NCBI GenBank assembly: GCA_010672585.1
Contig: JAAHGF010000008.1
Span: forward strand, 169,717-233,716
Direction of reading: 5' to 3'
Length of the DNA: 64,000 nt
From: Okeania sp. SIO1I7
GTDB lineage: Bacteria; Cyanobacteriota; Cyanobacteriia; Cyanobacteriales; Microcoleaceae
The notes beneath the pieces are model-generated. The model was not told the origin of the DNA, did no database searches, and saw nothing but the letters and a program-made list of their open reading frames with translations. Shown here piece by piece: positions 1 through 64,000 of this stretch (its first letter is position 1; the number at the start of each line of letters is the position of its first letter). The translations under genes were made by a program, and so were the position numbers.

Positions 1-2
1 GA

Positions 3-380
3 ATCGGTAAACATCCAGGCGTAAGGAAAGAAGTCACAACGCTGTTAAAACGGCAAAAGAATAAATGCGCATTTTGTGGACTAACCTTCAGGTCAAGCGA
101 CCTTATGGAAGTAGACCATATAAAACCTAAATCTGAAGGTGGTGACGACAAACTAAAGAATAAACAACTGTTGCACCGACATTGCCACGATACTAAAACG
201 GCCTTAGATAAAAAGACGTACGCAAAACCAAAGGTACAGGACTTACCTGAAAATTATTTATGGGTTGACGATATGTTGATATTAAGGCAGGGATGTACCC
301 ATGAAAAGGGACGTTTAAGAGAGGAGCCGTGTGAGGTGAAAGTCTCACGCACGGTTCTGAAGACGAGTCGGGTAGGGTAA
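3..380 (+). CDS. Group II intron-encoded maturase, C-terminal HNH part (5' end outside window)
   Basis: The frame is open from the window edge, so only the C-terminus of an intron-encoded reverse transcriptase/maturase is present. Visible is an HNH endonuclease domain: a zinc-knuckle Cys pair in KCAFCGL, then EVDHIKPKSEGG, then LLHRHCHDTKTA. In this family the domain cleaves the second target strand during retrohoming. The frame continues through the intron's own domain V before stopping at 380, so the last ~20 residues (EEPCEVKVSRTVLK region) are probably translated structural RNA. The same intron interrupts the IscB gene downstream. RT and maturase domains must lie upstream of the window. 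Confidence 0.85.
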   Translation: MGKHPGVRKEVTTLLKRQKNKCAFCGLTFRSSDLMEVDHIKPKSEGGDDKLKNKQLLHRHCHDTKTALDKKTYAKPKVQDLPENYLWVDDMLILRQGCTHEKGRLREEPCEVKVSRTVLKTSRVG

Positions 381-400
381 CTTACCTGGCTTAGTTTAAC
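324..400 (+). ncRNA. Group II intron domains V and VI with 3' splice site
   Basis: Positions 324-357 form the 34-nt catalytic hairpin of domain V: GAGCCGTGTGAGG, a GAAA loop, then CTCACGCACGGTTC. A second hairpin follows at about 368-392 (GGGTAGGGTAA/CTTACCTGG), fitting domain VI with its branch-point A. The intron probably ends ...TTTAAC near 400, with the AY 3' end usual for these introns, because an IscB reading frame resumes immediately after. The exact splice nucleotide is inferred. Confidence 0.8.
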
Positions 401-1174
401 AACCCAGAAATTTCAGGAGTTGAATATCAAAAAGGGGAACTATTTGGTTATGATGTCCGGGAATATCTATTAGAGAAATGGGGTCGATCATGTGCTTATT
501 GTGGAGTAACAGATACGCCCTTAGAAGTTGAACACATAGTTCCACGGTCAAAAGGTGGTAGTAATAGGGTGTCTAATTTAGCCATAGCTTGTCATCAATG
601 CAACCAAAATAAGGGTGCTATGGATATTCGGGAATTTCTCGAAAATAAACCGTCTGTACTAGCTCGCATTCTAAAGGTTGCCAAAACGCCGTTAAAAGAT
701 GCTGCTGCGGTTAACTCAACTCGCTCTAAAATTTTTGAAACTTTAAAAGCAAAAGGTTTGCCAGTGATTGCTGGTAGTGGTGCTGGTACTAAATACAATC
801 GTTGTCGGTTGAATTTACCAAAAGAACACTGGATAGATGCTGCTTGTGTTGGTGAAGTTGAAAACTTAACAATATTTACTTCTCAACCCCTGGTCGTCAC
901 AGCAATGGGACATGGTTGCCGACAAATGGTACAGATGGATAAATACGGTTTTCCAAGAATTGGTTACAAAGCAAAAAAACCTGTACCAGGTTGGAAAACA
1001 GGGGATATTATCAATGTGGTCAAAGGCAAAAATGCTGGATTAAAAGGAGTGAGGATTAAAACTGTGAGAAGCAAAGGCAACTTTGATATCCGAAAGGGGG
1101 ATAAAATCTTGTCTGTATCTCGAAACCATATCCAATCTGTCCATAGACGAGATGGATACAATTACTCATTTTGA
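401..1174 (+). CDS. iscB: IscB-like RNA-guided nuclease, 3' exon (HNH plus RuvC-III)
   Basis: Reading in frame from 401 the protein begins NPEISGVEY and continues [13 protein letters not shown], a typical IscB segment just before the HNH domain. The HNH core is [18 protein letters not shown] and [10 protein letters not shown]. RuvC-III is seen in [11 protein letters not shown]. The C-terminal region [13 protein letters not shown]...RRDGYNYSF matches the IscB tail that helps recognise the target-adjacent motif. IscB is the OMEGA-system ancestor of Cas9 and is guided by an omega RNA encoded upstream. The N-terminal exon (PLMP, RuvC-I, bridge helix) must lie 5' of the intron, outside the window. 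If the intron splices, a full nuclease could result; otherwise this is a gene fragment. An internal ATG at 569 cuts into the HNH core and is not a plausible start. Confidence 0.82.
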
Positions 1175-1302
1175 GTATATTTTTTCTAAGAGTACGCAAC
1201 AGAAGATAAATACAGTCAATAATAATAACATTTAGCCTAAACCCGTTTATGGTCTAAAAATTGGGCTGAAATAAAAATAGGTAACAATAGAGAAGAGTCA
1301 AC

Positions 1303-2487
1303 ATGAGCAAAATTGAAACTAGAACCGAACCCATGGTCATTAACATGGGACCCCATCATCCCTCAATGCACGGGGTATTGCGGTTGATTGTCACTTTAGA
1401 TGGGGAAGATGTAGTTGACTGTGAACCTGTGATTGGCTACTTACATAGGGGAATGGAAAAGATTGCCGAAAACCGCACTAATACAATGTTTGTCCCTTAT
1501 GTGAGTCGTTGGGATTATGCTGCGGGAATGTTTAACGAGGCTGTAACGGTAAATGCTCCGGAACAATTGGCCGATATTGAAGTCCCCAAACGGGCTAGCT
1601 ATATCCGGGTAATTATGCTGGAACTAAACCGGATTGCTAATCACCTTTTATGGCTTGGCCCATTCTTGGCTGATGTTGGTGCCCAAACTCCTTTCTTCTA
1701 TATTTTCCGGGAACGGGAAATGATTTATGACTTGTGGGAAGCTGCTACAGGTTATCGGATGGTGAATAATAACTATTTCCGTATTGGTGGGGTCGCTGCT
1801 GACTTACCTTACGGTTGGGTAGATAAGTGCGAAGACTTTTGCGATTATTTTTTGCCAAAGGTTGATGAGTATGAACGGTTAATTACTAATAATCCTATTT
1901 TCCGTCGTCGGATTACGGGATTAGGTGTGATTAGTAGGGAAGAGGCGATTAATTGGGGGCTTTCTGGTCCAATGTTGCGTGCTTCAGGTGTTAAATGGGA
2001 CTTACGGAAGGTTGACCACTATGAATGTTACGACGATTTTGACTGGGATGTTCATTGGGAAAAAGATGGGGATTGTTTGGCCCGATATTTTGTGCGTATT
2101 CGAGAAATGCGGGAGTCTGTTAAGATTATTCGTCAAGCGATAAAGGGTCTTCCTGGAGGACCTTATGAAAATCTGGAAGCAAAACGGATGGCTGGAGGGC
2201 CTAAGTCTGAGTGGAATGGTTTTGATTATCAATTTTTAGGTAAGAAAATACCTCCTACTTTTAAGATTCCTGAAGGTGAACATTATGTTCGGATTGAAAG
2301 TGGTAAGGGAGAGATTGGGATTTATATTATTGGTGATAATAGTCCTTTCCCTTGGCGTTTTAAAATTCGGGCTGCTGATTTTGTGAATTTGCAGGTTTTT
2401 CCTCATATTTTGCAAGGTGCAAAGGTGGCTGATATTGTGGCTATTTTGGGTAGTATTGACATTATTATGGGGTCTGTCGATCGATAA
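1303..2487 (+). CDS. ndhH: NAD(P)H-quinone oxidoreductase subunit H
   Basis: A 394-residue protein, the usual NdhH length, colinear from [24 protein letters not shown] to the C-terminal [12 protein letters not shown]. It is the 49-kDa-type subunit of the peripheral arm of the photosynthetic NDH-1 complex on the cytoplasmic face of the thylakoid, which shapes the plastoquinone site with NdhK and serves respiration, cyclic electron flow and CO2 uptake. Conserved GPHHPSMHG and GYLHRGMEK segments are visible. A GAGAAG Shine-Dalgarno lies about 7 nt before the ATG. It is monocistronic here, with an intron-split IscB upstream and a repeat element downstream. Confidence 0.97.
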
Positions 2488-2513
2488 TTCAACAATGAAT
2501 AATGAATAATGAA

Positions 2514-2890
2514 TAATGAATAATTACCTCTTCTTTTCAAGGAGAGGATTGACTAAAAGGATAATTTTTTCTTCTCTTGGTCGATTGGATATGGCTCCGA
2601 GACCTCGCCATCTCACCCTACGGGAAAGCTGCGAAGAGAGAACTCCGTTCCGCTGACGCGAAACGCGACAGCGTTGCGTTACGCCAGTTTTGCGAAGCAA
2701 AAGCAAACGACCGCTGTCTTGGTCGATGGTCGGACAGGGAGGGGACCTCGCCATCCGGAGACCGCTTTTTTTCTCCTTTAAAGGAGAGGATTTTTACCTT
2801 AATTATTCGGTAAAGAAGCACCTCAGCGGTCAGCTTTTCCTGCGGAATGCTGCGCAAACAGCGGTCAGCGGTAAATGTTTAGAAGGGGTT
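2514..2890 (+). repeat. Dispersed repeat (CTCTCC/GGAGAGGATTGACTA family) with GC-rich insert
   Basis: Starts with TAATTACCTCTTC and GGAGAGGATTGACTAA, carries TTGGTCGATTGGATATGGC and ACCTCGCCATC, and ends near TTAATTATTCGGTAA plus a GCGGTCAGC-rich tail. Related copies lie at 42229-42472 (reverse orientation), 59051-59236 and, partially, 16908-16975, 25622-25745 and 33640-33672. The short open frames here on both strands follow the repeat and are not credible genes. Confidence 0.75.
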
Positions 2891-2971
2891 TAAACCACAG
2901 CTGCTAAAAGCTATTAATGTAGTAGGGAGTAGGGAATTTTTTCTTTATTCCCTTTTTTTAGGTGATAGGTG

Positions 2972-3170
2972 TTATACCAAATTGATCAATATTTTCTACA
3001 AATAGCTAGGATATTTCTTAGGAGTCAGTCCTCAGTCCTCAGGAGTCAGAATTAATAGCTTCAATACCATTTTTCAGGTCATAAATCATTTTTTTGTCAA
3101 AGGACATATCCTGCATTTGTCTTTTTATTCCTCTTACTATTCGTAACATTCTTTTTTCAAATTGGTATAA
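2972..3170. mobile_element. MITE with 14-bp TTATACCAAATTGA inverted repeats
   Basis: A 199-bp element bounded by TTATACCAAATTGA (2972-2985) and its perfect complement TCAAATTGGTATAA (3157-3170). It holds no gene. A second copy in reverse orientation lies at 20273-20565, and one end recurs near 29137. The rest of 2891-3585 holds further repeat debris: the segment 3173-3235 recurs inverted near 42525-42592, and a CCCCACTCCCC-rich stretch precedes the kinase gene. Confidence 0.7.
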
Positions 3171-3585
3171 TACCAATTCATAAGTATTAATGCTATACTT
3201 AGGTAAGACTTCAGTTATTAAGTAATTAACACAAGTAAAATATTTTTTTTGCTAATTATTAGCAATTTATTTAATAGACATCTGCTGAAAAAGATATAGA
3301 CTTTTTGCACATAGCAGGGAACAGGCAACAGGCAAAAGGGAATATATTTTGAGGAAAAAGGTACTAAAAATGATTTAGGGAACTGAATTTTACAACTCTA
3401 GCTTATGTGAAATAAAGGGTAAGTTTATTTTCTGGAGATGTCTAATGTTAATTATTCTTATTTTTACTTCTCCCCCACTCCCCATGAGAAAATGGAGACA
3501 CGGTGACACCCTATCTCCGTGTCTGGTGTGTCTCCCCCTCTCCGTGTCCTCAAGAACCCCCACTCCCCTACTCTAATTAAAAATT

Positions 3586-6309
3586 ATGGCATGGCTACCA
3601 GGAAAAAAACTTTACGGCGATCGCTACATTATTCAAAAAGAATTGGGCAAGGGTGGCTATAGTATCACTTATATTGCTAAAACAAATAAAGGTGAGCTAG
3701 TAGTTATTAAAACTCTGAAAGACGAGATATTTAAAGATAAAAATCTCACAAATTTTCTTGAAAAATATCAGCAAAATTTTCGAGATGAAGCTCTACGTCT
3801 TGCCCTTTGCCAACATCAAAATATTGTGCAGATAAAAAATGTTTTTACTGAGGGAAAACATCCCTGCATTGTGATGGAATATGTGGCGGGAGAAGATTTA
3901 GGAAAATTGGTAAAGCGAAGGGGAATACTGTTAGAAAGTGAGGCGTTAATTTACATTAGGCAAATAGGGGAAGCTTTAACAGTAATTCATGGCAAAGGTT
4001 TATTACATCGGGATGTAAAACCAGATAATATTATTGTTCGTAATAGTAGTAATAATCCAGAAGCAATTTTAATTGATTTTGGCATTGCTCGTGAATTTAT
4101 TCCAGATTTAATTTTGACTCAAACTGTTGCTGGTTCCAATGGTTTTTCTCCCATCGAACAATATGCGGAAAAGGCAAAACGGGGAGAGTTTACTGATGTT
4201 TATTCTTTGGCAGCAACTCTCTATTATTTACTAACTGCTGAAGTTCCTATTCCAGCACCAGCAAGAGCGGCGAGAATAGCTCTTAACTCACCACAACAAT
4301 TTAATCCGAAAATTAGCGACAATATTCAAGCAGCTATTCTCAAAGGGATGGCATTTCATTCTGAAGAGCGTCCGCAGTCAGTGGGAGAATGGTTATCCTC
4401 TTTTACAGAATTCAAAAGTCAAAAGCGAGTGCGTAATTCTGAGGTTTCCTCAGAATGTAAGACGCACTCAAGACAGTCAAAAGTCAAAAGTAAGAATTTA
4501 TCAACTGAAAATTTTGATAATACAATAACTTCTAAAGATTATTTTCCATCTGAAAGTACAGAATTCAAAAGTCAAGATTCAAAAGTCAAAAGTAAGAATT
4601 TATCAACTGAAAATGTTGGAAATACAATAATTTCCAAAGATTATTTCCCATCTGAAAGTACAGAATTCAAAAGTCAAGATTCAAAAGTCAAAAGTAAGAA
4701 TTTATCAACCAAAAATGTTGAAAATACAATAATTTCCAAAGATTATTTTCCATCTGAAAGTTTGGTTAGCTCTTTTAAGGAAACAGAAATTGACTATAGG
4801 CAACTAGAAAATTTTTTGGCTGCCGAAAAATGGCAAAAAGCAGATGCTGAAACTAGGGAAATAATGCTGAAAATTTTAGGTCGAGAAACTAGAGAATGGG
4901 AGGGAAAAGCAGAAATAGAAAAATTTCCTTGTGCAGACTTAAGTATTATCGATAAACTTTGGATTAAATATAGTAATGGTAGGTTTGGTTTTAGCGTTCA
5001 AAAAGAAATTTGGCAGAGTGTTGGCGGCAAACCTGATGCTGACTATCAGACTTATATTAGGTTTATTGAAGAAGTGGGATGGCGGATAAATGAAAACTGG
5101 TTATCTTGGTTTGATTTGAATTTTAGTATTCATGCACCAGTCGGACATTTGCCTTGTGGAGTAGGGCGAGGAATGGTAGATTTTGCTATTGCTTTTTTAT
5201 CTCGCATAGAAATTTGCGGACTTGAGGAACCGAAAAATATTTCTCCTAATATTACTGACAAAATAGAAATAGACTACTCTCTTTTAAGAGATTTTTTAGC
5301 TGAAGGAAAATGGAGAGAAGCAGATAGGGAAACTGTTGCTTTAATGTTGAAGGTAGCAGATAAAAATCAAGATGAAAAATTGAGTGTTTCAGATATAGAA
5401 AATTTTCCCTGTTCGGAGCTAGAGAAAATTAATCAACTCTGGGTAGATTATTCTCAAGGACGTTTTGGTTTCAGCGTACAGAAATCTATCTATTTTAGTA
5501 TGGTAAAAAGTGTTGAGGAGAGGTTTGGTAAAAATCGTAAATATTACAAAATGATTTGGCAAAATTTTAGCGATGCTGTGGGATGGCAAGTGGCAGGTCA
5601 GGCAAAATATTATAACGATTTTAACTTTAGTCTAAATGCACCTATCGGTCATTTACCTGTTTCATGGTGCGTGAAATTTAAAGTGGAAAAATTTGGGGTG
5701 GGAGTATGGCGAGAAACCTTTTTTGAACGTGTGAATAATTGTCTACTTCATCCAGGAAAATTTCATCTTGAGCAGAGTGAGAAAAATGCAATAAAAAATA
5801 GAATTAAAATTATCCAAGGTGATATTGCTCAACAGGAGGTTGATGCTATTGTTAATTCTACAGACCGCGCTCTTTCTGCTGGTTCAACGGTATCTTATTC
5901 TATTCATAAAATGGCTGGACCAGAACTTAAAAGAGCTTGTCTAAAATTGATGACTTGTGAATATGGAGAAGCCAAAATTACCAGTGGTTATAATTTATCT
6001 GCTCAGTGGGTTATTCATACAGTTGCTGCTAGATGGCAAGGTGGAAATTTGGGAGAGAAGAATATACTGATGAGATGTTATGAAAATAGTTTAGCTTTAG
6101 CAGAAAAATATGGTGTTAAAACAATTGCTTTTCCTGCTATTGCTACTGGTGGTTTATTTTTTCCGGTGGAAGTTGCAGCAAGAATAGCTATAACTGAAGT
6201 TATGCAATTTTTATTGGAAAATAAATCTATTGAAAAGGTGGTTTTTGTTTGTTTCAATGCTCAGGTTTATGAAACATATTTAGGGTTGCTGAGTGGTAAT
6301 GATTTTTAG
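3586..6309 (+). CDS. Ser/Thr protein kinase - GUN4 - GUN4 - macro domain fusion
   Basis: A 907-residue multidomain protein. Residues ~10-270 are a Hanks-type kinase: glycine loop LGKGGYSITY, lysine in VVIKTL, catalytic loop HRDVKPDN, metal motif IDFGIARE. Residues ~280-395 are a Ser/Lys-rich linker with a 34-residue unit (102 bp in DNA) repeated near 4404, 4558 and 4660. Two GUN4 domains follow, ~400-530 and ~560-693, each with a YSxGRFGFSVQK block and a GHLP end; GUN4 binds porphyrins and stimulates Mg-chelatase. Residues ~739-905 are a macro domain (GDIAQQEVDAIVNST, AFPAIATGG), a fold binding ADP-ribose or its derivatives; its first glycine loop is altered (ALSAGSTVSYSIH). Kinase-GUN4 fusions are known in cyanobacteria; the macro end is unusual. 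No transmembrane segment is obvious, so it is probably cytoplasmic. A role linking tetrapyrrole level or ADP-ribose signals to phosphorylation is inference. Confidence 0.9.
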   Translation: MAWLPGKKLYGDRYIIQKELGKGGYSITYIAKTNKGELVVIKTLKDEIFKDKNLTNFLEKYQQNFRDEALRLALCQHQNIVQIKNVFTEGKHPCIVMEYVAGEDLGKLVKRRGILLESEALIYIRQIGEALTVIHGKGLLHRDVKPDNIIVRNSSNNPEAILIDFGIAREFIPDLILTQTVAGSNGFSPIEQYAEKAKRGEFTDVYSLAATLYYLLTAEVPIPAPARAARIALNSPQQFNPKISDNIQAAILKGMAFHSEERPQSVGEWLSSFTEFKSQKRVRNSEVSSECKTHSRQSKVKSKNLSTENFDNTITSKDYFPSESTEFKSQDSKVKSKNLSTENVGNTIISKDYFPSESTEFKSQDSKVKSKNLSTKNVENTIISKDYFPSESLVSSFKETEIDYRQLENFLAAEKWQKADAETREIMLKILGRETREWEGKAEIEKFPCADLSIIDKLWIKYSNGRFGFSVQKEIWQSVGGKPDADYQTYIRFIEEVGWRINENWLSWFDLNFSIHAPVGHLPCGVGRGMVDFAIAFLSRIEICGLEEPKNISPNITDKIEIDYSLLRDFLAEGKWREADRETVALMLKVADKNQDEKLSVSDIENFPCSELEKINQLWVDYSQGRFGFSVQKSIYFSMVKSVEERFGKNRKYYKMIWQNFSDAVGWQVAGQAKYYNDFNFSLNAPIGHLPVSWCVKFKVEKFGVGVWRETFFERVNNCLLHPGKFHLEQSEKNAIKNRIKIIQGDIAQQEVDAIVNSTDRALSAGSTVSYSIHKMAGPELKRACLKLMTCEYGEAKITSGYNLSAQWVIHTVAARWQGGNLGEKNILMRCYENSLALAEKYGVKTIAFPAIATGGLFFPVEVAARIAITEVMQFLLENKSIEKVVFVCFNAQVYETYLGLLSGNDF

Positions 6310-6404
6310 ATTAAGTATCAGCGCAAAACATAAGTTTTTCAATTTTACTTTCAGCTACTTACTATGACTTTTCAGGAACGTCAAAATTTTTCTCTGTTTT
6401 GATG

Positions 6405-7500
6405 GTGTGAGTATCCTTTCTATATGTATTTAGTGGCGAAATGCTGTTATTGAGTTGAATAAAAAGTCATGCGTAGGGGCGTGTTGCACCCAATGATTAC
6501 ACACTATCATAATTTTTTTGGAGATGCAAGGGGAAAAGCCTTGCCATTTTTTGGAGCTTCACAAAATGCAGATGAATCATCCCTGTATCCGTGACCTAAT
6601 CCAAGTCTTGCTGATGGGATGAAAAATTTGGCGATCGCTACTTCTTGATTTAAGTGCTTCACAGGATGATGTTTTCTGAGTATCTCTTCTATATGTATTC
6701 AGTGGCGATATGCTGTTTTGGGGTTGAATAAAAAGTCATGTATAGGGGCGAGTTACACCCAATAATAAAATAGTATCATGATTTTTTTGGCGATGCAAGG
6801 GGAACAACCATTGGCCGTTTTTTTGGAGCTTCACAAAATGCAGGTGAATCATCCGTGTCTCCGTGACCTAATCCAAGTCTTGCTGATGGGGTGAAAATTT
6901 TAGAGCTTCACAGAATGATAATTTTTCTGGTGCTTTGGTTGTGTGAGTATCTCTTCTATATGTATTCAGTGGCGAAATGCTGTTTTTGCGTTGAATAAAA
7001 AGTCATGTGTAGGGGCGAGTTAAACCCAATAACAAAATAGTATCATAATTTTTTGGGGAACGCAAGGGAAAAATCCTTGTCGATTTTTTTTGGAGCTTCA
7101 CAAGATGATTCATCTACATCATCCCTGTATCCGTGACCTAATCCAAGTCTTGCTAATGGGGTGAAAAGTTTGGCGATCACTACTTCTCGATTTAAGTGCT
7201 TCACAGAATGATGTTTTTTCTGGTGCTTTGGTTGTGTGAGTATCTCTTCTATATATATTCAGTGGCGAAGTGCTGTTTTTGCGTTGAATAAAAAGTCATG
7301 CACATGGGCGTGCTACACCCAATAATAAAATAGTATCATGATTTTTTTGGCGATGCAAGGGGAACAACCATTGGCCGTTTTTTTGGAGCTTCACAGGATG
7401 CAGATGAATCATCTGTGTATCCGTGACTAAATCCAAGTCTTGCTGATGGGGTGAAAAATTTAGAGCTTCACAGAATGATAATTTTTCTGGTGCTTTGGTT
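6405..7500. repeat. Four-copy tandem array of 266-293 bp units
   Basis: Imperfect units start near 6405, 6675, 6941 and 7234. Each contains GAGTATCTCTTCTATATGTAT, CAGTGGCG, TTGAATAAAAAGTCATG, an AGGGGCG segment, CCAATAATAAAATAGTATCAT, GGAGCTTCACA, CCGTGACCTAATCCAAGTC and GATGGGGTGAAAA. Units differ by substitutions and small indels; no long frame spans them on either strand. The array separates the kinase fusion from the membrane methyltransferase gene. Confidence 0.85.
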
Positions 7501-7644
7501 TCAATGATATGTAGGCTACTCCTACTGACTCAGTCCTCCTGACTTCTTGAGACAGTCGTGCGTATTTGTTGCAAAAATTTTAGTATTTCATATAATCATA
7601 GAATTATCAACATAAACTTTTTCTGGAGGTTTTGTAATAGAAAA

Positions 7645-8400
7645 ATGAAGAGAATACTTGCATTTATCTATGGGTTAATTTGTTATCTAATATCATTAAT
7701 AACTTTGACCTACAGCGTTGGTTTTATCGGCAATTTAATAGTGCCAAAAACCCTAGATTCCAATTTAGATGGAACTCTAATTAACGGAATATTAATTGAT
7801 GTTTCATTAATGGCTTTGTTCGGCATTCAACATAGTCTCATGGCTCGTAAAAGTTTCAAGAAATGGTGGAAAAAAATTATTCCACATCCTATTGAACGTA
7901 GCACTTATGTATTGATGGCAAGTCTGACATTATTGTTATTATTTTGGCAATGGCATTCTCTTGGTGGAATCATTTGGAAGATACAAATTCCGATAGCTTC
8001 TAATATTATTTATGGCATCTTTGCTTTGGGATGGTTAATTGTGTTAATCAGCACATTTATGATTAACCATTTTGATTTATTTGGGTTGCGACAAGTATAT
8101 TTATATTTGCGCGGTCAGGAATATGAATATTTAGGATTTAGAACTCCAGGGTTTTACAAATATGTTCGTCATCCGATTATGTTGGGCTTTGTTATTGTTT
8201 TTTGGGCAACTCCAACTATGACATTTTCTCATTTTATTTTTGCCCTGGGTACAACAATTTATACGTTCGTGGGAATTAAATTAGAAGAAGTAGACATGAT
8301 TTCTATTTATGGAGATTTATATCAGGAATATCGGCAAAAAGTTTCTATGTTAATTCCTATCCCCAGGATCAAATTAACCGAGGAGAAGGTTCAGGAATAA
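7645..8400 (+). CDS. NnrU/ICMT-fold membrane methyltransferase, MddA-like
   Basis: About 251 residues with five or six hydrophobic segments. The conserved part is INHFDLFGLRQVYL followed by RHPIMLGFVIVFWATP and a final acidic KLEEVDM...YQEYRQKVSMLIP. This is the architecture of isoprenylcysteine-methyltransferase-like proteins, and closest by motif to MddA, which methylates methanethiol to dimethyl sulfide; NnrU-family members are the alternative. An upstream GTG at 7558 would add 29 polar, unlikely residues; the ATG at 7645, preceded by GGAGG at 7625, is preferred although the spacing is long. Substrate assignment is inference. Confidence 0.7.
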   Translation: MKRILAFIYGLICYLISLITLTYSVGFIGNLIVPKTLDSNLDGTLINGILIDVSLMALFGIQHSLMARKSFKKWWKKIIPHPIERSTYVLMASLTLLLLFWQWHSLGGIIWKIQIPIASNIIYGIFALGWLIVLISTFMINHFDLFGLRQVYLYLRGQEYEYLGFRTPGFYKYVRHPIMLGFVIVFWATPTMTFSHFIFALGTTIYTFVGIKLEEVDMISIYGDLYQEYRQKVSMLIPIPRIKLTEEKVQE

Positions 8401-8640
8401 TTTTGAAGAAGGAAGAAGAAAGAAGGAAGAAGGAAGAAGGAATAAGGAAGAAGGAAGAAGGAAGAAGGAAGAAGGAGGAAGGGAAAGATGATACAGGGTA
8501 TTTCATATTAGTAAGGTACATCAAGGGTATTTTATATTAGTAAGGTACATCAAGGGTATTTTATATTAGTAAAGTACATCAGTCGGGGGCAATATCCCGC
8601 TAGCTAGTCTAAACTAAAATTGTGAGTAAAACCCAAGGCT
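8401..8640. repeat. GAAGAAG heptamer tract and 29-bp x3 tandem repeat
   Basis: Positions 8403-8485 are an almost pure-purine GAAGAAG/GAAGGAA tract. Positions 8496-8582 hold three copies of a 29-bp unit, GGGTATTTTATATTAGTAAG plus GTACATCAA, starting at 8496, 8525 and 8554. No gene is seen. Confidence 0.85.
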
Positions 8641-8736
8641 ATGATCCCCCCCAACCCCCCTTTCCAAGGGGGGAGAGGTCTATATTTCCTAAAATTTACC
8701 CACATTTTAAAGCTAGACGAGCTACTACAAAAATTT

Positions 8737-9930
8737 ATGAATCAACCACAACTAACTATCAACAACAGTAACGAAAATTTGTGCAAAATTATCCATCAAA
8801 GCATTTGTGAATCTCCAAAAAAACGGATTACTTTTGCCGAATATATGGATTTAGTTTTGTACCATCCCCAATATGGTTATTATGCAAGTCATCCTGTGAA
8901 TATTGGCAAGCAAGGAGATTTTTTAACATCTTCTCATTGGAGTGCAGATTTTGGAGAATTATTGGCAGAACAATTTGTGCAAATGTGGGATATTCTCAAT
9001 CAACCCCATAATTTTACTCTGGTAGAAATGGGTGCTGGTCAGGGAATTTTAGCAGAGCAAGTTTTAGGATATTTAAAGCAAAAGTATTTAGATTTTTTCC
9101 AAATAGTTGAATATCTGATTATCGAAAAGTCTGAAGTTTTAAAAGAGGAACAAAAACAAAGGTTACACTCATATAAAGTGAGGTGGTGTGACTGGGATGC
9201 AATTTCTCATAGTTCAATTACGGGGTGTTTATTTTCTAATGAATTAGTGGATGCTTTTCCAGTACATAAAATTATTATAGAAAATCGGGAATTTCGAGAA
9301 GTTTATGTAAGCTCTGACTCTGATGGAAAGTTTATAGAAATAAGTGGTGAAACTTCTACTCCTAGAATTGCTGAATATTTTAATTTAGTGGGTATAGATT
9401 TACTTGCATTTCCAGATGTGGAAGGTTATCAAACTGAAGTGAATTTACAAGCTTTAGATTGGATAAATACTATTGCCTCTAAGCTACAAAAGGGATATTT
9501 GTTAACTATTGATTATGGTTATCAAGCACCACGTTATTATAATCCCACTCGCAGACAAGGAACTCTACAATGTTATTATCAACATCATCGAAATAATGAC
9601 TTATATTGGAATATTGGGCGACAAGATATTACGGCTCATGTGGATTTTACAGCTTTGGAAAAACAGGGAATTTTGTCAGGATTGGAAAATCTAGGTTTTA
9701 CTCAACAGGCTTTATTTTTAATGGCGTTGGGTTTGGGAGATAGATTAAATGAATTATCAAATAATCAAGGGTTTTCTATTCAGGAAGTTTTGCGACGTAG
9801 GGAAGTATTACATTCATTAATAGACCCAATGGGATTGGGAAATTTTGGAGTTTTAGTACAGAGTAAAGGTTTGAGTGAGGAAGAAAAAAAACAGGTTTTG
9901 AAAGGTTTTAGTATGCCACCGATGAGATAA
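8737..9930 (+). CDS. Class I SAM-dependent methyltransferase, MidA/NDUFAF7 family
   Basis: A protein of ~397 residues. Conserved features are ITFAEYMDLVLYHPQYGYY, a GDFLTSSHWSADFGELLAEQ block, SAM-binding motif I in LVEMGAGQGILAEQVL, FSNELVDAFPVHK, and LTIDYGY. The eukaryotic relative NDUFAF7 methylates an arginine of the complex I subunit homologous to NdhH; whether the cyanobacterial protein acts on NdhH, encoded at 1303 here, is untested. The frame opens at 8641, but its first 32 codons lie in a CCCCCCAACCCCCC repeat, so ATG 8737 (MNQPQLTINN) is taken as the start. Confidence 0.85.
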   Translation: MNQPQLTINNSNENLCKIIHQSICESPKKRITFAEYMDLVLYHPQYGYYASHPVNIGKQGDFLTSSHWSADFGELLAEQFVQMWDILNQPHNFTLVEMGAGQGILAEQVLGYLKQKYLDFFQIVEYLIIEKSEVLKEEQKQRLHSYKVRWCDWDAISHSSITGCLFSNELVDAFPVHKIIIENREFREVYVSSDSDGKFIEISGETSTPRIAEYFNLVGIDLLAFPDVEGYQTEVNLQALDWINTIASKLQKGYLLTIDYGYQAPRYYNPTRRQGTLQCYYQHHRNNDLYWNIGRQDITAHVDFTALEKQGILSGLENLGFTQQALFLMALGLGDRLNELSNNQGFSIQEVLRRREVLHSLIDPMGLGNFGVLVQSKGLSEEEKKQVLKGFSMPPMR

Positions 9931-9968
9931 GTTTACAAGCGATCGCTTTTGGGAATGTTCAGCTTAAA

Positions 9969-10074
9969 AGTAGGTTGGGTAGAACGAAGTGAAACCCAAC
10001 ATATCACCAGGGTGCGAGTTGGGTTTATCCTGCGGATAAGCTGGCGCTAACGTTGCCGATACCCAACCTACAAA
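9969..10074. repeat. GTAGGTTGGGTT...AACCCAACCTAC palindromic repeat
   Basis: Bounded by AGTAGGTTGGGT and ACCCAACCTAC, about 105 bp, with an internal TTGGGTTTATCCTGCGGATA. Related copies occur at 19039-19096, 34813-34973, 36872-37070, 40630-40701, 41361-41393, 50190-50845, 53185-53293 and 60490-60567. This is the most frequent short-repeat family of the window. Confidence 0.85.
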
Positions 10075-10085
10075 TACTACAAATA

Positions 10086-10727
10086 CTAATATCCTCGTAA
10101 TTCTTTGAGTTGATCTAGAGAGTATTGATGCCACTTTTGATCTCCTTCTTGTTTGTGTAAGTCGGCAGCTTTTTCAAAGTCTGATATGGCTTTTTCAATA
10201 TCCTTGTTACGCTTGTAAATCAGACCCCGGTTGTAATAGGGAGCAGCATATTTGGGCTCGAGTCGAATAGCTTGGTTATAGTCAGCGATCGCCTTTTCAT
10301 ATTTTCCCTGGTTAAAGTAAACAAGACCCCTGTTATTGTGAAGCAGCCAAAGTGAAGGATTTTTTAGTCTGATGGACTCGCTGTAATCAGCGATCGCCTT
10401 TTCATATTTTCCCTGGTCAAAGTAGACACCACCCCTGCCATAGTAAGGTTCAGCAAACTTGGGATTGAGTCGAATGGCTTGGTTAAACTCAGTGATCGCC
10501 TTTTCATATTCTCCCTGGTTACGGTAAACATTACCCCTATTATAGTAATCTTTAGCATCCTGTGTTTGAGATAGAGTAGCATTATTAGTTGTTTGTGTTG
10601 GAAATAGTCCTTTAAACCTGTCAAGAATGTCTGCGGTATCAGCAATAATACCAATAAAAATGCTAATTATCGTCATTTTTGCTAACAACCAATTATTTTG
10701 AGAAGGGTCTGATGATGGTCCAGTCAT
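10086..10727 (-). CDS. Membrane-anchored TPR protein
   Basis: A 213-residue protein. Residues ~14-32 form one hydrophobic segment (AKMTIISIFIGIIADTADIL), a likely N-terminal anchor. From ~58 to ~195 lie four 34-residue TPR units, of the pattern YYNRGNVYRNQGEYEKAITEFNQAIRLNP. TPR domains are scaffolds for protein binding; partner and pathway are not indicated by the neighbours. Units 1-3 share long near-identical DNA stretches (GCGATCGCCTTTTCATATT), suggesting recent internal duplication. Confidence 0.8.
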   Translation of the reverse strand: MTGPSSDPSQNNWLLAKMTIISIFIGIIADTADILDRFKGLFPTQTTNNATLSQTQDAKDYYNRGNVYRNQGEYEKAITEFNQAIRLNPKFAEPYYGRGGVYFDQGKYEKAIADYSESIRLKNPSLWLLHNNRGLVYFNQGKYEKAIADYNQAIRLEPKYAAPYYNRGLIYKRNKDIEKAISDFEKAADLHKQEGDQKWHQYSLDQLKELRGY

Positions 10728-10840
10728 TGGTAGTTTTGATTAGTTGTTTAAAGGATAATTGGATTATAGAGCTATCACTTTTGGGAAATGTTCAACTTAC
10801 ATTATACAGCAGATTCCAAGAAGATGAAAAATATGACCCC

Positions 10841-10920
10841 CCAAGGATTTCAATCCTTGGCTAATAACTTAAGTCATCTCAAAGATGACTTCTACTTTGA
10901 GGCAAGAAATTTATTTCTTG
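10841..10920. terminator. Cluster of three perfect hairpins
   Basis: CCAAGGAT-TTCA-ATCCTTGG (10841-10860), AAGTCATCT-CAA-AGATGACTT (10871-10891) and CAAGAAA-TTTA-TTTCTTG (10903-10920) follow one another. They lie just 3' of xisI on its strand and could end its transcript or belong to a structured RNA or repeat element; there is no clear U tract. Confidence 0.5.
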
Positions 10921-10961
10921 GTGGACTTAGGGGATGACTTCATTACCTGACTAATATAAAT

Positions 10962-11288
10962 TTAGCTAACTGCATAATCTGTAAATTGTCTTTTGAAAGG
11001 AGAATGGAAACCAATCACTATATTTTCTTTAGAAACTCCTAATTCAACTAAACGTTCGGCTACAGATTGCTCTGTGTTATTCTGTTGAATATATACTTTG
11101 CCATCAATAATATCTAGGTGCAAAATAGAACCATATACCCAGTGATTTCTTGTCCAACCGACTTGTAATAAGAGGTAATGGTCATGCTCAGTATCGAAAA
11201 TAGTCTCTACCCGAACATCACCAGACTTGTGCAAAGAAGCTTGTTCTTCGATCAGATTTTGGATAATTTGACTATAGTCTATTGCCAT
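10962..11288 (-). CDS. xisI: XisI family protein
   Basis: 108 residues, full length for the XisI (fdxN element excision controlling factor) family: IDYSQIIQNLIEEQASLH, DTEHDHYLLLQVGW, HLDIIDGKVYIQQNNTEQSVAERLVELGV and a GFHSPFKRQFTDYA end. XisI normally works with XisH, encoded directly upstream. Many cyanobacterial XisH/XisI pairs are unconnected with fdxN excision and their role is unclear. Here only the last residues of xisH survive, so XisI is an orphan. Confidence 0.88.
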   Translation of the reverse strand: MAIDYSQIIQNLIEEQASLHKSGDVRVETIFDTEHDHYLLLQVGWTRNHWVYGSILHLDIIDGKVYIQQNNTEQSVAERLVELGVSKENIVIGFHSPFKRQFTDYAVS

Positions 11289-11344
11289 TTGATAATTTCC
11301 TCAACGTCTGGGTTATAAACAATTGTTAAAAAATAATTTATCTT
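11279..11344 (-). pseudogene. xisH remnant (C-terminal ~20 codons)
   Basis: Directly upstream of xisI and overlapping its start, the minus strand reads INYFLTIVYNPDVEEIIKWQ then TAG. This resembles the conserved XisH end (IVYD..EEVIVKW). Upstream of codon ~-20 the sequence is the dispersed repeat AGTGGACTGACACATTTTAA, so an element appears to have replaced the rest of the gene. Confidence 0.6.
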
Positions 11345-11487
11345 AGTGGACTGACACATTTTAAATGGTGCGTTACGACGGATTGCTAAATCCCTTTTAT
11401 AGTCTAAATTTAAGCCGTAAATACGCACCCTACAAATTTTGCTATAGTAAAATTCAAGATAATATTAGCTACTTGCATTGCTATTAC

Positions 11488-12504
11488 TTAAAATTCTAAG
11501 TAGTAGTCTGAATCAGATAATTTATACATCCGAATATAATTTTTGCCATATTCTTCTAATGTCTGACTTGTTACTGGTTCAAATAATTCTAAAACTCCTT
11601 TTTGTTGTAGTTTACCTTTTATCCAATGACCTAAAATTTTTAAGTCATCTCTTGACCTAAAATTTTTATGATAATCACCTTGAGTACGACAAGGAAATAC
11701 TAAACCATCATCAGTGTAGGCGATAAAGTTACCTTTGAGATAAACAGGATTTTTAGTTGTAGCTATATCGACAATAACTTCTACTTCAAACCAGTCTCTA
11801 GGAATCACAATACCTGTTTTTCTATTCCATCTTCCTTTGCCAAAAAAAGCATTTAAGTTTGATCGTTGTTGCCGATCGACTCTAGCCAAAGATATATCTA
11901 CATAAGGAATTGTAGAATTAATAATTGGTTGAGTTTCTACTTTCTGAAAGTTAATCTTTTTTCGGTTAGCTTTGACAGATTCAACAATCGGAAATGATTC
12001 ACACTTGTCAAAATTTACCGATATATTATCAGTAAGTAGCCAATTAATATAGGCTTCTGTTTGATTGATAGTAGAGAGGTCTGTAATTTTACAAGTAAAT
12101 TCTAAATTCTCAAATAATCCTCTTTTAGAAAAATTTGAAGACCCTGCAAAGTAAAGCAATTCATTTTGATATTTTATTCTATAAATCTTGCCGTGAAATG
12201 GTGGTGGATTCCAGACAAATCTAACACCTCCACATTCAGGATTTGCAGATAATATCAAACTATTTAATTCACCTAATTTATTATAGGTATGCCGACTTAA
12301 TCCTTCAAAAATTCCCATGCCAACTAACAATGTAAAATTACCACCATCGTTAACAATTTTAGCGATATATTCTTGATATTGCTGTAAGATAACTGCTGAG
12401 GTATATCCAGATGCAATAGTAACAGAATTAGCTTCTTTTAAAAGAGTACTAAGTCTATCGCCAAAAGCACCTCAAAATTCTGAATTATTAGTATAAATAG
12501 CCAT
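11488..12504 (-). pseudogene. PLD-type (NgoFVII/BfiI-like) restriction endonuclease with in-frame stop
   Basis: From ATG 12504 the frame reads MAIYTNNSEF, then TGA at 12474-12472, then continues without lesion for 328 codons (GAFGDRLSTLLKEANSV, SGYTSAVILQQY). The body has the phospholipase-D nuclease signature FHGKIYRI...FAGSSNFSKRG and a C-terminal RWNRKTGIVIPRDWFEVEV block typical of NgoFVII-like enzymes. It ends at 11488. It lies 17 nt downstream of the cytosine methyltransferase, forming a restriction-modification pair. With the stop, only reinitiation near 12330 or readthrough could give product, lacking the first ~58 residues. Recognition sequence unknown; NgoFVII itself recognises GCSGC. 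Confidence 0.78.
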
Positions 12505-12521
12505 AAAATTAATCTCAAAAA

Positions 12522-13673
12522 TTAGAGTAAACTTAACTGTATTGCTTGTTCATATGATTCTAATTCTGCGAATTTTAATCTATCTTTGATTGACATACCC
12601 TGCAAATGTTTACTAAGACTATATAAATCTATGTTCTGATAATCATCTTTAAATAATGGAATCAAAGATTCAACAATAGAAACAATTCCATTTGGAGGTA
12701 CTGCATTACCAATTTGTCGCCTAATTTCAGTAAAAGAACCTGCAAAAACAAAACTATCTGGAAATGTCTGTAATCTTGCTCTTTCTCTATTTGTTAAAGA
12801 CCTTGGTTCGGGATAATGATAACCCCATGTTCCTCCACCTCCACCTGCAATAATTGTTGCAGAAGGTTTGTCTGGATCTATTCGCCGATAAACATGACTA
12901 ATCATTCCTTTTACATAGTAGGGACTATCTTTTGGAATATCTCTAAAATTACCTCCTGCTTTTATCCTTTTCAATATTTCAATTGTTCGAGCTTGAATTT
13001 TTTGATGTTCATTATTGTGGGGAATTTTTTCTACATTTTTAAGTGCTTCACCAGCAGTTTTATAAGGATATTTACGACCAAGACCATATTCTGGTTGAGG
13101 ATGAATAAAATTAAAACCTGTATCCATTCTAATCCCTACTAAAATTACTCTTTCTCTAAATTGAGGTACTCCATAATCGGCAAATTTGTATAGTTTAGGT
13201 TTAACTAAATAACCTGGAGATATACTTTCAAAATCTGATATTATCCGTTGAATTGCTTGATGTTTATTCGCACTTAATAAACCTTTGACATTTTCTGCTA
13301 TAAATGCTTTTGGTTGTTTCCGTTTCACAAATTCTAAGAAGTAAGTATATAAATTGCCTCTTGTACCCTCTAAACCAGGACGCTTCCAAATCATTGAAAA
13401 ATCTTGACAAGGAAATCCTCCCGTAATTAAATCTGCCTCTGGAACTCCATTAATATCTATGTTTTCAATTTGATTATGCTCGATAACATCATCAATATTT
13501 CTTTTAAAAGTTTGACAGGCATATAAATTAGAATCAATTGCCCAAATAACCTTAAATCCTGCGTAATGAAATGGTAAATCCATTCCTCCACAACCTGAAA
13601 ATAAAGAGATAAGATTTGGTGGTGTTTTCCACTGTTTTTTATTGAGACGTTCAATCAACATTTTATCAAACAA
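12522..13673 (-). CDS. DNA (cytosine-5) methyltransferase
   Basis: 383 residues. Motif I LISLFSGCGGMDLPF, motif IV GGFPCQDFSM with catalytic Cys at ~89, motif VI FIAENVKGLL, motif VIII FRERVILVGI, a variable target-recognition region around 210-270, motif IX-like LTNRERARLQTFPDSF and motif X QIGNAVPPN are all present. It methylates cytosine C5 in a specific sequence and protects host DNA from the neighbouring nuclease. The gene itself looks intact although its nuclease partner carries a nonsense codon, so it may now act as a solitary methylase. It is divergent from the Ca-ATPase gene over a 226-bp AT-rich spacer. Confidence 0.95.
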   Translation of the reverse strand: MFDKMLIERLNKKQWKTPPNLISLFSGCGGMDLPFHYAGFKVIWAIDSNLYACQTFKRNIDDVIEHNQIENIDINGVPEADLITGGFPCQDFSMIWKRPGLEGTRGNLYTYFLEFVKRKQPKAFIAENVKGLLSANKHQAIQRIISDFESISPGYLVKPKLYKFADYGVPQFRERVILVGIRMDTGFNFIHPQPEYGLGRKYPYKTAGEALKNVEKIPHNNEHQKIQARTIEILKRIKAGGNFRDIPKDSPYYVKGMISHVYRRIDPDKPSATIIAGGGGGTWGYHYPEPRSLTNRERARLQTFPDSFVFAGSFTEIRRQIGNAVPPNGIVSIVESLIPLFKDDYQNIDLYSLSKHLQGMSIKDRLKFAELESYEQAIQLSLL

Positions 13674-13899
13674 AATAAGCAGTATTTTTTACACCTAAAA
13701 TGTAGCATGATTTGACGATAAAAATAAAATATTTTGATTACAAAAACATATAAAAAAAACGAATTATTTTCCTAATTCTAAACATTTATAGACAAAATTA
13801 CGAATTTAAGATATATTAATAAAGTTAAGACATAAAACAATAAAATACGAAAATTATAACGAGACTCACCAAAGTGAACTTTGGCAAGGAGATTAATTA

Positions 13900-16824
13900 A
13901 TGAAAACCACTCAAGAACCACGGCAAAAACAAAGTCGCTACAGAGGACTCACGCAGGCTGAAGTAGAGGCAAATAGGCAAAAATACGGGTCTAACTTATT
14001 AACGCCACCCAAGCGATCGCCTTGGTGGAAATTATGGTTAGAAAAGTTCGACGACCCAGTAATTAGGATTCTAATAATCGCTGCCGTTATTGCCATTACT
14101 GTGGGAATTTTTGAAGGTAATTATGTAGAAGGTTTAGGCATTATTGCTGCAATTATTCTGGCTACTTCTGTTGCTTTTTTAAATGAATATAAAGCTAGTA
14201 AAGAATTCGATATTCTTAATCAAGTAAGTGATGAAATTCCTATCGCAGTAATTAGGGATAATAAAGTTACAACAGTTCCGAAAAAAGACTTAGTAGTAGG
14301 CGATATTGTACTCATAGAAACAGGAGACGAAATACCAGCAGATGGTCAAGTATTAGAAGCAGTTTCCCTACAAGTTAATGAAGCTAGTTTAACGGGAGAA
14401 GCAATACCTGTTGCCAAAGTAGCAGATGTAAACTTATCCTCTAATGGTAATACTGGTTGCGCTTATCCACCAAACAAAGTATTGCGAGATACTGTAGTCA
14501 ATGATGGTCATGGAGTAATTGAAATCACAGCGGTTGGGGATGAGACAGAAATTGGTAAAACTGCTAGATGCGTTCTGGATATTACAGATGTAGAAACACC
14601 TCTAAATCTACAACTCGAACGTCTGAGTAATCTGATTGGGATTCTCGGTTTAGTTGTAGCAGTGTTAATTGATATCGCTTTAGTAGCACGGGGTATCTTC
14701 ACAGGAGAACTAGATCTCACCTCTGGACAATGGTACATTATCAGTATCCTGACCGTTAGCTTAATTGTTGCTCTGACTAGAGTATGGTTGCCAATAATCG
14801 TAGATGGATTGGAATCAATAGGCAAAGAAATCGAATTACCAGAGTTCCTGGAAAATGATAGCGGGATAGCATGGGTAAAAAATATTTTGCTCGCTCTGGC
14901 AATATCTGGCATCGGTATTGGGGTCGGTTACTATTTAGAATGGGTTCCCACTTCTCCCACTGATTGGATATCTGCAGATGTCGCTGTTAAATTTCTCACC
15001 TACTTTATGATTGCAGTTGCAGTTATAGTTGTGGCAGTACCCGAAGGACTAGCATTGAGCGTTACTCTCAGTCTAGCTTACAGTATGCAGAAAATGACTC
15101 AACAAAATAATCTGGTCCGCAGGATGCACGCTTGTGAAACCATTGGCGCTACAACGGTCATTTGTTCTGATAAAACAGGTACTTTGACCGAAAATAAAAT
15201 GCAGGTGAGTGATGCGAATTTTCCTAGCTTCGACGACAATACTCTCAATGCTGAAAACATTATAGTAGAAGCAATTTGTAGCAATAGTACAGCTAACCTA
15301 GAATACAAAAAAGGTGAAGAGTCTATTCCTCTAGGAGACCATACAGAAGGAGCGTTGTTGTTGTGGTTGGAGGAAAATAATATTGAGTACATTGACAAAC
15401 GACAGGATTTTGATATTGTCAGTCAGTTAACTTTTTCAGCAGAGAGAAAGTACATGGCAACTATGGGAAATTCCTCCATAACAGGAGACAAAATACTTCA
15501 TATTAAAGGTGCGCCAGAATTACTACTCGCGAGTTGTCATCAAATTCTGACTGCGGAGGGTGTCAAACCTTTTGCAGATTCTATAAGAGTATCTATTGCA
15601 GCAGAATTAAATCAGTATGAAACTATTGGTAGACGTACTTTGGGATTTGCCTATATTCGAGACCCTCAAGACTATCAACAAGGAAAAGAACTCGAACAAT
15701 ATCACGATTTGATTTGGTTGGGTTTTGTAGCGATCGCCGATCCAGTGCGAGAAGAGGTGCCAAATGCAGTCAAAATCTGTCAAAAAGCTGGCGTCAAAGT
15801 CAAGATGATTACTGGGGATAGTCGTCTGACTGCTGTTGAAATAGCTCGCGAAATCGGTATTATAAGTCAGGACGATCCTAATGATTATTGTATTACTGGT
15901 GGTAAATTACGTTCTCTGGATGATGAAGCAGTTTTGGAGGTGCTGAAAAAAGTTAAAGTGATTGCTAGAGCGCGACCCCAGGATAAGCAACGTATTGTAC
16001 AGTTATTACAAAGTAGCGGGGAAGTTGTGGCAGTTACGGGTGATGGTACTAATGATGCACCTGCTTTGAATCAAGCGCAAGTAGGTTTGTCGATGGGTAG
16101 CGGTACTTCTGTTGCTAAAGAAGCGAGCGATATCATTATTTTGAACGACTCTTTTGCGAGTATCGAAAATGCAGTGATGTGGGGGCGATCGCTTTACCAA
16201 AATATTCAAAAGTTTATCCTCTTCCAGTTAACAATAAATGTTGCTGCTTGTGGAATAGCTTTGTTGGGTCCGTTTATTGGGATTAATTTGCCGTTTACGG
16301 TAACTCAACTATTGTGGGTGAATTTAATTATGGATACTTTTGCTGCTTTAGCTTTAGCAACGGAACCCCCCAATCAAAAAGTGATGGAAAATACACCTAG
16401 AAATTCCCAAGATTTTATTATTTCCAAACCAATGATGGTGAGTATTTTTTCTGTCGCTGCAGTATTCCTAGTATTTTTCGTTGCGTTCTTACTTTATATC
16501 CAGAAAGATAGAGTAGTAACTCCCTATGAATTATCTCTATTTTTCACCACATTTGTGATGTTGCAGTTTTGGAATATGTTTAATGCCAAATGTTTTGGTT
16601 TAAAAGAATCTGCATTTTCTAATATTAGTAAAAATGTCAGTTTTGTCGCGATCGCTGCCTTTATTTTTGTAGGACAAATTCTGATGGTGCAATTTGGTGG
16701 TGCTGTGTTTAGAACAGTTCCTTTATCTTTAAGAGATTGGTTGATAATTATTGGAGGTACTTCTATTGTGTTGTGGATTGGAGAAATTTGGCGAATGATT
16801 CAGATGCGATTTAAGGTTTCTTAA
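13900..16824 (+). CDS. Calcium-transporting P-type ATPase (PMCA/SERCA-like)
   Basis: 974 residues. Order: cation-ATPase N-terminal segment (YRGLTQAEVEANRQKYG), two membrane helices, actuator domain with LTGEAIPV, helices including M4 with VAVPEGLALSVTLSLAYSM, phosphorylation motif SDKTGTLT (Asp424), nucleotide-binding KGAPELLL, hinge TGDGTNDAPALNQA, then C-terminal helices including NLIMDTFAALALATEPP. The PEGL motif and overall design indicate export of Ca2+ from the cytoplasm using ATP. A stretch around residues 265-350 is longer than usual between M3 and M4. The start is supported by AAGGAG eleven nt upstream. Na+ or Mn2+ as substrate cannot be excluded. Confidence 0.92.
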   Translation: MKTTQEPRQKQSRYRGLTQAEVEANRQKYGSNLLTPPKRSPWWKLWLEKFDDPVIRILIIAAVIAITVGIFEGNYVEGLGIIAAIILATSVAFLNEYKASKEFDILNQVSDEIPIAVIRDNKVTTVPKKDLVVGDIVLIETGDEIPADGQVLEAVSLQVNEASLTGEAIPVAKVADVNLSSNGNTGCAYPPNKVLRDTVVNDGHGVIEITAVGDETEIGKTARCVLDITDVETPLNLQLERLSNLIGILGLVVAVLIDIALVARGIFTGELDLTSGQWYIISILTVSLIVALTRVWLPIIVDGLESIGKEIELPEFLENDSGIAWVKNILLALAISGIGIGVGYYLEWVPTSPTDWISADVAVKFLTYFMIAVAVIVVAVPEGLALSVTLSLAYSMQKMTQQNNLVRRMHACETIGATTVICSDKTGTLTENKMQVSDANFPSFDDNTLNAENIIVEAICSNSTANLEYKKGEESIPLGDHTEGALLLWLEENNIEYIDKRQDFDIVSQLTFSAERKYMATMGNSSITGDKILHIKGAPELLLASCHQILTAEGVKPFADSIRVSIAAELNQYETIGRRTLGFAYIRDPQDYQQGKELEQYHDLIWLGFVAIADPVREEVPNAVKICQKAGVKVKMITGDSRLTAVEIAREIGIISQDDPNDYCITGGKLRSLDDEAVLEVLKKVKVIARARPQDKQRIVQLLQSSGEVVAVTGDGTNDAPALNQAQVGLSMGSGTSVAKEASDIIILNDSFASIENAVMWGRSLYQNIQKFILFQLTINVAACGIALLGPFIGINLPFTVTQLLWVNLIMDTFAALALATEPPNQKVMENTPRNSQDFIISKPMMVSIFSVAAVFLVFFVAFLLYIQKDRVVTPYELSLFFTTFVMLQFWNMFNAKCFGLKESAFSNISKNVSFVAIAAFIFVGQILMVQFGGAVFRTVPLSLRDWLIIIGGTSIVLWIGEIWRMIQMRFKVS

Positions 16825-16844
16825 AAAGTTGTAGGGTGAGTCAT

Positions 16845-16980
16845 TTCAGTTATCAGTTATCAGTGTAAGCATTCAGCTATTAGCTGTCAGCTATCAGCAA
16901 CAAGATTCTCTCCTTAAGGAAGGAAATTTTCTTTTCTCTTAGTCGATTGGATATGGCGAGGAAACCTCGCCATCCAAGCC
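16845..16980. repeat. CAGTTATCAG direct repeats plus partial GATTGGATATGGC repeat
   Basis: CAGTTATCAGTTATCAG and AGCTATTAGCTGTCAGC runs are followed by a truncated copy of the 2514 repeat family (CTTAGTCGATTGGATATGGC, CCTCGCCATCC). No gene seen between the ATPase and the decayed antitoxin gene. Confidence 0.7.
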
Positions 16981-17049
16981 TTGTTAATCTCTATATCTCA
17001 TAACTTCGCAAACTTCTGTAATTATTATAACTAACAATAGGTAGAAATC

Positions 17050-17274
17050 ATGTCAACAGTTTATCGTTTAAAAGCCAGTGAAATAGACCATCATTTTCTA
17101 GAAGAAATTAAAGCTAAATTTGGAGAAAAAGAAATTGAGATAGTTGTTTCATAATTTGATGAAACAGATTATCTTTTCAAGTCAGAAAGGAACAAAAATA
17201 GACTATTAAAAGCTATTAAAAATGTAAAAAATCGTCAAAATTTAGTCGAAGTTAATTTAGAAGATTTGCAATGA
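17050..17274 (+). pseudogene. YefM/Axe-type antitoxin gene with premature stop
   Basis: 75 codons beginning MSTVYRLKASEIDHHFLEEI; codon 35 is TAA (17152-17154), after which the frame continues FDETDYLFKSERNKNRLLKAI to its normal TGA. The stop overlaps the ATG of the toxin remnant (ATGA at 17271), the coupling usual for such pairs. Identity as antitoxin rests mainly on position and size. Confidence 0.65.
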
Positions 17275-17420
17275 GCAGAAGAATTGTTTTTGAATTATCT
17301 ACTTTTGCAGATTTTACTGAGTGAGCAAAATTAGATAAAAAAAATTATCGTAAAATTGTCGAACTAATTAAAGATATAGAGCGATCGCCGTTTGAGGGAT
17401 TGGGAAAACCAGAACCTCAT
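17271..17420 (+). pseudogene. YoeB/Txe-type mRNA interferase remnant
   Basis: Reads MSRRIVFELSTFADFTE, then TGA at 17322-17324 where the family has Trp, then AKLDKKNYRKIVELIKDI and SPFEGLGKPEP, the hallmark YoeB block. After GKPEP the family segment with the catalytic Arg/His residues is degraded, with only an INDIYR-like echo. With both the nonsense codon and loss of the catalytic end, it cannot be an active ribosome-dependent RNase. Confidence 0.72.
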
Positions 17421-18068
17421 TTTTTGAATATTAAGACTTGTTTTATGTTAATTAATGATATATATAGACAAAAAAGAAAGTTGTTTATCGGTTTAGTCAA
17501 AAAACGAGTAAAATTTGGGACTGGTAGCAGTCTAGAATTTTTGGAAAAACGTACTTGGACTTATCCTGTGAGTAATCTAAAATTAATCATCAAACAAGCA
17601 CCTTTTGTTGTAGTTAACGGTGTAGCAACCAGACTATATATGCCAGAAAGAATGACATTAGATATTGATATTTTAATTAAATTTGAAGACCGTAATTTAA
17701 TTTACCAAGATTTAGAAAATTCTCATAGTCAAAAAATAGGTGATTTAAGTATCAGTGGTAGTCAATGGAAATTACCAGATAATACTTCTTTAGATGTTTT
17801 ACAAGGAGAAGATGATTGGGTAGAAGAAGCGATCGCTAATCCTAATTATGCTCCTGATGGTTTACCAATTATTGCCCTACCATATTTAATTTTAATGAAA
17901 CTATCAGCTAGTCGAACTCAAGATTTAGCAGATATTAGTCGGATGTTAGGTTTAGCTAAAGAAAAAGAACTAGATAAAGTTAGAGAAGTTATTAAAATTT
18001 ATCTATCAACTGCACAAGAAGATTTAGAAAGTTTAATCACTTTGGGTAAATTGGAAATAGGAAATTAG
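17400..18068 (+). CDS. Nucleotidyltransferase-like (AbiEii/DUF6036-type) protein, fused in frame to toxin debris
   Basis: The frame is open from 17400, but the first ~40 codons derive from the YoeB remnant. The recognisable part starts near residue 43 (FGTGSSLEFLEKRTWTYPVS) and contains VVVNGVATRLYMPERMTLDIDILI, resembling the active-site strand of minimal nucleotidyltransferases, and a C-terminal PYLILMKLSASRTQDLADIS helix typical of AbiEii/DUF6036-like proteins. The usual VGG has become VNG. The true start is unclear; no ATG lies between 17447 and the conserved core, so the native start may have been lost. Function unknown, possibly toxin-antitoxin related. Confidence 0.55.
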   Translation: MGKPEPHFLNIKTCFMLINDIYRQKRKLFIGLVKKRVKFGTGSSLEFLEKRTWTYPVSNLKLIIKQAPFVVVNGVATRLYMPERMTLDIDILIKFEDRNLIYQDLENSHSQKIGDLSISGSQWKLPDNTSLDVLQGEDDWVEEAIANPNYAPDGLPIIALPYLILMKLSASRTQDLADISRMLGLAKEKELDKVREVIKIYLSTAQEDLESLITLGKLEIGN

Positions 18069-18299
18069 ACAGTTTAGGTAGGTGCTTTTTTAATCACAGT
18101 TATAGGAAGTGTGAATGATTTGATTGCTGATTTATTAGATGAGCTAGAAGATAGTGTCTAGATAAGTTTTAGATTTTGTTCTCCCCTGCTCCTTGCTCCC
18201 CTACTCCCCTACTTCCCACAAGGTTTTCAGGAGCTCCTTATCAGGGATAGCTTTTAGGGAGAGGTAATTATCAATTATCAATTATTGGAATATTCACCT

Positions 18300-18719
18300 T
18301 TATTCAACAAACCAGTTTTCTAGTTTTAAATCTTCAAAATTTTCAAAATCAACTACATTGTTAGTTACTAAAATTAGATTGTTAGTAACAGCAATAGAGG
18401 CCATTTTACTATCAATAAAACTAGCAGTTTTACCTATCTTAGATAATCTATTTCTCTCTTGTGCATGGTATTGTGCAGATTTTAAATCATAATTCAATAC
18501 AGGGATATTTAAAATCAGATCGTTAATATATTCCTCAAAAAAATTACGTCTCTTTGATTCTGGTAAACGCCAGCAACCATATAACAACTCGTGAATAACT
18601 ACTGTAGCTGTACAAATTTTTAATTTATTTATCCTAAACTTATTAACAACTTGAGGATGAGGAGAAGGACGCATAGACTCAGAAATTATATTAGTGTCTA
18701 GCAAATACTTTAAATTCAT
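18300..18719 (-). CDS. vapC: PIN-domain ribonuclease toxin (VapC family)
   Basis: 139 residues. Acidic catalytic residues are visible in YLLDTNIISE, IHELLYG, DSKMASIAVTNN and LVTNNVVDFENF, the PIN-domain order. Such toxins cleave RNA, often tRNA or rRNA. It overlaps by 4 nt the upstream antitoxin gene at 18716, giving a translationally coupled pair that looks intact, unlike the neighbouring YefM/YoeB and distant HepT systems. Confidence 0.9.
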   Translation of the reverse strand: MNLKYLLDTNIISESMRPSPHPQVVNKFRINKLKICTATVVIHELLYGCWRLPESKRRNFFEEYINDLILNIPVLNYDLKSAQYHAQERNRLSKIGKTASFIDSKMASIAVTNNLILVTNNVVDFENFEDLKLENWFVE

Positions 18720-18937
18720 AAATCAACCTCTCTCCCTGGTGACTTATCTCGTAAGTTATCAAAAGTATTATCATCAAAACTAATTCCTTCTTGTTCTATT
18801 TTTGCCCTAAATTTTTGATAGGCTGACCAAAAATCATTAACCTCTTTAATTTCTATTAAAATTTCTTGGTTATCTGGTAAATTTATTTCCTCTAATAACT
18901 CGATAATTTTTCCTTTATTAATTCCTTTTACTAACAT
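18716..18937 (-). CDS. vapB: Antitoxin of the VapBC pair
   Basis: 73 residues, MLVKGINKGKIIELLEEINLP at the start and an acidic C-terminus (SFDDNTFDNLRDK) suited to wrap the PIN active site. No clear AbrB or ribbon-helix-helix signature can be named by eye; the assignment rests on size, 4-nt overlap and position before the toxin. Confidence 0.72.
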   Translation of the reverse strand: MLVKGINKGKIIELLEEINLPDNQEILIEIKEVNDFWSAYQKFRAKIEQEGISFDDNTFDNLRDKSPGREVDL

Positions 18938-19035
18938 AAAGTTAACTTCTTAAATATACAGAAAATTCTGGTTGAATTATAGCAATTGTAGCTGATAAAT
19001 AAAAATAAATTTAGAGATAGAGTATTGGAAAAAAT

Positions 19036-19098
19036 TATTTGTGTTGGGTTTATCCTGTGGATAAGCTACGCTAACGTTGCCTGAACCCAACTTACAAA
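19036..19098. repeat. TTGGGTTTATCC palindromic repeat
   Basis: A short member of the GTAGGTTGGGTT family: GTTGGGTTTATCCTGTGGAT, GCTAACGTTGCC, and AACCCAACTTAC at the far end. No gene. Confidence 0.7.
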
Positions 19099-19125
19099 AA
19101 CTATCTCAACAATTTATTGAAGGAT

Positions 19126-19344
19126 TCAATGCTTTTTCAATACTTCTTTTACACCTTCGATAAAGAATTGCGCAACGGGATGATCGATCGTCTTTTTTAA
19201 AGCTGCAAAACTTCCTGCTTTTACTCCTCGGATAATTCGCTCTTTTAACTGAGGGTTTTTATCAACTTCATCTTTAGAGATAACTGTAGATTTCGTTAGT
19301 ATTATGATTGAGGGAAGTTTAGCGATCGCCCTGGTGCGACACAC
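19126..19344 (-). CDS. Small hypothetical protein or C-terminal gene fragment
   Basis: 72 residues. The segment KNPQLKERIIRGVKAGSFAA and the following LKKTIDHPVAQFFIEGVKEVL resemble a C-terminal helix pair found in some cyanobacterial effector-type proteins, which makes a decayed fragment likely. The first 25 residues (MCRTRAIAKLPSI) run into repeat sequence and the start is doubtful. Function unknown. Confidence 0.35.
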   Translation of the reverse strand: MCRTRAIAKLPSIIILTKSTVISKDEVDKNPQLKERIIRGVKAGSFAALKKTIDHPVAQFFIEGVKEVLKKH

Positions 19345-19567
19345 CTAATATCAAGTAACATTAATTAACCGCAATGTAGAGACGTTGTATGCAACATCCT
19401 TACTAGGTTGGGTAAAGATTGTTTATTACACTTATTTAATGAGACATGATATAAAATGCTGTAATAGTAGGAGCGGGTTCCAATTCAAATTAACACATCA
19501 ACATTCAATCAAATAAACCTGACCTAAGACACAAAATTAGCTGTGTCAGTCTACTAGACTATTCCTC

Positions 19568-20023
19568 CTAAATCACATCTTCATAAAGTATTTCAATGGG
19601 AAAACTCAGCTCGACAGAAGTTAAATTAACCTCATCTTTTTCTCCATAATTATCAAGCTCCCAAATACCATTTTGATTGAGTCGAAAATACTCAACCATA
19701 ATCTGTTGTACATCAATCAAAACATATTCTTTCAAAGTATAAATACGACGATAATTTTGAAATTTTTTACCGCGATCAATAGCTTCAGTACCTGGAGATA
19801 AAACTTCAACAATTAAGCAAGGGTGATAAATAATTTTAGTTGCAGGTCTATCTTGTTTATTGCAAGTAACCATCACATCGGGATAATAAAAAGGTCCAGA
19901 AGAAGACACTCCAACTTTAGCATCTACCATTGATACTTTACATCCTTTACCATGCAGGTGATTTTTTAAAGTTGTAGTCAAGTTAACAGCAATGTCATTA
20001 TGAGGAATACTCCCCCCAGTCAT
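19568..20023 (-). CDS. Uma2 family (DUF820) protein, 5' end disturbed
   Basis: 151 residues from ATG 20023: MTGGSIPHNDIAVN, a PDVMVTCNK strand, LIVEVLSPGTEAIDRGKKF and YVLIDVQQ, the PD-(D/E)XK-like core of Uma2 proteins, numerous in cyanobacteria and of unknown role. The frame stays open upstream to ~20112, encoding the normal N-terminal TPQEYLEWEEKEPIKYEYID, but no ATG exists there because a CAGTTATCAG repeat replaces the expected start; a TAA precedes CTG-ATA-ACT. The protein may begin at a weak codon or be N-terminally truncated. A second, clearly broken Uma2 gene is at 61327. Confidence 0.75.
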   Translation of the reverse strand: MTGGSIPHNDIAVNLTTTLKNHLHGKGCKVSMVDAKVGVSSSGPFYYPDVMVTCNKQDRPATKIIYHPCLIVEVLSPGTEAIDRGKKFQNYRRIYTLKEYVLIDVQQIMVEYFRLNQNGIWELDNYGEKDEVNLTSVELSFPIEILYEDVI

Positions 20024-20272
20024 AGCAAAAACTTGACCGTCAATATATTCATATTTAATAGGTTCTTTTTCTTCCCATTCCAGATATTCTTGGGGAGTGA
20101 TTTCAGTTATCAGTTATCAGTTGGATTTTAAGTTGGGCAATTATTTTGGAGTAAATTGAATCCTACTAATTATTTAATCATTAGACATCTCCTCCACCCA
20201 TAGGGAGTAGGGGGAAATAATTGATAATTTCTGTGGGATAATTGATTTTATTTGTTATTAGCGGAAATGTCT

Positions 20273-20565
20273 ATTATACCAAGCGTGAAAAAAGAATGTT
20301 ACGAATAATAAGTGCAATAAAAAGATTTTGCAGGAAATGTCCCTTTGACAAAGCGGTGCGACCCCGCGACGACGTCAGTCGCAAGGGAACGCGCACCAAG
20401 AGAAAAAGAGAATTTACGACCTGAAAACTGTTATTAAATCTATTCCCATACGACTCCTGAATTCTGGATTCTGAATTGCAGAATTGCTGTTTGCGGAGCA
20501 TGACAAACGGAAATTCTAAGAAATACCCTAGCTATTTGTAGCAAACATTTATTAAATTGGTATTA
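20273..20565. mobile_element. TTATACCAA MITE copy carrying a GC-rich insert
   Basis: Reverse-orientation copy of the 2972-3170 element: TATTATACCAAGCG at one end, CTATTTGTAGC and AAATTGGTATTAG at the other. Inserted inside is a GC-rich block, GTGCGACCCCGCGACGACGT (20358-20377), related to repeats at 59973-60130 and 62455-62520. The flanks 20113-20272 and 20566-20829 contain CAGTTATCAG and CTTCCTTCTTCC runs and no gene. Confidence 0.65.
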
Positions 20566-20829
20566 GACATCTGCAAAAATCAAAGCAATTATTATCTATA
20601 AATTGCCAATTATTTATCCCTGTTCCCTGTTCTGTCTTTTAGAGAATATGTCTATTGAAGTCTTGTATATAGCAGTCGAAGGAAAGTTGAGAACATATAA
20701 AAAGCTGAAAACTCAGAAAACGTCAGATTCTTCCTTCTTCCTTCTTCCTTCTTCCTTCTGCTATAAGAATAGCATTCTTTTCAAGAAAGGTTTAAACTTA
20801 TTAAATGTCTTACCTTGTAAATAGACAAA

Positions 20830-22557
20830 ATGAAAAATATAAAACTTAATTTCAGTATTTTCCAGAGGTTTTGGGCAATTGGTAAACTATATTGGTGGGA
20901 ATCTCCAGAGAAATGGCGAGCAATTGCTTTATTTATATTGCTGCTTTGTCTTCTCAGTTTAGATTCAACTATAGGAGTTAATCAACTCAAACAACAAGGA
21001 GAATTAATTTCTGCTTTAGTTGATACGGACTCTGAGAGATTCTGGAAATCTGCATTTTTCTATATTGGTGCTTCTGTTGTATTAGCTGTTAATGTTGCTA
21101 CATGGCAGTATGTGGAAGATAAAATTCGTCTGTATTCTAGGGAGTGGTTAACTAAATTTTATTTAGATAAGTATTTCCAAAATGATTGTTTCTATAAAAT
21201 CAATACTCTCTATCGAGAAATTGATAACCCAGATCAGCGAATTGCAGAAGATATTGCATCATTTTGTCATCGTTCTGTAACTCTATTTAGGCAGTTTACC
21301 TTAGCAATTTTTAACTTGTTTGCATTTGGAATTCTACTTTGGGAAAAATCAAAATTATTGGTTCTGATTTTAGTCATATATTCTGTAGGAGGTATGCTAA
21401 TTACAACTATAGGTTTTGGTAAAATTTTGATTCCAATTAAAAAAGAACAACTGAAACGAGAGGCAAATTTTCGATTTGGTTTAGTGAGAATTCGAGAGAA
21501 TGCTGAATCAATTGCTTTTTATAATGGAGGTAATAGAGAATTTACCTACATTAAGCAGATATTTGCTCCTGTTTTAAGTATTTATAATAAAGTAATTACT
21601 TGGGAGAGAAACTTAGATATTTTTCAAAACATATATAATTATATTACCTGGATGTTACCTGCTTTAGTTATTGGTCCGAGAATTTTGGCAGGGGAACCAG
21701 GGTTGGAAGTGGGAGCAATACAAGAAGCTAATGGAGCTTTTGGAAGGGTCTTTAGGTCTTTGAATATTATAGTTAGGATGTTTGAATTTCTCACCAGTTT
21801 TATTGCAGGAATTGAACGTTTAGAGAGTTTTGTTAAAGTTTTAGAAGAACCAAAAGCATCACCAGTGGAGGGTAGTCAAACAATTGATACTGTTGAAGAG
21901 TCACGTTTAAGCTTACAGCATCTTACTTTGCAAACTCCTAACTATCAAAGAACTTTAGTTAAAAATGTATCTATAGAGTTACAACCGGGAGAAGGACTCT
22001 TAATTGTGGGGGTGAGTGGTAGTGGAAAGAGTTCTATTTTACGAGCGATCGCTGGTTTATGGAATTCTGGTACTGGGACAATTTACCGACCGAAATTAGA
22101 AGAGATTCTTTTTTTACCACAACATCCTTATATGATTTTAGGTTCCTTACGAGATCAACTGCTATATCCACGCACTGACTTAAATATCTCTGATGAAATA
22201 ATTTATCGAGTGCTTAACCAAGTTAATTTGCCAAAATTAGCAGAAATATTCGGTGGTTTAGATACTGTTGAAGATTGGGACCGTGTGTTGTCAATGGGAG
22301 AACAACAACGGGTAGCTTTTGCTCGTTTGTTGTTGACTCAACCCCGTTATGCAATTTTAGATGAAGCAACGAGCGCTCTGGATGTGCAAAACGAACAAAG
22401 TCTTTACCAACATTTGCAAAGTTTATCGACTACTTATGTTAGTGTCGGACATCGACCAACTTTGTTACAATATCACCACCAAGTTTTGGAAGTTATGGGT
22501 GATGAAACTTGGCGAGTGAGTTCTGCACAAGATTATAAGTTTATGTCAATTCATTAG
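20830..22557 (+). CDS. ABC transporter, fused permease/ATPase (SbmA/ABCD-like)
   Basis: 575 residues. Residues ~1-300 form a membrane domain of the SbmA/BacA-YddA-ABCD type: LYWWESPEKWRAIALFILL, REWLTKFYLDKYF, and the diagnostic DNPDQRIAEDI segment. Residues ~350-565 are the nucleotide-binding domain: Walker A VGVSGSGKSS, Q-loop LPQHPYM, signature LSMGEQQRVAFAR, Walker B YAILDEATSALD, and switch His in SVGHRPTLL. One polypeptide is a half transporter and would homodimerise. Cyanobacterial relatives are annotated as exporters or importers of hydrophobic compounds; substrate unknown. It starts 9 nt after an upstream TAA, with weak ribosome-binding sequence. Confidence 0.92.
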   Translation: MKNIKLNFSIFQRFWAIGKLYWWESPEKWRAIALFILLLCLLSLDSTIGVNQLKQQGELISALVDTDSERFWKSAFFYIGASVVLAVNVATWQYVEDKIRLYSREWLTKFYLDKYFQNDCFYKINTLYREIDNPDQRIAEDIASFCHRSVTLFRQFTLAIFNLFAFGILLWEKSKLLVLILVIYSVGGMLITTIGFGKILIPIKKEQLKREANFRFGLVRIRENAESIAFYNGGNREFTYIKQIFAPVLSIYNKVITWERNLDIFQNIYNYITWMLPALVIGPRILAGEPGLEVGAIQEANGAFGRVFRSLNIIVRMFEFLTSFIAGIERLESFVKVLEEPKASPVEGSQTIDTVEESRLSLQHLTLQTPNYQRTLVKNVSIELQPGEGLLIVGVSGSGKSSILRAIAGLWNSGTGTIYRPKLEEILFLPQHPYMILGSLRDQLLYPRTDLNISDEIIYRVLNQVNLPKLAEIFGGLDTVEDWDRVLSMGEQQRVAFARLLLTQPRYAILDEATSALDVQNEQSLYQHLQSLSTTYVSVGHRPTLLQYHHQVLEVMGDETWRVSSAQDYKFMSIH

Positions 22558-22570
22558 ATTTCTCTAGGGA

Positions 22571-22710
22571 AATGGGGGGATGGGGGGATGGGGAGATGGG
22601 GAGTGTGGGAACCCACCCCTCGCCCCTCCCCCTCCCAGGAGGGGGAATTTGGGGAGATGGGGAGTGTGGGAACCCACCCCTCGCCCCTCCCCCTCCCAGG
22701 AGGGGAATGT
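22571..22710. repeat. Tandem duplication of a GGGGAGATGGGGAG / CCCCTCCCCCTCCCAGGAGG unit
   Basis: A ~69-bp unit is present twice (near 22573-22640 and 22641-22710). Parts of it (ACCCACCCCTCGCCCCTCCC, CCCAGGAGGGG) recur inside the elements at 25885, 33484, 56770 and 61941. The remaining spacer to 23218 holds a TATCCGGAAATGATATCATA palindrome (22900-22918) and heptamer runs. No gene is supported. Confidence 0.75.
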
Positions 22711-23218
22711 GGGGAGACCGAGAAAGATTTGGTAATGGCGCGAGGATGGAACATTTTTGGCGTTGGTAAATTAGTGTATGATATTAATCTTAATTACTTA
22801 GGAGTCAGGAGTCAGGAGGAAAGAAAGAAGAAAAAACCCCGAGTATAAGGATAAAGTTTTTTGGTCGTGTAAAGGTAATGGACTTCTGTCGCGCTCTTAT
22901 CCGGAAATGATATCATACCTCAAATTACCAACGCCCATTTTTTTATACCGAACCCGAGCAGATTTGATATAATTGATAGTTTATTGATAAGAATTGATTT
23001 TATTTTTGATTTTTGGAGATGTCTATTAATATTTATAGCAGTTGAAGGAAAGATTAGGATAGCTCAAAAGCTTAAAACTCAGACAACGTAAGATTTTTCC
23101 TTTTTACTTCTTCCTTCTTCCTTCTTGCTTCTGCTATACCGAAAAATATGAAAAATAATGCTACAGGTAGTCTAATATAAAATACAGAAATTGATTTCAT
23201 ATACATAACTCAAGGAAA

Positions 23219-24034
23219 ATGAAAAAAACAATTAAAAAAGCCTTTTTAGACACAGAAGACGGACAAATTTTTTACCAAATAGGAGGAGAAGGAGAACCTC
23301 TAGTTTTACTTCATATGACTCCTCGAAGTAGCGATGAATTTAAAGAATTAATGGCAATTTTAGCCCCAAAATATTATGTTATTGCTATGGATTTAATGGG
23401 GTTAGGAAATTCGGATAAACCCCCAAGAGAATATTCTGTTTCAGACTATGCTAAAACTGTTATTTTATTGTTAGATGAATTAGGCATTGAAAAATGTAGT
23501 ATTTTGGGAAGTTTAACAGGCGGTTATATTGCTGGAGAAGTTGCCGTATCTTATAGCGATCGCCTGAATAAATTAATCCTTTGTAATACTCATGGTTTTG
23601 ATGCAGAAGAAGCTGAAAAAATTGGCGAAAGATATAGGCAAGGATTTACCATAAAAGAAGATGGTTCTCACCTCATGGAAAGATGGTTAACACGGAGTAA
23701 TTATCTGGAAGCGGAATTAAATCACCGTTGTCTTATTGATGATTTAAAAACTTTTGGTGGACCGATTTATACTGGTTTAGCAGTTAGTAAATATTGTGTT
23801 TCTGCTCAAGAAAGGTTTAAACTTATTCAATGTCCTACCTTAGTTTGTACAGGAACTAAAGCATTAGAACCTTTAGAAAAATATGGTTTAGCAAAGACAG
23901 AAAATCAAGGTTGGTTATCACAAGCAATTCCCCATAGTAAAATGGTTAAAATTGAAGGAGGAAGCCTGTGGATGATTAATCAAAGAGCTGAAGAAATATC
24001 GACAGTTGTGAGTGATTTTTTAGATAATAATTGA
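23219..24034 (+). CDS. Alpha/beta-hydrolase fold protein with degenerate triad (paralogue 1)
   Basis: 271 residues with clear fold features: DTEDGQIFYQIGGEGEPLVLLH, VIAMDLMGLGNSDKP, DYAKTVILLLDELGIEK. The nucleophile elbow reads ILGSLTGGYI, so the G-x-Nuc-x-G position holds Leu rather than Ser. The acid region is CTGTKALEPLE and the usual His position reads EGGSLWMINQ, with Ser. All three catalytic positions are therefore atypical. It is a close paralogue of the gene at 24736, separated by a DUF29 gene. A non-catalytic binding role or a different mechanism is possible. Confidence 0.85.
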   Translation: MKKTIKKAFLDTEDGQIFYQIGGEGEPLVLLHMTPRSSDEFKELMAILAPKYYVIAMDLMGLGNSDKPPREYSVSDYAKTVILLLDELGIEKCSILGSLTGGYIAGEVAVSYSDRLNKLILCNTHGFDAEEAEKIGERYRQGFTIKEDGSHLMERWLTRSNYLEAELNHRCLIDDLKTFGGPIYTGLAVSKYCVSAQERFKLIQCPTLVCTGTKALEPLEKYGLAKTENQGWLSQAIPHSKMVKIEGGSLWMINQRAEEISTVVSDFLDNN

Positions 24035-24214
24035 AGTAGCACTCAGCAGTCAGCTATCAGCTATCAGCTATCAACTTTTAAAGGTGTATAATGAGAGATT
24101 AAAACATCAATTAACACGCACTAAATGTTTATTCAAATATAGTGAAGGACTGTTCCCTTGAATTTTTAGCTGACAGTTAGTTAAAGGAAAAAGAACCTAT
24201 TAGGAATTTAACTT

Positions 24215-24670
24215 ATGAGTTATATTGACGAGACAACACAAAACCATGAGATAGCCAAAATGACTAATCTCTATGAAACCGATTTTGTGGAGTGGACTAT
24301 TAAACAAGCTCAAGCATTAAATAACCATGATCTAAAAGCTCTTGATTGGAATAATTTAAAAGAGGAAATAGAAGACTTGGGAAAAGAACAAATTCATGCT
24401 GTCAGTAGTTTTATTAAAAGATTAATTGAACACAAGCTTAAACTGGAATATTCCTCTAATATTTATCCTCGAAAACAGTGGCAAATTGAAATTGACGACT
24501 TTCAAGATGAAATTGAGAGAAGACTAACTAAAACTCTGTTAAATAAGATAGATATAGATAAAGAGTACGAAAGAGCTAAAAGATTAGTCTTAAGTGAATA
24601 TAAGTTAGACCTTCCTGATAAGTCTCCTTATAGTTTTGAAGATTTAATGGAAAGATTACCAGAAGATTGA
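24215..24670 (+). CDS. DUF29 family protein (copy 1)
   Basis: 151 residues. Diagnostic NLYETDFVEWTIKQAQAL, LDWNNLKEEIEDLGK, HKLKLEY and DDFQDEIERRLTKTL blocks are visible, followed by YERAKRLVLSEY and a PYSFEDLMERLP end. DUF29 proteins are small helical proteins abundant in cyanobacteria, function unknown. The start may be ATG 24260 (MTNLYETD) rather than 24215. A close paralogue, on the opposite strand, is at 27656. Confidence 0.88.
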   Translation: MSYIDETTQNHEIAKMTNLYETDFVEWTIKQAQALNNHDLKALDWNNLKEEIEDLGKEQIHAVSSFIKRLIEHKLKLEYSSNIYPRKQWQIEIDDFQDEIERRLTKTLLNKIDIDKEYERAKRLVLSEYKLDLPDKSPYSFEDLMERLPED

Positions 24671-24735
24671 TAATAATTATCATCAGTTGCAGTTGATTTT
24701 TTAGATACAAAATAGATGAGGATAAATTAAATATT

Positions 24736-25545
24736 ATGAAAATCAAGAGAGCTTTTTTAGACACAGAAGATGGTCAAATACACTATCGAATTGGAGGAGA
24801 AGGTGAACCACTAATTTTGCTGCATCAACAACCAAGAAGTAGTGATGAATATAAAGAATTAATGAGTATTTTAGCTCAAAAAAGACAAGTAATTGCTATG
24901 GATTTTTTGGGTTTTGGTGATTCTGATAAACCACCAAGAATGTACTCAATTGAAGACTATGCCAAAAATGTTATCGAACTCCTGGATAAATTAAATATTG
25001 AAAAAGCTAGTATTTTAGGTAATCATACAGGGTCTTTTGTTGCTGGAGAAGTTGCATCTGCTTATTCCGATCGCCTTAATAAATTGATATTATGTAATTT
25101 TCCTAATTTCGGCGAACAAGGAAAGAAAAAGCTTTTAGAAATATATTCTAAAGGTTATCAAATTCAGGAAGATGGTTCTCACTTAATAGCAAGGTGGTTA
25201 GCTCGTTCTAACTATGTAGGAACTCCTGAATTAAATCACCGTTGGGTATTGGATGATTTAAAATGTTTTGGTTATCCAATGTATGCTGTTTATGCTGTCG
25301 CAAATTACTGCTTAAATTTCAAAGCAAGGTTGAGTTTGATTCAATGTCCTACCTTACTTTTATGGGGACTTGAAGATGTCAAACAATTTGAAAATTTAGG
25401 TTTAGCAAAGGCAGAAGATAGATTAATAGCTACTCAATTAATTCCTAATACTGAGGTAGTTGAATTAGAACAAGGTAACATTTGTATGATGAACCAAATG
25501 CCTGACAAAATTGCTAAAGTAGTTGTTGATTTTTTAGATAATTAG
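24736..25545 (+). CDS. Alpha/beta-hydrolase fold protein with degenerate triad (paralogue 2)
   Basis: 269 residues, colinear with the 23219 product: AFLDTEDGQIHYRIGGEGEP, VIAMDFLGFGDSDKPPRMYS, SPYSDRL-type helix ASAYSDRLNKLILCN. The nucleophile elbow is ILGNHTGSFV, with His at the Ser position, an arrangement shared with some GHHTG-type hydrolase families. The acid is plausible in LLLWGLEDVKQ, but the final His position reads EQGNICMMNQ. The duplication with paralogue 1 predates considerable divergence. Possibly co-transcribed with the DUF29 gene 65 nt upstream. Confidence 0.85.
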   Translation: MKIKRAFLDTEDGQIHYRIGGEGEPLILLHQQPRSSDEYKELMSILAQKRQVIAMDFLGFGDSDKPPRMYSIEDYAKNVIELLDKLNIEKASILGNHTGSFVAGEVASAYSDRLNKLILCNFPNFGEQGKKKLLEIYSKGYQIQEDGSHLIARWLARSNYVGTPELNHRWVLDDLKCFGYPMYAVYAVANYCLNFKARLSLIQCPTLLLWGLEDVKQFENLGLAKAEDRLIATQLIPNTEVVELEQGNICMMNQMPDKIAKVVVDFLDN

Positions 25546-25884
25546 AGAATTAATTTAATGATGGAGGAGTCAGGAGTCAGGAGGGAAGAAAGGAGAACAG
25601 AAGGAGAAAGTTTCTTATTACCGAATAATTAACTAATTAATAATTAAATAATTCGCGCCTTGAAGCCTCCCCTTTTAAGGAAAAAAAAAAAGAAATAATA
25701 TTTCCTTATATTCAATTCCGTAGCGGTTTTAACCTTCTTGTAATTATCAATTATCAATTATCTATTAATGAATAATAGACATAGGCGTGATAATAAAAAA
25801 TAAAATAAATTATCACATAGAAATTATCAATTCTTTTCCCCTACTGCCTACTGCCTACTGCCTCTTTTCTGGAGATGTCTAATT
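25546..25884. repeat. Repeat-rich spacer
   Basis: GGAGTCAGGAGTCAGGAGG run, a partial GATTGACTAA-family copy (TTACCGAATAATTAACTAA at 25618), an A-rich tract (25680-25692) and CCTACTGCCTACTGCCT. No gene seen. Confidence 0.7.
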
Positions 25885-26391
25885 AGGGTTTGCTGAAAAA
25901 GTCTTATGGGTGAGGGTAAGAGACAACCCACCCCTCGCCCCTCCCCCTTTTTAAGCTATCCCTGATAAGGAACTCCTGAAAACCTTGTGGGAAGTAGGGG
26001 AGTAGGGGAGTAGGGAGCAGGGGAGAAAGGATAAACAATCATAGTAGATCAGAAAAACTACTTAAGTTATCAAAAAAAACGTACATTTAAATACACTTTT
26101 TCTCTGACAAAAACCTGTTAAAAACTTCTAAATAACTTGTCTACTTTGTCAAGTTTTATGTTAAGAAAAATGTTTATAAAGCATAGCCCTCCCAGGAGGG
26201 GAAGACAGGAGAAATGGTTCGGGAGCGAGGAGATAGGAGTAACAATTGTAAGAATGATTTTTCTGCCCAACTATGAGCCTAAAATACTAACTTTTTGAGC
26301 GTTTTAGACGTGATACTAGGCACTACAATTCGACCCCAAAAAGGCACTTACCTTTATCTGTAAATACTTTTAGATTTAATCAGCAAACCCT
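25885..26391. mobile_element. AGGGTTTGCTGAAAAAG MITE, copy A (507 bp)
   Basis: Left end AGGGTTTGCTGAAAAAGTC, right end TTTAATCAGCAAACCCT. Flanked by AATT at 25881-25884 and 26392-26395, a 4-bp target duplication. Contains repeat debris, including GGAGTAGGGGAGTAGGGAG, and no transposase frame. Larger than copies B-E (243-275 bp) because of internal repeat insertion. Confidence 0.82.
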
Positions 26392-26450
26392 AATTATCCG
26401 GACATGATATAATACCTAATTAGGTTATAAAATTAACTATATTAATACTT

Positions 26451-27233
26451 ATGAAAGTTGCTTTAATCACTGGTGGAACTCGTGGAATAGGGTTAGCTAT
26501 TTCTCGTAAATTAGCTCAAGATGGTTTTAATCTCATCCTGGGATATCATTCTAACGATGATGCTGCTCTTGCAGTTAAAAAAGAATTAGAAAAATTGAAT
26601 ATTACGGTTATTACGGTAGCTGGAGACATCAAAAAACCTGAAACTGTTGATGCTTTATTTCAGGTAGTCGAAGAAAACTTTAATAGTCAACTCACAGCTT
26701 TTGTTCATGTCGCTGGTTATGCTATTACCGCAACACTCCCAGGAAATTTTACTTTTGAACAGTATGAAGCAGCTCAAGAAATTTATCCTAAAGCATTTAT
26801 TCGCTGTATCGAAAAAGCTCTAACTTATATGGTTGATGGTCAAGGTAGGGTCGTTGTTATTTCTGCAACAGGTGTTCATAATCCAGGAAAAGTTTATGGA
26901 ATGGCCGCACCCGCAAAAGCAGCAATGGAAACCTTGGCCAAACATTACGCGATCGCCGTTGCTCCACGGAGAATTACTGTTAATATTATTACCCCTGGTT
27001 ATATCAAAACTCAAGCATGGGATGGCTATCTTGATAAAGTACCTTATATTGATAAAATTCCTCCCCAAGTCACCCCTATGGGAAGATGGGGACAACCGGA
27101 AGATATTGCTCCTCTAGTTGGGTTTTTATGTTCTCCAGAAAGTCAATTTATTACAGGTCAACATATTTATGTTGATGGTGGGTTAGAATTATCTTTATTT
27201 TGGAATATTCATCGGTTCAGTCAAACTCTATAG
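26451..27233 (+). CDS. Short-chain dehydrogenase/reductase, FabL-like
   Basis: 260 residues. NAD(P) loop TGGTRGIG, DIKKPETVDALF, then HVAGYA in place of NNAG, a catalytic region VVVISATGVHNPGKVYGMAA then PAKAAMETLAKHYA, and the C-terminal FITGQHIYVDGG. The Tyr-Lys spacing is Y-x6-K rather than Y-x3-K, as in enoyl-ACP reductases FabI and FabL, which suggests an enoyl-reductase-type enzyme; classical SDR is the alternative. The stop codon TAG (27231-27233) lies inside the inverted repeat of a mobile element, so the last residues may not be original. Confidence 0.85.
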   Translation: MKVALITGGTRGIGLAISRKLAQDGFNLILGYHSNDDAALAVKKELEKLNITVITVAGDIKKPETVDALFQVVEENFNSQLTAFVHVAGYAITATLPGNFTFEQYEAAQEIYPKAFIRCIEKALTYMVDGQGRVVVISATGVHNPGKVYGMAAPAKAAMETLAKHYAIAVAPRRITVNIITPGYIKTQAWDGYLDKVPYIDKIPPQVTPMGRWGQPEDIAPLVGFLCSPESQFITGQHIYVDGGLELSLFWNIHRFSQTL

Positions 27234-27527
27234 AACCCATTTGGTATCTTCATAAATATCAAGTTTTTTTAGCTAGGAGTCAGGAGACAGGAGACAGGAG
27301 ACAGGAGGTAAGAGGGAAGAGAGAAGAGAGAAGAGGGAAGAGGGAAGAGGGAAGAGGGAAGAGGGAAGAGGGAAGAGGGAAGAGGGAAGAGGGAAGAGGG
27401 AAGAGGAGAGATGTGGGTTCGTGATCATACAAAAAATTCAACACACCAACACCAAGATTTTCGGTCAAAATTGATGGGTGAAAAGACTTGACTACCATAA
27501 TTATATAGACCTCAAATGGGTTCTATA
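27229..27527. mobile_element. MITE with 15-bp TATAGAACCCATTTG inverted repeats
   Basis: TATAGAACCCATTTG at 27229-27243 and CAAATGGGTTCTATA at 27513-27527 are perfect inverted repeats enclosing 299 bp. The interior holds GGAGACA repeats and an expanded AGAGGGA/GAGGGAAG tract (27310-27410). A single end recurs at 30124-30138. Downstream to 27655 lies a GCTAGGGAACAGGGAATAGC repeat, also at 40309-40330. Confidence 0.75.
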
Positions 27528-27655
27528 GTGCTACACGCTAGGGAACAGGGAATAGCAAACTGTAAAAGGGTTTTAGGATTGAAAAATGTCCGTGCCCAAT
27601 TCTTGTAGTGCTATAAAAGCAGAATAATCGATCGTCGTGATGAAAACTGCGGTCA

Positions 27656-28111
27656 TCAATTTTCTGGCAATCTTGTCATCAAATCTTCAAAAGTATAAGG
27701 ACAAATATCAGGTAAACTAACATCATACATTTTTAAAACTTTGCGCTTTGCTCGCTCATATTCAGCTTCAATATTGATTTTATTTAATATGGTATTAGTA
27801 AGTCTTCTTTCAATTTCATCTTGAAAATCATCAATTTCATCAATCCAGTTTCTGCGCGATCGAATATCATTAGTGTAGTCTAGTTTTAACCTGTGGATTA
27901 TGATTTGTTTGAAAAAGCTATGAACTGCATTAATTTTCTCTTTTCCCAAGTTGTCTATCTCCTCCCTTAAATTCTCCCAGTCAAGTGCTTTTTCATTATG
28001 TTCATTCAAAGCTTTTGCTTGTTCTTCTGTCCATTGAACAAAATCTGTTTCATATAGATTAGTCATTCTAGTTTTTGTATTGGTTTGTCTTGTCACGTCA
28101 GTAAAATTCAT
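27656..28111 (-). CDS. DUF29 family protein (copy 2)
   Basis: 151 residues, closely matching the protein at 24215: NLYETDFVQWTEEQAKALNE, LDWENLREEIDNLGKE, DDFQDEIERRLTNTI, and PYTFEDLMTRLPEN. Likely a segmental or dispersed duplicate on the opposite strand. The family start is probably the internal MTNLYETD. It lies 29 nt downstream of the MDR gene, same strand, and may be co-transcribed with it. Function unknown. Confidence 0.88.
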   Translation of the reverse strand: MNFTDVTRQTNTKTRMTNLYETDFVQWTEEQAKALNEHNEKALDWENLREEIDNLGKEKINAVHSFFKQIIIHRLKLDYTNDIRSRRNWIDEIDDFQDEIERRLTNTILNKINIEAEYERAKRKVLKMYDVSLPDICPYTFEDLMTRLPEN

Positions 28112-28140
28112 CGGTAAAACTCCTAGTTAGATTTTTAATT

Positions 28141-29124
28141 TTATAACTCTTGAGGAACCACAATAATTTTTCCCATCAAACGACGCTGCTCCATTTTCGT
28201 CAATGCTGCTGACACTCCTTCAAGACCTACTACTTGCTCAATGGTCGGTTGCAACTTTCCCTCCACAAATGCTGGTATAACTAAATTTTTGAGGGTTTGC
28301 CAACTTGCCTGATAATGACTGTTATGCCAGAGAGCGATGCCGTAAACTGTAATATTACGTCCCAGTAATTTTCCCATTGGTAAAGCAGCATCCAAACCAG
28401 TAGTCGTACCATAACAAGCAATACGACCATTATTAGCGATCGCTTCTAAACAGTCAGCAAATGTCACCTTACCAGCACCATCAACTGCCACCTGTACTCC
28501 TATATTATTTGTAATTTTTCTGACTTCAGAAACTACATTTTGATTGCTATAGTCAATGCCATAGTCAGCACCCAGTTTCAATAGGTATTCCACTTTAGCT
28601 CTATTACCAGCAGTGGCGATAACTTTTGCTTCCAATAATTTCGCTAGTTGTATTGCTGCTGTACCCACACCACCACTACCAGGATGGACTAATACCCACT
28701 CTCCCACCTGAACTTTTGCCCGATAGATCAGAGCTATAATAACTGTCAAATAGTTAATAGGTAAACTGGCAGCTACTTCAAAGGATATATCATCAGGAAT
28801 AGGTAATAATTCTGTTGCTGGAGCGATCGCCATTTCGGCAAAAGCACCTCTAACGTGTCCCACTACCCGCATTCCTGGCAAAAATCCTTCAACTTTTTCC
28901 CCTACTGCATCAATTACACCTGCTGCTTCTTGACCCAGAATTTGAGGTAGTGGGTCATTTCCTGGTCTTTTATATTTTCCGTAGGTCATTTGCAGGTCTG
29001 AGTTATTAATTCCTGCTGCTTCTACACGCATTCTAATTTCACCAATATTTGGTGTTAAAGTCTCTGTTTCTTCTACTCGAATACCAGTAATACCTGTATA
29101 TTCATGTATGCGAACTGCTTTCAT
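28141..29124 (-). CDS. NAD(P)H:quinone reductase-like MDR protein
   Basis: 327 residues. N-terminal GroES-like domain (MKAVRIHEYTG, GQEAAGVIDAVGEKV, PGMRVVGHV), then a Rossmann domain with LVHPGSGGVGTAAIQLAKLL and VIATAGNRAKVEYLLKLGAD. No zinc-ligand Cys cluster is present, so it belongs with zinc-independent quinone oxidoreductases or enoyl reductases of the MDR superfamily that use NADPH. Substrate unknown. Preceded by a repeat-rich region and followed by DUF29 copy 2. Confidence 0.9.
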   Translation of the reverse strand: MKAVRIHEYTGITGIRVEETETLTPNIGEIRMRVEAAGINNSDLQMTYGKYKRPGNDPLPQILGQEAAGVIDAVGEKVEGFLPGMRVVGHVRGAFAEMAIAPATELLPIPDDISFEVAASLPINYLTVIIALIYRAKVQVGEWVLVHPGSGGVGTAAIQLAKLLEAKVIATAGNRAKVEYLLKLGADYGIDYSNQNVVSEVRKITNNIGVQVAVDGAGKVTFADCLEAIANNGRIACYGTTTGLDAALPMGKLLGRNITVYGIALWHNSHYQASWQTLKNLVIPAFVEGKLQPTIEQVVGLEGVSAALTKMEQRRLMGKIIVVPQEL

Positions 29125-29551
29125 TTTTTGTGTTTATACAAATTGATAAGTTTTTGCTACAAATAGTTAGGATATTTCTTAGGAGTCAACCCACCCCTCA
29201 CCCCTCCCCCGACTGTGGAGGGGAACGACTGAGTCAGGAGTCAGTAGGGGGAAGAAACAAGAGTAGAAGGAGAAAGTTTTTTGTTTGCTGGCGCACAACG
29301 CACGTTAACGCGGAGCGCGGAATGGAGTTCTATCCCGCTCTTATCCGGACATGATATCATACCTTAAATCACCAACGCCCAAAATGGTATTATCTAAACT
29401 ATTTGCTTGTCCTGCTCGCTAACGTGTGAAGATATATATTTTTTAATTTATTCCCACACTCCCCATCTCCCCATCTCCCCATCTCCCCATCCCCCCATCT
29501 CCCCATCCCCTCATCTCCCCATCTCCCCTCCTGACTCCTGAGGACTGACTC
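29125..29551. repeat. Composite of short repeats
   Basis: One end of the TATACCAA MITE (29137-29190), a CCCACCCCTCACCCCTCCCC block, the TTATCCGGACATGATATCAT palindrome (29341-29360), and a CCCATCTCCCCATCTCCC run (29463-29527). The frame at 29130-29354 is made only of these repeats. No gene. Confidence 0.75.
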
Positions 29552-30001
29552 CTAATTTCTGACTCTTTCTTCTTTAATTATTGTTCGTTTAACTATTTGA
29601 TGATTATTAAACCAATGCCAGGTTCTAGCGCGATGATTATTATCAGGACTAATATTAATCATTTCATAGATATATAAATCTGGCATTCCTTTATAAGTAA
29701 TCCACAAAATAATTGTTGAATTATCAGCTTCCCAAGCGTAACCATCCAACCTTTCTGTATCAAACCAAATCTTTTTATCTCGATAGATTCCAGGAAATTG
29801 ATATTCTTCCTTTTTACCATCTTCCCACTCATAACGATTAGTTTGAAAATAGGGATATTCTCCATTATCTGGAAATTGACAAGTTAAATGAGAATTGTGT
29901 TTATCAATAATATTTCCCTCATTATCTACTATTGTATATGTTCCTTTCCAATCTCCTTCATGGCGGACTAATACGGGCATTTCTTCTCTGATTTTGGACA
30001 T
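29552..30001 (-). CDS. Lipocalin-like cyanobacterial protein (DUF3598-like)
   Basis: 149 residues, beginning MSKIREEMPVLVRHEGDWKG and rich in alternating beta-strand patterns with many aromatic residues (WEADNSTIILWITYKG, RTWHWFNNHQIVKRT). The start motif resembles DUF3598-type, lipocalin-like proteins of cyanobacteria; this naming is by eye. No signal peptide. The extreme C-terminus ends beside a GGAGTCAG repeat and may be altered. Function unknown. Confidence 0.6.
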   Translation of the reverse strand: MSKIREEMPVLVRHEGDWKGTYTIVDNEGNIIDKHNSHLTCQFPDNGEYPYFQTNRYEWEDGKKEEYQFPGIYRDKKIWFDTERLDGYAWEADNSTIILWITYKGMPDLYIYEMINISPDNNHRARTWHWFNNHQIVKRTIIKEERVRN

Positions 30002-30168
30002 AATGTAACTCCTGATGGGACAAAGATAATTATGCTAATTGCTAAATTGATATTACAGCAGTTTTCGAGTTTTGGAGGTACAAATTTTTATGCTTTTAGG
30101 GAACAGAGAATAGGGAATAATAATTATAGAACCCATTTGAGAACTATCTATTTACTTTCTCCCAAGTA

Positions 30169-30321
30169 GGCATCAATTGGAAACCAAAAGCATTTGGTTA
30201 TGATTTACCAATTATTTATCTAATTTGGTTGTTAATAACTTTCCTTTTATACATTATCTGTGACTGGTTCGCTAAGTACAAGAAAAAGCATCGAGGCAAG
30301 TGGTGGTTGAATTACTTATAA
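30169..30321 (+). pseudogene. C-terminal remnant of a DUF1624/HGSNAT-like membrane protein
   Basis: Reads PKAFGYDLPIIYLIWLLITF, LLYIICDWFAKYKKKHRGKW, WLNYL then TAA. This resembles the last transmembrane helix and conserved WWLSYL-type end of heparan-glucosaminide acetyltransferase-like (DUF1624) proteins. Upstream lies an end of the TATAGAACCCATTTG element (30124), which probably marks where the gene was cut. The rest of 30002-30423 shows no gene. Confidence 0.55.
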
Positions 30322-30423
30322 AGACCAATTATTGACCGAAAAATTCTGGATTATAAAATTTCATCGCCAACTGATATACTATCTAATCAACAAATTTAAA
30401 TTTTATGAGATTAACATTTATCT

Positions 30424-31497
30424 ATGGGTTATCCTTCTTATACTCCTCCGTGGTTCCTGAAAAATGGTTTAGCAATGACTCTTTATGCAGCCTTTTGGAC
30501 ACCCCGTTTTTGGGAAGAAACTACTACATTTCCAAAGCCTTCTTACCAAGATAAAATTTTTATTGGTGCAAATGATGTGCCAATTTTTGGCTGGATGGCT
30601 ATACCAGAAAACCCAAAAGGTACAATTATTGGGACTTATGGAATTACAGGAGAGTTAGATAATCAATGGTTCTTAAAACTATTAGGACGCAAAGCTTATG
30701 CTCAAGGTTATGCCGTAATTTTATTTGATTGGCGTGCCCATGGCAAGACAGCATTACTATCAGAAACTCTAACTTCAGATGGCATTTATGAAGGGCAAGA
30801 TTTTGTTCATATTGCTGCTCAAGCAAAAGCAATGGGTTGTCCACCTAATTTTTGGTTTACTGCATATTCTTTGGGAGGACAACTAGCACTTTGGGGTGCA
30901 AAAGTAGCAGACAGTTTGGCCCCAGAATTAGGGTTAGCAGAAACAGATATTGGTGGTTGTGCAGTTATTTGCCCCAGTCTAGAAGCTCAACGTTCTCTCT
31001 CTTATTTAGATAGTTCTCCTTTAGGAAGATACTTGGATAAAGGAATTACTAAAAACCTCAAAAAATTAGTTTGGTTAATTCACGAGCATCATCCAGATTT
31101 TATCGATCCAGAAGCAATAGAGCGTGCTGATTCTATCTGGAAATTTGATGAAGAATTTGTGATTGAAAAGTTAGGATTTTCATCAGTAGAAGCTTACTAT
31201 CAAGCAACAAGTCCTCTATATTTTTTGCCTCATTTAAAAAAACGAACATTGATTATTTATGCTGAAGATGACCCCATGTTTGACCCAACAATTGCAGCAG
31301 ATTTAAAAGCTGCTTGTGACAGTAATTTTGCTATTGATTTAATGTTAACTCGTTACGGTGGTCATGTAGCTCATGTTAGCAGTAATTCTTGTCAAGCTCA
31401 TGCTCAAGATCCTGATGTTTGGTGGGCATTGAATCGAATTTTTGAATGGATTAAACAAAATGAAACATCAACATTAACTACTTCAGTTACTGCTTAA
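30424..31497 (+). CDS. Alpha/beta hydrolase, YheT/EMB8-like
   Basis: 357 residues. N-terminal cap PSYTPPWFLKNGLAMTLYAA, then the hydrolase fold: GTIIGTYGITGELDN oxyanion region, AVILFDWRAHGKT, nucleophile elbow TAYSLGGQLALWG (Ser conserved), acid in YAEDDPMFDP, and His in RYGGHVAHVSS. Unlike the two upstream paralogues this one keeps a full triad. YheT-type enzymes act on esters or lipids; substrate unknown. Start supported by homologous length; no strong Shine-Dalgarno. Confidence 0.9.
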   Translation: MGYPSYTPPWFLKNGLAMTLYAAFWTPRFWEETTTFPKPSYQDKIFIGANDVPIFGWMAIPENPKGTIIGTYGITGELDNQWFLKLLGRKAYAQGYAVILFDWRAHGKTALLSETLTSDGIYEGQDFVHIAAQAKAMGCPPNFWFTAYSLGGQLALWGAKVADSLAPELGLAETDIGGCAVICPSLEAQRSLSYLDSSPLGRYLDKGITKNLKKLVWLIHEHHPDFIDPEAIERADSIWKFDEEFVIEKLGFSSVEAYYQATSPLYFLPHLKKRTLIIYAEDDPMFDPTIAADLKAACDSNFAIDLMLTRYGGHVAHVSSNSCQAHAQDPDVWWALNRIFEWIKQNETSTLTTSVTA

Positions 31498-31516
31498 ATT
31501 AATTATTTGGAATTGG

Positions 31517-31674
31517 GTGATAATCCTAATTCCTTTTCCTAATAACACTGACACATCATTAGAGGAACCATTAGCAGTAGCTAAGTCAAGATTGCCTTCT
31601 CCATTAAATTCCCTAACTATTGTTGTGGAGTTTGTATCGTCAACTCTCGTAAAAATCATTACTAATTCTCCCAA
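31517..31674 (-). pseudogene. FG-GAP/VCBS repeat fragment
   Basis: Minus strand reads REFNGEGNLDLATANGSSND then VSVLLGKGI, a single FG-GAP/VCBS-type calcium-binding blade (normally DFNGDGNLDLA...NDVSVLLGNG). No start, signal peptide or further repeats remain, so it is a fragment of a large surface protein. Confidence 0.6.
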
Positions 31675-32382
31675 AAATGTAGTTATTTACTGGGCAAAGT
31701 AACTCAATTTTTGTCTTCGTTACACATATTCTTAAATTTCGCTAATTTCGCTCACTTCCCAACTTGATTAGAGAGCACTTCTTAAGGAAATTATTAACAA
31801 CTATTTTTTAGTATAGCATAAAAAAATATATAAAGCAAGACTGATTTAGCGTGAAAAACATTAAATTTTTCTGTAAATTTAGTTACAGGATTTGAGTCAG
31901 ATTGAAAATATCATAGTATTAAATTTTAATTAAATATCTAGCTTTTGTTAGAGTTGAGGTCGATTATTGCTAATACAAAATCCGGCTTAATATCCCCTCT
32001 AATTAAATACCTATAATCTTTGGAAATTAAGCTATATAGCCATTACAGAAAAGAGATTTAATTCTAAGGATTGTAAGGTATACGGATTATGATTTTTTTT
32101 ACCTTTTCAGAATAAAAATAGTTTAGTTAGTTATGACAAACCGTAAAATCTGAAAAAAAAATAATGTTGTCTTGACTACATTACTTTTTCACTTTGATTA
32201 AAGAAAAAAAATGAGTATGTTTCGAGAAAAACTGTGAGAATTGATACGGTAAAAAACAGACAGATTTTATAAATTCAGTTAGAATGTTGTGAGAAAAAGT
32301 TGATGCAAATATTTGCCTGTAGTAACTCGTAAAATTTACATTTTTTTCACGCATATCTACTGATTTACTGAAGGAGAAGACT
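31675..32382. other. AT-rich spacer before the oxidase cluster
   Basis: No gene or named repeat is recognised over ~700 bp. It precedes the first oxidase-cluster gene, whose start has AAGGAGAAG 4-12 nt upstream, and probably holds its promoter, which cannot be placed by eye. Confidence 0.5.
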
Positions 32383-32883
32383 ATGTGGGAGTATCTACCA
32401 CCATTAAACGATCATTACTTGCCTTACCCAGATACAATACATCCCATCGTTGTCCACTTCGTAATAGCGATGGTATTATTTGCTTTCGTATGCGATCTTA
32501 TTGGTTATTTTACTCATAATTACCGTTTATATGAAGTAAGCTGGTGGAATATGTTTTTCGCCACAATTTCTATTTTTATCGCTATAATATTCGGTCAGTT
32601 TGAAGCAGGTCTGGCACAACCCTACGAAGCAGTCCAACCGGTCCTAAATTTACATACCTTGATTGGTTGGTCTCTGTCAGGAATCATTGCTGCACTTACT
32701 GGTTGGCGGTATGTGATTCGTTCAAATAATACAGAAAAACTGCCGATGCCATATCTGGGATTGGGGTTGGTGCTAGTAGGTATAGTTTTCTTCCAGGTAT
32801 ATCTTGGAGATAAACTGGTGTGGGTATATGGGTTACATACAGTGCCAGTAGTGGAAGCGATCGAGGAGGGAATTTTACAATGA
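32383..32883 (+). CDS. DUF2231 membrane protein, first oxidase-cluster gene
   Basis: 166 residues with four hydrophobic helices: TIHPIVVHFVIAMVLFAFVC, FFATISIFIAIIFGQFEAGL, LHTLIGWSLSGIIAALTG, and YLGLGLVLVGIVFF. His residues in HPIVVHF and LHTLIGW could bind heme or metal. Its TGA overlaps the next gene's start (ATGA), so the two are translationally coupled. Position ahead of ctaC suggests a role in the assembly or electron supply of the oxidase; this is inference. Confidence 0.85.
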   Translation: MWEYLPPLNDHYLPYPDTIHPIVVHFVIAMVLFAFVCDLIGYFTHNYRLYEVSWWNMFFATISIFIAIIFGQFEAGLAQPYEAVQPVLNLHTLIGWSLSGIIAALTGWRYVIRSNNTEKLPMPYLGLGLVLVGIVFFQVYLGDKLVWVYGLHTVPVVEAIEEGILQ

Positions 32884-33485
32884 ACCCAGAATTAATAGAT
32901 AGTTTGAGTTCTCAATTAGGGGCAAATGGTCTCCCATACAGTATCCCAATTCATCCTAATTTAGTTCATCTGACTTTAGGTTTGTTTATTATGGGGATCG
33001 CTTTTGATATCGTGGGAATACTCTTTCCTCTACAAAAACCGGTCTTTAAACTTTTAGCAATATCCACTACTCGTTCTAACTTTTTTGATGTAGGTTGGTA
33101 TAATATGCTAGCTTCATCAATAATTACATTTTTTACGGTAGCAGCAGGTTTTTATGAAATAATGCTAGCGAGACCATCCGCAGAGCTAAAAAGTGCCTGG
33201 GGATTCGGAGCTATGGATACTATGATCTGGCACGGTGTTGGTGGTGTTTTCCTGTTGGCATTCATTGTGGGTATGACAATCTGGAGAGGATTTCAACGCT
33301 ATATCTGGTCTAAAGACAAACTCCAACAAGTGCAGTGGAGCTATTTAGCAGTGGGTTTATTCATCATGTTCCTGATGTATGTTCACGGAACTCTGGGAGC
33401 ACAGTTAGCTGCGGAGTTTGGAGTACATAATACTGCTGATGCGTTGCTAAAACTAGGCGAAAACCCCAACCAAGTACTTAAGTAG
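32880..33485 (+). CDS. DUF2231 membrane protein, second oxidase-cluster gene
   Basis: 201 residues starting at the overlapping ATG 32880 (MNPELIDSLSSQLG). Four helices with PIHPNLVHLTLGLFIMG, IITFFTVAAGFYEIML, MIWHGVGGVFLLAFIVG and YLAVGLFIMFLMYVHG; His residues match those of the first DUF2231 protein, so these are diverged tandem duplicates. An upstream in-frame ATG at 32820 would overlap the previous gene by 64 nt and is rejected. The TAG stop uses T from the target duplication and AG from MITE copy B; the pre-insertion sequence AAG-TAA would end the protein at the same residue. Confidence 0.87.
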   Translation: MNPELIDSLSSQLGANGLPYSIPIHPNLVHLTLGLFIMGIAFDIVGILFPLQKPVFKLLAISTTRSNFFDVGWYNMLASSIITFFTVAAGFYEIMLARPSAELKSAWGFGAMDTMIWHGVGGVFLLAFIVGMTIWRGFQRYIWSKDKLQQVQWSYLAVGLFIMFLMYVHGTLGAQLAAEFGVHNTADALLKLGENPNQVLK

Positions 33486-33729
33486 GGTTTGCTGAAAAAG
33501 TAGTAGGGGTAGGAGACAGGAGACAACCCACCCGTGGGTCTCTCCCAGGAGGGGAATACAGGAGGAACGGGGAATTTATAGGAGGTAGGATTCAACAATT
33601 AATTATTAATTATTAATTATTAATTATTAATTATTACCTCTCCTTTAAAACGGATAGCATTGACTAATCATGAAAATTTTTCTTTTTATCCCCATATGTC
33701 AATGCTTTTAGATTTAATCAGCAAACCCT
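33484..33729. mobile_element. AGGGTTTGCTGAAAAAG MITE, copy B (246 bp)
   Basis: Ends AGGGTTTGCTGAAAAAGTAG and TTTAATCAGCAAACCCT; 4-bp duplication AAGT at 33480-33483 and 33730-33733. It sits between the second DUF2231 gene and ctaC, 25 bp before the ctaC start, inside what is presumably one operon. Confidence 0.85.
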
Positions 33730-33754
33730 AAGTAATTTAGTAGGATATTTTGAT

Positions 33755-34660
33755 ATGAAAATCCGGACTATTTTGACATTGGGAGCGATCGCTCTCGTTT
33801 TAACTGCTGTGAGTATATGGGTTGGACAACTATCCTATTCATGGTTACCACCTCAAGCAGCAGCAGAATCTATATTAATTGATGACCTATTTAGTTTTCT
33901 CGTCACCCTGGGTACATTCATCTTTCTGGGTGTAACTGGAACTCTAATGTATTCAGTTCTTTTCCAACGCGCTGCTAAATATGACTACAGTGACGGACCC
34001 CACATTGAAGGCAACATCACCCTAGAAGTTGTCTGGACAGCAATTCCTATTTTTCTCGTATTTTGGATTGCTGCTTATAGCTACAATGTTTATAGAGAAA
34101 TGGGAATTCAGGGACCGATGGAATTAGTACATCTGCATACACCATTAGAAATGGAATCAGCAATTGCAGACCCACTAAAACCCGTAACTGAACCCGTAGA
34201 GGAAATAGAAGTCTTTGCCAAACAATGGTCTTGGGTATTTAGATACCCAGAAAATGGCGTTACTAGCACCGAACTACACTTACCAGCAAATAAGCGAGTA
34301 CGGGTAGCATTAAATTCAGAGGATGTGCTGCATGGATTTTATATTCCAGCATTCCGACTGAAGCAAGACATTATTCCCAACCATTCAATAGATTTTGAAT
34401 TTACTCCCATTCGCGTCGGCAAATATAGTCTAACTGACTCCCAATATAGTGGTACATATTTTGCCACAATGCAAGCAGATGTAGTAGTTGAATCTGCTAA
34501 AGATTATCAAAGCTGGTTGGCCACAGCAGCAAATACCGAACTTTCTCCTGCAGCAAATCAGGCAACTACTGAATATATTGAAAAATCAAAAGCACCAGTA
34601 GAAGCAGGATGGCCTACTGTTAAACCTGCTGCACCTCCTGTTGTTAATTATCATAGTTAA
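33755..34660 (+). CDS. ctaC: Terminal oxidase subunit II lacking the CuA site (ARTO type)
   Basis: 301 residues. Residues 1-28 form an N-terminal membrane segment, a second helix lies at ~45-70 (LVTLGTFIFLGVTGTLMYSV), and a third hydrophobic run at ~90-110. The periplasmic cupredoxin domain has QWSWVFRYPENG and DVLHGFYIPAFRLKQDIIPN. At the CuA loop the sequence is SLTDSQYSGTYFATMQ: both Cys and the second His of the usual C-x3-C-x3-H-x2-M are replaced. CuA-less subunit II is known from the cyanobacterial alternative respiratory terminal oxidase (cox3), thought to oxidise quinol rather than cytochrome c. Followed by ctaD and ctaE. Confidence 0.93.
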   Translation: MKIRTILTLGAIALVLTAVSIWVGQLSYSWLPPQAAAESILIDDLFSFLVTLGTFIFLGVTGTLMYSVLFQRAAKYDYSDGPHIEGNITLEVVWTAIPIFLVFWIAAYSYNVYREMGIQGPMELVHLHTPLEMESAIADPLKPVTEPVEEIEVFAKQWSWVFRYPENGVTSTELHLPANKRVRVALNSEDVLHGFYIPAFRLKQDIIPNHSIDFEFTPIRVGKYSLTDSQYSGTYFATMQADVVVESAKDYQSWLATAANTELSPAANQATTEYIEKSKAPVEAGWPTVKPAAPPVVNYHS

Positions 34661-34762
34661 GAAGTCAAAAATTAGACTTGAACGCCTAAAAACTTTGATC
34701 AGACGATAATTTCAGGCAATTATTTGATATTTAAAGGAGCGAGACTATTTGCAGAGATCGAG

Positions 34763-35002
34763 GAAAAAAATTATTCTATGAAAGAAATAACTATAGACAG
34801 CATCGGTAGTAAGGTAGGTTGGGTTTCCGTAAACGTCAACCCAACATCATATAGACGTTATGTTGGCTGACAGCCGCCTTGAACCCAACTTATACTTAAG
34901 CAAGCAAACCTAAAATTATGTACTTGTTTTGTTGGGTTGCGCTCTGCTTAACCAAACCTACAGAAATTTATATCTAGATACTCAAGGGAAAAAAATTACT
35001 CA
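34763..35002. repeat. Duplicated ctaD start flanking a GTAGGTTGGG repeat
   Basis: GAAAAAAATTATTCTATGAA and the following AGAAATAACTATAGACAGCA (34763-34802) recur, with few changes, at the real ctaD start (AAAAAAATTACTCAATGAAA, 34988 onward). Between them lie two GTAGGTTGGGTT-type units (34813-34973). The false start at 34778 would give a 30-residue peptide, MKEITIDSIGSKVGW onward, ending at a TGA. Confidence 0.8.
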
Positions 35003-36697
35003 ATGAAAGAAATAACAATTGACGGCATCAGTGATGTCACGGAAAAACCAGAACACGAACAACCGCCTAACTGGCGACGATATTTCAGTTTCAGTACCGA
35101 CCACAAAGTTATCGGTATCCAATACCTAGTCACCTCTTTCCTCTTTTTCCTAGTAGGTGGAATATTCGCCATGGTAATTCGCGGGGAACTGATGACACCA
35201 GAATCAGACCTGGTAGACCGCACCATTTACAACGGAATGTTCACAATGCACGGCACGATCATGCTGTTTCTGTGGACATTTCCATCTTTAGTTGGTCTGG
35301 CAAACTATCTCGTACCTATAATGATCGGGGCGCGAGATATGGCATTTCCTCGTTTAAATGCAGCAGCATTTTGGATGGTGCCAGTAGTTGGCATCTTGAT
35401 GATCGCCAGTTTCTTTGTTCCCGGTGGTCCCGCACAGTCAGGTTGGTGGTCATATCCTCCTGTGAGTATACAAAATCCCACGGGTAATTTAATCAACGGT
35501 CAGGTACTATGGATTCTTGCCGTTGCTATTTCTGGTGTTTCCTCCATTATGGGTGCGGTCAATTTCGTCACAACTATTGTGAGAATGCGGGCACCTGGTA
35601 TGACATTTTTCCGGATGCCAGCTTTTGTTTGGACAGTATTTGCTGCTCAGATTATTCAATTATTCGGACTGCCAGCACTGACAGCAGGTGCAGTGATGTT
35701 ACTATTTGATATTACAATGGGAACTGGATTTTTTAATCCGGCAAACGGAGGGAACCCGGTTCTCTTCCAGCACTTTTTCTGGTTTTACTCCCATCCAGCA
35801 GTTTATGTGATTATTCTGCCTATTTTTGGTATTTTTTCCGAAATATTCCCAGTCTACAGTCGCAAACCACTATTTGGTTACAAAGTGGTAGTCATTTCAT
35901 CAATGCTCATTGCTGCGGTAAGTGGTTTAGTTTGGGTACACCATATGTATGCGAGTGGTACTCCTCCCTGGATGCGGATGATTTTTATGCTTTCAACTAT
36001 GTGTGTTTCTGTACCTACTGGAATTAAAGTATTTGCCTGGGTGGCGACTATTTGGGGTGGAAAAATTAGACTGAATACTCCCATGCTATTTGCTTTGGGT
36101 GGGTTGATCATGTTTGTGTTTGCTGGTATTACTGGCATTATGCTTTCGGCAGTTCCGGTAGATATTCACGTTAACAATACCTATTTCGTTGTCGGTCACT
36201 TCCACTATGTTCTCTATGGTACCGTGACCATGGGAATGTATGCTGCTATTTACCATTGGTTCCCTAAAATGACTGGGAAAATGTATTATGAAGGTTTGGG
36301 TCAGTTGCATTTTTGGCTGTCATTTATCGGCACTAACCTCAATTTTTTACCTATGCACCCATTAGGTTTACAGGGAATGTTGCGCCGAGTTTCTTCTTAT
36401 GCACCTGAGTATGAGTTTTGGAATTTGGTTGCAAGTCTGGGGGCATTTTTATTAGGAATGTCTACTTTACCGTTCATTTTAAATATTGTCAGTTCCTGGA
36501 TACAAGGTAAGGAAGCACCTGCTAACCCTTGGCGAGCGATCGGTTTAGAATGGATGATTTCTTCCCCACCAGATGTGGAGAATTTTGAAGAAATTCCGAT
36601 AATTATTGCGGAACCCTACGGTTATGGTAAGTCGGAACCTTTGACTTCTAATGACCCCAACGGACATCATGCAGAAGTTCCTGAACCTGTTAATTAG
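35003..36697 (+). CDS. ctaD: Terminal oxidase subunit I (heme-copper oxidase)
   Basis: 564 residues, twelve helices. Low-spin heme His in NGMFTMHGTIMLFLW; CuB and Tyr crosslink in FYSHPAVYVIILPIFG; CuB His pair in VWVHHMYASG; heme ligands in VGHFHYVLYGTVTMG. All metal ligands of a proton-pumping heme-copper oxidase are present, in contrast to the CuA-less subunit II. It catalyses reduction of O2 to water. Paired with ctaC upstream and ctaE 417 bp downstream; that gap is filled by repeats. Start shared with a duplicated copy at 34778, which lacks the rest of the gene. Confidence 0.97.
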   Translation: MKEITIDGISDVTEKPEHEQPPNWRRYFSFSTDHKVIGIQYLVTSFLFFLVGGIFAMVIRGELMTPESDLVDRTIYNGMFTMHGTIMLFLWTFPSLVGLANYLVPIMIGARDMAFPRLNAAAFWMVPVVGILMIASFFVPGGPAQSGWWSYPPVSIQNPTGNLINGQVLWILAVAISGVSSIMGAVNFVTTIVRMRAPGMTFFRMPAFVWTVFAAQIIQLFGLPALTAGAVMLLFDITMGTGFFNPANGGNPVLFQHFFWFYSHPAVYVIILPIFGIFSEIFPVYSRKPLFGYKVVVISSMLIAAVSGLVWVHHMYASGTPPWMRMIFMLSTMCVSVPTGIKVFAWVATIWGGKIRLNTPMLFALGGLIMFVFAGITGIMLSAVPVDIHVNNTYFVVGHFHYVLYGTVTMGMYAAIYHWFPKMTGKMYYEGLGQLHFWLSFIGTNLNFLPMHPLGLQGMLRRVSSYAPEYEFWNLVASLGAFLLGMSTLPFILNIVSSWIQGKEAPANPWRAIGLEWMISSPPDVENFEEIPIIIAEPYGYGKSEPLTSNDPNGHHAEVPEPVN

Positions 36698-36768
36698 GTG
36701 TTCAAGAATTTAGAATTTAGAATTTAGAATTTAGAATTACCTCTTCTTATAAATTAAGAGTGGTAGTA

Positions 36769-36870
36769 GCGTGTCAAGCTTGAAATAGTGTTTTAGGAAA
36801 ATTCTCCAAACCTTAGTCATAGCAAGAATTATACTCAAAAATTTAATACACCATTTTCAGCTTGACACGC
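36769..36870. mobile_element. 102-bp MITE with GCGTGTCAAGCTT ends (copy 1)
   Basis: Bounded by GCGTGTCAAGCTTGAAA and TTTTCAGCTTGACACGC. A second copy of the same length in reverse orientation is at 46411-46512. It lies in the ctaD-ctaE spacer; upstream, 36705-36740, is an AATTTAGAATTTAGAATTTA run. Confidence 0.8.
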
Positions 36871-37075
36871 CAGTAGGTTGGGTTAAGCGAAAGCGCAACC
36901 CAACAAAAATATCTGTCTGTAATATAGCAGTCGTCAGGAAAGTTAGGAGATTCTCGCTCCTCTCAAATTTAGTCCAGTAGGTTGGGTTAAGCGAAAGCGC
37001 AACCCAACAAAAATATCTGTACTGTAATGTGTTTCTGTTGGGTTTCGTTCCTCAACCCAACCTACGACATAGAAT
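36871..37075. repeat. Three GTAGGTTGGG units
   Basis: GTAGGTTGGGTTAAGCGAAA with GCGCAACCCAACAAAAATAT occurs at 36872-36920 and 36973-37020; a third, inverted unit CCTCAACCCAACCTACGAC ends at 37071. Each can fold into a hairpin. A GGAG ribosome-binding site for ctaE follows at 37102. Confidence 0.8.
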
Positions 37076-37114
37076 AATGAGGATAAAATCAGTAAATTAA
37101 AGGAGAATTAAAAC

Positions 37115-37729
37115 ATGGATAGTTCGATCGCATCAGAACAACTACAGGAACCTTTGCATTCAGGAGTTGCCGAACATACTCACGATGAAGAAGGCAATAG
37201 TATGTTCGGGTTTATCGTTTTCCTACTTTCAGAAAGCGTAATTTTCTTGAGTTTCTTTGTCGGATACATTATCTACAAAACAAGTGCCACCGAGTGGTTG
37301 CCACCAGGTGTTTCTGGTTTGGAAATTAGAGAACCTGCTATTAATACAGTAGTTTTGGTTTCGAGTAGTTTCGTTATCTATTTTGCAGAAAAAGCTTTAG
37401 AAAAGGATAACTTGACTTGGTTTCGTATATTTCTGTTTGCCACAATGGCAATGGGAACTTACTTTGTAGTAGGTCAAGGAATTGAGTGGAATAGTCTAGA
37501 ATTTGGCTTCACCACGGGAGTATTCGGTGGAACTTTCTATCTGTTGACAGGTTTTCACGGTCTTCACGTTATGACAGGTATTTTGTTGCAGGGTATTATG
37601 TTGGGTCGCTCTTTCATTCCTGGCAACTATGATAACGGTCACTTTGGCATCAATGCTACTTCTTTATTTTGGCATTTCGTTGATGTAATTTGGATTATTT
37701 TGTTTATCCTTATTTATATTTGGCAGTGA
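37115..37729 (+). CDS. ctaE: Terminal oxidase subunit III
   Basis: 204 residues with five or six helices: FGFIVFLLSESVIFLSFFVG, TVVLVSSSFVIYFAEKAL, FFVGYIIYK, and the conserved FHGLHVMTGILLQGIM and SLFWHFVDVIWIILFILIY. Subunit III stabilises the proton-uptake side of subunit I. A good AAAGGAG precedes the ATG by 9 nt. It completes the ctaC-D-E set of an ARTO-type oxidase. Confidence 0.96.
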   Translation: MDSSIASEQLQEPLHSGVAEHTHDEEGNSMFGFIVFLLSESVIFLSFFVGYIIYKTSATEWLPPGVSGLEIREPAINTVVLVSSSFVIYFAEKALEKDNLTWFRIFLFATMAMGTYFVVGQGIEWNSLEFGFTTGVFGGTFYLLTGFHGLHVMTGILLQGIMLGRSFIPGNYDNGHFGINATSLFWHFVDVIWIILFILIYIWQ

Positions 37730-37739
37730 AATAATTAGG

Positions 37740-38612
37740 AATTCAGGAGTCAGGAGTCAGGAGTCAGAATAAATTGTGTAGCGGTCTGTTTACAAGATTT
37801 TAAAATGTTGATAGTGTGAGCGTCTCGCTCACGCATGGGTTCTGAAAATGAGATAATTTTCCACATACCAGGGTTCTGAAAATGGGAGAATTTTGAATAT
37901 GGGAGCAAGATGCTACCACATACCAGGGTTCTGAAAATGGGGTGATTTTGAATATGGGAGCAAGATGCTACCACATACCAGGGTTCTGAAAATGGGAGAA
38001 TTTTGAATATGGGAGCAAGATGCTACCACATACCAGGGTTCTGAAAATGGGAGAATTTTGAATATAGGAGCAAGATGCTACCACATACCAGGGTTCTGAA
38101 AATGGGAGAATTTTGAATATGGGAGCAAGATACTCCCACTACCAAAATCTGAAAATGAGAGATTTTCCACATACCAGGGTTCTGACAAATGGGAGAATTT
38201 TGAATATGGGAGCAAGATACTCCCACTACCAAAATCTGAAAATGAGATAATTTTCCACATACCAGGGTTCTGACAAATGGGAGAATTTTGAATATGGAAG
38301 CAAGATACTCCCACTACCAAAATCTGAAAATGAGATAATTTTCCACATACCAGGGTTCTGACAAATGGGAGAATTTTGAATATGGGAGCAAGACGCTTCC
38401 ACTACCAAAATCTGAAAATGGGAGAATTTTGAATATAGGAGCAAGATGCTACCACATACCAGGGTTCTGAAAATGGGAGAAATTTCCACATACCAGGGTT
38501 CTGACAAATGGGAGAATTTTGAATATGGGAGCAAGATGCTACCACATACCAGGGTTCTGAAAATGGGGTGATTTTGAATATGGGAGCAAGATGCTACCAC
38601 TACCAAAAAATT
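37740..38612. repeat. Tandem array, 55-bp unit with variants
   Basis: From 37861 the unit CCACATACCAGGGTTCTGAA, AATGGGAGAATTTTGAATAT, GGGAGCAAGATGCTA (55 bp) repeats at 37861, 37916, 37971, 38026 and 38081, then continues to 38612 as longer composite units with ACTCCCACTACCAAAATCTG and ATGAGATAATTTTCCACATA. All three minus-strand frames are open but the unit length is not a multiple of three, so the long minus-strand frames are not genes. A GTGAGCGTCTCGCTCAC hairpin lies at 37815-37831. Confidence 0.88.
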
Positions 38613-38709
38613 AAATATTGATAGTTTAAATTGAATTATCATTCCATTAATTCTGACTCCTATATACTTATTCAATACACCTCAAAAAAATTATTAAAGG
38701 AAGAATAAA

Positions 38710-40227
38710 ATGATTATTGACGACCAACATTATGATGTAATTATTGTCGGTACAGGTGCAGGAGGAGGAAGTTTAGCCTCTAAACTTGCTAGTACCGGTA
38801 AAAAAATACTCATCTTAGAAAGGGGTGATTTTATGCCCCTAGAAATTCAAAATAGAGCTCATGTTGATATCTTCAAAAAAGAACTTTATCGTGCCCCCGA
38901 AAATTGGTATGACAATGCAGGGGAACCCTTTTCTCCTCAGACAAATTATGCCGTAGGTGGCAATACCAAAATCTATGGTGCTGCTCTCATTAGGATGCGA
39001 GAAAAAGACTTTGAAACAGTAAAACATCAAGAAGGAATTTCTCCAGAATGGTGTCTCAAATACAAAGACTTTGAACCATATTACACTGAAGCAGAAAAAC
39101 TTTATAAAGTTCACGGTCAAGTTAGCAAAGACCCAACCGAACCTACCCACAGTGCAGAATATCCTTATCCCGCAGTTGACCACGATCCAGAAATTAAAAA
39201 AGTTGTCGATGCGATCGCCGGGCAAGGTTTACATCCAGAAACTTTACCATTAACTCTTACCCGTGAAGAGGAAGACCCCACTGGAGACTCGGAAGTATTC
39301 GGTATTGCACCACTGCTAGACTCTCCTAACATTACTATTAAAGCTAATGCAAAAGTAGTCTGTTTACTCACCAACTCCTCTGGTAACACAGTTAAAGCAG
39401 TAGAAGTAGAAATTGGCAAACAATCATTTCTATTTTTTGGAGATATTGTCGTACTTGCTTGTGGAGCAGTAAATTCAGCAGCATTACTATTACGTTCTGC
39501 TAATGAAAAACATCCAGATGGTTTAGCAAACAGTTCCGGACAAGTGGGACGCAACTTGATGAAACATCTGATGACTGCTGTAGTGCAACCTAGTCCCAAA
39601 CCCAACTCTGGGAACTTTCTCAGAAGTGTGAGTGTGAATGATTTTTATTGGGGGGATGAGAATTTTGCCTATCCCATGGGTCACATAGAAAATACAGGTG
39701 GTCTGCTCCAAGATATTACTTTTGCTGAGTCTCCACCAATTTTATCTGTGTTAGCAAAAGCAATGCCTGGTTTTGGGTTGAAGCAGTTAGCATTGCGTTC
39801 CATTGGTTGGTGGTTGCATTCAGAAATAGTACCAGACCCCAATAACCGAGTTGAAGTCAAAGGGGATAAGTTGTTTTTCCATTACACTCCCAACAACTGG
39901 GAAGCACACGATCGCCTAGTACATCGTTGGATGGATGTATTGAAGTTGGTAGACAAAGAGGTGGGAAATGCTGTTTTGAAGCGCGGCAGCATTTATCCCC
40001 GTGGGGAAGTTCCCATTGAGGTTGTAGCAAACCAGTGCGGTACTTGTCGGTTTGGGGAAGACCCGAAAACATCGGTTTTGGATATTAACTGTCGTACCCA
40101 CGATGTTGATAATTTATATGTTGTGGATAGCAGTTTTTTCCCATCAAGTTCAGCAGTGACTCCTGCATTGACAATTATTGCTAATGCTTTGCGAGTAGGG
40201 GAACATTTGCAAGAAAGATTGCAGTAA
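38710..40227 (+). CDS. GMC family oxidoreductase
   Basis: 505 residues. FAD-binding VIIVGTGAGGGSLASKLA, ILERG, and a NYAVGGNTKIYGAALIRMRE segment where GMC proteins hold FAD; C-terminal DNLYVVDSSFFPSSSAVTPA and LTIIANALRVGEHL. The usual catalytic His of HQxGTxRxG reads VANQCGTCRFG (Asn441), and the usual NPALT reads TPALT, so the His/Asn catalytic pair is replaced. It may still bind FAD and act on an alcohol or sugar, or be inactive. Follows the 55-bp array and ends at a good terminator. Confidence 0.9.
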   Translation: MIIDDQHYDVIIVGTGAGGGSLASKLASTGKKILILERGDFMPLEIQNRAHVDIFKKELYRAPENWYDNAGEPFSPQTNYAVGGNTKIYGAALIRMREKDFETVKHQEGISPEWCLKYKDFEPYYTEAEKLYKVHGQVSKDPTEPTHSAEYPYPAVDHDPEIKKVVDAIAGQGLHPETLPLTLTREEEDPTGDSEVFGIAPLLDSPNITIKANAKVVCLLTNSSGNTVKAVEVEIGKQSFLFFGDIVVLACGAVNSAALLLRSANEKHPDGLANSSGQVGRNLMKHLMTAVVQPSPKPNSGNFLRSVSVNDFYWGDENFAYPMGHIENTGGLLQDITFAESPPILSVLAKAMPGFGLKQLALRSIGWWLHSEIVPDPNNRVEVKGDKLFFHYTPNNWEAHDRLVHRWMDVLKLVDKEVGNAVLKRGSIYPRGEVPIEVVANQCGTCRFGEDPKTSVLDINCRTHDVDNLYVVDSSFFPSSSAVTPALTIIANALRVGEHLQERLQ

Positions 40228-40260
40228 TAATAGCTTGAAAATTGAGAAATTATATTTTTT

Positions 40261-40292
40261 CCACGTTGGCAAGTTTCAGCGTGGTTTTTTTT
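40261..40292 (+). terminator. Rho-independent terminator of the GMC gene
   Basis: Stem CCACGTTG / CAGCGTGG around GCAAGTTT, followed by eight T residues, 34 nt after the GMC stop codon. Confidence 0.82.
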
Positions 40293-40333
40293 ATATGGCG
40301 CTACGCGCTAGGAAACAGGGAATAGCAAACTGT

Positions 40334-40473
40334 AATATCATGTCCGGATAAGAGCGTGATAGAACTCCGTTCCGCTTACGCGACCAAAAAACTTTCTCCT
40401 TCAACTCCAGTTCTCCTTCTTCCTTCTTCCTTACCTTCACGCTTACAATACCGATGCTACCGGACATGATATT
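40334..40473. mobile_element. 140-bp MITE with AATATCATGTCCGG ends
   Basis: AATATCATGTCCGG (40334-40347) and CCGGACATGATATT (40460-40473) are perfect 14-bp inverted repeats. Interior: AAGAGCGTGATAGAACTCCG, CTTCCTTCTTCC and ACAATACCGATGCTA. Related element at 59277-59435; single ends at 22900, 26399, 29341 and 54058. An isolated GGAAACAGGGAATAGC repeat lies at 40311. Confidence 0.78.
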
Positions 40474-40618
40474 AATTAACCAACATTTTGGAGAGGTTGA
40501 TAAAAATATTAGTAATCAGATTTCTAATTTGTCTAGTGAAAATTTAGAAAATTTAGTTAAAGCACTGTTTGATTTGAATAGTCTAGAAGATTTATTGAGT
40601 TGGTTGGAGAATCTATAA
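40466..40618 (+). pseudogene. DUF4351-type C-terminal fragment
   Basis: The frame gives ISNQISNLSSENLENLVKAL, FDLNSLEDLLSWLENL and a TAA, which resembles the C-terminal DUF4351 helix bundle of Rpn-type nuclease proteins (LEALGEALLDFSSLDDLxxWL). The apparent start ATG 40466 lies inside the inverted repeat of the MITE at 40334, so the N-terminal part was probably lost by that insertion. Confidence 0.55.
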
Positions 40619-40629
40619 ATATTTCTCGT

Positions 40630-41486
40630 AGGTTGGTTTGAGGAAAAAAAAACCAACAGATACATCTTTTTGTTGGGTTTCCTTACGTCAACCCAACCTA
40701 CAAACTTCATTCAAAAAATCTGTAATGGCCTTGAGTAAAGATAGGCGATCGCTTACGAATAAATTCAGAGCTTTTTTTTAATTATTGTAGTTCAGACATG
40801 ATTTTTATTCCTTCAAATTTATTTTATCTAAATATTATAATTAGAGGAATTTGATCGACGAGCGATGATGTTACAAGATAAGATAGAGAAAATAAATTAT
40901 GCGACACAAGAAGCTAGAGCAGAATTTAGAGCAGAATGTAAATTAGAACTCGTCATGCTGTTATATCATGTCTGCTGGGGTGCGTTTGTGTAAAACCAAG
41001 GGTGAATATCTACTTAGTTTTCTGAATGCCATTATTTACAATGGTAAAAGGTGTAAAAGCTTGACCAAAAATTTTGTTTGCGCAACATTCCGCAGGAAAA
41101 GGATTTTTAACAACGCAGAGTGCTAAGATTAATCTGTGTTTTATCCGACTGATGCTTAAAATGGCAAATCTAATGCACTATTTTAGCTGAAACGGTCTAG
41201 TAGTAGACTGACACATCTAAAATGAATAAGTGTAGTGGACCGACACAGCTAAAATGGTGCGTTAGATGGGGAGATGGGGAGATAGGGAGATGGGGAGATA
41301 GGGAGAAAAGACACCTAGAAACAAAAATAAGAGTGCACAGTTTTAGGTGTGTCAGTCTAGTAGGTTGGGTTTCGTCCCTCAACCCAACCTACAGTTATTG
41401 CACTATTTTAGGCGAAACAATCCACTACTTAATCTTTTGTTTACTAACACAAATTCAATAATGTCAAATTAAATATATTTTATCGG
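40630..41486. repeat. Repeat-rich spacer before the response regulator
   Basis: A GTAGGTTGGTTTGAGG...CAACCCAACCTAC unit (40629-40701), a partial TATCATGTCTGCTGGGG end (40962), GTAGTGGACCGACACAGCTA and its inverse GTGTGTCAGTCTAGTAGG (41231-41365) around a GGGGAGATGGGGAGATAGGG run, and another GTAGGTTGGGTT unit (41361-41393). A short frame near 40867 (MMLQDKIEKINYATQEA) has no recognised relative. Confidence 0.65.
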
Positions 41487-41867
41487 ATGGCAAAAAAACG
41501 TATTTTACTAATAGACGACGAAGAAGATATTAGAGAAGTTGCTCAACTTAGTCTAGAAATAGTAGGTGGTTGGCAAGTAATTACAGGTATCTCAGGTAGC
41601 GAAGCTGTTGCTAAAGCAGAAGCAGAACAGCCAGATGCTATTCTCTTAGATGTAATGATGCCTGAAATAGATGGATTTTCTACTCTTAAACAACTACGAG
41701 CTAATCAGGCCACTCAGCAAATTCCAGTAATTTTCCTGACAGCGAAAGTTTGTTCAGAAGATCGCCATCAATTTTTGCAGTTGGGAATAAATGGAGTAAT
41801 TACTAAGCCTTTCGATCCTATGTCTCTAGCAACTGAAGTAGAGACAATTTTGGGTTGGGTTCCATAG
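41487..41867 (+). CDS. Single-domain response regulator (CheY-like)
   Basis: 126 residues, a receiver domain only. Acidic pocket in ILLIDDEEDI, phospho-acceptor Asp in AILLDVMMPEIDG, Thr in VIFLTAK, and Lys in GVITKPFDPMSLA. With no output domain it must act by protein contact after phosphorylation by a histidine kinase. No kinase gene is nearby, so it is an orphan regulator. Confidence 0.94.
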   Translation: MAKKRILLIDDEEDIREVAQLSLEIVGGWQVITGISGSEAVAKAEAEQPDAILLDVMMPEIDGFSTLKQLRANQATQQIPVIFLTAKVCSEDRHQFLQLGINGVITKPFDPMSLATEVETILGWVP

Positions 41868-41937
41868 TAGTAATACCATTTATCAAAAACTTTTCTATAT
41901 TTTTTTAAGTAGGGGAGTAGGGGAATGGGGGAGAATT

Positions 41938-42182
41938 AGGGTCTGCTGAAAAAATTGGTTGGTGGGGGTAAGACACTGGGACACGGGGACGCGGAGACGG
42001 GTCGATTTGTGGGGCAACAGGTAACGGTTTCGGCCATTTTATGTGAAGAAATTTTCTTGAATTTCAGCAGAACATTTAAATAAATTGATGCAAATAAGAG
42101 CAATAAACGTAGAAGATAAACTGAATATAAAAAGCTCTTAAGTCTTAGGTATCCTGACTTTTAGCTTTATTCAGCAAACCCG
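41938..42182. mobile_element. AGGGTTTGCTGAAAAAG MITE, copy C (245 bp)
   Basis: Ends AGGGTCTGCTGAAAAAATTG and CTTTATTCAGCAAACCCG, flanked by AATT at 41934-41937 and 42183-42186. More diverged ends than copies A, B and D, so probably older. Confidence 0.8.
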
Positions 42183-42228
42183 AATTAAAGATGAGAATAA
42201 TTAATATTAACTGGGCTGCTAATTAGCA

Positions 42229-42592
42229 AAAAAATTACCGAATAATTAAGGTTTAAAGCCTCTGTTTTAAAGTAGAAAAAAGCAGTCGTTTTGCTAGCGC
42301 ATAACTACGTTAACGGCTGTCGCCGACATGTTTGCGTAGCATTCCGTAGGAAAAAGCGCAGCTTTCCCGTAGGGTGGGATAGCGAGGTCTCCTCACCATA
42401 TTCATGAGACCAAGAGAAGACAAATTTTTCATGATTAGTCAATCCTCTTCTTTTTAAAGAGAGGTAATTAATAATTAATAATTAATAATTAATAATTAAT
42501 AATTATTAATTGTTGAATATACCTGTGTTAATTACTTAATAACTGAAGTGTTACTTAAATATAGTATTAATGAGTGGGAATTGGTATAATTG
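42229..42592. repeat. Reverse copy of the GGAGAGGATTGACTA repeat and partial MITE
   Basis: ATTACCGAATAATTAAGG to AGTCAATCCTCTTC...GAGAGGTAATTA is the 2514 family in reverse, with ATAGCGAGGTCTCCTCACCA inside. It is followed by an AATTAATAATTAATAATT run and by an inverted copy of 3173-3235 (GTTAATTACTTAATAACTGA). No gene between 41868 and 42754. Confidence 0.75.
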
Positions 42593-42754
42593 CTTTAAAT
42601 TGACTACTGACTACTGAATATAGACTACTGACTACTGACCAATTCTTCAAGTTCAAAAAACTCTAAACATTAGTGGCTAAAATTACGCAGAAAAAAAAAT
42701 CTGATATAAACTAAAGTAATATATTATGTAAAGTCACTCTGTAGACTTATATAG

Positions 42755-45220
42755 ATGTCAAACTGGGAATTTTTGCTACAGAAAGAAGGCGATCGAACCT
42801 GGCTACCTCTAGAATCAGCCGATGTGGAAATTCTAGAAGGTCGTTATCGGATTGTGGCTCATACCCATATAGCCAATACAGAAGTCCAAATTCAGATTAT
42901 TCATAATTCTATCGAAGAAGTCCCACCCTTAAGGCGAGTTCAGAAACGTTCTAGTCATACCCATTCTCAAGGTCTCATATCTATTATACCTTTTACTCGT
43001 CTCAAACCAGGTAAATGGGAATTTCGTTGTCAAAGTAAACCAACTACATCATCTGTCAAAGCAAAACAACATATTGTCCATTTAGAAGTATTGCCCACTG
43101 ATTATGATGATTCAGATTTCTCACAAACATTAGATGTTCAGAGTCAGGAAATATATCCATTAAAAGATTCAGAAACTCAGCAAAATGAGTTGATTATTAA
43201 TGAAAATATATCTGTTTTTTCTAGTCAAATAAACTCAATAGATAATCCAGAGCAAAATACAGAAAAAAAAGATTTTGAATTAACATCTAAATTAGATGAA
43301 GTAGAATTATTGAGCGGTCGGGAAGAGAAAAATCCTACTAATTTACTAGATGATGAGGAAGACGATTCAAGCATTCTAGTTCAAAACCAATTTGAAGCTC
43401 AAAGTCATATATCGGATATTAAAGAGACAGAAAAAAAATTACAAGAACTAACTGAAACTCTCAGACATAATTCATCAATACTTGGGCAATTTGAGCAAGA
43501 ACAAGCAATAGAATTAGAGGCAAATCAAGAGAAAGATACTAACGCTACTAATCAGACTAACTCTATTATAAATTATCCTTTACAACTAACCTTAGACCAA
43601 GCATCTTATACTGCTCAACCAGGAGAAGCTTTAATTATATCTGGTCAGATAGTCTTAGATAATCAACCTCAAAATATTCAATCTACAGAAGGTTTTAATC
43701 ATCTTATATCGCAGCATACCTTAACAAAAAATGATTCCTCCATTCCAGAAAATAATACTCCAATCGTTGATGGAAGTTTAAAAATTTGTCTGCGTAACCC
43801 TCAAACTTCAGAAATTTTAATTGATCTAGAACAAGCTCTGCCAGAGCAAGCTCCACCTATTATATTTGCTTGTACAATTAATGTTCCAGAAAATATTAAA
43901 ACTAATTTAATATTAGGGCAAATTATCCTTACAAATAATACAGTTACTTTAGCTAATACATCTTTTACAATTACAGCTCCACTACAGAATTGGTTGGCAG
44001 CAATTGATAATAATTTTAGTGAAGATGACTATCAGGAAATTCCTCCGAAAATAACCCAGGCAGCAAGAAAACCAGAGCAAAAATCTCCTTCTTTTCAAGA
44101 GTTAGTAGAAAAAATTAATCAAGTAAAACCCCAGAAGGAATCCGATATAGAACAACCTTTACCACCACAGATATATCAACCAGTTGAAGGAGAGGGAGAT
44201 TCTGGAACGTTAAAATTACCAACGTTTGGAAACCCACCACCAGAAGAAATGGCCCAAGACAAGACTCTGATTAATGAGTTGTTGGCCAAGTCAAATTCTC
44301 CTCAAGATTCAGATGAATTAGATGATGTCTGGGGAGGTTCAGATAAACTTCCAGAAAAGACAAGTTTACAAGGGGAAAAAATAAAAGATTCAGAGTCAGA
44401 GTCAGAGTCGAATATTGAGGAAGAGGAAGTACCTATAAACCAGCAAAACCTTGTTCCCTTTCCGACAAAATTTGCTCCAAGAAAAGAGGCATTTAAGGCT
44501 TTGAATTTAGAGGATAGATTATTCGATCGGCTGAATTCCTTGGCTAATGATTCTGAGTTATCTCAATGGATGAAAGCTTCTTCTTTATCTCCAACTGAAG
44601 AATTAGAGAATACATCAGAATCTAAAAATAAAGATGGAACAGATGATTTGCAAGGTAGTGATTCTATCAATAGGATGGTCGATGATGAGGAACTTGCTAG
44701 TGAAAATTCTGATGAAATTAATTGGGAAGCACAAGAATTTGTGGTTGAAGATGAACATAATGAACAGTTAGATCGGCAAGAAAAGCAATGGAATGATGAC
44801 TTAGCAAATATTTCTCAGTCAGAAGATGAATCAATTTCTAGACAACCTTATATTTTACCAGACGATCAACCAGTGCCAGTGCCTCATTTAGAAGTACTGG
44901 CTAAAGAGGTGGTTGCTGGAAAAGATGTAAAAGTTAGAGTACAATTACCGGAGGGTTTGCCTCGTATTTATGTTAAGATATGGGTTTACGACCGCCAAGC
45001 TCAAACAATAGTTGCAGGACCACATTGGTTAACTGATTTTATTCCTAATGGCATGGGACAAGTAGAGGTAATTACAGATTTATATATTGCTTATGGTTGT
45101 TTAGAAATAAAAATTGAAGCGATCGCAGCCGAAGTACAAACTAACCGCGAAAGTCATAGAGCAGTTATTGAACATTTGGTAGTTCCTCCTCCTCCTCCAA
45201 TTTTACCTTTTGATGATTGA
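42755..45220 (+). CDS. Long acidic cyanobacterial protein of unknown function
   Basis: 821 residues. A folded N-terminal part (MSNWEFLLQKEGDRTWLPLE, EGRYRIVAHTH, LKPGKWEFRCQS; ~1-115) is followed by long Ser/Glu/Asp/Gln-rich, probably disordered stretches, a beta-rich block around 280-410 (YPLQLTLDQASYTAQPGEAL), more acidic linker, and a conserved C-terminal block (~708-800: PVPHLEVLAKEVVAGKDVKV, IYVKIWVYDRQAQTIV). The beta-sandwich-like ends suggest binding domains. Related proteins appear confined to cyanobacteria as far as I recognise; no function is known. Its last 56 bp overlap the convergent fur-like gene. Confidence 0.75.
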   Translation: MSNWEFLLQKEGDRTWLPLESADVEILEGRYRIVAHTHIANTEVQIQIIHNSIEEVPPLRRVQKRSSHTHSQGLISIIPFTRLKPGKWEFRCQSKPTTSSVKAKQHIVHLEVLPTDYDDSDFSQTLDVQSQEIYPLKDSETQQNELIINENISVFSSQINSIDNPEQNTEKKDFELTSKLDEVELLSGREEKNPTNLLDDEEDDSSILVQNQFEAQSHISDIKETEKKLQELTETLRHNSSILGQFEQEQAIELEANQEKDTNATNQTNSIINYPLQLTLDQASYTAQPGEALIISGQIVLDNQPQNIQSTEGFNHLISQHTLTKNDSSIPENNTPIVDGSLKICLRNPQTSEILIDLEQALPEQAPPIIFACTINVPENIKTNLILGQIILTNNTVTLANTSFTITAPLQNWLAAIDNNFSEDDYQEIPPKITQAARKPEQKSPSFQELVEKINQVKPQKESDIEQPLPPQIYQPVEGEGDSGTLKLPTFGNPPPEEMAQDKTLINELLAKSNSPQDSDELDDVWGGSDKLPEKTSLQGEKIKDSESESESNIEEEEVPINQQNLVPFPTKFAPRKEAFKALNLEDRLFDRLNSLANDSELSQWMKASSLSPTEELENTSESKNKDGTDDLQGSDSINRMVDDEELASENSDEINWEAQEFVVEDEHNEQLDRQEKQWNDDLANISQSEDESISRQPYILPDDQPVPVPHLEVLAKEVVAGKDVKVRVQLPEGLPRIYVKIWVYDRQAQTIVAGPHWLTDFIPNGMGQVEVITDLYIAYGCLEIKIEAIAAEVQTNRESHRAVIEHLVVPPPPPILPFDD

Positions 45221-45734
45221 AATTTGAGTTAGAAATTTTTTGTAAGTGAGTTCTTGGGCAAGACCAACTTGTAGGTACTAAGGCAGGCCAACCTTTGCGT
45301 AAAGCTTCTACACAGACAGCATGAACTGTTAATTGGCAGTCTAACATTTGGACTCCTTCTTTTTCAGCCTGTTTCTGGCTAATTTTCGTTATAGAATCAT
45401 CGTTAAATTCAAAAGTTTTGTGACATTGAAGACAGACTAGATGATGATGTTTATGATGGTTGGGGGAGTTAATCTCATAATGTTTGTGTCCTTCAGCTAA
45501 TTCTAGTTCCCGCAAAATACCTACTTTTGTCAAGAGATGTAGGGTTCGGTAGACAGTAGAAAGGCTAATTTTTTCCTGTTGATGCAACAACAGATTATAT
45601 ATTTCTTCTGCATTTAAGTGTTTACCTTGAGGTAAGTGTTGAAACATTTGTAAGATGGTCTCCCTTTGGGGAGTCAAACGCCAACCTCTTTGATTTAGTT
45701 CAGACTTAAGTGAATCATGCTGATAGAATACCAT
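45165..45734 (-). CDS. Fur family transcriptional regulator with atypical C-terminus
   Basis: 189 residues. The winged helix (LNQRGWRLTPQRETILQMFQ, SLSTVYRTLHLLTKVGILRE) and metal region (GHKHYEINSPNHHKHHHLVC, CLQCHKTFEFND) resemble cyanobacterial FurA. Of the two structural CxxC pairs only CLQC is kept; the second (CPKC in FurA) is replaced by HAVCVEALRKGW, and a ~40-residue tail follows, running into the convergent gene by 56 bp. Fur proteins repress iron-, zinc- or peroxide-responsive genes; which class this is cannot be decided. Confidence 0.88.
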   Translation of the reverse strand: MVFYQHDSLKSELNQRGWRLTPQRETILQMFQHLPQGKHLNAEEIYNLLLHQQEKISLSTVYRTLHLLTKVGILRELELAEGHKHYEINSPNHHKHHHLVCLQCHKTFEFNDDSITKISQKQAEKEGVQMLDCQLTVHAVCVEALRKGWPALVPTSWSCPRTHLQKISNSNFNHQKVKLEEEEELPNVQ

Positions 45735-45841
45735 TTTTATGACTGCCCAGATTTGCTTCTGAATAAATGCATTACTTATATGAATATATACTTATTGAGA
45801 GATTTTTGCAAGAGCTAATTTGGCTCAAGGCTGACTTATAT

Positions 45842-46182
<341 letters not shown>

Positions 46183-46191
46183 AATTATAGG

Positions 46192-46411
46192 ACTTACGCA
46201 GATACGCTATATATAGCCCTCAAGACTATTGTCCAATAGTTATTGGACTCTATCAATAGTGTCGGTGCGTTACGCTACCGCTAACACACCCTACTGGACT
46301 GACACACTTACGCAGATACGCTATATATAGCCCTCAAGACTATTGTCCAATAGTTATTGGACTCTATCAATAGTGTCGGTGCGTTACGCTACCGCTAACA
46401 CATCCTACTGG
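46192..46411. repeat. 114-bp near-perfect tandem duplication
   Basis: ACTTACGCAGATACGCTATA begins at 46192 and again at 46306; the copies run to ...ACCGCTAACACA(C/T)CCTACTGG. Each contains the palindrome GTCCAATAGTTATTGGAC (46231-46248 and 46345-46362). No gene. Confidence 0.88.
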
Positions 46412-46512
46412 CGTGTCAAGCTGAAAATGGTGTATTAAACTTTTTAGTATAATTCTTGCTCTGACTAAGGTTTGGAGAATTTTCCTAAAACACTATTTCA
46501 AGCTTGACGCGC
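46411..46512. mobile_element. 102-bp MITE with GCGTGTCAAGCT ends (copy 2)
   Basis: Reverse-orientation copy of 36769-36870: GCGTGTCAAGCTGAAAATGG at the left and ATTTCAAGCTTGACGCGC at the right. It lies 100 bp upstream of the NACHT gene. Confidence 0.8.
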
Positions 46513-46612
46513 TACTACTGGACTACAATTCTTTTAACATCAGGAATTTACATAAATTTAATTGTAGATACCCAAATACATTGGGCAAAAATTAAAGGAA
46601 GAAATATTAACT

Positions 46613-49600
46613 ATGGCAAGTAAACTCTGGCGAAATATTTGGCGAGGTCTCAACACAGAAATAGAATGGAATTTATCTGAAGCTGTTAAAGGTGGAGTTG
46701 AGTCTGGTAAGGCGGTTTTGGAAATAGCAAAAGCTCTACAAGAAAATAAGGATGCTAAAGAGTTAAAACCTTTTATTGAAGATATTGATTCTGTTTTGGA
46801 TGTACTAAATTCTCCCCTGGGAAAAGTTGTCGGAGCGGGTTTACCTTTTTTGCCTATTGCAACTGGAATTATTACTTTTATTATTGAAAAAACTCGTCAG
46901 GAGCCTACTTTAGAAGATGAAGTACAATTGGTGGCTCAGGTGGCTTATTTAGAAAGTTTACGAAGATTTTTAATAGACCATCCTGAAATATCGGAAAAGC
47001 TGACAGAAACTGAGGCATCGGAAGCAGTACAAAAACAGATTAAAAAATTGGATGAAGAAATTGATTTTAATGACCGAGATGCTAGGGATACTTTAATTTG
47101 TTTCTATGATTCGCCTTTGAGGAAAAAATTTGATGAAATTTTGGTCCAACGCTTGAAAGAATCTGGTTTAACTGAAAATCAAGCCAAAATTGTCACCGAA
47201 AGAATCTCTCGCAGTACCCACCGTTATATGAAAGAAGCAGTATCAGAAGTGAAAGATGATGCTAAAAAATTAGCCGGAATTTATGGGGATGGTTGGCAGC
47301 GAGATTTGGAGGTTTATGACAGTATTGATAATTATTTGGAGGAGAAAATTGCTAAAAAACCAGACAAAAAAGTATTTGATGAAAATTTCTCTTTTCGGCA
47401 GATTTATGTGCCACTGGAAGTAAAGCCTGTTAAGTCTGGTGGGAAAATTGAAGAAACAGCAAGACCCAAGAATATTGAAGAATGGGCAAAAACAATTTTG
47501 TTGGATAAAAACAAAGACAAACAGGTGTTATTTATTCAAGCGGGGCCGGGAAGAGGAAAAAGTGTATTTTGCCGGATGTTTGCCGACTGGGTGCGCCAGG
47601 AACTACATCCTATTTATACGCCAATTTTGATTCAGTTGCGGAATGTAAGAAATTTTGCAGCAAATATTGATGAGACTCTAGCTGATGCTGTGGGTTGGGA
47701 TTTTGTCAAGACTGATAGCGGTTGGTTGACAGACCGCAATACTCGGTTTCTGTTTTTGCTGGATGGGTTTGATGAGTTGTTGTTGGAACGTGGCGCTAGT
47801 AATGAGCTGAAGTTCTTTTTAGACCAGGTGGCACAGTTTCAGAAACAGGCGGCAGAAAATAACGAGCGCGGTCATCGGGTTTTAATTACTGGTAGACCTT
47901 TAGCACTTTATGGAATTGAAAGGTTGATGCCTCCTAATTTGGAGCGGGTGAGTATTTTGCCTATGGGTGACGAAATTCAGCAACGGTGGTTTGAGAAGTG
48001 GCAGACTATTGTTGCGCAAGAGGAAACAGAAAAGTTTCGCGAATTTTTGCAGAGTCAAGAATGTCCAGAGCAGGTTCAGGAGTTGGCACGGGAACCACTT
48101 TTGTTGTATTTGCTTGCTGCAATGCACCGGGATAAGCAGTTAAAAGTAGAGATGTTTGCTAATGCTGATACTGGTGGGGCGAAAGTTTCGGTCTATGAGC
48201 AAGCATTGGAGTGGGTGCTGGAAAAACAGCGAGTAGAAGAAGGTAAAAATCTTAATCCGGAAATTACGAAGTTGGGCCCGGAAGATTTAGAAATTTTGTT
48301 GGCAGAAGCAGGGTTATGTGTAGTGCAGTCTGGTGGCGAATATGCTGCAATAAAAATGATTGAAGACCGACTGGTGAAACAGGGATATAAGGAGTTGCAA
48401 GATTTAATTGAGAATGCTCGGCAAAATAAGCGAGAGGATGGATTGAAAAATGCTTTAGCTGCCTTTTATTTGAAGTCGGCAGCAAAGGCGGAAAATTCGG
48501 TGGAGTTTTTCCACAAGAGTTTTGGTGAGTTTCTCTGTGCAAAACGGATGGTGGAAGGTCTGGAAGATTTGACGGAGAAAACTGGGAAGCGACGTAAGAC
48601 TTATGTGGTGTCTGATGAGGAATTTGAGTGGCGGGTTTACGATCTATTTGGTTATGGCAGTTTGACAGTGGAAGTTGTGGAATATTTGATGGCGTTGTTG
48701 GTGAAAAGTGAGGTTGAGTTGGTGGTGTTGTTTGAGCGGTTGCATGGGTTTTATCTAGACTGGTGTGATGGGAAGTTTATTGAGGCGACGGAGGAAACTT
48801 TACCTCAGAAAAAGGCGAGGCAGTTGCAGCAGTCGGGTATTGAGTCGGGGCAGCGTCAGGTGGATATTTATACGGGGTTGAATGTGATGATTTTGTTGTT
48901 TGAGTTGCATCATTATGGGAAGTCTCAGGAGAGGCAGCAGGAGCAGTTACATTTTTATCCTTGCAGTCAACCTGATAGTGAAGATTTTGAAGAGACAAAA
49001 CTATGGAAGATTGTTGGTTACAGTCAATGCCTCAAGGCTAGTAATTTTGTGGAAATAGTAGGTAAGTTTCTCAGAGATGCTGACCTCAGAGAGACCTTCC
49101 TCGGTAGTGCTGACCTCCGTAGTGCCAACTTCAGTAGTGCCGATCTCAGAGATGCTAACTTCAGTAGTGCCGATCTCAGAGATGCTAACCTCAGAAGTGC
49201 CGACCTCAGAGATGCTAACCTCAGAAGTGCTGACCTCAGAGATGCCAACCTCAGTAGTGCCGACCTCAGTAGTGCTGACCTCAGAAGTGCTGACCTCAGA
49301 AGTGCTGACCTCAGAAGTGCTGACCTCAGAAGTGCTGACCTCAGAAGTGCTGACCTCAGAAGTGCTGACCTAAGTGGTGTCAGCCTAAGTGGTGTCAGCC
49401 TAAGTGGTATCAACCTAAGCGGTGCAAACCTAAGCGGTGCAAACCTAAGCGGTGCAAACCTAAGCGGTGCAAATCTAAGCGGTGCAAATCTAAGCGGTGC
49501 AAATCTAAGCGGTGCAAATCTAAGCGGTGCAAACCTAAGCGGTGCAAACCTAAGCGGTGCAAACCTAAGTGATACCAATCTCATTCATACCCACTTCAAT

Positions 49601-50134
49601 TATGCCAACCTCCGTGATACCAACCTCCGTGATACCAACCTTAGTGATGCCAACCTCAGTGGTGTCAACTTCAGCGGTGCAAACCTAAGCGGTTCAAACC
49701 TCCGTGATGCCAACCTCAGCGGTATCAACTTCAGTGGTGTCAACCTCAGTAGTACCAATCTCAGTGGTGTCAACTTCAGTAGTACCGATATCAGCGGCGC
49801 TGACCTTAGTGATGCTAACCTCAGCAGTGCCAACCTTAATGGTGTCAATCTCATTCATACCCACTTCAATTATGCCAATCTCAGAAGTGCCAATCTCAAA
49901 AACGCCAATCTCAGAAGTGCCGACCTCCGTGATGCCGACCTCCGTGATACCAACCTCAATGGTGTCAACCTCCATAATATCACATGGAATAATGAAACTA
50001 AATGGTCAAATACTATCGGTTTACATGAAGCAAGAGAAGTTCCAGAAGAACTACAAAAAAATCCAGAATTTGCCGCAGCAGTTGCTCAGTCAGAAGCAGC
50101 AAGTCAACAACAACAGTCAATTTTGTTGAGGTAG
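46613..50134 (+). CDS. NACHT-domain STAND NTPase with pentapeptide-repeat sensor
   Basis: 1173 residues. The N-terminal ~300 residues are helical (MASKLWRNIWRGLNTEIEWN, then a GLPFLPIATGIITFIIEK hydrophobic stretch at ~78-96) and could be an effector or membrane-interacting region. NACHT core: Walker A IQAGPGRGKSVFC (~310), Walker B RFLFLLDGFDELLL (~380), VLITGRPLALYG. After a winged-helix-like region to ~810, about sixty pentapeptides A(D/N)L(S/R)x occupy ~822-1122, forming a right-handed quadrilateral beta-helix, then a short EEWxNTIGL-like end. NACHT proteins of this type are widespread in cyanobacteria and related ones act in phage defence; that role here is inference. The start has AAGGAAG 11 nt upstream. 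Confidence 0.93.
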   Translation: MASKLWRNIWRGLNTEIEWNLSEAVKGGVESGKAVLEIAKALQENKDAKELKPFIEDIDSVLDVLNSPLGKVVGAGLPFLPIATGIITFIIEKTRQEPTLEDEVQLVAQVAYLESLRRFLIDHPEISEKLTETEASEAVQKQIKKLDEEIDFNDRDARDTLICFYDSPLRKKFDEILVQRLKESGLTENQAKIVTERISRSTHRYMKEAVSEVKDDAKKLAGIYGDGWQRDLEVYDSIDNYLEEKIAKKPDKKVFDENFSFRQIYVPLEVKPVKSGGKIEETARPKNIEEWAKTILLDKNKDKQVLFIQAGPGRGKSVFCRMFADWVRQELHPIYTPILIQLRNVRNFAANIDETLADAVGWDFVKTDSGWLTDRNTRFLFLLDGFDELLLERGASNELKFFLDQVAQFQKQAAENNERGHRVLITGRPLALYGIERLMPPNLERVSILPMGDEIQQRWFEKWQTIVAQEETEKFREFLQSQECPEQVQELAREPLLLYLLAAMHRDKQLKVEMFANADTGGAKVSVYEQALEWVLEKQRVEEGKNLNPEITKLGPEDLEILLAEAGLCVVQSGGEYAAIKMIEDRLVKQGYKELQDLIENARQNKREDGLKNALAAFYLKSAAKAENSVEFFHKSFGEFLCAKRMVEGLEDLTEKTGKRRKTYVVSDEEFEWRVYDLFGYGSLTVEVVEYLMALLVKSEVELVVLFERLHGFYLDWCDGKFIEATEETLPQKKARQLQQSGIESGQRQVDIYTGLNVMILLFELHHYGKSQERQQEQLHFYPCSQPDSEDFEETKLWKIVGYSQCLKASNFVEIVGKFLRDADLRETFLGSADLRSANFSSADLRDANFSSADLRDANLRSADLRDANLRSADLRDANLSSADLSSADLRSADLRSADLRSADLRSADLRSADLRSADLSGVSLSGVSLSGINLSGANLSGANLSGANLSGANLSGANLSGANLSGANLSGANLSGANLSGANLSDTNLIHTHFNYANLRDTNLRDTNLSDANLSGVNFSGANLSGSNLRDANLSGINFSGVNLSSTNLSGVNFSSTDISGADLSDANLSSANLNGVNLIHTHFNYANLRSANLKNANLRSADLRDADLRDTNLNGVNLHNITWNNETKWSNTIGLHEAREVPEELQKNPEFAAAVAQSEAASQQQQSILLR

Positions 50135-50180
50135 GGTCATTTCAGTTACCAGTTATCAGTTATCAGTACCTTCTGCTGAA

Positions 50181-50850
50181 GTTTGTAGTTTGTCGGTTGG
50201 GTTGAGGTCAGGAAACCCAACACCAAGATGTATCTGTTGCGTTGCCCCAAAGTCTTGTCTTAGGGAATTTTCCCATGAACAATTTTCGTAAGAAGACGTT
50301 AAGGAAACCTAACAATAAGCTGGCATCTGTTGGGTTTATCTTCCGGAGCAGCTGCGAATGGCGTTTCTGTCAACCCTACCTACGCGATCGTTAATGTTTG
50401 ATTTATCTATTGGACAATAGTTTTTTTAATCAGTTTGTAGGTAGGGTAGAACCGACCAAACCCAACACCAATGTATCTGTTGCCTTGCCCGAAAGTCTCA
50501 TCTTAGGGAGTTTCCCCCATGAACAATTTTTGTAAGAAGACGTTAAGGAAACCTAATAACTTTGTATATGTTGGGTTTGGTTTCTCTCAACCCTACCTAC
50601 GCGATCATTAATGTTTGATTTATCTGTTGGACAATAGTTTTTTTATAAGTTTGTAGGTAGGGTAGAACTCAGGAAACCCAACACCAAGATGTATCTGTTG
50701 CCTTGCCCGAAAGTCTCGTTTTAGGAGGTTTCCCCACGAACAATTTTCTTAAGAAGACGTTAAGGAAACCCAACAACTCTCTTGTATATGTTGGGTTGAT
50801 CCTCCGGAGCAGCTCCGAATGGCGTTTCTCTCAACCCAACCTACGTTATC
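50181..50850. repeat. Three-copy ~217-251 bp tandem array
   Basis: Units begin with GTTTGTAG at 50181, 50432 and 50649. Each has AAACCCAACACCAA, GATGTATCTGTTGC, GAAAGTCTCGTCTTAGG, CCATGAACAATTTT, GTAAGAAGACGTTAAGGAAA and CTCAACCCTACCTACG. The first two end in TATTGGACAATAGTTTTTTT. It occupies most of the NACHT-symporter spacer; the short frame at 50703-50888 follows the repeat. No gene is supported. Confidence 0.85.
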
Positions 50851-51021
50851 AGCGATCGCTCACAAAATTTGCCAGTCACACTAAATAATGGTTTAATAAC
50901 ATACTTGGGATTAAACTAACTGACCTAGCTTATATAAAAAAGGCCATGTTTAAAGCTAATTAATCAGCTTTTGTCCCTAAAATTCGCTCAAAATATCCAT
51001 AATCAATCAACAACTTAAAAA

Positions 51022-51282
51022 ATGAATGAAGAAAAACGTCAAGCATACTGGCGTGCCAACAAAGCATTAATCAGAAACTTGCTAATAGTTTGGGCTACAG
51101 TTTCAATTGTTATGAGCATTCTATTAGTCCAACCCTTAAATAATATTCAATTTTTTGGCGTTCCTTTTGGTTTTTGGATGGCACAACAAGGCTCCATTTA
51201 TGTATTTGTCATCCTAATTTTCATCTATGCCATTCAAATGGATAAACTCGATCAAAAATACAATTCTGACAGGAGAGACTAA
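51022..51282 (+). CDS. DUF4212 small subunit of sodium:solute symporter
   Basis: 86 residues, two helices (LIRNLLIVWATVSIVMSILL and SIYVFVILIFIYAIQM) and the diagnostic MNEEKRQAYWRANKAL start and FFGVPFGFWMAQQGS link. DUF4212 proteins are the small partner of ActP-like symporters. The stop at 51282 is directly adjacent to the ATG of the transporter at 51283, which indicates translational coupling. Confidence 0.93.
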   Translation: MNEEKRQAYWRANKALIRNLLIVWATVSIVMSILLVQPLNNIQFFGVPFGFWMAQQGSIYVFVILIFIYAIQMDKLDQKYNSDRRD

Positions 51283-52974
51283 ATGACTGCAGAAGTTTGG
51301 ACATTTATACTCGTGATCATTTCCTTTATGGGTTATCTGTACATTGGATGGCGATCGCGAGTCAAAGATAGTAAAGGTTTTTTCGTTGCTGACCAAGGTG
51401 TACCTGCCATTGCAAACGGTGCAGCTACCGCCGCCGACTGGATGTCTGCTGCCTCATTTATCTCCATGGCGGGATTAATTTCTTTTTTGGGTTATGATGG
51501 CTCCATTTATTTGATGGGATGGACTGGCGGTTATGTGTTGTTGGCACTACTACTAGCTCCATACCTGCGGAAGTTCGGCAAATATACAGTACCTGACTTC
51601 GTGGGCGATCGCTACTATTCCAATATTGCCCGCATTGTGGCTGTTATTGCTGCCATCTTCGTATCTATGACTTACGTTGCCGGGCAAATGCGGGGTGTTG
51701 GTATTGTTTTCAGTAGGTTTTTGCAAGTTGATATTGGCACTGGTGTAGTCATCGGTATGATTATTGTTGCCTTCTTCGCAATATTAGGAGGAATGAAAGG
51801 CATCACTTGGACTCAGGTCGCCCAGTATACTGTACTTATTGTTGCTTATCTAATTCCAGCTATTGCCATTGCGACAGTTATTACAGGCATTCCCATTCCC
51901 CAGTTTGCCTTTACCTTCAGCGATATTGTCGAAAAACTAAATCAGGTTCAGGTAGACTTGGGTTTCCAAGAATACAGCGCTGCCTTTACTAACAAAACCA
52001 TGCTGGATGTTTTGTTTATCACTATTGCGTTGATGGTGGGAACTGCTGGTTTACCCCATGTTATTGTTCGCTTCTACACGGTGCCTGATGTAAGAGCTGC
52101 GAGATATTCTGCTGGTTGGGCATTATTGTTTATTGCTATCTTGTATACAACTGCTCCTGCCTTAGCTACTTTTGCCCGATACAATTTAATAGATAGTTTG
52201 CACGACAAAACTGTGGAGGAAGTGCAACAGTTAGACTGGGCAACAAAGTGGGAAAAGACGGGTTTGTTAGAATTCACCGATAAAAATAATGACGGTCGCT
52301 TTCAACTCACTCCAGACAAAGAGAGTAATGAAATTACTATCGACCGGGATATTATTGTGCTTTCAACTCCAGAAGTAGCAAAACTTGCTCCTTGGGTAAT
52401 TGCATTAGTGGCAGCAGGAGGGTTAGCTGCTGCGTTGTCTACAGCATCTGGTTTATTATTGGTAATTTCCAGTTCCATTGCCCATGATGTTTACTACCGA
52501 ATGATCGATCCAGGAGCATCGGAGTCGCGACGGTTAATGGTAGGGCGAATCATGGTAGGGTTTGCTATTGCCATTGCTGGTTATTTTGGGGTGAACCCAC
52601 CAGGGTTTGTTGCTCAGGTTGTGGCGTTTGCTTTTGGTTTAGCTGCTGCTAGTTTTTTCCCGGTGATTATTTTGGGTGTGTTTGACAAGCGCACTAACCG
52701 GGAAGGAGCGATCGCTGGTATGGTATCAGGTTTATTGTTTACTACTATCTATATTATTGGTGTCAAATTTGCGGGAATGCCGACATGGTTTTTCGGCGTG
52801 TCTGCTGAAGGTATTGGCACTGTGGGAATGGTGCTGAATTTAATCGTGACTTGGGTGGTATCTCGGATGACACCTCCTCCACCATTGGAAATACAAGAGA
52901 TGGTAGAAGATTTGCGATCGCCTTTAGCAGCTCCTGTTGCTATTAAGGATATTGGAGAGGAAGAGTTGGATTAA
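51283..52974 (+). CDS. Sodium:solute symporter (SSS family, ActP/VC_2705-like)
   Basis: 563 residues with ~13 helices. SSS hallmarks: DSKGFFVADQGVPAIANGAA, TAADWMSAASFISMAGLISF, RKFGKYTVPDFVGDRYY, GGMKGITWTQVAQY, AGGLAAALSTASGLLLVISS, and a WLKIGxVVSR-type end. VC_2705-type members with DUF4212 partners are thought to take up small monocarboxylates such as acetate with Na+. A near-identical paralogue without a small subunit is at 54878; a charged loop at ~330-370 (DKNNDGRFQLTPDKESNE) resembles an EF-hand (DxNxDGxxxxxxxE) in both. Confidence 0.93.
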   Translation: MTAEVWTFILVIISFMGYLYIGWRSRVKDSKGFFVADQGVPAIANGAATAADWMSAASFISMAGLISFLGYDGSIYLMGWTGGYVLLALLLAPYLRKFGKYTVPDFVGDRYYSNIARIVAVIAAIFVSMTYVAGQMRGVGIVFSRFLQVDIGTGVVIGMIIVAFFAILGGMKGITWTQVAQYTVLIVAYLIPAIAIATVITGIPIPQFAFTFSDIVEKLNQVQVDLGFQEYSAAFTNKTMLDVLFITIALMVGTAGLPHVIVRFYTVPDVRAARYSAGWALLFIAILYTTAPALATFARYNLIDSLHDKTVEEVQQLDWATKWEKTGLLEFTDKNNDGRFQLTPDKESNEITIDRDIIVLSTPEVAKLAPWVIALVAAGGLAAALSTASGLLLVISSSIAHDVYYRMIDPGASESRRLMVGRIMVGFAIAIAGYFGVNPPGFVAQVVAFAFGLAAASFFPVIILGVFDKRTNREGAIAGMVSGLLFTTIYIIGVKFAGMPTWFFGVSAEGIGTVGMVLNLIVTWVVSRMTPPPPLEIQEMVEDLRSPLAAPVAIKDIGEEELD

Positions 52975-52986
52975 AATGGTGCAATA

Positions 52987-53293
52987 GTAGGGGCGGGTTT
53001 TAACTAGAATTTTAATGCTTACTCATTGATTTATATAAACCCGCCCCCAGGGGATATAGTTGCACAGGAGACGGGGCGGGTTTATTTAACTTAACGGCGA
53101 ATATCAAGGTTTTTGGTGAAACCCGCCCCTACAAATTTTTCAACTTTGATGATGAGAATGTTTCAATTCACAACCCCCCAGATGTAGGTTGGGTTGAGGA
53201 ACGTTAGCGTAGCTTATCCTCCGGATAAACCCAACGTAATAGATATATTTAGAAGTTTTTGTTGGGTTACGCTGTCGCTTAACCCAACCTACA
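52987..53293. repeat. GTAGGGGCGGGTTT inverted-repeat element and GTAGGTTGGG unit
   Basis: GTAGGGGCGGGTTT (52987-53000) and AAACCCGCCCCTAC (53119-53132) bound 146 bp with a further internal AACCCGCCCCCAGGGG hairpin. Positions 53185-53293 are a GTAGGTTGGGTTGAGG...CCCAACCTAC unit. No gene. Confidence 0.78.
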
Positions 53294-53309
53294 ATCTGAT
53301 AATTCCTGA

Positions 53310-53636
53310 CTATAATTTTTTTTCAATGTCTATTGAATTTCTATTATTAAGCATCAATTTTATCAAAAGGCTAACAATAAAAACAATTAATTCATATCCG
53401 CCAACAATGATTAGTAAGGCTATAAAACTGCCAGTGAGTGAGTAAGGTAAGCTGAAATTTTCTTTTGAACTTAAGAGTTCATTTTTATATTCATCGAAGT
53501 TTGAAACATATTCTTTTTTATCTAGCAGTATTCCTTGATTGTATCTATCCAAGCTGTATTCTCTAAAGTAAAACGTCACAACAATGACTAATACTAAAAA
53601 TACTATTACCCTAGAAACAAATTCGATATTTTTCAT
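53310..53636 (-). CDS. Small two-helix membrane protein, unknown
   Basis: 108 residues from ATG 53636 (MKNIEFVSRVIVFLVLVIVV). One helix at the N-terminus, a hydrophilic loop (REYSLDRYNQGILLDKKEYV), then a hydrophobic stretch GSFIALLIIVGGYELIVFIV. Its ATG overlaps the stop of the gene at 53633 by 4 nt (ATGA), so the two form an operon. The codons upstream of ATG 53636 belong to the other gene's end. No recognised family. Confidence 0.65.
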   Translation of the reverse strand: MKNIEFVSRVIVFLVLVIVVTFYFREYSLDRYNQGILLDKKEYVSNFDEYKNELLSSKENFSLPYSLTGSFIALLIIVGGYELIVFIVSLLIKLMLNNRNSIDIEKKL

Positions 53637-53899
53637 CTTGCTATTTGAGCTCCTGCAACAACACAACCCAGGAATATACCATAGGCAGAAAAAATGTTTT
53701 TTGCCTTGGTCGCATCATCATTTTCTGATCGAAGTTCAATAATCATATATATAATTCCAACTATTACACCTATACCTATCAATAAATCGGCGCTTTGTTG
53801 TTGTTGTAAAGCAGCACCCGCACCAGAAATCTGGCCAGCAATAAAACCAATTAAACCCATGAAACCTTTAAACAAATAGTCAATAGTTTCCCTTGTCAT
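53633..53899 (-). CDS. Small membrane protein, unknown
   Basis: 88 residues: MTRETIDYLFKGFMGLIGFI, a Gly/Ala-rich stretch AGQISGAGAALQQQQ, then ADLLIGIGVIVGIIYMIIEL and AYGIFLGCVVAGAQIA, giving three hydrophobic segments. First gene of a two-gene operon with 53310-53636. The pattern (helix, Gln-rich link, two Gly-rich helices) resembles no family I can name. Confidence 0.65.
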   Translation of the reverse strand: MTRETIDYLFKGFMGLIGFIAGQISGAGAALQQQQSADLLIGIGVIVGIIYMIIELRSENDDATKAKNIFSAYGIFLGCVVAGAQIAR

Positions 53900-54177
53900 T
53901 AAATTACTACCTCAAATAAAAACAGGACTTACACAAATAGGCTGTATATAGCATTAAGCTTTAGGCTATAATTTATGCTCATATCTTTGATTGCACAATC
54001 AGGAATTAACCCCAATCTATAGTTGTAAGGGTTATATGTCTAAACAAACTAAGTTATATCATGTCCGGATAATTAGTGATAAAAAAACTTCCTCCTCTTT
54101 ATACATGCAAACTCTGTTCTCTTCCCTCCTGACTCCTGACTCCTGTCTCCTGACTCCTCCCTCCTTATTTATAACTA

Positions 54178-54749
54178 TTCAATATGACTGCTTTTTCAAA
54201 CAGATAGAAAAATTATCCCATCAAAGTTGCTTTCTCTTAATAGCTTGGGAACAACCCATTAAACTTCTTCAACTCAAAAGCAAAAAAACTTCTATTCCTA
54301 TTTTGCAACTGACTGGTTTAGATACCGCTAGCGTCAGAGAAATGCTCAAAAATTATGATTTAATAGAAATTTAAAATTGGGAAAAACTCATTTACTGCTA
54401 TCAAGGCAACCCTTTATGGTTAAAAAGTGTGGCAAGTCAAATTCAAGAATTAGAAGAAAATTTAATTGAATTATTGCCCGATGATACCATCTTATTACCA
54501 GAATATTTGAAAGATATTTTACAAGAGACAAGCGATCGCCTCTCCCAACCAGAAAAACAAATCCTGTCACTCTTAGCAACAAAAAATCAACCCATTAGTC
54601 TAGCGCAACTCTTAGAAACTACAGAAACGTCACCATCAGATTTACTCAACACATTACAATCTTTGTGTAGGCGTTCCCTCATCGAAAAACAAGAAAATCT
54701 CTACAGTGTGCCATCTGTACTCAGAGAATATTATATAGAATCCGATTGA
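54178..54749 (+). pseudogene. Fragment of an NB-ARC-type STAND ATPase
   Basis: A single frame reads QIEKLSHQSCFLLIAWEQPI, LQLTGLDTASVREMLKNYDL, then TAA at 54372-54374, then NWEKLIYCYQGNPLWLKSVA and ...DRLSQPEKQILSLLATKNQP to a TGA at 54749. The GNPLWLKxxAS block is typical of the winged-helix end of NB-ARC ATPases that carry WD40 repeats in cyanobacteria. The P-loop and sensor repeats are gone and the 5' side is a TCCTGACTCCTGTCTCCTGA repeat, so this is a decayed fragment with one in-frame stop. Sequence 53900-54177 is repeats, including a TATATCATGTCCGGATAA end. Confidence 0.7.
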
Positions 54750-54877
54750 ATAGTTGTCATTGCGACGATAGGAAGCAATCTCAGGGTTTTAGGAGATTGC
54801 TTCCTTCTTTCTTAATATGCTGTAATATATTGTAGGGACGTTCCATGGAACTTCTTATTTCTTTTACTTTTTGTTAA

Positions 54878-56623
54878 ATGTTTATTCCCTCTTCCCTCTT
54901 CCTTCTTCCCTCTTCCTTCTTCCTTCTTCCTTCTTCCACAGAAATTTGGACATTTATCTTCGTAACAATTTCCTTAATGCTTTACCTATACATCGGGTGG
55001 CGATCGCGAGTCCAAGATAGCAAAGGCTTTTTTGTTGCCGATCGAGGTGTACCTGCAATTGCTAATGGTGCTGCCACAGCAGCGGACTTTATGTCTGCGG
55101 TTTCATTTATTTCTATAGCAGGAGCAGTTTCAATTTTAGGCTATGATGGTTCTTATTATGTAATAGCAGGAACAGGAGGTTATGTACTCTTGGGTTTGCT
55201 GCTTGCTCCATATCTGCGAAAGTTCGGGAAATATACTTTGCCAGATTTTATAGGCGATCGCTACTACTCTAATATTGCTCGCATTGTTGCTGTTATTGCT
55301 GCCCTCATTATCTCCATAACTTTTGTTGTCGGACAAATGCGGGGTGTAGGTATTGTCTTCAGTCGGTTTTTGCAAGTCCCCATTGAAGTTGGCGTTGTCA
55401 TCGGCATGATTATAGTTGCCTTCTTCGCTATATTAGGAGGAATGAAAGGTATTACTTGGACTCAGGTTGCTCAATACTTTATACTTATTGTTGCTTATTT
55501 AATACCAGCTATTGCCATTTGTAATATTCTGACAAATATTCCGGTTCCAGAATTAGCTTTTACTTTTAGCGATCTTATAGAAAAACTGAATCAAGTTCAG
55601 GTTGACTTAGGTTTTCCAGAATATACTGCTGCCTTCACCCAAAAAACTATGCTAGATGTTCTATTCATCACTATTTCCGGAATGGTAGGTCTTGCTAGTT
55701 TACCCCACGTTATCGTTCGTTTCTATACTGTACCTAATGTGACAGCAGCTAGATATTCTGTAGCTTGGGCATTATTGTTTGTTGCCATTTTTTCGACAAC
55801 TGTTCCTGCTTTAGCTGCTTCTGCACGATACAACTTAATTGATAGTTTACACAACAAAACTGTGGAGGAAGTGCAACAGTTAGACTGGGCAACAAAGTGG
55901 CAAAATACAGGTTTGTTAGAATTCACCGATAAAAATAACGACGGTCGTTTGCAATTGACCCCAGACGCAGAAAATAATGAAATCATTCTTGACCCGGATA
56001 TTATTACTCTCTCTACACCAGAAGTAGCTAAACTCGCTCCTTGGGTAATTGCATTCGTGGCAGCAGGAGGATTAGCTGCTGCTTTGTCTACAGCATCGGG
56101 TTTGTTATTAGTGATTTCCAGCGCCATTGCTCACGATGTTTATTACCGCCTCATTAACCCAGAAGCATCAGAGTCACAAAGATTAATACTAGGTAGAATA
56201 ATGGTAGTATTGGCGATCGCTATTGCTGGTTATTTCGGCATCAACCCCCCCGGTTTTGTGATTGAGATAGCAACTTTGGGAGTTGGTGTCGGTGCTGGTA
56301 CTTTTTTTCCAGCAATTATTTTGGGAGTGTTTGATCAGCGCACTAACCGGGAAGGAGCGATCGCTGGTATGGTAGTTGGTTTGGTATTTACAAGTATCTA
56401 TATTATTGGTGTAAGATTCTATGGAATGCCAACATGGTTTTTGGGGTTGTCTGATCAGGGTATCGGTACAGTGGGAATGTTATTGAATTTTGTTGTGACT
56501 TTGGTCGTGTCTCGAATGACAGCACCTCCACCATTGGAAATACAAGAGATGGTCGAGGAGTTGCGATCGCCTTTAGCAGTTCCTGTTGCTATTAGGGATA
56601 TTGGGGAGGAAGAGTTGGATTAA
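54878..56623 (+). CDS. Second SSS symporter paralogue with repeat-derived N-terminus
   Basis: 581 residues; from residue ~21 (TEIWTFIFVTISLMLYLYIG) it is closely similar to the transporter at 51283, including TAADFMSAVSFISIAGAVSI, GGMKGITWTQVAQYF, LSTASGLLLVISSAIAHDVY, the EF-hand-like DKNNDGRLQLTPDAENNE and the identical DIGEEELD end. The start MFIPSSLFLLPSSFFLLPSS is the translation of a CTTCCTTCTTCC repeat (54888-54937) replacing the original MTAE start. No DUF4212 gene precedes it. It could be expressed from ATG 54878 or be a tandem duplicate under decay; the body has no lesions. Confidence 0.82.
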   Translation: MFIPSSLFLLPSSFFLLPSSTEIWTFIFVTISLMLYLYIGWRSRVQDSKGFFVADRGVPAIANGAATAADFMSAVSFISIAGAVSILGYDGSYYVIAGTGGYVLLGLLLAPYLRKFGKYTLPDFIGDRYYSNIARIVAVIAALIISITFVVGQMRGVGIVFSRFLQVPIEVGVVIGMIIVAFFAILGGMKGITWTQVAQYFILIVAYLIPAIAICNILTNIPVPELAFTFSDLIEKLNQVQVDLGFPEYTAAFTQKTMLDVLFITISGMVGLASLPHVIVRFYTVPNVTAARYSVAWALLFVAIFSTTVPALAASARYNLIDSLHNKTVEEVQQLDWATKWQNTGLLEFTDKNNDGRLQLTPDAENNEIILDPDIITLSTPEVAKLAPWVIAFVAAGGLAAALSTASGLLLVISSAIAHDVYYRLINPEASESQRLILGRIMVVLAIAIAGYFGINPPGFVIEIATLGVGVGAGTFFPAIILGVFDQRTNREGAIAGMVVGLVFTSIYIIGVRFYGMPTWFLGLSDQGIGTVGMLLNFVVTLVVSRMTAPPPLEIQEMVEELRSPLAVPVAIRDIGEEELD

Positions 56624-57060
56624 TTTGGGCGTTGCTGATTCTGGGTATGATGCAAGTCCCCCTAGCCCCCCAATTTTGGGGGGAATAAAACTCTAAAATT
56701 CCCCCAATGCGCGGCAGGGTCTATTTATTGTCACGCGAGCGAAAAATTGATGGGGAGATGGGGAGATGGGGAGATGGGAACCCACCCCTGACCCCTCCCA
56801 GGAGGGGAATTTGGGAAGATGGGAAGATGGGGAGATTCTTAGATATTTGCACAATTAAATGTATTTCATATCCATATAAATATTCTCTGACGACAATGAA
56901 TTAGCCCTGCCAATGCGCGGGGGATGCGCGGGGGCTTTACCAGAACCAAACAATCGCACATTTATACTTCTATTCAGCAACGCCTAAATTTGTAGTAGCT
57001 CCTGTAGAAATTGTTCTGTGGCTACAGTTATATTCACAGAATTATATTTAACATTCAGAT
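56624..57060. repeat. Low-complexity spacer
   Basis: GGGGAGATGGGGAGATGGGG and ACCCACCCCTGACCCCTCCC runs (56748-56835), CAATGCGCGGGGGATGCGCG (56912-56932), and no credible gene. Confidence 0.7.
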
Positions 57061-57149
57061 ACATAAATATTACTTAGGTATATCTACCCATAAAATTAGG
57101 GTAGTTTTACCCTAGATATCTATACCTATAAAGGAGTATATAAAGGGTT

Positions 57150-57695
57150 AAGTAAATCTAATTAGATAGGTCAAGAGATAATTAGGCAATCCTAAGATAT
57201 CTAAGTAAATCTAATTAGACAGGTCAACAGCTAATTGACAATCTTTAATATATAATTAAAAAAATCTAATTATATTGGCCAAGAGCTAATTAGACAAAGC
57301 TAAGATGTCTAAGTAAATCTAATTAGACAAGTCAACAGCTAATTGACAATCCTTAAGATATAATTAAGTAAATCTAATTAGCTCTTGACCGATCTAATTA
57401 GACAAAGCTAAGACGTCTAAGTAAATCTAGCTAGACAAGTCAACAGCTAATTAAACAATCCCATAAGATATGATTCAGTAAATCTAGTTAGATTTGGTCA
57501 AGAACTAATTAGAAAAACCTAAGCATATTTAAGTAAATATAATTAGATTAGGTCAATATCTAATTAGACAATGCTAAGATATAATTCAGTAAATCTAATT
57601 AGAACAGTCAAGAGTTAATTAGACAAAGCTCAAATATCTAAGTAAATCTAATTAGAACAGTCAAGAGCTAATTAGACAAAGCTAAGTATATCCAC
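57150..57695. repeat. Ten-unit ~52-bp array rich in CTAATTAG palindromes
   Basis: Units start with AAATCTAATTAGA near 57154, 57205, 57262, 57313, 57367, 57422, 57478, 57533, 57588 and 57641. A typical unit is AAATCTAATTAGACAAGTCA then AGAGCTAATTAGACAAAGCT then AAGATATCTAAGT. Most units carry two CTAATTAG (or close) palindromes 18-20 bp apart. It ends ~100 bp before the EFE-like gene. Lines 57062-57150 hold an AGGGTAGTTTTACCCTA hairpin. Confidence 0.88.
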
Positions 57696-57800
57696 TATGG
57701 CGATTGATTACTTGATTTTTATCTTTGCAATAAATTCTTATCTGCAATCTCCCTCAAATTAGATTACACTCAAAATTTTTGTTTAGAAAGCATCTACAAT

Positions 57801-58868
57801 ATGACTATGAAAACATCTACTACTATAACCTTTGAAACATTTGATATCCGTGCAGCCAAGAACCTTAAAGAGCAACGAGAGTTAGGAGAAAGAATTGTCG
57901 CTGCATTGCAGAGAGACTCACTAATTCAAATCAAAAAAAATTATCAAGAGGATTTACTAACTGCACAAGCACTCCTGCAAAACAGAAAGTTTAATCAACT
58001 ACCACAAGATGAAAAAATTAAATTTGTAAGCGATACGACTTACACCGGGTATGTGTTCTCTGGTGAGGAGAAAAAAGGAGGTCAGTACGACCAAGTTGAG
58101 GTCTACACCGTGTTCCCACACTTTAATCAAGACGACGAACGCGTCAAAACACTTCGTCTCCCTTGCCACGGTGAAGCACTCTACCCCTCAGTAGACTACA
58201 AAAATGCCATTGAATCTTACATGAAAGCCACTGGCAATATGTGCGATCGACTGATAGAAATAATCGGTTTAGGACTAGGACTAGAGCCAAACCATTACCT
58301 CTCAAAAATGGTTCGCGACGGATTTCATCACGCCAGGGTATTACGCTTTAAGAGCCAAAAAGAAGCAGGAGGTGTATCCAATGGGATATCTGCTCACTCT
58401 GACTATGGCTTTCTGGTCGCTGCTTCCCAAGATGATGTTGGTGGATTATGGGTTCGACCGATTCCAAATGGTGAAAAGAGGGGAAGAAATTACCTAGAAG
58501 AAGAAACCACCATTGGAGCTTATCACAATCAACCAGGCTGGGCGTTTGTCACCCCAATGCCATGTGTCTGGACAGTATTTGTGGGCGACATGATGGAACT
58601 TGCTACAAACAGAAAGCTAAAAGCCAATATCCACAAGGTAATTCTCAATAAGGAAAAGGAGCGATTTGCCATTGCTTACTTCCACGAACCCAAATTCAAC
58701 CAGACCTTCGAGGCTGTAAACTCGAAAGGGAAAAAGAAGGAAATAGTCTATGGCAAGCACCTAACCAATATGTATTGCAAAGCCTATCCTAACAGAAGCA
58801 CAACAAAAAGAATTCAATCCGAAGAACTTTGTCAAAATATAGATAGACTGCCAAAAATTAGCCTATAA
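57801..58868 (+). CDS. 2-oxoglutarate/Fe(II) oxygenase, ethylene-forming-enzyme-like
   Basis: 355 residues, colinear with bacterial 2-oxoglutarate-dependent ethylene/succinate-forming enzyme as I recall it: TYTGYVFSGEE, LPCHGEALYPS, DGFHHARVLRF, ISAHSDYGFLVAASQDDVGG, GWAFVTPMPCVWTVFVGDMM, ERFAIAYFHEPKF, YGKHLTNMY. Fe(II) ligands are His199, Asp201 and His278, with the same 79-residue His-His spacing as the Pseudomonas enzyme (189/268); 2-oxoglutarate Arg is Arg288. Arg179 and Tyr202 match Arg171 and Tyr192 of that enzyme. Differences: KK at 91-92 where that enzyme has V-T (85-86), and Lys327 at the Arg316 position. It could form ethylene, hydroxylate arginine or another substrate. The DNA looks less AT-rich than neighbours, hinting at transfer. 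No partner gene. Confidence 0.85.
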   Translation: MTMKTSTTITFETFDIRAAKNLKEQRELGERIVAALQRDSLIQIKKNYQEDLLTAQALLQNRKFNQLPQDEKIKFVSDTTYTGYVFSGEEKKGGQYDQVEVYTVFPHFNQDDERVKTLRLPCHGEALYPSVDYKNAIESYMKATGNMCDRLIEIIGLGLGLEPNHYLSKMVRDGFHHARVLRFKSQKEAGGVSNGISAHSDYGFLVAASQDDVGGLWVRPIPNGEKRGRNYLEEETTIGAYHNQPGWAFVTPMPCVWTVFVGDMMELATNRKLKANIHKVILNKEKERFAIAYFHEPKFNQTFEAVNSKGKKKEIVYGKHLTNMYCKAYPNRSTTKRIQSEELCQNIDRLPKISL

Positions 58869-59276
58869 TCCTGGGCAAATTTGGCACTACAGATTTTTGG
58901 GGCAAGATACCCATTCCACAAAACTATTAAAATCATCCCGCATTTATGCAACGCTGCGTGATCGCCTCTAGCTGAAGTCGGAAATTAGAAGTTATAGCAG
59001 TCGCTACTATAGTTAAGACATCGGTTCATTAATGGATAATTGATAATTGATAATTACCTCTCCCTGAAAGAGAGAGGATTGACAAATAAGGAAAAAATTT
59101 ATTCTCTTGGTCGATTAGATATGGCGCAGGTTTCGGAGCCATCCCTCGACCGCTTTTTTCCCCTTTATTGGGGAGGCAGAGTAAGCCGAATTGTTTAATT
59201 ATTTAATTATTTAATTATTAATTATTCGGTAATTATGATGATTCATAACGCGAGCAAGATGCTCGCACTAATTGTC
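58869..59276. repeat. Spacer with GGAGAGGATTGACTA-family repeat
   Basis: TAATTGATAATTACCTCTCC...AGAGAGGATTGACAAA, TTGGTCGATTAGATATGGCG and a TTAATTATTCGGTAATTATG end (59051-59236) form one copy of the 2514 family. An AACGCGAGCAAGATGCTCGC hairpin follows at 59247-59266. No gene. Confidence 0.75.
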
Positions 59277-59435
59277 ATATCATGTCCGCTAGTATTGTTT
59301 GCGTAAAACCAAGGGTGAATATCTACAGGAAGTTTAAGTTTTTTCAAGCTTTTAAGCCTTCTTCCCTCTTCCTTCTTCCAACTTCGGTCTTCCTTACTTT
59401 CGCGCTTACAATACCGATGCTACCGGACATGATAT
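59277..59435. mobile_element. ATATCATGTCCG MITE, second copy (159 bp)
   Basis: ATATCATGTCCG (59277-59288) and CGGACATGATAT (59424-59435) bound an element whose right half (CTTACTTTCGCGCTTACAAT, ACCGATGCTA) matches that of 40334-40473. The small frame at 59282 is within it. The sequence from 59436 to 59970 holds repeats (GGAGTCAGGGGGGAAAAAAT) and no gene. Confidence 0.7.
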
Positions 59436-59970
59436 CAAACACCAACCAGGCGGTTGCTACAGAATTCGTCGCTGCCTAAAAGATTTTGATTGTTTACGGG
59501 ATGCTATAGAATTTGTCTTGCGTCAAGCGTTCTAACATTTATGGCGGTTGCGATAGAAGTTATGTCAAATCCAGTAGCATCGGTATAAAATCTTCTGAAG
59601 TAGAAATTAGGAGTCAAGCCACCTGCGGGTCCCGAGCGTGGAGGGGAAGTCAGGAGTCAGGGGGGAAAAAATTTATCAAGATTTGCTAATGGTGAAGATA
59701 GAGAATGTTTTTATACCGAATTAAACGGATTTGATATTAGAAATTAAATTCTTACTATTCGCGTTTGCGGAGCATGAGCTAGGAAATCGTCCACACTGTG
59801 GTATACCTAAATAAAGACCGCTATATTGAAAATAAATTTTGATAGTTTTTCCGAAAAATTTCGGAATTATTACAGTAATTTTTGTAGAAGAAAAATTTGT
59901 AGGTAGATTCATTGTTTGTCAAAGTATATTTCTGGTAATCCTAAAATTCAGAAATAGAATAGGGGAAAAA

Positions 59971-60140
59971 GCGGATGCGACCCCGCGACGACGTTAGTTG
60001 CAAGCGGTCAGACCCCGCGACGACGCCAGCTCGCTTGCGGTGCGATCCCGCGACGACGACAGCTCGCTTGCGGAACGCGCACTCCTGTGAGGGAATGCTG
60101 ACTCCTTTTCGGGAACGCGCACCAAGCAGGTTGAAATTTG
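59971..60140. repeat. GC-rich GCGACCCCGCGACGACG repeat cluster
   Basis: Three tandem-like units: GATGCGACCCCGCGACGACG, CAGACCCCGCGACGACGCCA and GTGCGATCCCGCGACGACGA, each followed by GTTGCAAGCG or GCTCGCTTGCGG, then GGAACGCGCACTCC. Related blocks at 20356-20401 and, inverted, 62455-62521 (CGAGCTGGCGTCGTCGCGGG). Much richer in G+C than surrounding DNA. A CCCGCGCTCTCCCGAAGGGG block follows at 60178. Confidence 0.78.
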
Positions 60141-60339
60141 CTCCCATCTCCCTATTTTTAACTCCCCCGGCGGGAAGTCCCGCGCTCTCCCGAAGGGGAG
60201 CGGAGGGATGGGAAAGCCGGGCGTTGTATTTGTTGTTCCTATGCGAATTTTTTCTTTATTCTCTTTATAGAATACATATTATAGTTATTTTACTATAGTT
60301 ATTGACAATTGCAAATATAGTCACTATAATTGTTACCAA

Positions 60340-60434
60340 CACAGGGGGAGGACATCACCTCTGTTAAAACAGCGGCCAGGGTTTCTCTGGCTGAAGAATC
60401 CCGCTTTGTCGCGCAAGCGCAACGTCGGGAGTAT
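60340..60434 (+). other. Possible IS200/IS605-type right end (TnpB/reRNA tail remnant)
   Basis: CAGCGGCCAGGGTTTCTCTG, GCTGAAGAATCCCGC, a GCGCAAGCGC hairpin and CGGGAGTATGTCAA resemble the 3' ends of cyanobacterial IS605/TnpB elements, where GAATCCC...GGGAGTATGTCAA encloses a hairpin. No transposase or TnpB frame remains upstream. Naming by resemblance only. A GTAGGTTGGGTTGACG...CCCAACCTAC unit follows at 60490-60567. Confidence 0.45.
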
Positions 60435-60604
60435 GTCAACTATATTAAGCTATGAATTTGTTAAATTGAAGTGCTTGAATACTTTAGTTTGTAGGTTGGG
60501 TTGACGCCAGGAAACCCAACAAAAATAGGTATATTTTGGGTGGCGCTACCGCTTCACCCAACCTACGGGATATTTATCCATTACCCATTATCCATTAATG
60601 AATA

Positions 60605-61264
60605 TTACCTGGTTACACCTGGAACCAAATCATCATTCCAGGGAAGAGATGCAGGGCGTTGTTGACGGTCTAAATAAGCATTTAAAGCATAAACCATATC
60701 CCCGCGAGTCATCGGTTCTAAAGGATTTATGTTGTTTGTACCTGGTTCAGTATTCACAAAACCTTCATACAATGCTGTTGCTATTGATTTTTTTGCCCAA
60801 CTAGGAATTTTTTCTGAATCTGGGTAATTATTTAATAGCTTTTTAGTATTTTCTTCAGGAAACTGAAAAACACCATAAGCTTGAGCAAAAATCGCAAATG
60901 CTTCAGCTCGATTAATTTTATAATTGGGAAAAAACATTCCCTCACGATAGCCACTCATTACGCCATTTTTGAGAACAATTTGAATATCATTATAAGCCCA
61001 ATAATCTGAAGAAACATCTTTTAATTCAACATTTGGTTTCTGAGAAAATGCACGTTTTTCTAAATCAAATGTTTTGACTAAAATTGATGCTAATTCAGCT
61101 CTACTAATAATTTCATTGGGATTAAATTTTCCCGCTGCATCTTTGGTCATTAATCCGGCAGCAACTACTCTTTCTATGGGGTCTAATATTTCTTCTTGGG
61201 CTTGAACAATTATTGGTAATTGTAATAATGCTATGAGGGAAAATAGACTAATAAATTTTTGCAT
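60605..61264 (-). CDS. Secreted SLH-domain protein
   Basis: 219 residues from ATG 61264 (an upstream GTG would add four residues). Signal peptide MQKFISLFSLIALLQLPIIV, cleavage likely after VQAQ. Three S-layer homology segments: IERVVAAGLMTKDAAGKFNP with ISRAELASILVKTFDL; DVSSDYWAYNDIQIVLKNGV with INRAEAFAIFAQAYGVF; SWAKKSIATALYEGFVNT with MTRGDMVYALNAYLDRQ. SLH domains bind peptidoglycan-linked polymers; here the protein is probably periplasmic or outer-envelope. No other domain. Confidence 0.9.
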   Translation of the reverse strand: MQKFISLFSLIALLQLPIIVQAQEEILDPIERVVAAGLMTKDAAGKFNPNEIISRAELASILVKTFDLEKRAFSQKPNVELKDVSSDYWAYNDIQIVLKNGVMSGYREGMFFPNYKINRAEAFAIFAQAYGVFQFPEENTKKLLNNYPDSEKIPSWAKKSIATALYEGFVNTEPGTNNINPLEPMTRGDMVYALNAYLDRQQRPASLPWNDDLVPGVTR

Positions 61265-61326
61265 AATTTTAATCACAAAGATAAACTGTTTGTAGTATAT
61301 TATTGTATTCTACGGGAAAAAACAAA

Positions 61327-61895
61327 ATGCAAGCCACCCAAATTAGCTATTCTGCCGAAGAGTATTTAGAACAGGAAACTACGGCTGAATTTAGAAGTGA
61401 ATATCGTGGTGGAGAAATAATACCCATGACTGGAGGAACTGCAAATCATAATCAAATTATCAATAACTTTTGCGTTGCACTAATGCTAGTTCTAAAAAGT
61501 CAACCTTACCGGGTATATACTATTGACTTGCGCCTGTCAATACCAGAAAAAACATCTACACCTATCGAGATGTGATGGCAATTTCTACTCCAGTTATTTA
61601 TGCTGAAGGTAGGCGAGATACTATTACTAATCCTCAGATAATTGTCGAAGTATTGTCGCGATCGACAGAAAGCTACGACCGGGGGCAAAAATTTGAGTAT
61701 TATCGCAGAGTAAATAGTTTGCGGGAATATATTCTCATCGACTAATACAGATATTATGTTGAACAGTTTAGCAAAACTGAGGATGGCAAATGGTGGTTGT
61801 CAGAATATGAAGGTGATGGTGCTATTTTATCTTTAAGTTCGGTTGAGTTTCAAATCTCTTTGTCAGATATCTATGAAAATGTAGAATTTGAGTGA
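61327..61895 (+). pseudogene. Uma2 family gene with frameshift and nonsense codon
   Basis: Starts MQATQISYSAEEYLEQETTA with the typical GGEIIPMTGGTANHNQI segment. At the A6 run 61547-61552 one A appears to be missing: restoring it gives [16 protein letters not shown] in place of a quick stop. The second frame then reads [20 protein letters not shown] and EYILID, hits TAA at 61743-61745 where the family has Gln, and continues YRYYVEQFSKTEDGKWWLSE to a TGA at 61895. Two independent lesions indicate a true pseudogene. Compare the intact-core Uma2 at 19568. Confidence 0.85.
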
Positions 61896-61940
61896 AGAAG
61901 GAAGAAGGAAGAAGGAAGAAGGAAGAAGGAAGAGATATTT

Positions 61941-62215
61941 AGGGTTTGCTGAAAAAGTCTTATGAGTGAGGGTAGGAGACAACCCACCCCTAACCCCTCC
62001 CAGGAGGGGAGGGGAAGACAGGAGACAGGAGACAGGAGAAATGGGTACGAGCGAGGAGGTAGGAGTAAGAATTGTAAGAATGATTTTTCTACCCAACTCT
62101 TGCCTAAAATATTAACTTTTTGAGGGTTTTAGACTGAAACAGGCGCACTTTTTAAAGACCCCAAAAAGGCTAAAACCTTTATCTGTAAATACTTTTAGAT
62201 TTAATCAGCAGAGCA
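61941..62215. mobile_element. AGGGTTTGCTGAAAAAG MITE, copy E (~275 bp)
   Basis: Left end AGGGTTTGCTGAAAAAGTC intact, right end decayed to TTTAATCAGCAGAGCA. Flanked by ATATTT at 61935-61940 and 62216-62221, of which ATTT may be the 4-bp duplication. Interior closely matches copy A (GGAGGTAGGAGTAAGAATTG). Confidence 0.75.
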
Positions 62216-62221
62216 ATATTT

Positions 62222-62548
62222 AGTTATCTACAACAGAAGGAAGGAGGACATCTATAAATCCTCAAAGTTAGTCAGGAATTACTTCTGACTTCTGACTTGT
62301 GCGTAGTGCTATAGTATTATAGCAGTGTGCGCTGGTATATTTACAAATTGCAGGAGATATCTAATAGCTAAAAGTCTTATATTATTCCAACGGAGATGCT
62401 GCGCAAACGGCAATTTATTCCCCCTGTTGTCTGTTGTCTGTTGCCTCACAGGAGTGCGCATTCCCTCTCTTGGTCAGCGTTCCGCAAGCGAGCTGGCGTC
62501 GTCGCGGGGTCGCACCGCTGTTGCCTGTTGCCTGCGCACAGCGCTATA
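62222..62548. repeat. Repeat-rich spacer with inverted GC-rich block
   Basis: Contains GCGCAAACGGCAATTTATTC, CTGTTGTCTGTTGTCTGTTG and the inverted GC-rich unit GTTCCGCAAGCGAGCTGGCG (62480-62499). The plus-strand frame at 62325-62786 is composed of this and the reverse of the SDR gene and is rejected. Confidence 0.7.
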
Positions 62549-63214
62549 CTACCAGGGTAATATTTCACCTTTTGCGTGCCAAAAAGCTCCTGTATTTTCT
62601 AAGTTTAATTCGTCAATTCTAGCTAACAAATTTTCTGCTGCTTCTGCTGGAGATATTCCTGTGAAATTTGTCATTCTAGTGCTAATTAAACCAGGATGTA
62701 AAATTGCTACAGCAATTCCCTGTGGTTTTAGATCGACAGACAAAGATTTACCTGCCATACTAACAGCAACCTTTGACATTCGATAACCATAAGAACCACC
62801 GGAAGTATTATCATCAATTGAACCCATTCTACTTGTAATAATAGCAATTTTTGAGCCAGATTCCATCAAAGGTAATAAAGCATGAGTTAGGCGTAAAGTT
62901 CCTATAGCATTCACTTCAAATTGTTTGCGAATACTATCAAAATCTAAATCATCTAGATAATTTCTTTCTCTTTCGACTATTCCAGCATTATTAATTAATA
63001 CATCTAATTTTATCCCTTGTAGACTATTAACTAAGTTAGCAACATCTTTTTCAGAAGTAATATCTACTCCTGTTTCTACAGAAATTCCTAGATTTTCTAA
63101 TTCTCCATCTGACTGGCGACAAACAGCTATTACTTTATTACCTTTGCTATGAACTTGTTTACATAATTCTTTGCCAATACCACGATTAGTTCCTGTGATT
63201 AAATAAGTTGCCAT
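62549..63214 (-). CDS. Short-chain dehydrogenase/reductase
   Basis: 221 residues, complete: ATYLITGTNRGIGKELCKQV, VDITSEKDVANLV, INNAGI, catalytic Ser in IAIITSRMGS and YGYRMSKVA (Y-x3-K), then LHPGLISTRMTNFTGISPAE. Belongs to the C-factor/sniffer-like carbonyl-reductase type SDRs using NAD(P)H, substrate unknown. The C-terminus GAFWHAKGEILPW borders a repeat. Monocistronic. Confidence 0.92.
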   Translation of the reverse strand: MATYLITGTNRGIGKELCKQVHSKGNKVIAVCRQSDGELENLGISVETGVDITSEKDVANLVNSLQGIKLDVLINNAGIVERERNYLDDLDFDSIRKQFEVNAIGTLRLTHALLPLMESGSKIAIITSRMGSIDDNTSGGSYGYRMSKVAVSMAGKSLSVDLKPQGIAVAILHPGLISTRMTNFTGISPAEAAENLLARIDELNLENTGAFWHAKGEILPW

Positions 63215-63306
63215 AATCGACTTTTTTCCCTTAATTGCTGATAATTTTGCTGGTTGATTATATCATATAAGTAACACAATTTCTGAGGCATTGAAACCCA
63301 ACATCT

Positions 63307-63657
63307 TCATTCATTAGAAAGAGGAGGCAATAAAACCTCTAGCTGCTCTAATAAAATGGGAATATCTGACGCAATAACTCCCCACAAAATTTCTGGTCTC
63401 ACCTCATCATAGCGATGAGCAATAATATTTATTAAACCAATAAGACTGCGCTAATTTATATGAGGGTGTAATTGTTGAAACTCTAAAGATATTCGACGTG
63501 CAGCTTCACCCAAAATTTAAAATTGACGTTCTACTGCACTTTGTATCAAAATGTTCTCTAAATATTCACTGTAATTTATATTAGTAGTACACTCTTGAAT
63601 TCGACGAATTGCCTGTACCATATCCCAAACTGAAGCGATATCTCTATTGTTTTGCAT
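63307..63657 (-). pseudogene. HepT-like (HEPN, DUF86) toxin gene with two stops
   Basis: 117 codons reading MQNNRDIASVWDMVQAIRRI and ENILIQSAVERQF, then TAA (63519-63517), ILGEAARRISLEF, then TAG at 63453-63451 where Trp is expected, then INIIAHRYDEVRPEILWGVI. The RNase motif R-x4-H is also lost: the residue before NIIAH is Ile, normally Arg. Three inactivating changes. It overlaps the end of the MntA gene by 14 nt, the arrangement of HepT/MntA modules. Confidence 0.85.
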
Positions 63658-63988
63658 AAATTACTTGATAAGTCTTTAAAATATTAGCTAAACGATAGGG
63701 ATTTTTAATCATAGCCTTTTCCACTAAATCAACTGCACGTCCAAATTTTATTTCTAATTCTTTTTGCATATCTAACAACTTTGACAATGTTAACTGACAA
63801 GAAGAATCATAAACTACTAAAATATCAACATCACTATTAGGGTGAAAGTCTTCTCGCAATACTGAGCCAAATAAAGCTAATTCAGTAATATTACAGTGTT
63901 GGCAAAACTCAGCAATTTCTGAGTAGGAAATTTTCAGACGTTCTGTAAGAATAACTTTTAAATTAACCTTTTGCTGTTGTTTAAGCAT
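63644..63988 (-). CDS. mntA: MntA-type nucleotidyltransferase antitoxin
   Basis: 114 residues. Minimal nucleotidyltransferase motif LFGSVLREDFHPNSDVDILV with G-S and the D-x-D pair, then KKELEIKFGRAVDLVEK-like and NPYRLANILKTYQVIYAK. MntA adenylylates HepT (AMPylation of a Tyr near its HEPN motif) to neutralise it. The enzyme looks intact although its target HepT, encoded downstream, is dead. The start MLKQQQKVNLKVILTERLKI lies 12 nt from the window end. Confidence 0.88.
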   Translation of the reverse strand: MLKQQQKVNLKVILTERLKISYSEIAEFCQHCNITELALFGSVLREDFHPNSDVDILVVYDSSCQLTLSKLLDMQKELEIKFGRAVDLVEKAMIKNPYRLANILKTYQVIYAKQ

Positions 63989-64000
63989 TATAATTACAAT

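Follow-up and report, generated by a model that had tools for sequence, protein, structure and literature searches.

The window, a stretch of 64,000 nucleotides from the marine cyanobacterium Okeania sp. SIO1I7, contains on its forward strand a gene for an oxygenase whose nearest solved relative is the ethylene-forming enzyme (EFE) of Pseudomonas savastanoi PK2, here PsEFE. The features considered below are the following.

57148..57692, no strand: AT-rich tandem array, 108-bp unit in 4.9 copies, just upstream of the EFE-like gene; similar repeats lie upstream in SIO2B3
57801..58868, + strand: gene for the EFE-like Fe(II)/2-oxoglutarate (2OG) oxygenase, 355 aa, ATG start (ORF, phmmer, Pfam, dN/dS)
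58071..58076, + strand: codons of Lys91-Lys92, aligned with Val85-Thr86 of PsEFE in the arginine-binding lid; the same in L001, L002 and L003
58395..58403, + strand: codons of His199-Ser200-Asp201, HxD iron ligands (alignment)
58632..58634, + strand: codon of His278, third iron ligand (alignment)
58662..58664, + strand: codon of Arg288, aligned with Arg277 of PsEFE, which binds the C5 carboxylate of 2OG (PMC11025135)
58773..58784, + strand: codons of Tyr325, Cys326, Lys327 and Ala328, aligned with F314, M315, R316 and C317 of PsEFE on the arginine side

The gene at 57801..58868 has no nearby ORF on the same strand that would point to an operon, and the ORF lists of the window and of the carrier loci L002 and L003 hold no neighbour gene in common. 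With no shared neighbour the context names no substrate, and we rejected the surrounding genes as a guide to it. The tandem array is not taken to be functional. Promoter-like sites in the window number 8 against a shuffled mean of 8.7, and terminator-like sites 4 against 2.1 (SD 1.5), none of the four being on the strand of the EFE-like gene. At the Rfam gathering score the window has only two matches, both to group II intron models; a group II intron match lies at 321-400. A link to guanidine was also rejected, as none of six genomes has a guanidine-I riboswitch above cut-off (at most 150 candidates scored per genome); the one match in HT-58-2 is weak and falls short of that score. Two sodium:solute symporter genes are neighbours, at 51283-52974 and 54878-56623, and are likely a duplication. 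At the DNA level each of them is about 80% identical to the SIO2B3 counterpart of the other.

The source genome (G000) encodes six ETR1_N domains, the N-terminal domain of ethylene receptors, on contigs C33, C17, C15 and C35, and five of the six have a Cys-x3-His pattern, which we presume to have a copper role. This domain is matched in 292 of the 388 genomes of the order (289 above cut-off), and the two non-carrier genomes of the genus have three or more. Being widespread, also in non-carriers, it is ordinary, and ethylene receptors were rejected as a clue to the function of the EFE-like gene.

Relation to EFE and the two sides of the active site

The window protein is 41% (40.8%) identical to PsEFE (phmmer E 6.3e-81), is nearest to EFE in overall fold, and scores above the Pfam cut-off for both 2OG-FeII_Oxy and DIOX_N. 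With phmmer it reaches 275 bits against PsEFE, 229 against the fungal EFE of Penicillium digitatum (Pd1; 9EIR, 9EIS), which itself scores 406 bits against PsEFE, and 66 against PaIPNS. Plant ACC oxidase gives 38 bits, over residues 246-329 only, and was rejected as the nearest kin. A comparison with PsEFE and with the ACC-oxidase and IPNS families, proposed in the first-pass annotation, thus leaves the protein nearest to PsEFE by far, and the resemblance is far above chance, as judged from the phmmer E-value and from dN/dS of 0.05-0.14 in six of six pairs of the four carriers of the gene.

That annotation had described the enzyme from a triad of His199, Asp201 and His278 with 79-residue spacing and from the blocks HHARVLRF, SDYGFLVAASQDDVGG and ERFAIAYFHEP, all of which are present in the translation of 57801-58868. 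The equivalences it gave hold in our alignment (PsEFE H189 with H199, D191 with D201, H268 with H278, R171 with R179, Y192 with Y202, F283 with F294), as do the substitutions that it named, K91-K92 for V85-T86 and K327 for R316. It had overlooked that A87G, F314Y and C317A accompany these changes and that the listed 2OG/Fe contacts are all unchanged. The PsEFE numbering, used from here on unless stated, was verified on H189, D191, H268, E84-V85-T86 and R316. At the positions examined, the window protein differs from PsEFE (5V2Y, 6VP4) by V85K, T86K, A87G, P93V, C280I, F310L, F314Y, R316K and C317A; of these, P93, A87 and C280 vary in canonical EFEs as well.

On the 2OG side, the window protein has the 2-His-1-Asp iron site (H189, D191, H268) and both 2OG anchors, R277 and R171 (window R288 and R179). 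It also retains the hydrophobic 2OG chamber (L173, F175, V196, A198, L206, A279, A281, F283), position 196 being Ile in L002 and L003. The long beta-11 loop aligns without gaps, and its E215 is conserved as window E225. Among 17 2OG/Fe positions 16 are identical to PsEFE (hypergeometric P 4e-6 against 40.8% overall), a value that we regard as descriptive because functional sites are conserved anyway. At the arginine site and lid the count is 5 of 13 positions (P 0.55), about what chance gives at 40.8% identity; both sets are our own choice from papers. By this count of residues, the arginine side is no more altered than average, and is merely without the protection seen on the 2OG side.

Of the 23 ligand contacts of PsEFE listed by Cui et al. 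(PMC9101411), 17 are conserved, and the six that are altered all belong to the arginine side: V85K, T86K and A87G in the lid, and F314Y, R316K and C317A in the C-terminal helix. The same six changes are found in all four carriers of the gene (the window, L001, L002 and L003). They leave the listed contacts with a net charge of +2, against 0 in PsEFE. The L-arginine site made up of E84, T86 and R316 is thereby incomplete, with E84 conserved and T86 and R316 both replaced by Lys. Substitutions of E84 and T86 are reported to be crucial for ethylene formation, and the key interactions are said to include R316 and residues 84-86 (PMC11025135). The arginine-side residues E84, D91, Y306, M313 and Y318 are retained.

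Distribution, transfer and branch point

Four carriers of the gene were found: the window genome, Okeania SIO2B3, Okeania SIO3B5 and Nostocales HT-58-2. A scan of genome contigs, which detects close relatives only, gave 99% identity for SIO2B3 and 90% for both HT-58-2 and SIO3B5. In genome samples that overlap each other, matches were found in 2 of 386 genomes of the phylum (one of window type; E limit 1e-20) and, at an E limit of 1e-15, in 5 of 388 of the order (three of window type), 3 of 61 of the family (all of window type, and in three of the five genus members), 7 of 217 of the HT-58-2 family (one of window type) and 1 of 27 of the family of G603 (a canonical EFE). None of the matches in these genome searches had an identity to the window protein between 41% and 90%. 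Other phyla were covered through phage, plasmid and viral collections: the viral contigs held no relative, one phage record has a match of 24% identity that spans 74% of the query, and the plasmid search gave one record at E 1e-15, a Streptomyces relative of 28.5% identity. On the Streptomyces clavuligerus plasmid pF1D35B (L009, 10004-11128) an EFE-like protein has Pro aligned with the first iron His and His with Tyr192; from this alignment it is probably not the usual kind of iron enzyme.

Canonical cyanobacterial EFEs were found in seven genomes (L005, L008, L019-L023), and since such enzymes exist in cyanobacteria too, the window lineage is a separate one. It shares with them, and with the Nostoc, Scytonema and Microcoleus enzymes (PMC9101411), the phylum and the 2OG chamber. 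The seven have 36-39% identity to the window protein, conserve T86, R316 and C317, and each keep 21-23 of the 23 contacts.

In all six pairs of the four carriers dN/dS is 0.05-0.14, and the EFE-like gene is evolving under purifying selection. Between the window and HT-58-2 the synonymous distance is 0.39 for the EFE-like gene against 2.9 for CoxA, and between the window and SIO3B5 it is 0.46 against 0.20, with CoxA as the sole reference gene and one in-frame TAG in its HT-58-2 match (L034). These distances indicate horizontal transfer. The flanks of the gene in SIO2B3 are the same as in the window, and DNA similarity among the window, L002 and L003 settings ends at the ORF borders, save for scattered repeats in L003. 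The gene seems to act alone, and its transfer between cyanobacteria seems to involve one cargo ORF only.

The four carriers form one group (support 100/100) on a long branch (2.2-2.5). Against outgroups this lineage clusters with the EFEs at 100/100, rather than with generic IPNS-like oxygenases, the placement that the first-pass annotation had set as the test of its claim. Where it branches is less certain. Three of three free trees join it to PsEFE and so place it within the canonical EFEs, with support of 95/92 (with L009 and L014-L016), 97/97 (without L009) and 95/77 (with L039-L043 as outgroups); these trees were made without the fungal EFE and have long branches. Among 200 bootstrap trees, those in which the canonical EFEs come out as a single clade make up 0% and 4%, although the test does not reject a tree constrained to keep them as one (p-AU 0.051 and 0.30). 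With L014-L016 or with L039-L043 as outgroups the branch point shows the same ambiguity, inside or outside the EFEs. The bit scores given above (406 for PsEFE and Pd1, 275 and 229 for the window protein with each) fit a deeper branch or fast evolution equally well. On balance, the trees lean to fast evolution rather than deep branching.

The molecule beside 2-oxoglutarate

We favor the reading that the window protein is an EFE-fold Fe(II)/2OG oxygenase with a rebuilt co-substrate pocket, for which L-arginine would no longer be the natural partner; we give this a probability of about 0.56. As the side chains that hold arginine are changed, a different partner molecule is probable. Fe(II) would bind 2OG and O2 as in EFE, while the place of arginine would be taken by a different compound, with a small acid or an amino acid as the likeliest candidate, and this compound would be oxidised. 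Its carboxylate may be held by Lys327 and Tyr202 (window numbering), and its charge would suit a contact shell two positive charges above that of PsEFE. Succinate and CO2 would be the co-products of this oxidation, and because the chamber that fragments 2OG is intact, some ethylene or 3-hydroxypropionate (3HP) may be released with the right partner. Two points count against a changed partner: Glu84, Arg171, Asp191, Tyr192, Tyr306 and Tyr318 are retained, several of which also serve L-Arg in PsEFE, and Lys327 could still hold a carboxylate. The predicted structure has pLDDT below 50 in the lid and the C-terminal end, so pocket geometry lends the argument no support.

The closest published parallel to the lysine pair is a reconstruction. 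Node 385 of Chatterjee et al. (2025, PMC12329707) has the Lys85-Lys86 pair and resembles the window protein in this lid and in an EFE-type 2OG site. It is nevertheless not the window protein, and the passages describing Node 385 mention neither R316K nor C317A. According to that study, Node 385 at high enzyme gave 33 nmol ethylene, 17 (SD 10) P5C, 150 succinate and 35 3HP, compared with 1210 nmol ethylene, 350 P5C, 300 succinate and 10 3HP for PK2 EFE, and at low enzyme ethylene was 1.5 nmol against 570 nmol; its ethylene is at most 3% of the PsEFE output. The authors propose that Lys86 of Node 385 would clash with L-Arg. As L-Arg was the partner in the tabulated Node 385 assays, the low activity is compatible with another partner. 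Our literature search, which included EFE together with Okeania, found no published description of an extant EFE lineage with Lys85-Lys86.

From the residues compared, we infer that the Okeania lineage may lie behind Nodes 384 and 385. Node 384 has Leu160, Ala164 and Phe195 for Phe159, Thr163 and Leu194 of PsEFE (PMC12329707), and the window protein has Leu, Val and Phe at 159, 163 and 194, the Leu at 159 being found also in four of the seven canonical sequences. Counting against this, Nodes 3 and 5 of the PaIPNS-rooted run are described as having a PsEFE-like active site (PMC12329707).

The first-pass annotation had left the choice between a divergent ethylene former and an EFE-like oxygenase with a new substrate. 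The second of these is the one we favor, and an L-arginine-dependent ethylene former appears unlikely. In such an enzyme Lys327 would stand in for Arg316, Glu90 and Tyr202 would hold the amino acid, and the lid lysines would point away. T86K and V85K occurring together with R316K argue against this, as does the near inactivity of the Lys-pair Node 385 with L-Arg (PMC12329707). Moreover, the Microcoleus, Scytonema and Nostoc EFEs proven to form ethylene were drawn from sequences 60-95% identical to PsEFE (PMC9101411), and T86 and R316 are conserved in all seven canonical cyanobacterial EFEs. The window protein departs in one tested feature from a strict L-arginine-using EFE, but an EFE-like way of working may remain.

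Alternatively, 2OG may be fragmented without arginine, a lid lysine taking the place of the guanidinium and 2OG alone yielding ethylene, 3HP or succinate. The intact chamber linked to fragmentation and the purifying selection on the gene would fit this, and Node 385 made the most 3HP in the published table (35 against 10 nmol for PK2); its authors float 3HP as a distant possibility for the primordial function (PMC12329707). On the other hand, Node 385 at 200 uM consumed little 2OG, with about 1800 of the 2000 nmol remaining (PMC12329707), and we hold this route to be quite improbable.

That the protein is a generic IPNS-family oxygenase merely resembling EFE is very hard to sustain. PaIPNS (6JYV) and its family share the superfamily fold, the triad and often Lys at 316, which is Lys in three, Arg in one and Asp in one of five plasmid-borne relatives (L039-L043, hand-picked from 19 records, two from one species). 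In PaIPNS, Anc357 and Anc317 this Lys occurs among many other changes, and P5C was undetectable (PMC12329707), in keeping with the reading that we favor. The five differ in the 2OG pocket, with Tyr, Thr, Leu and Ser at 175, 196, 198 and 279 in every case and Pro at 281 in four; the window protein lacks this pocket and has the EFE set Phe, Val, Ala, Ala and Ala. Its conserved long-loop E215, its bit scores (275 for PsEFE against 66 for PaIPNS) and its clustering with EFEs likewise speak against such an origin. A decaying gene without function, which the patchy presence (three of five genus genomes, one among the 217 of the HT-58-2 family) could suggest, is scarcely credible given that none of the four carriers has an internal stop in the match, that dN/dS is low and that the triad and the listed 2OG contacts are intact.

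Why EFE, unlike other Fe(II)/2OG oxygenases, makes ethylene is described as still uncertain in a 2023 review (PMC10467617), and besides its reconstructions the ancestor study drew on two natural proteins that are distant, PaIPNS and Din11 (PMC12329707). On the reading that we favor, the window enzyme would be a natural case of the EFE 2OG chamber with a different partner pocket, so that the roles of the chamber and of arginine could be separated. It could also bear on the question of a bifunctional first EFE and help to show how ethylene making evolved. If its lineage branches below the known EFEs, the chamber that fragments 2OG predates the arginine site, an order that would contradict the published view of a first EFE doing both reactions. 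More tentatively, and with the odds against it, this may be an extant lineage making ethylene or 3HP from 2OG with a non-arginine co-substrate or none, in phototrophs that encode several ethylene-receptor-like domains.

The nifD element of HT-58-2

In HT-58-2 the EFE-like gene sits in a 72-kb (72,070-bp) element interrupting nifD (L002, CP019636.1, about 4900927-4972997). Residues 1-435 of NifD are encoded at 4972995-4974314 and residues 429-466 at 4900832-4900945, and the two cuts carry GGACTACTCCG and GGATTACTCCG, with one mismatch between them. The gene lies 2 kb from one end of the element and is next to an ORF resembling a recombinase, which matches a Pfam integrase model below cut-off. 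A paper on the HT-58-2 gene clusters lists both sides as two nif clusters (PMC8073705); these look like one cluster divided by the element. The portions of a survey of such elements cited here (PMC4874684) do not name HT-58-2. A cytochrome P450 on a nifD element has already been published (PMC1079853), and the EFE-like gene adds an oxygenase to the known cargo of these elements.
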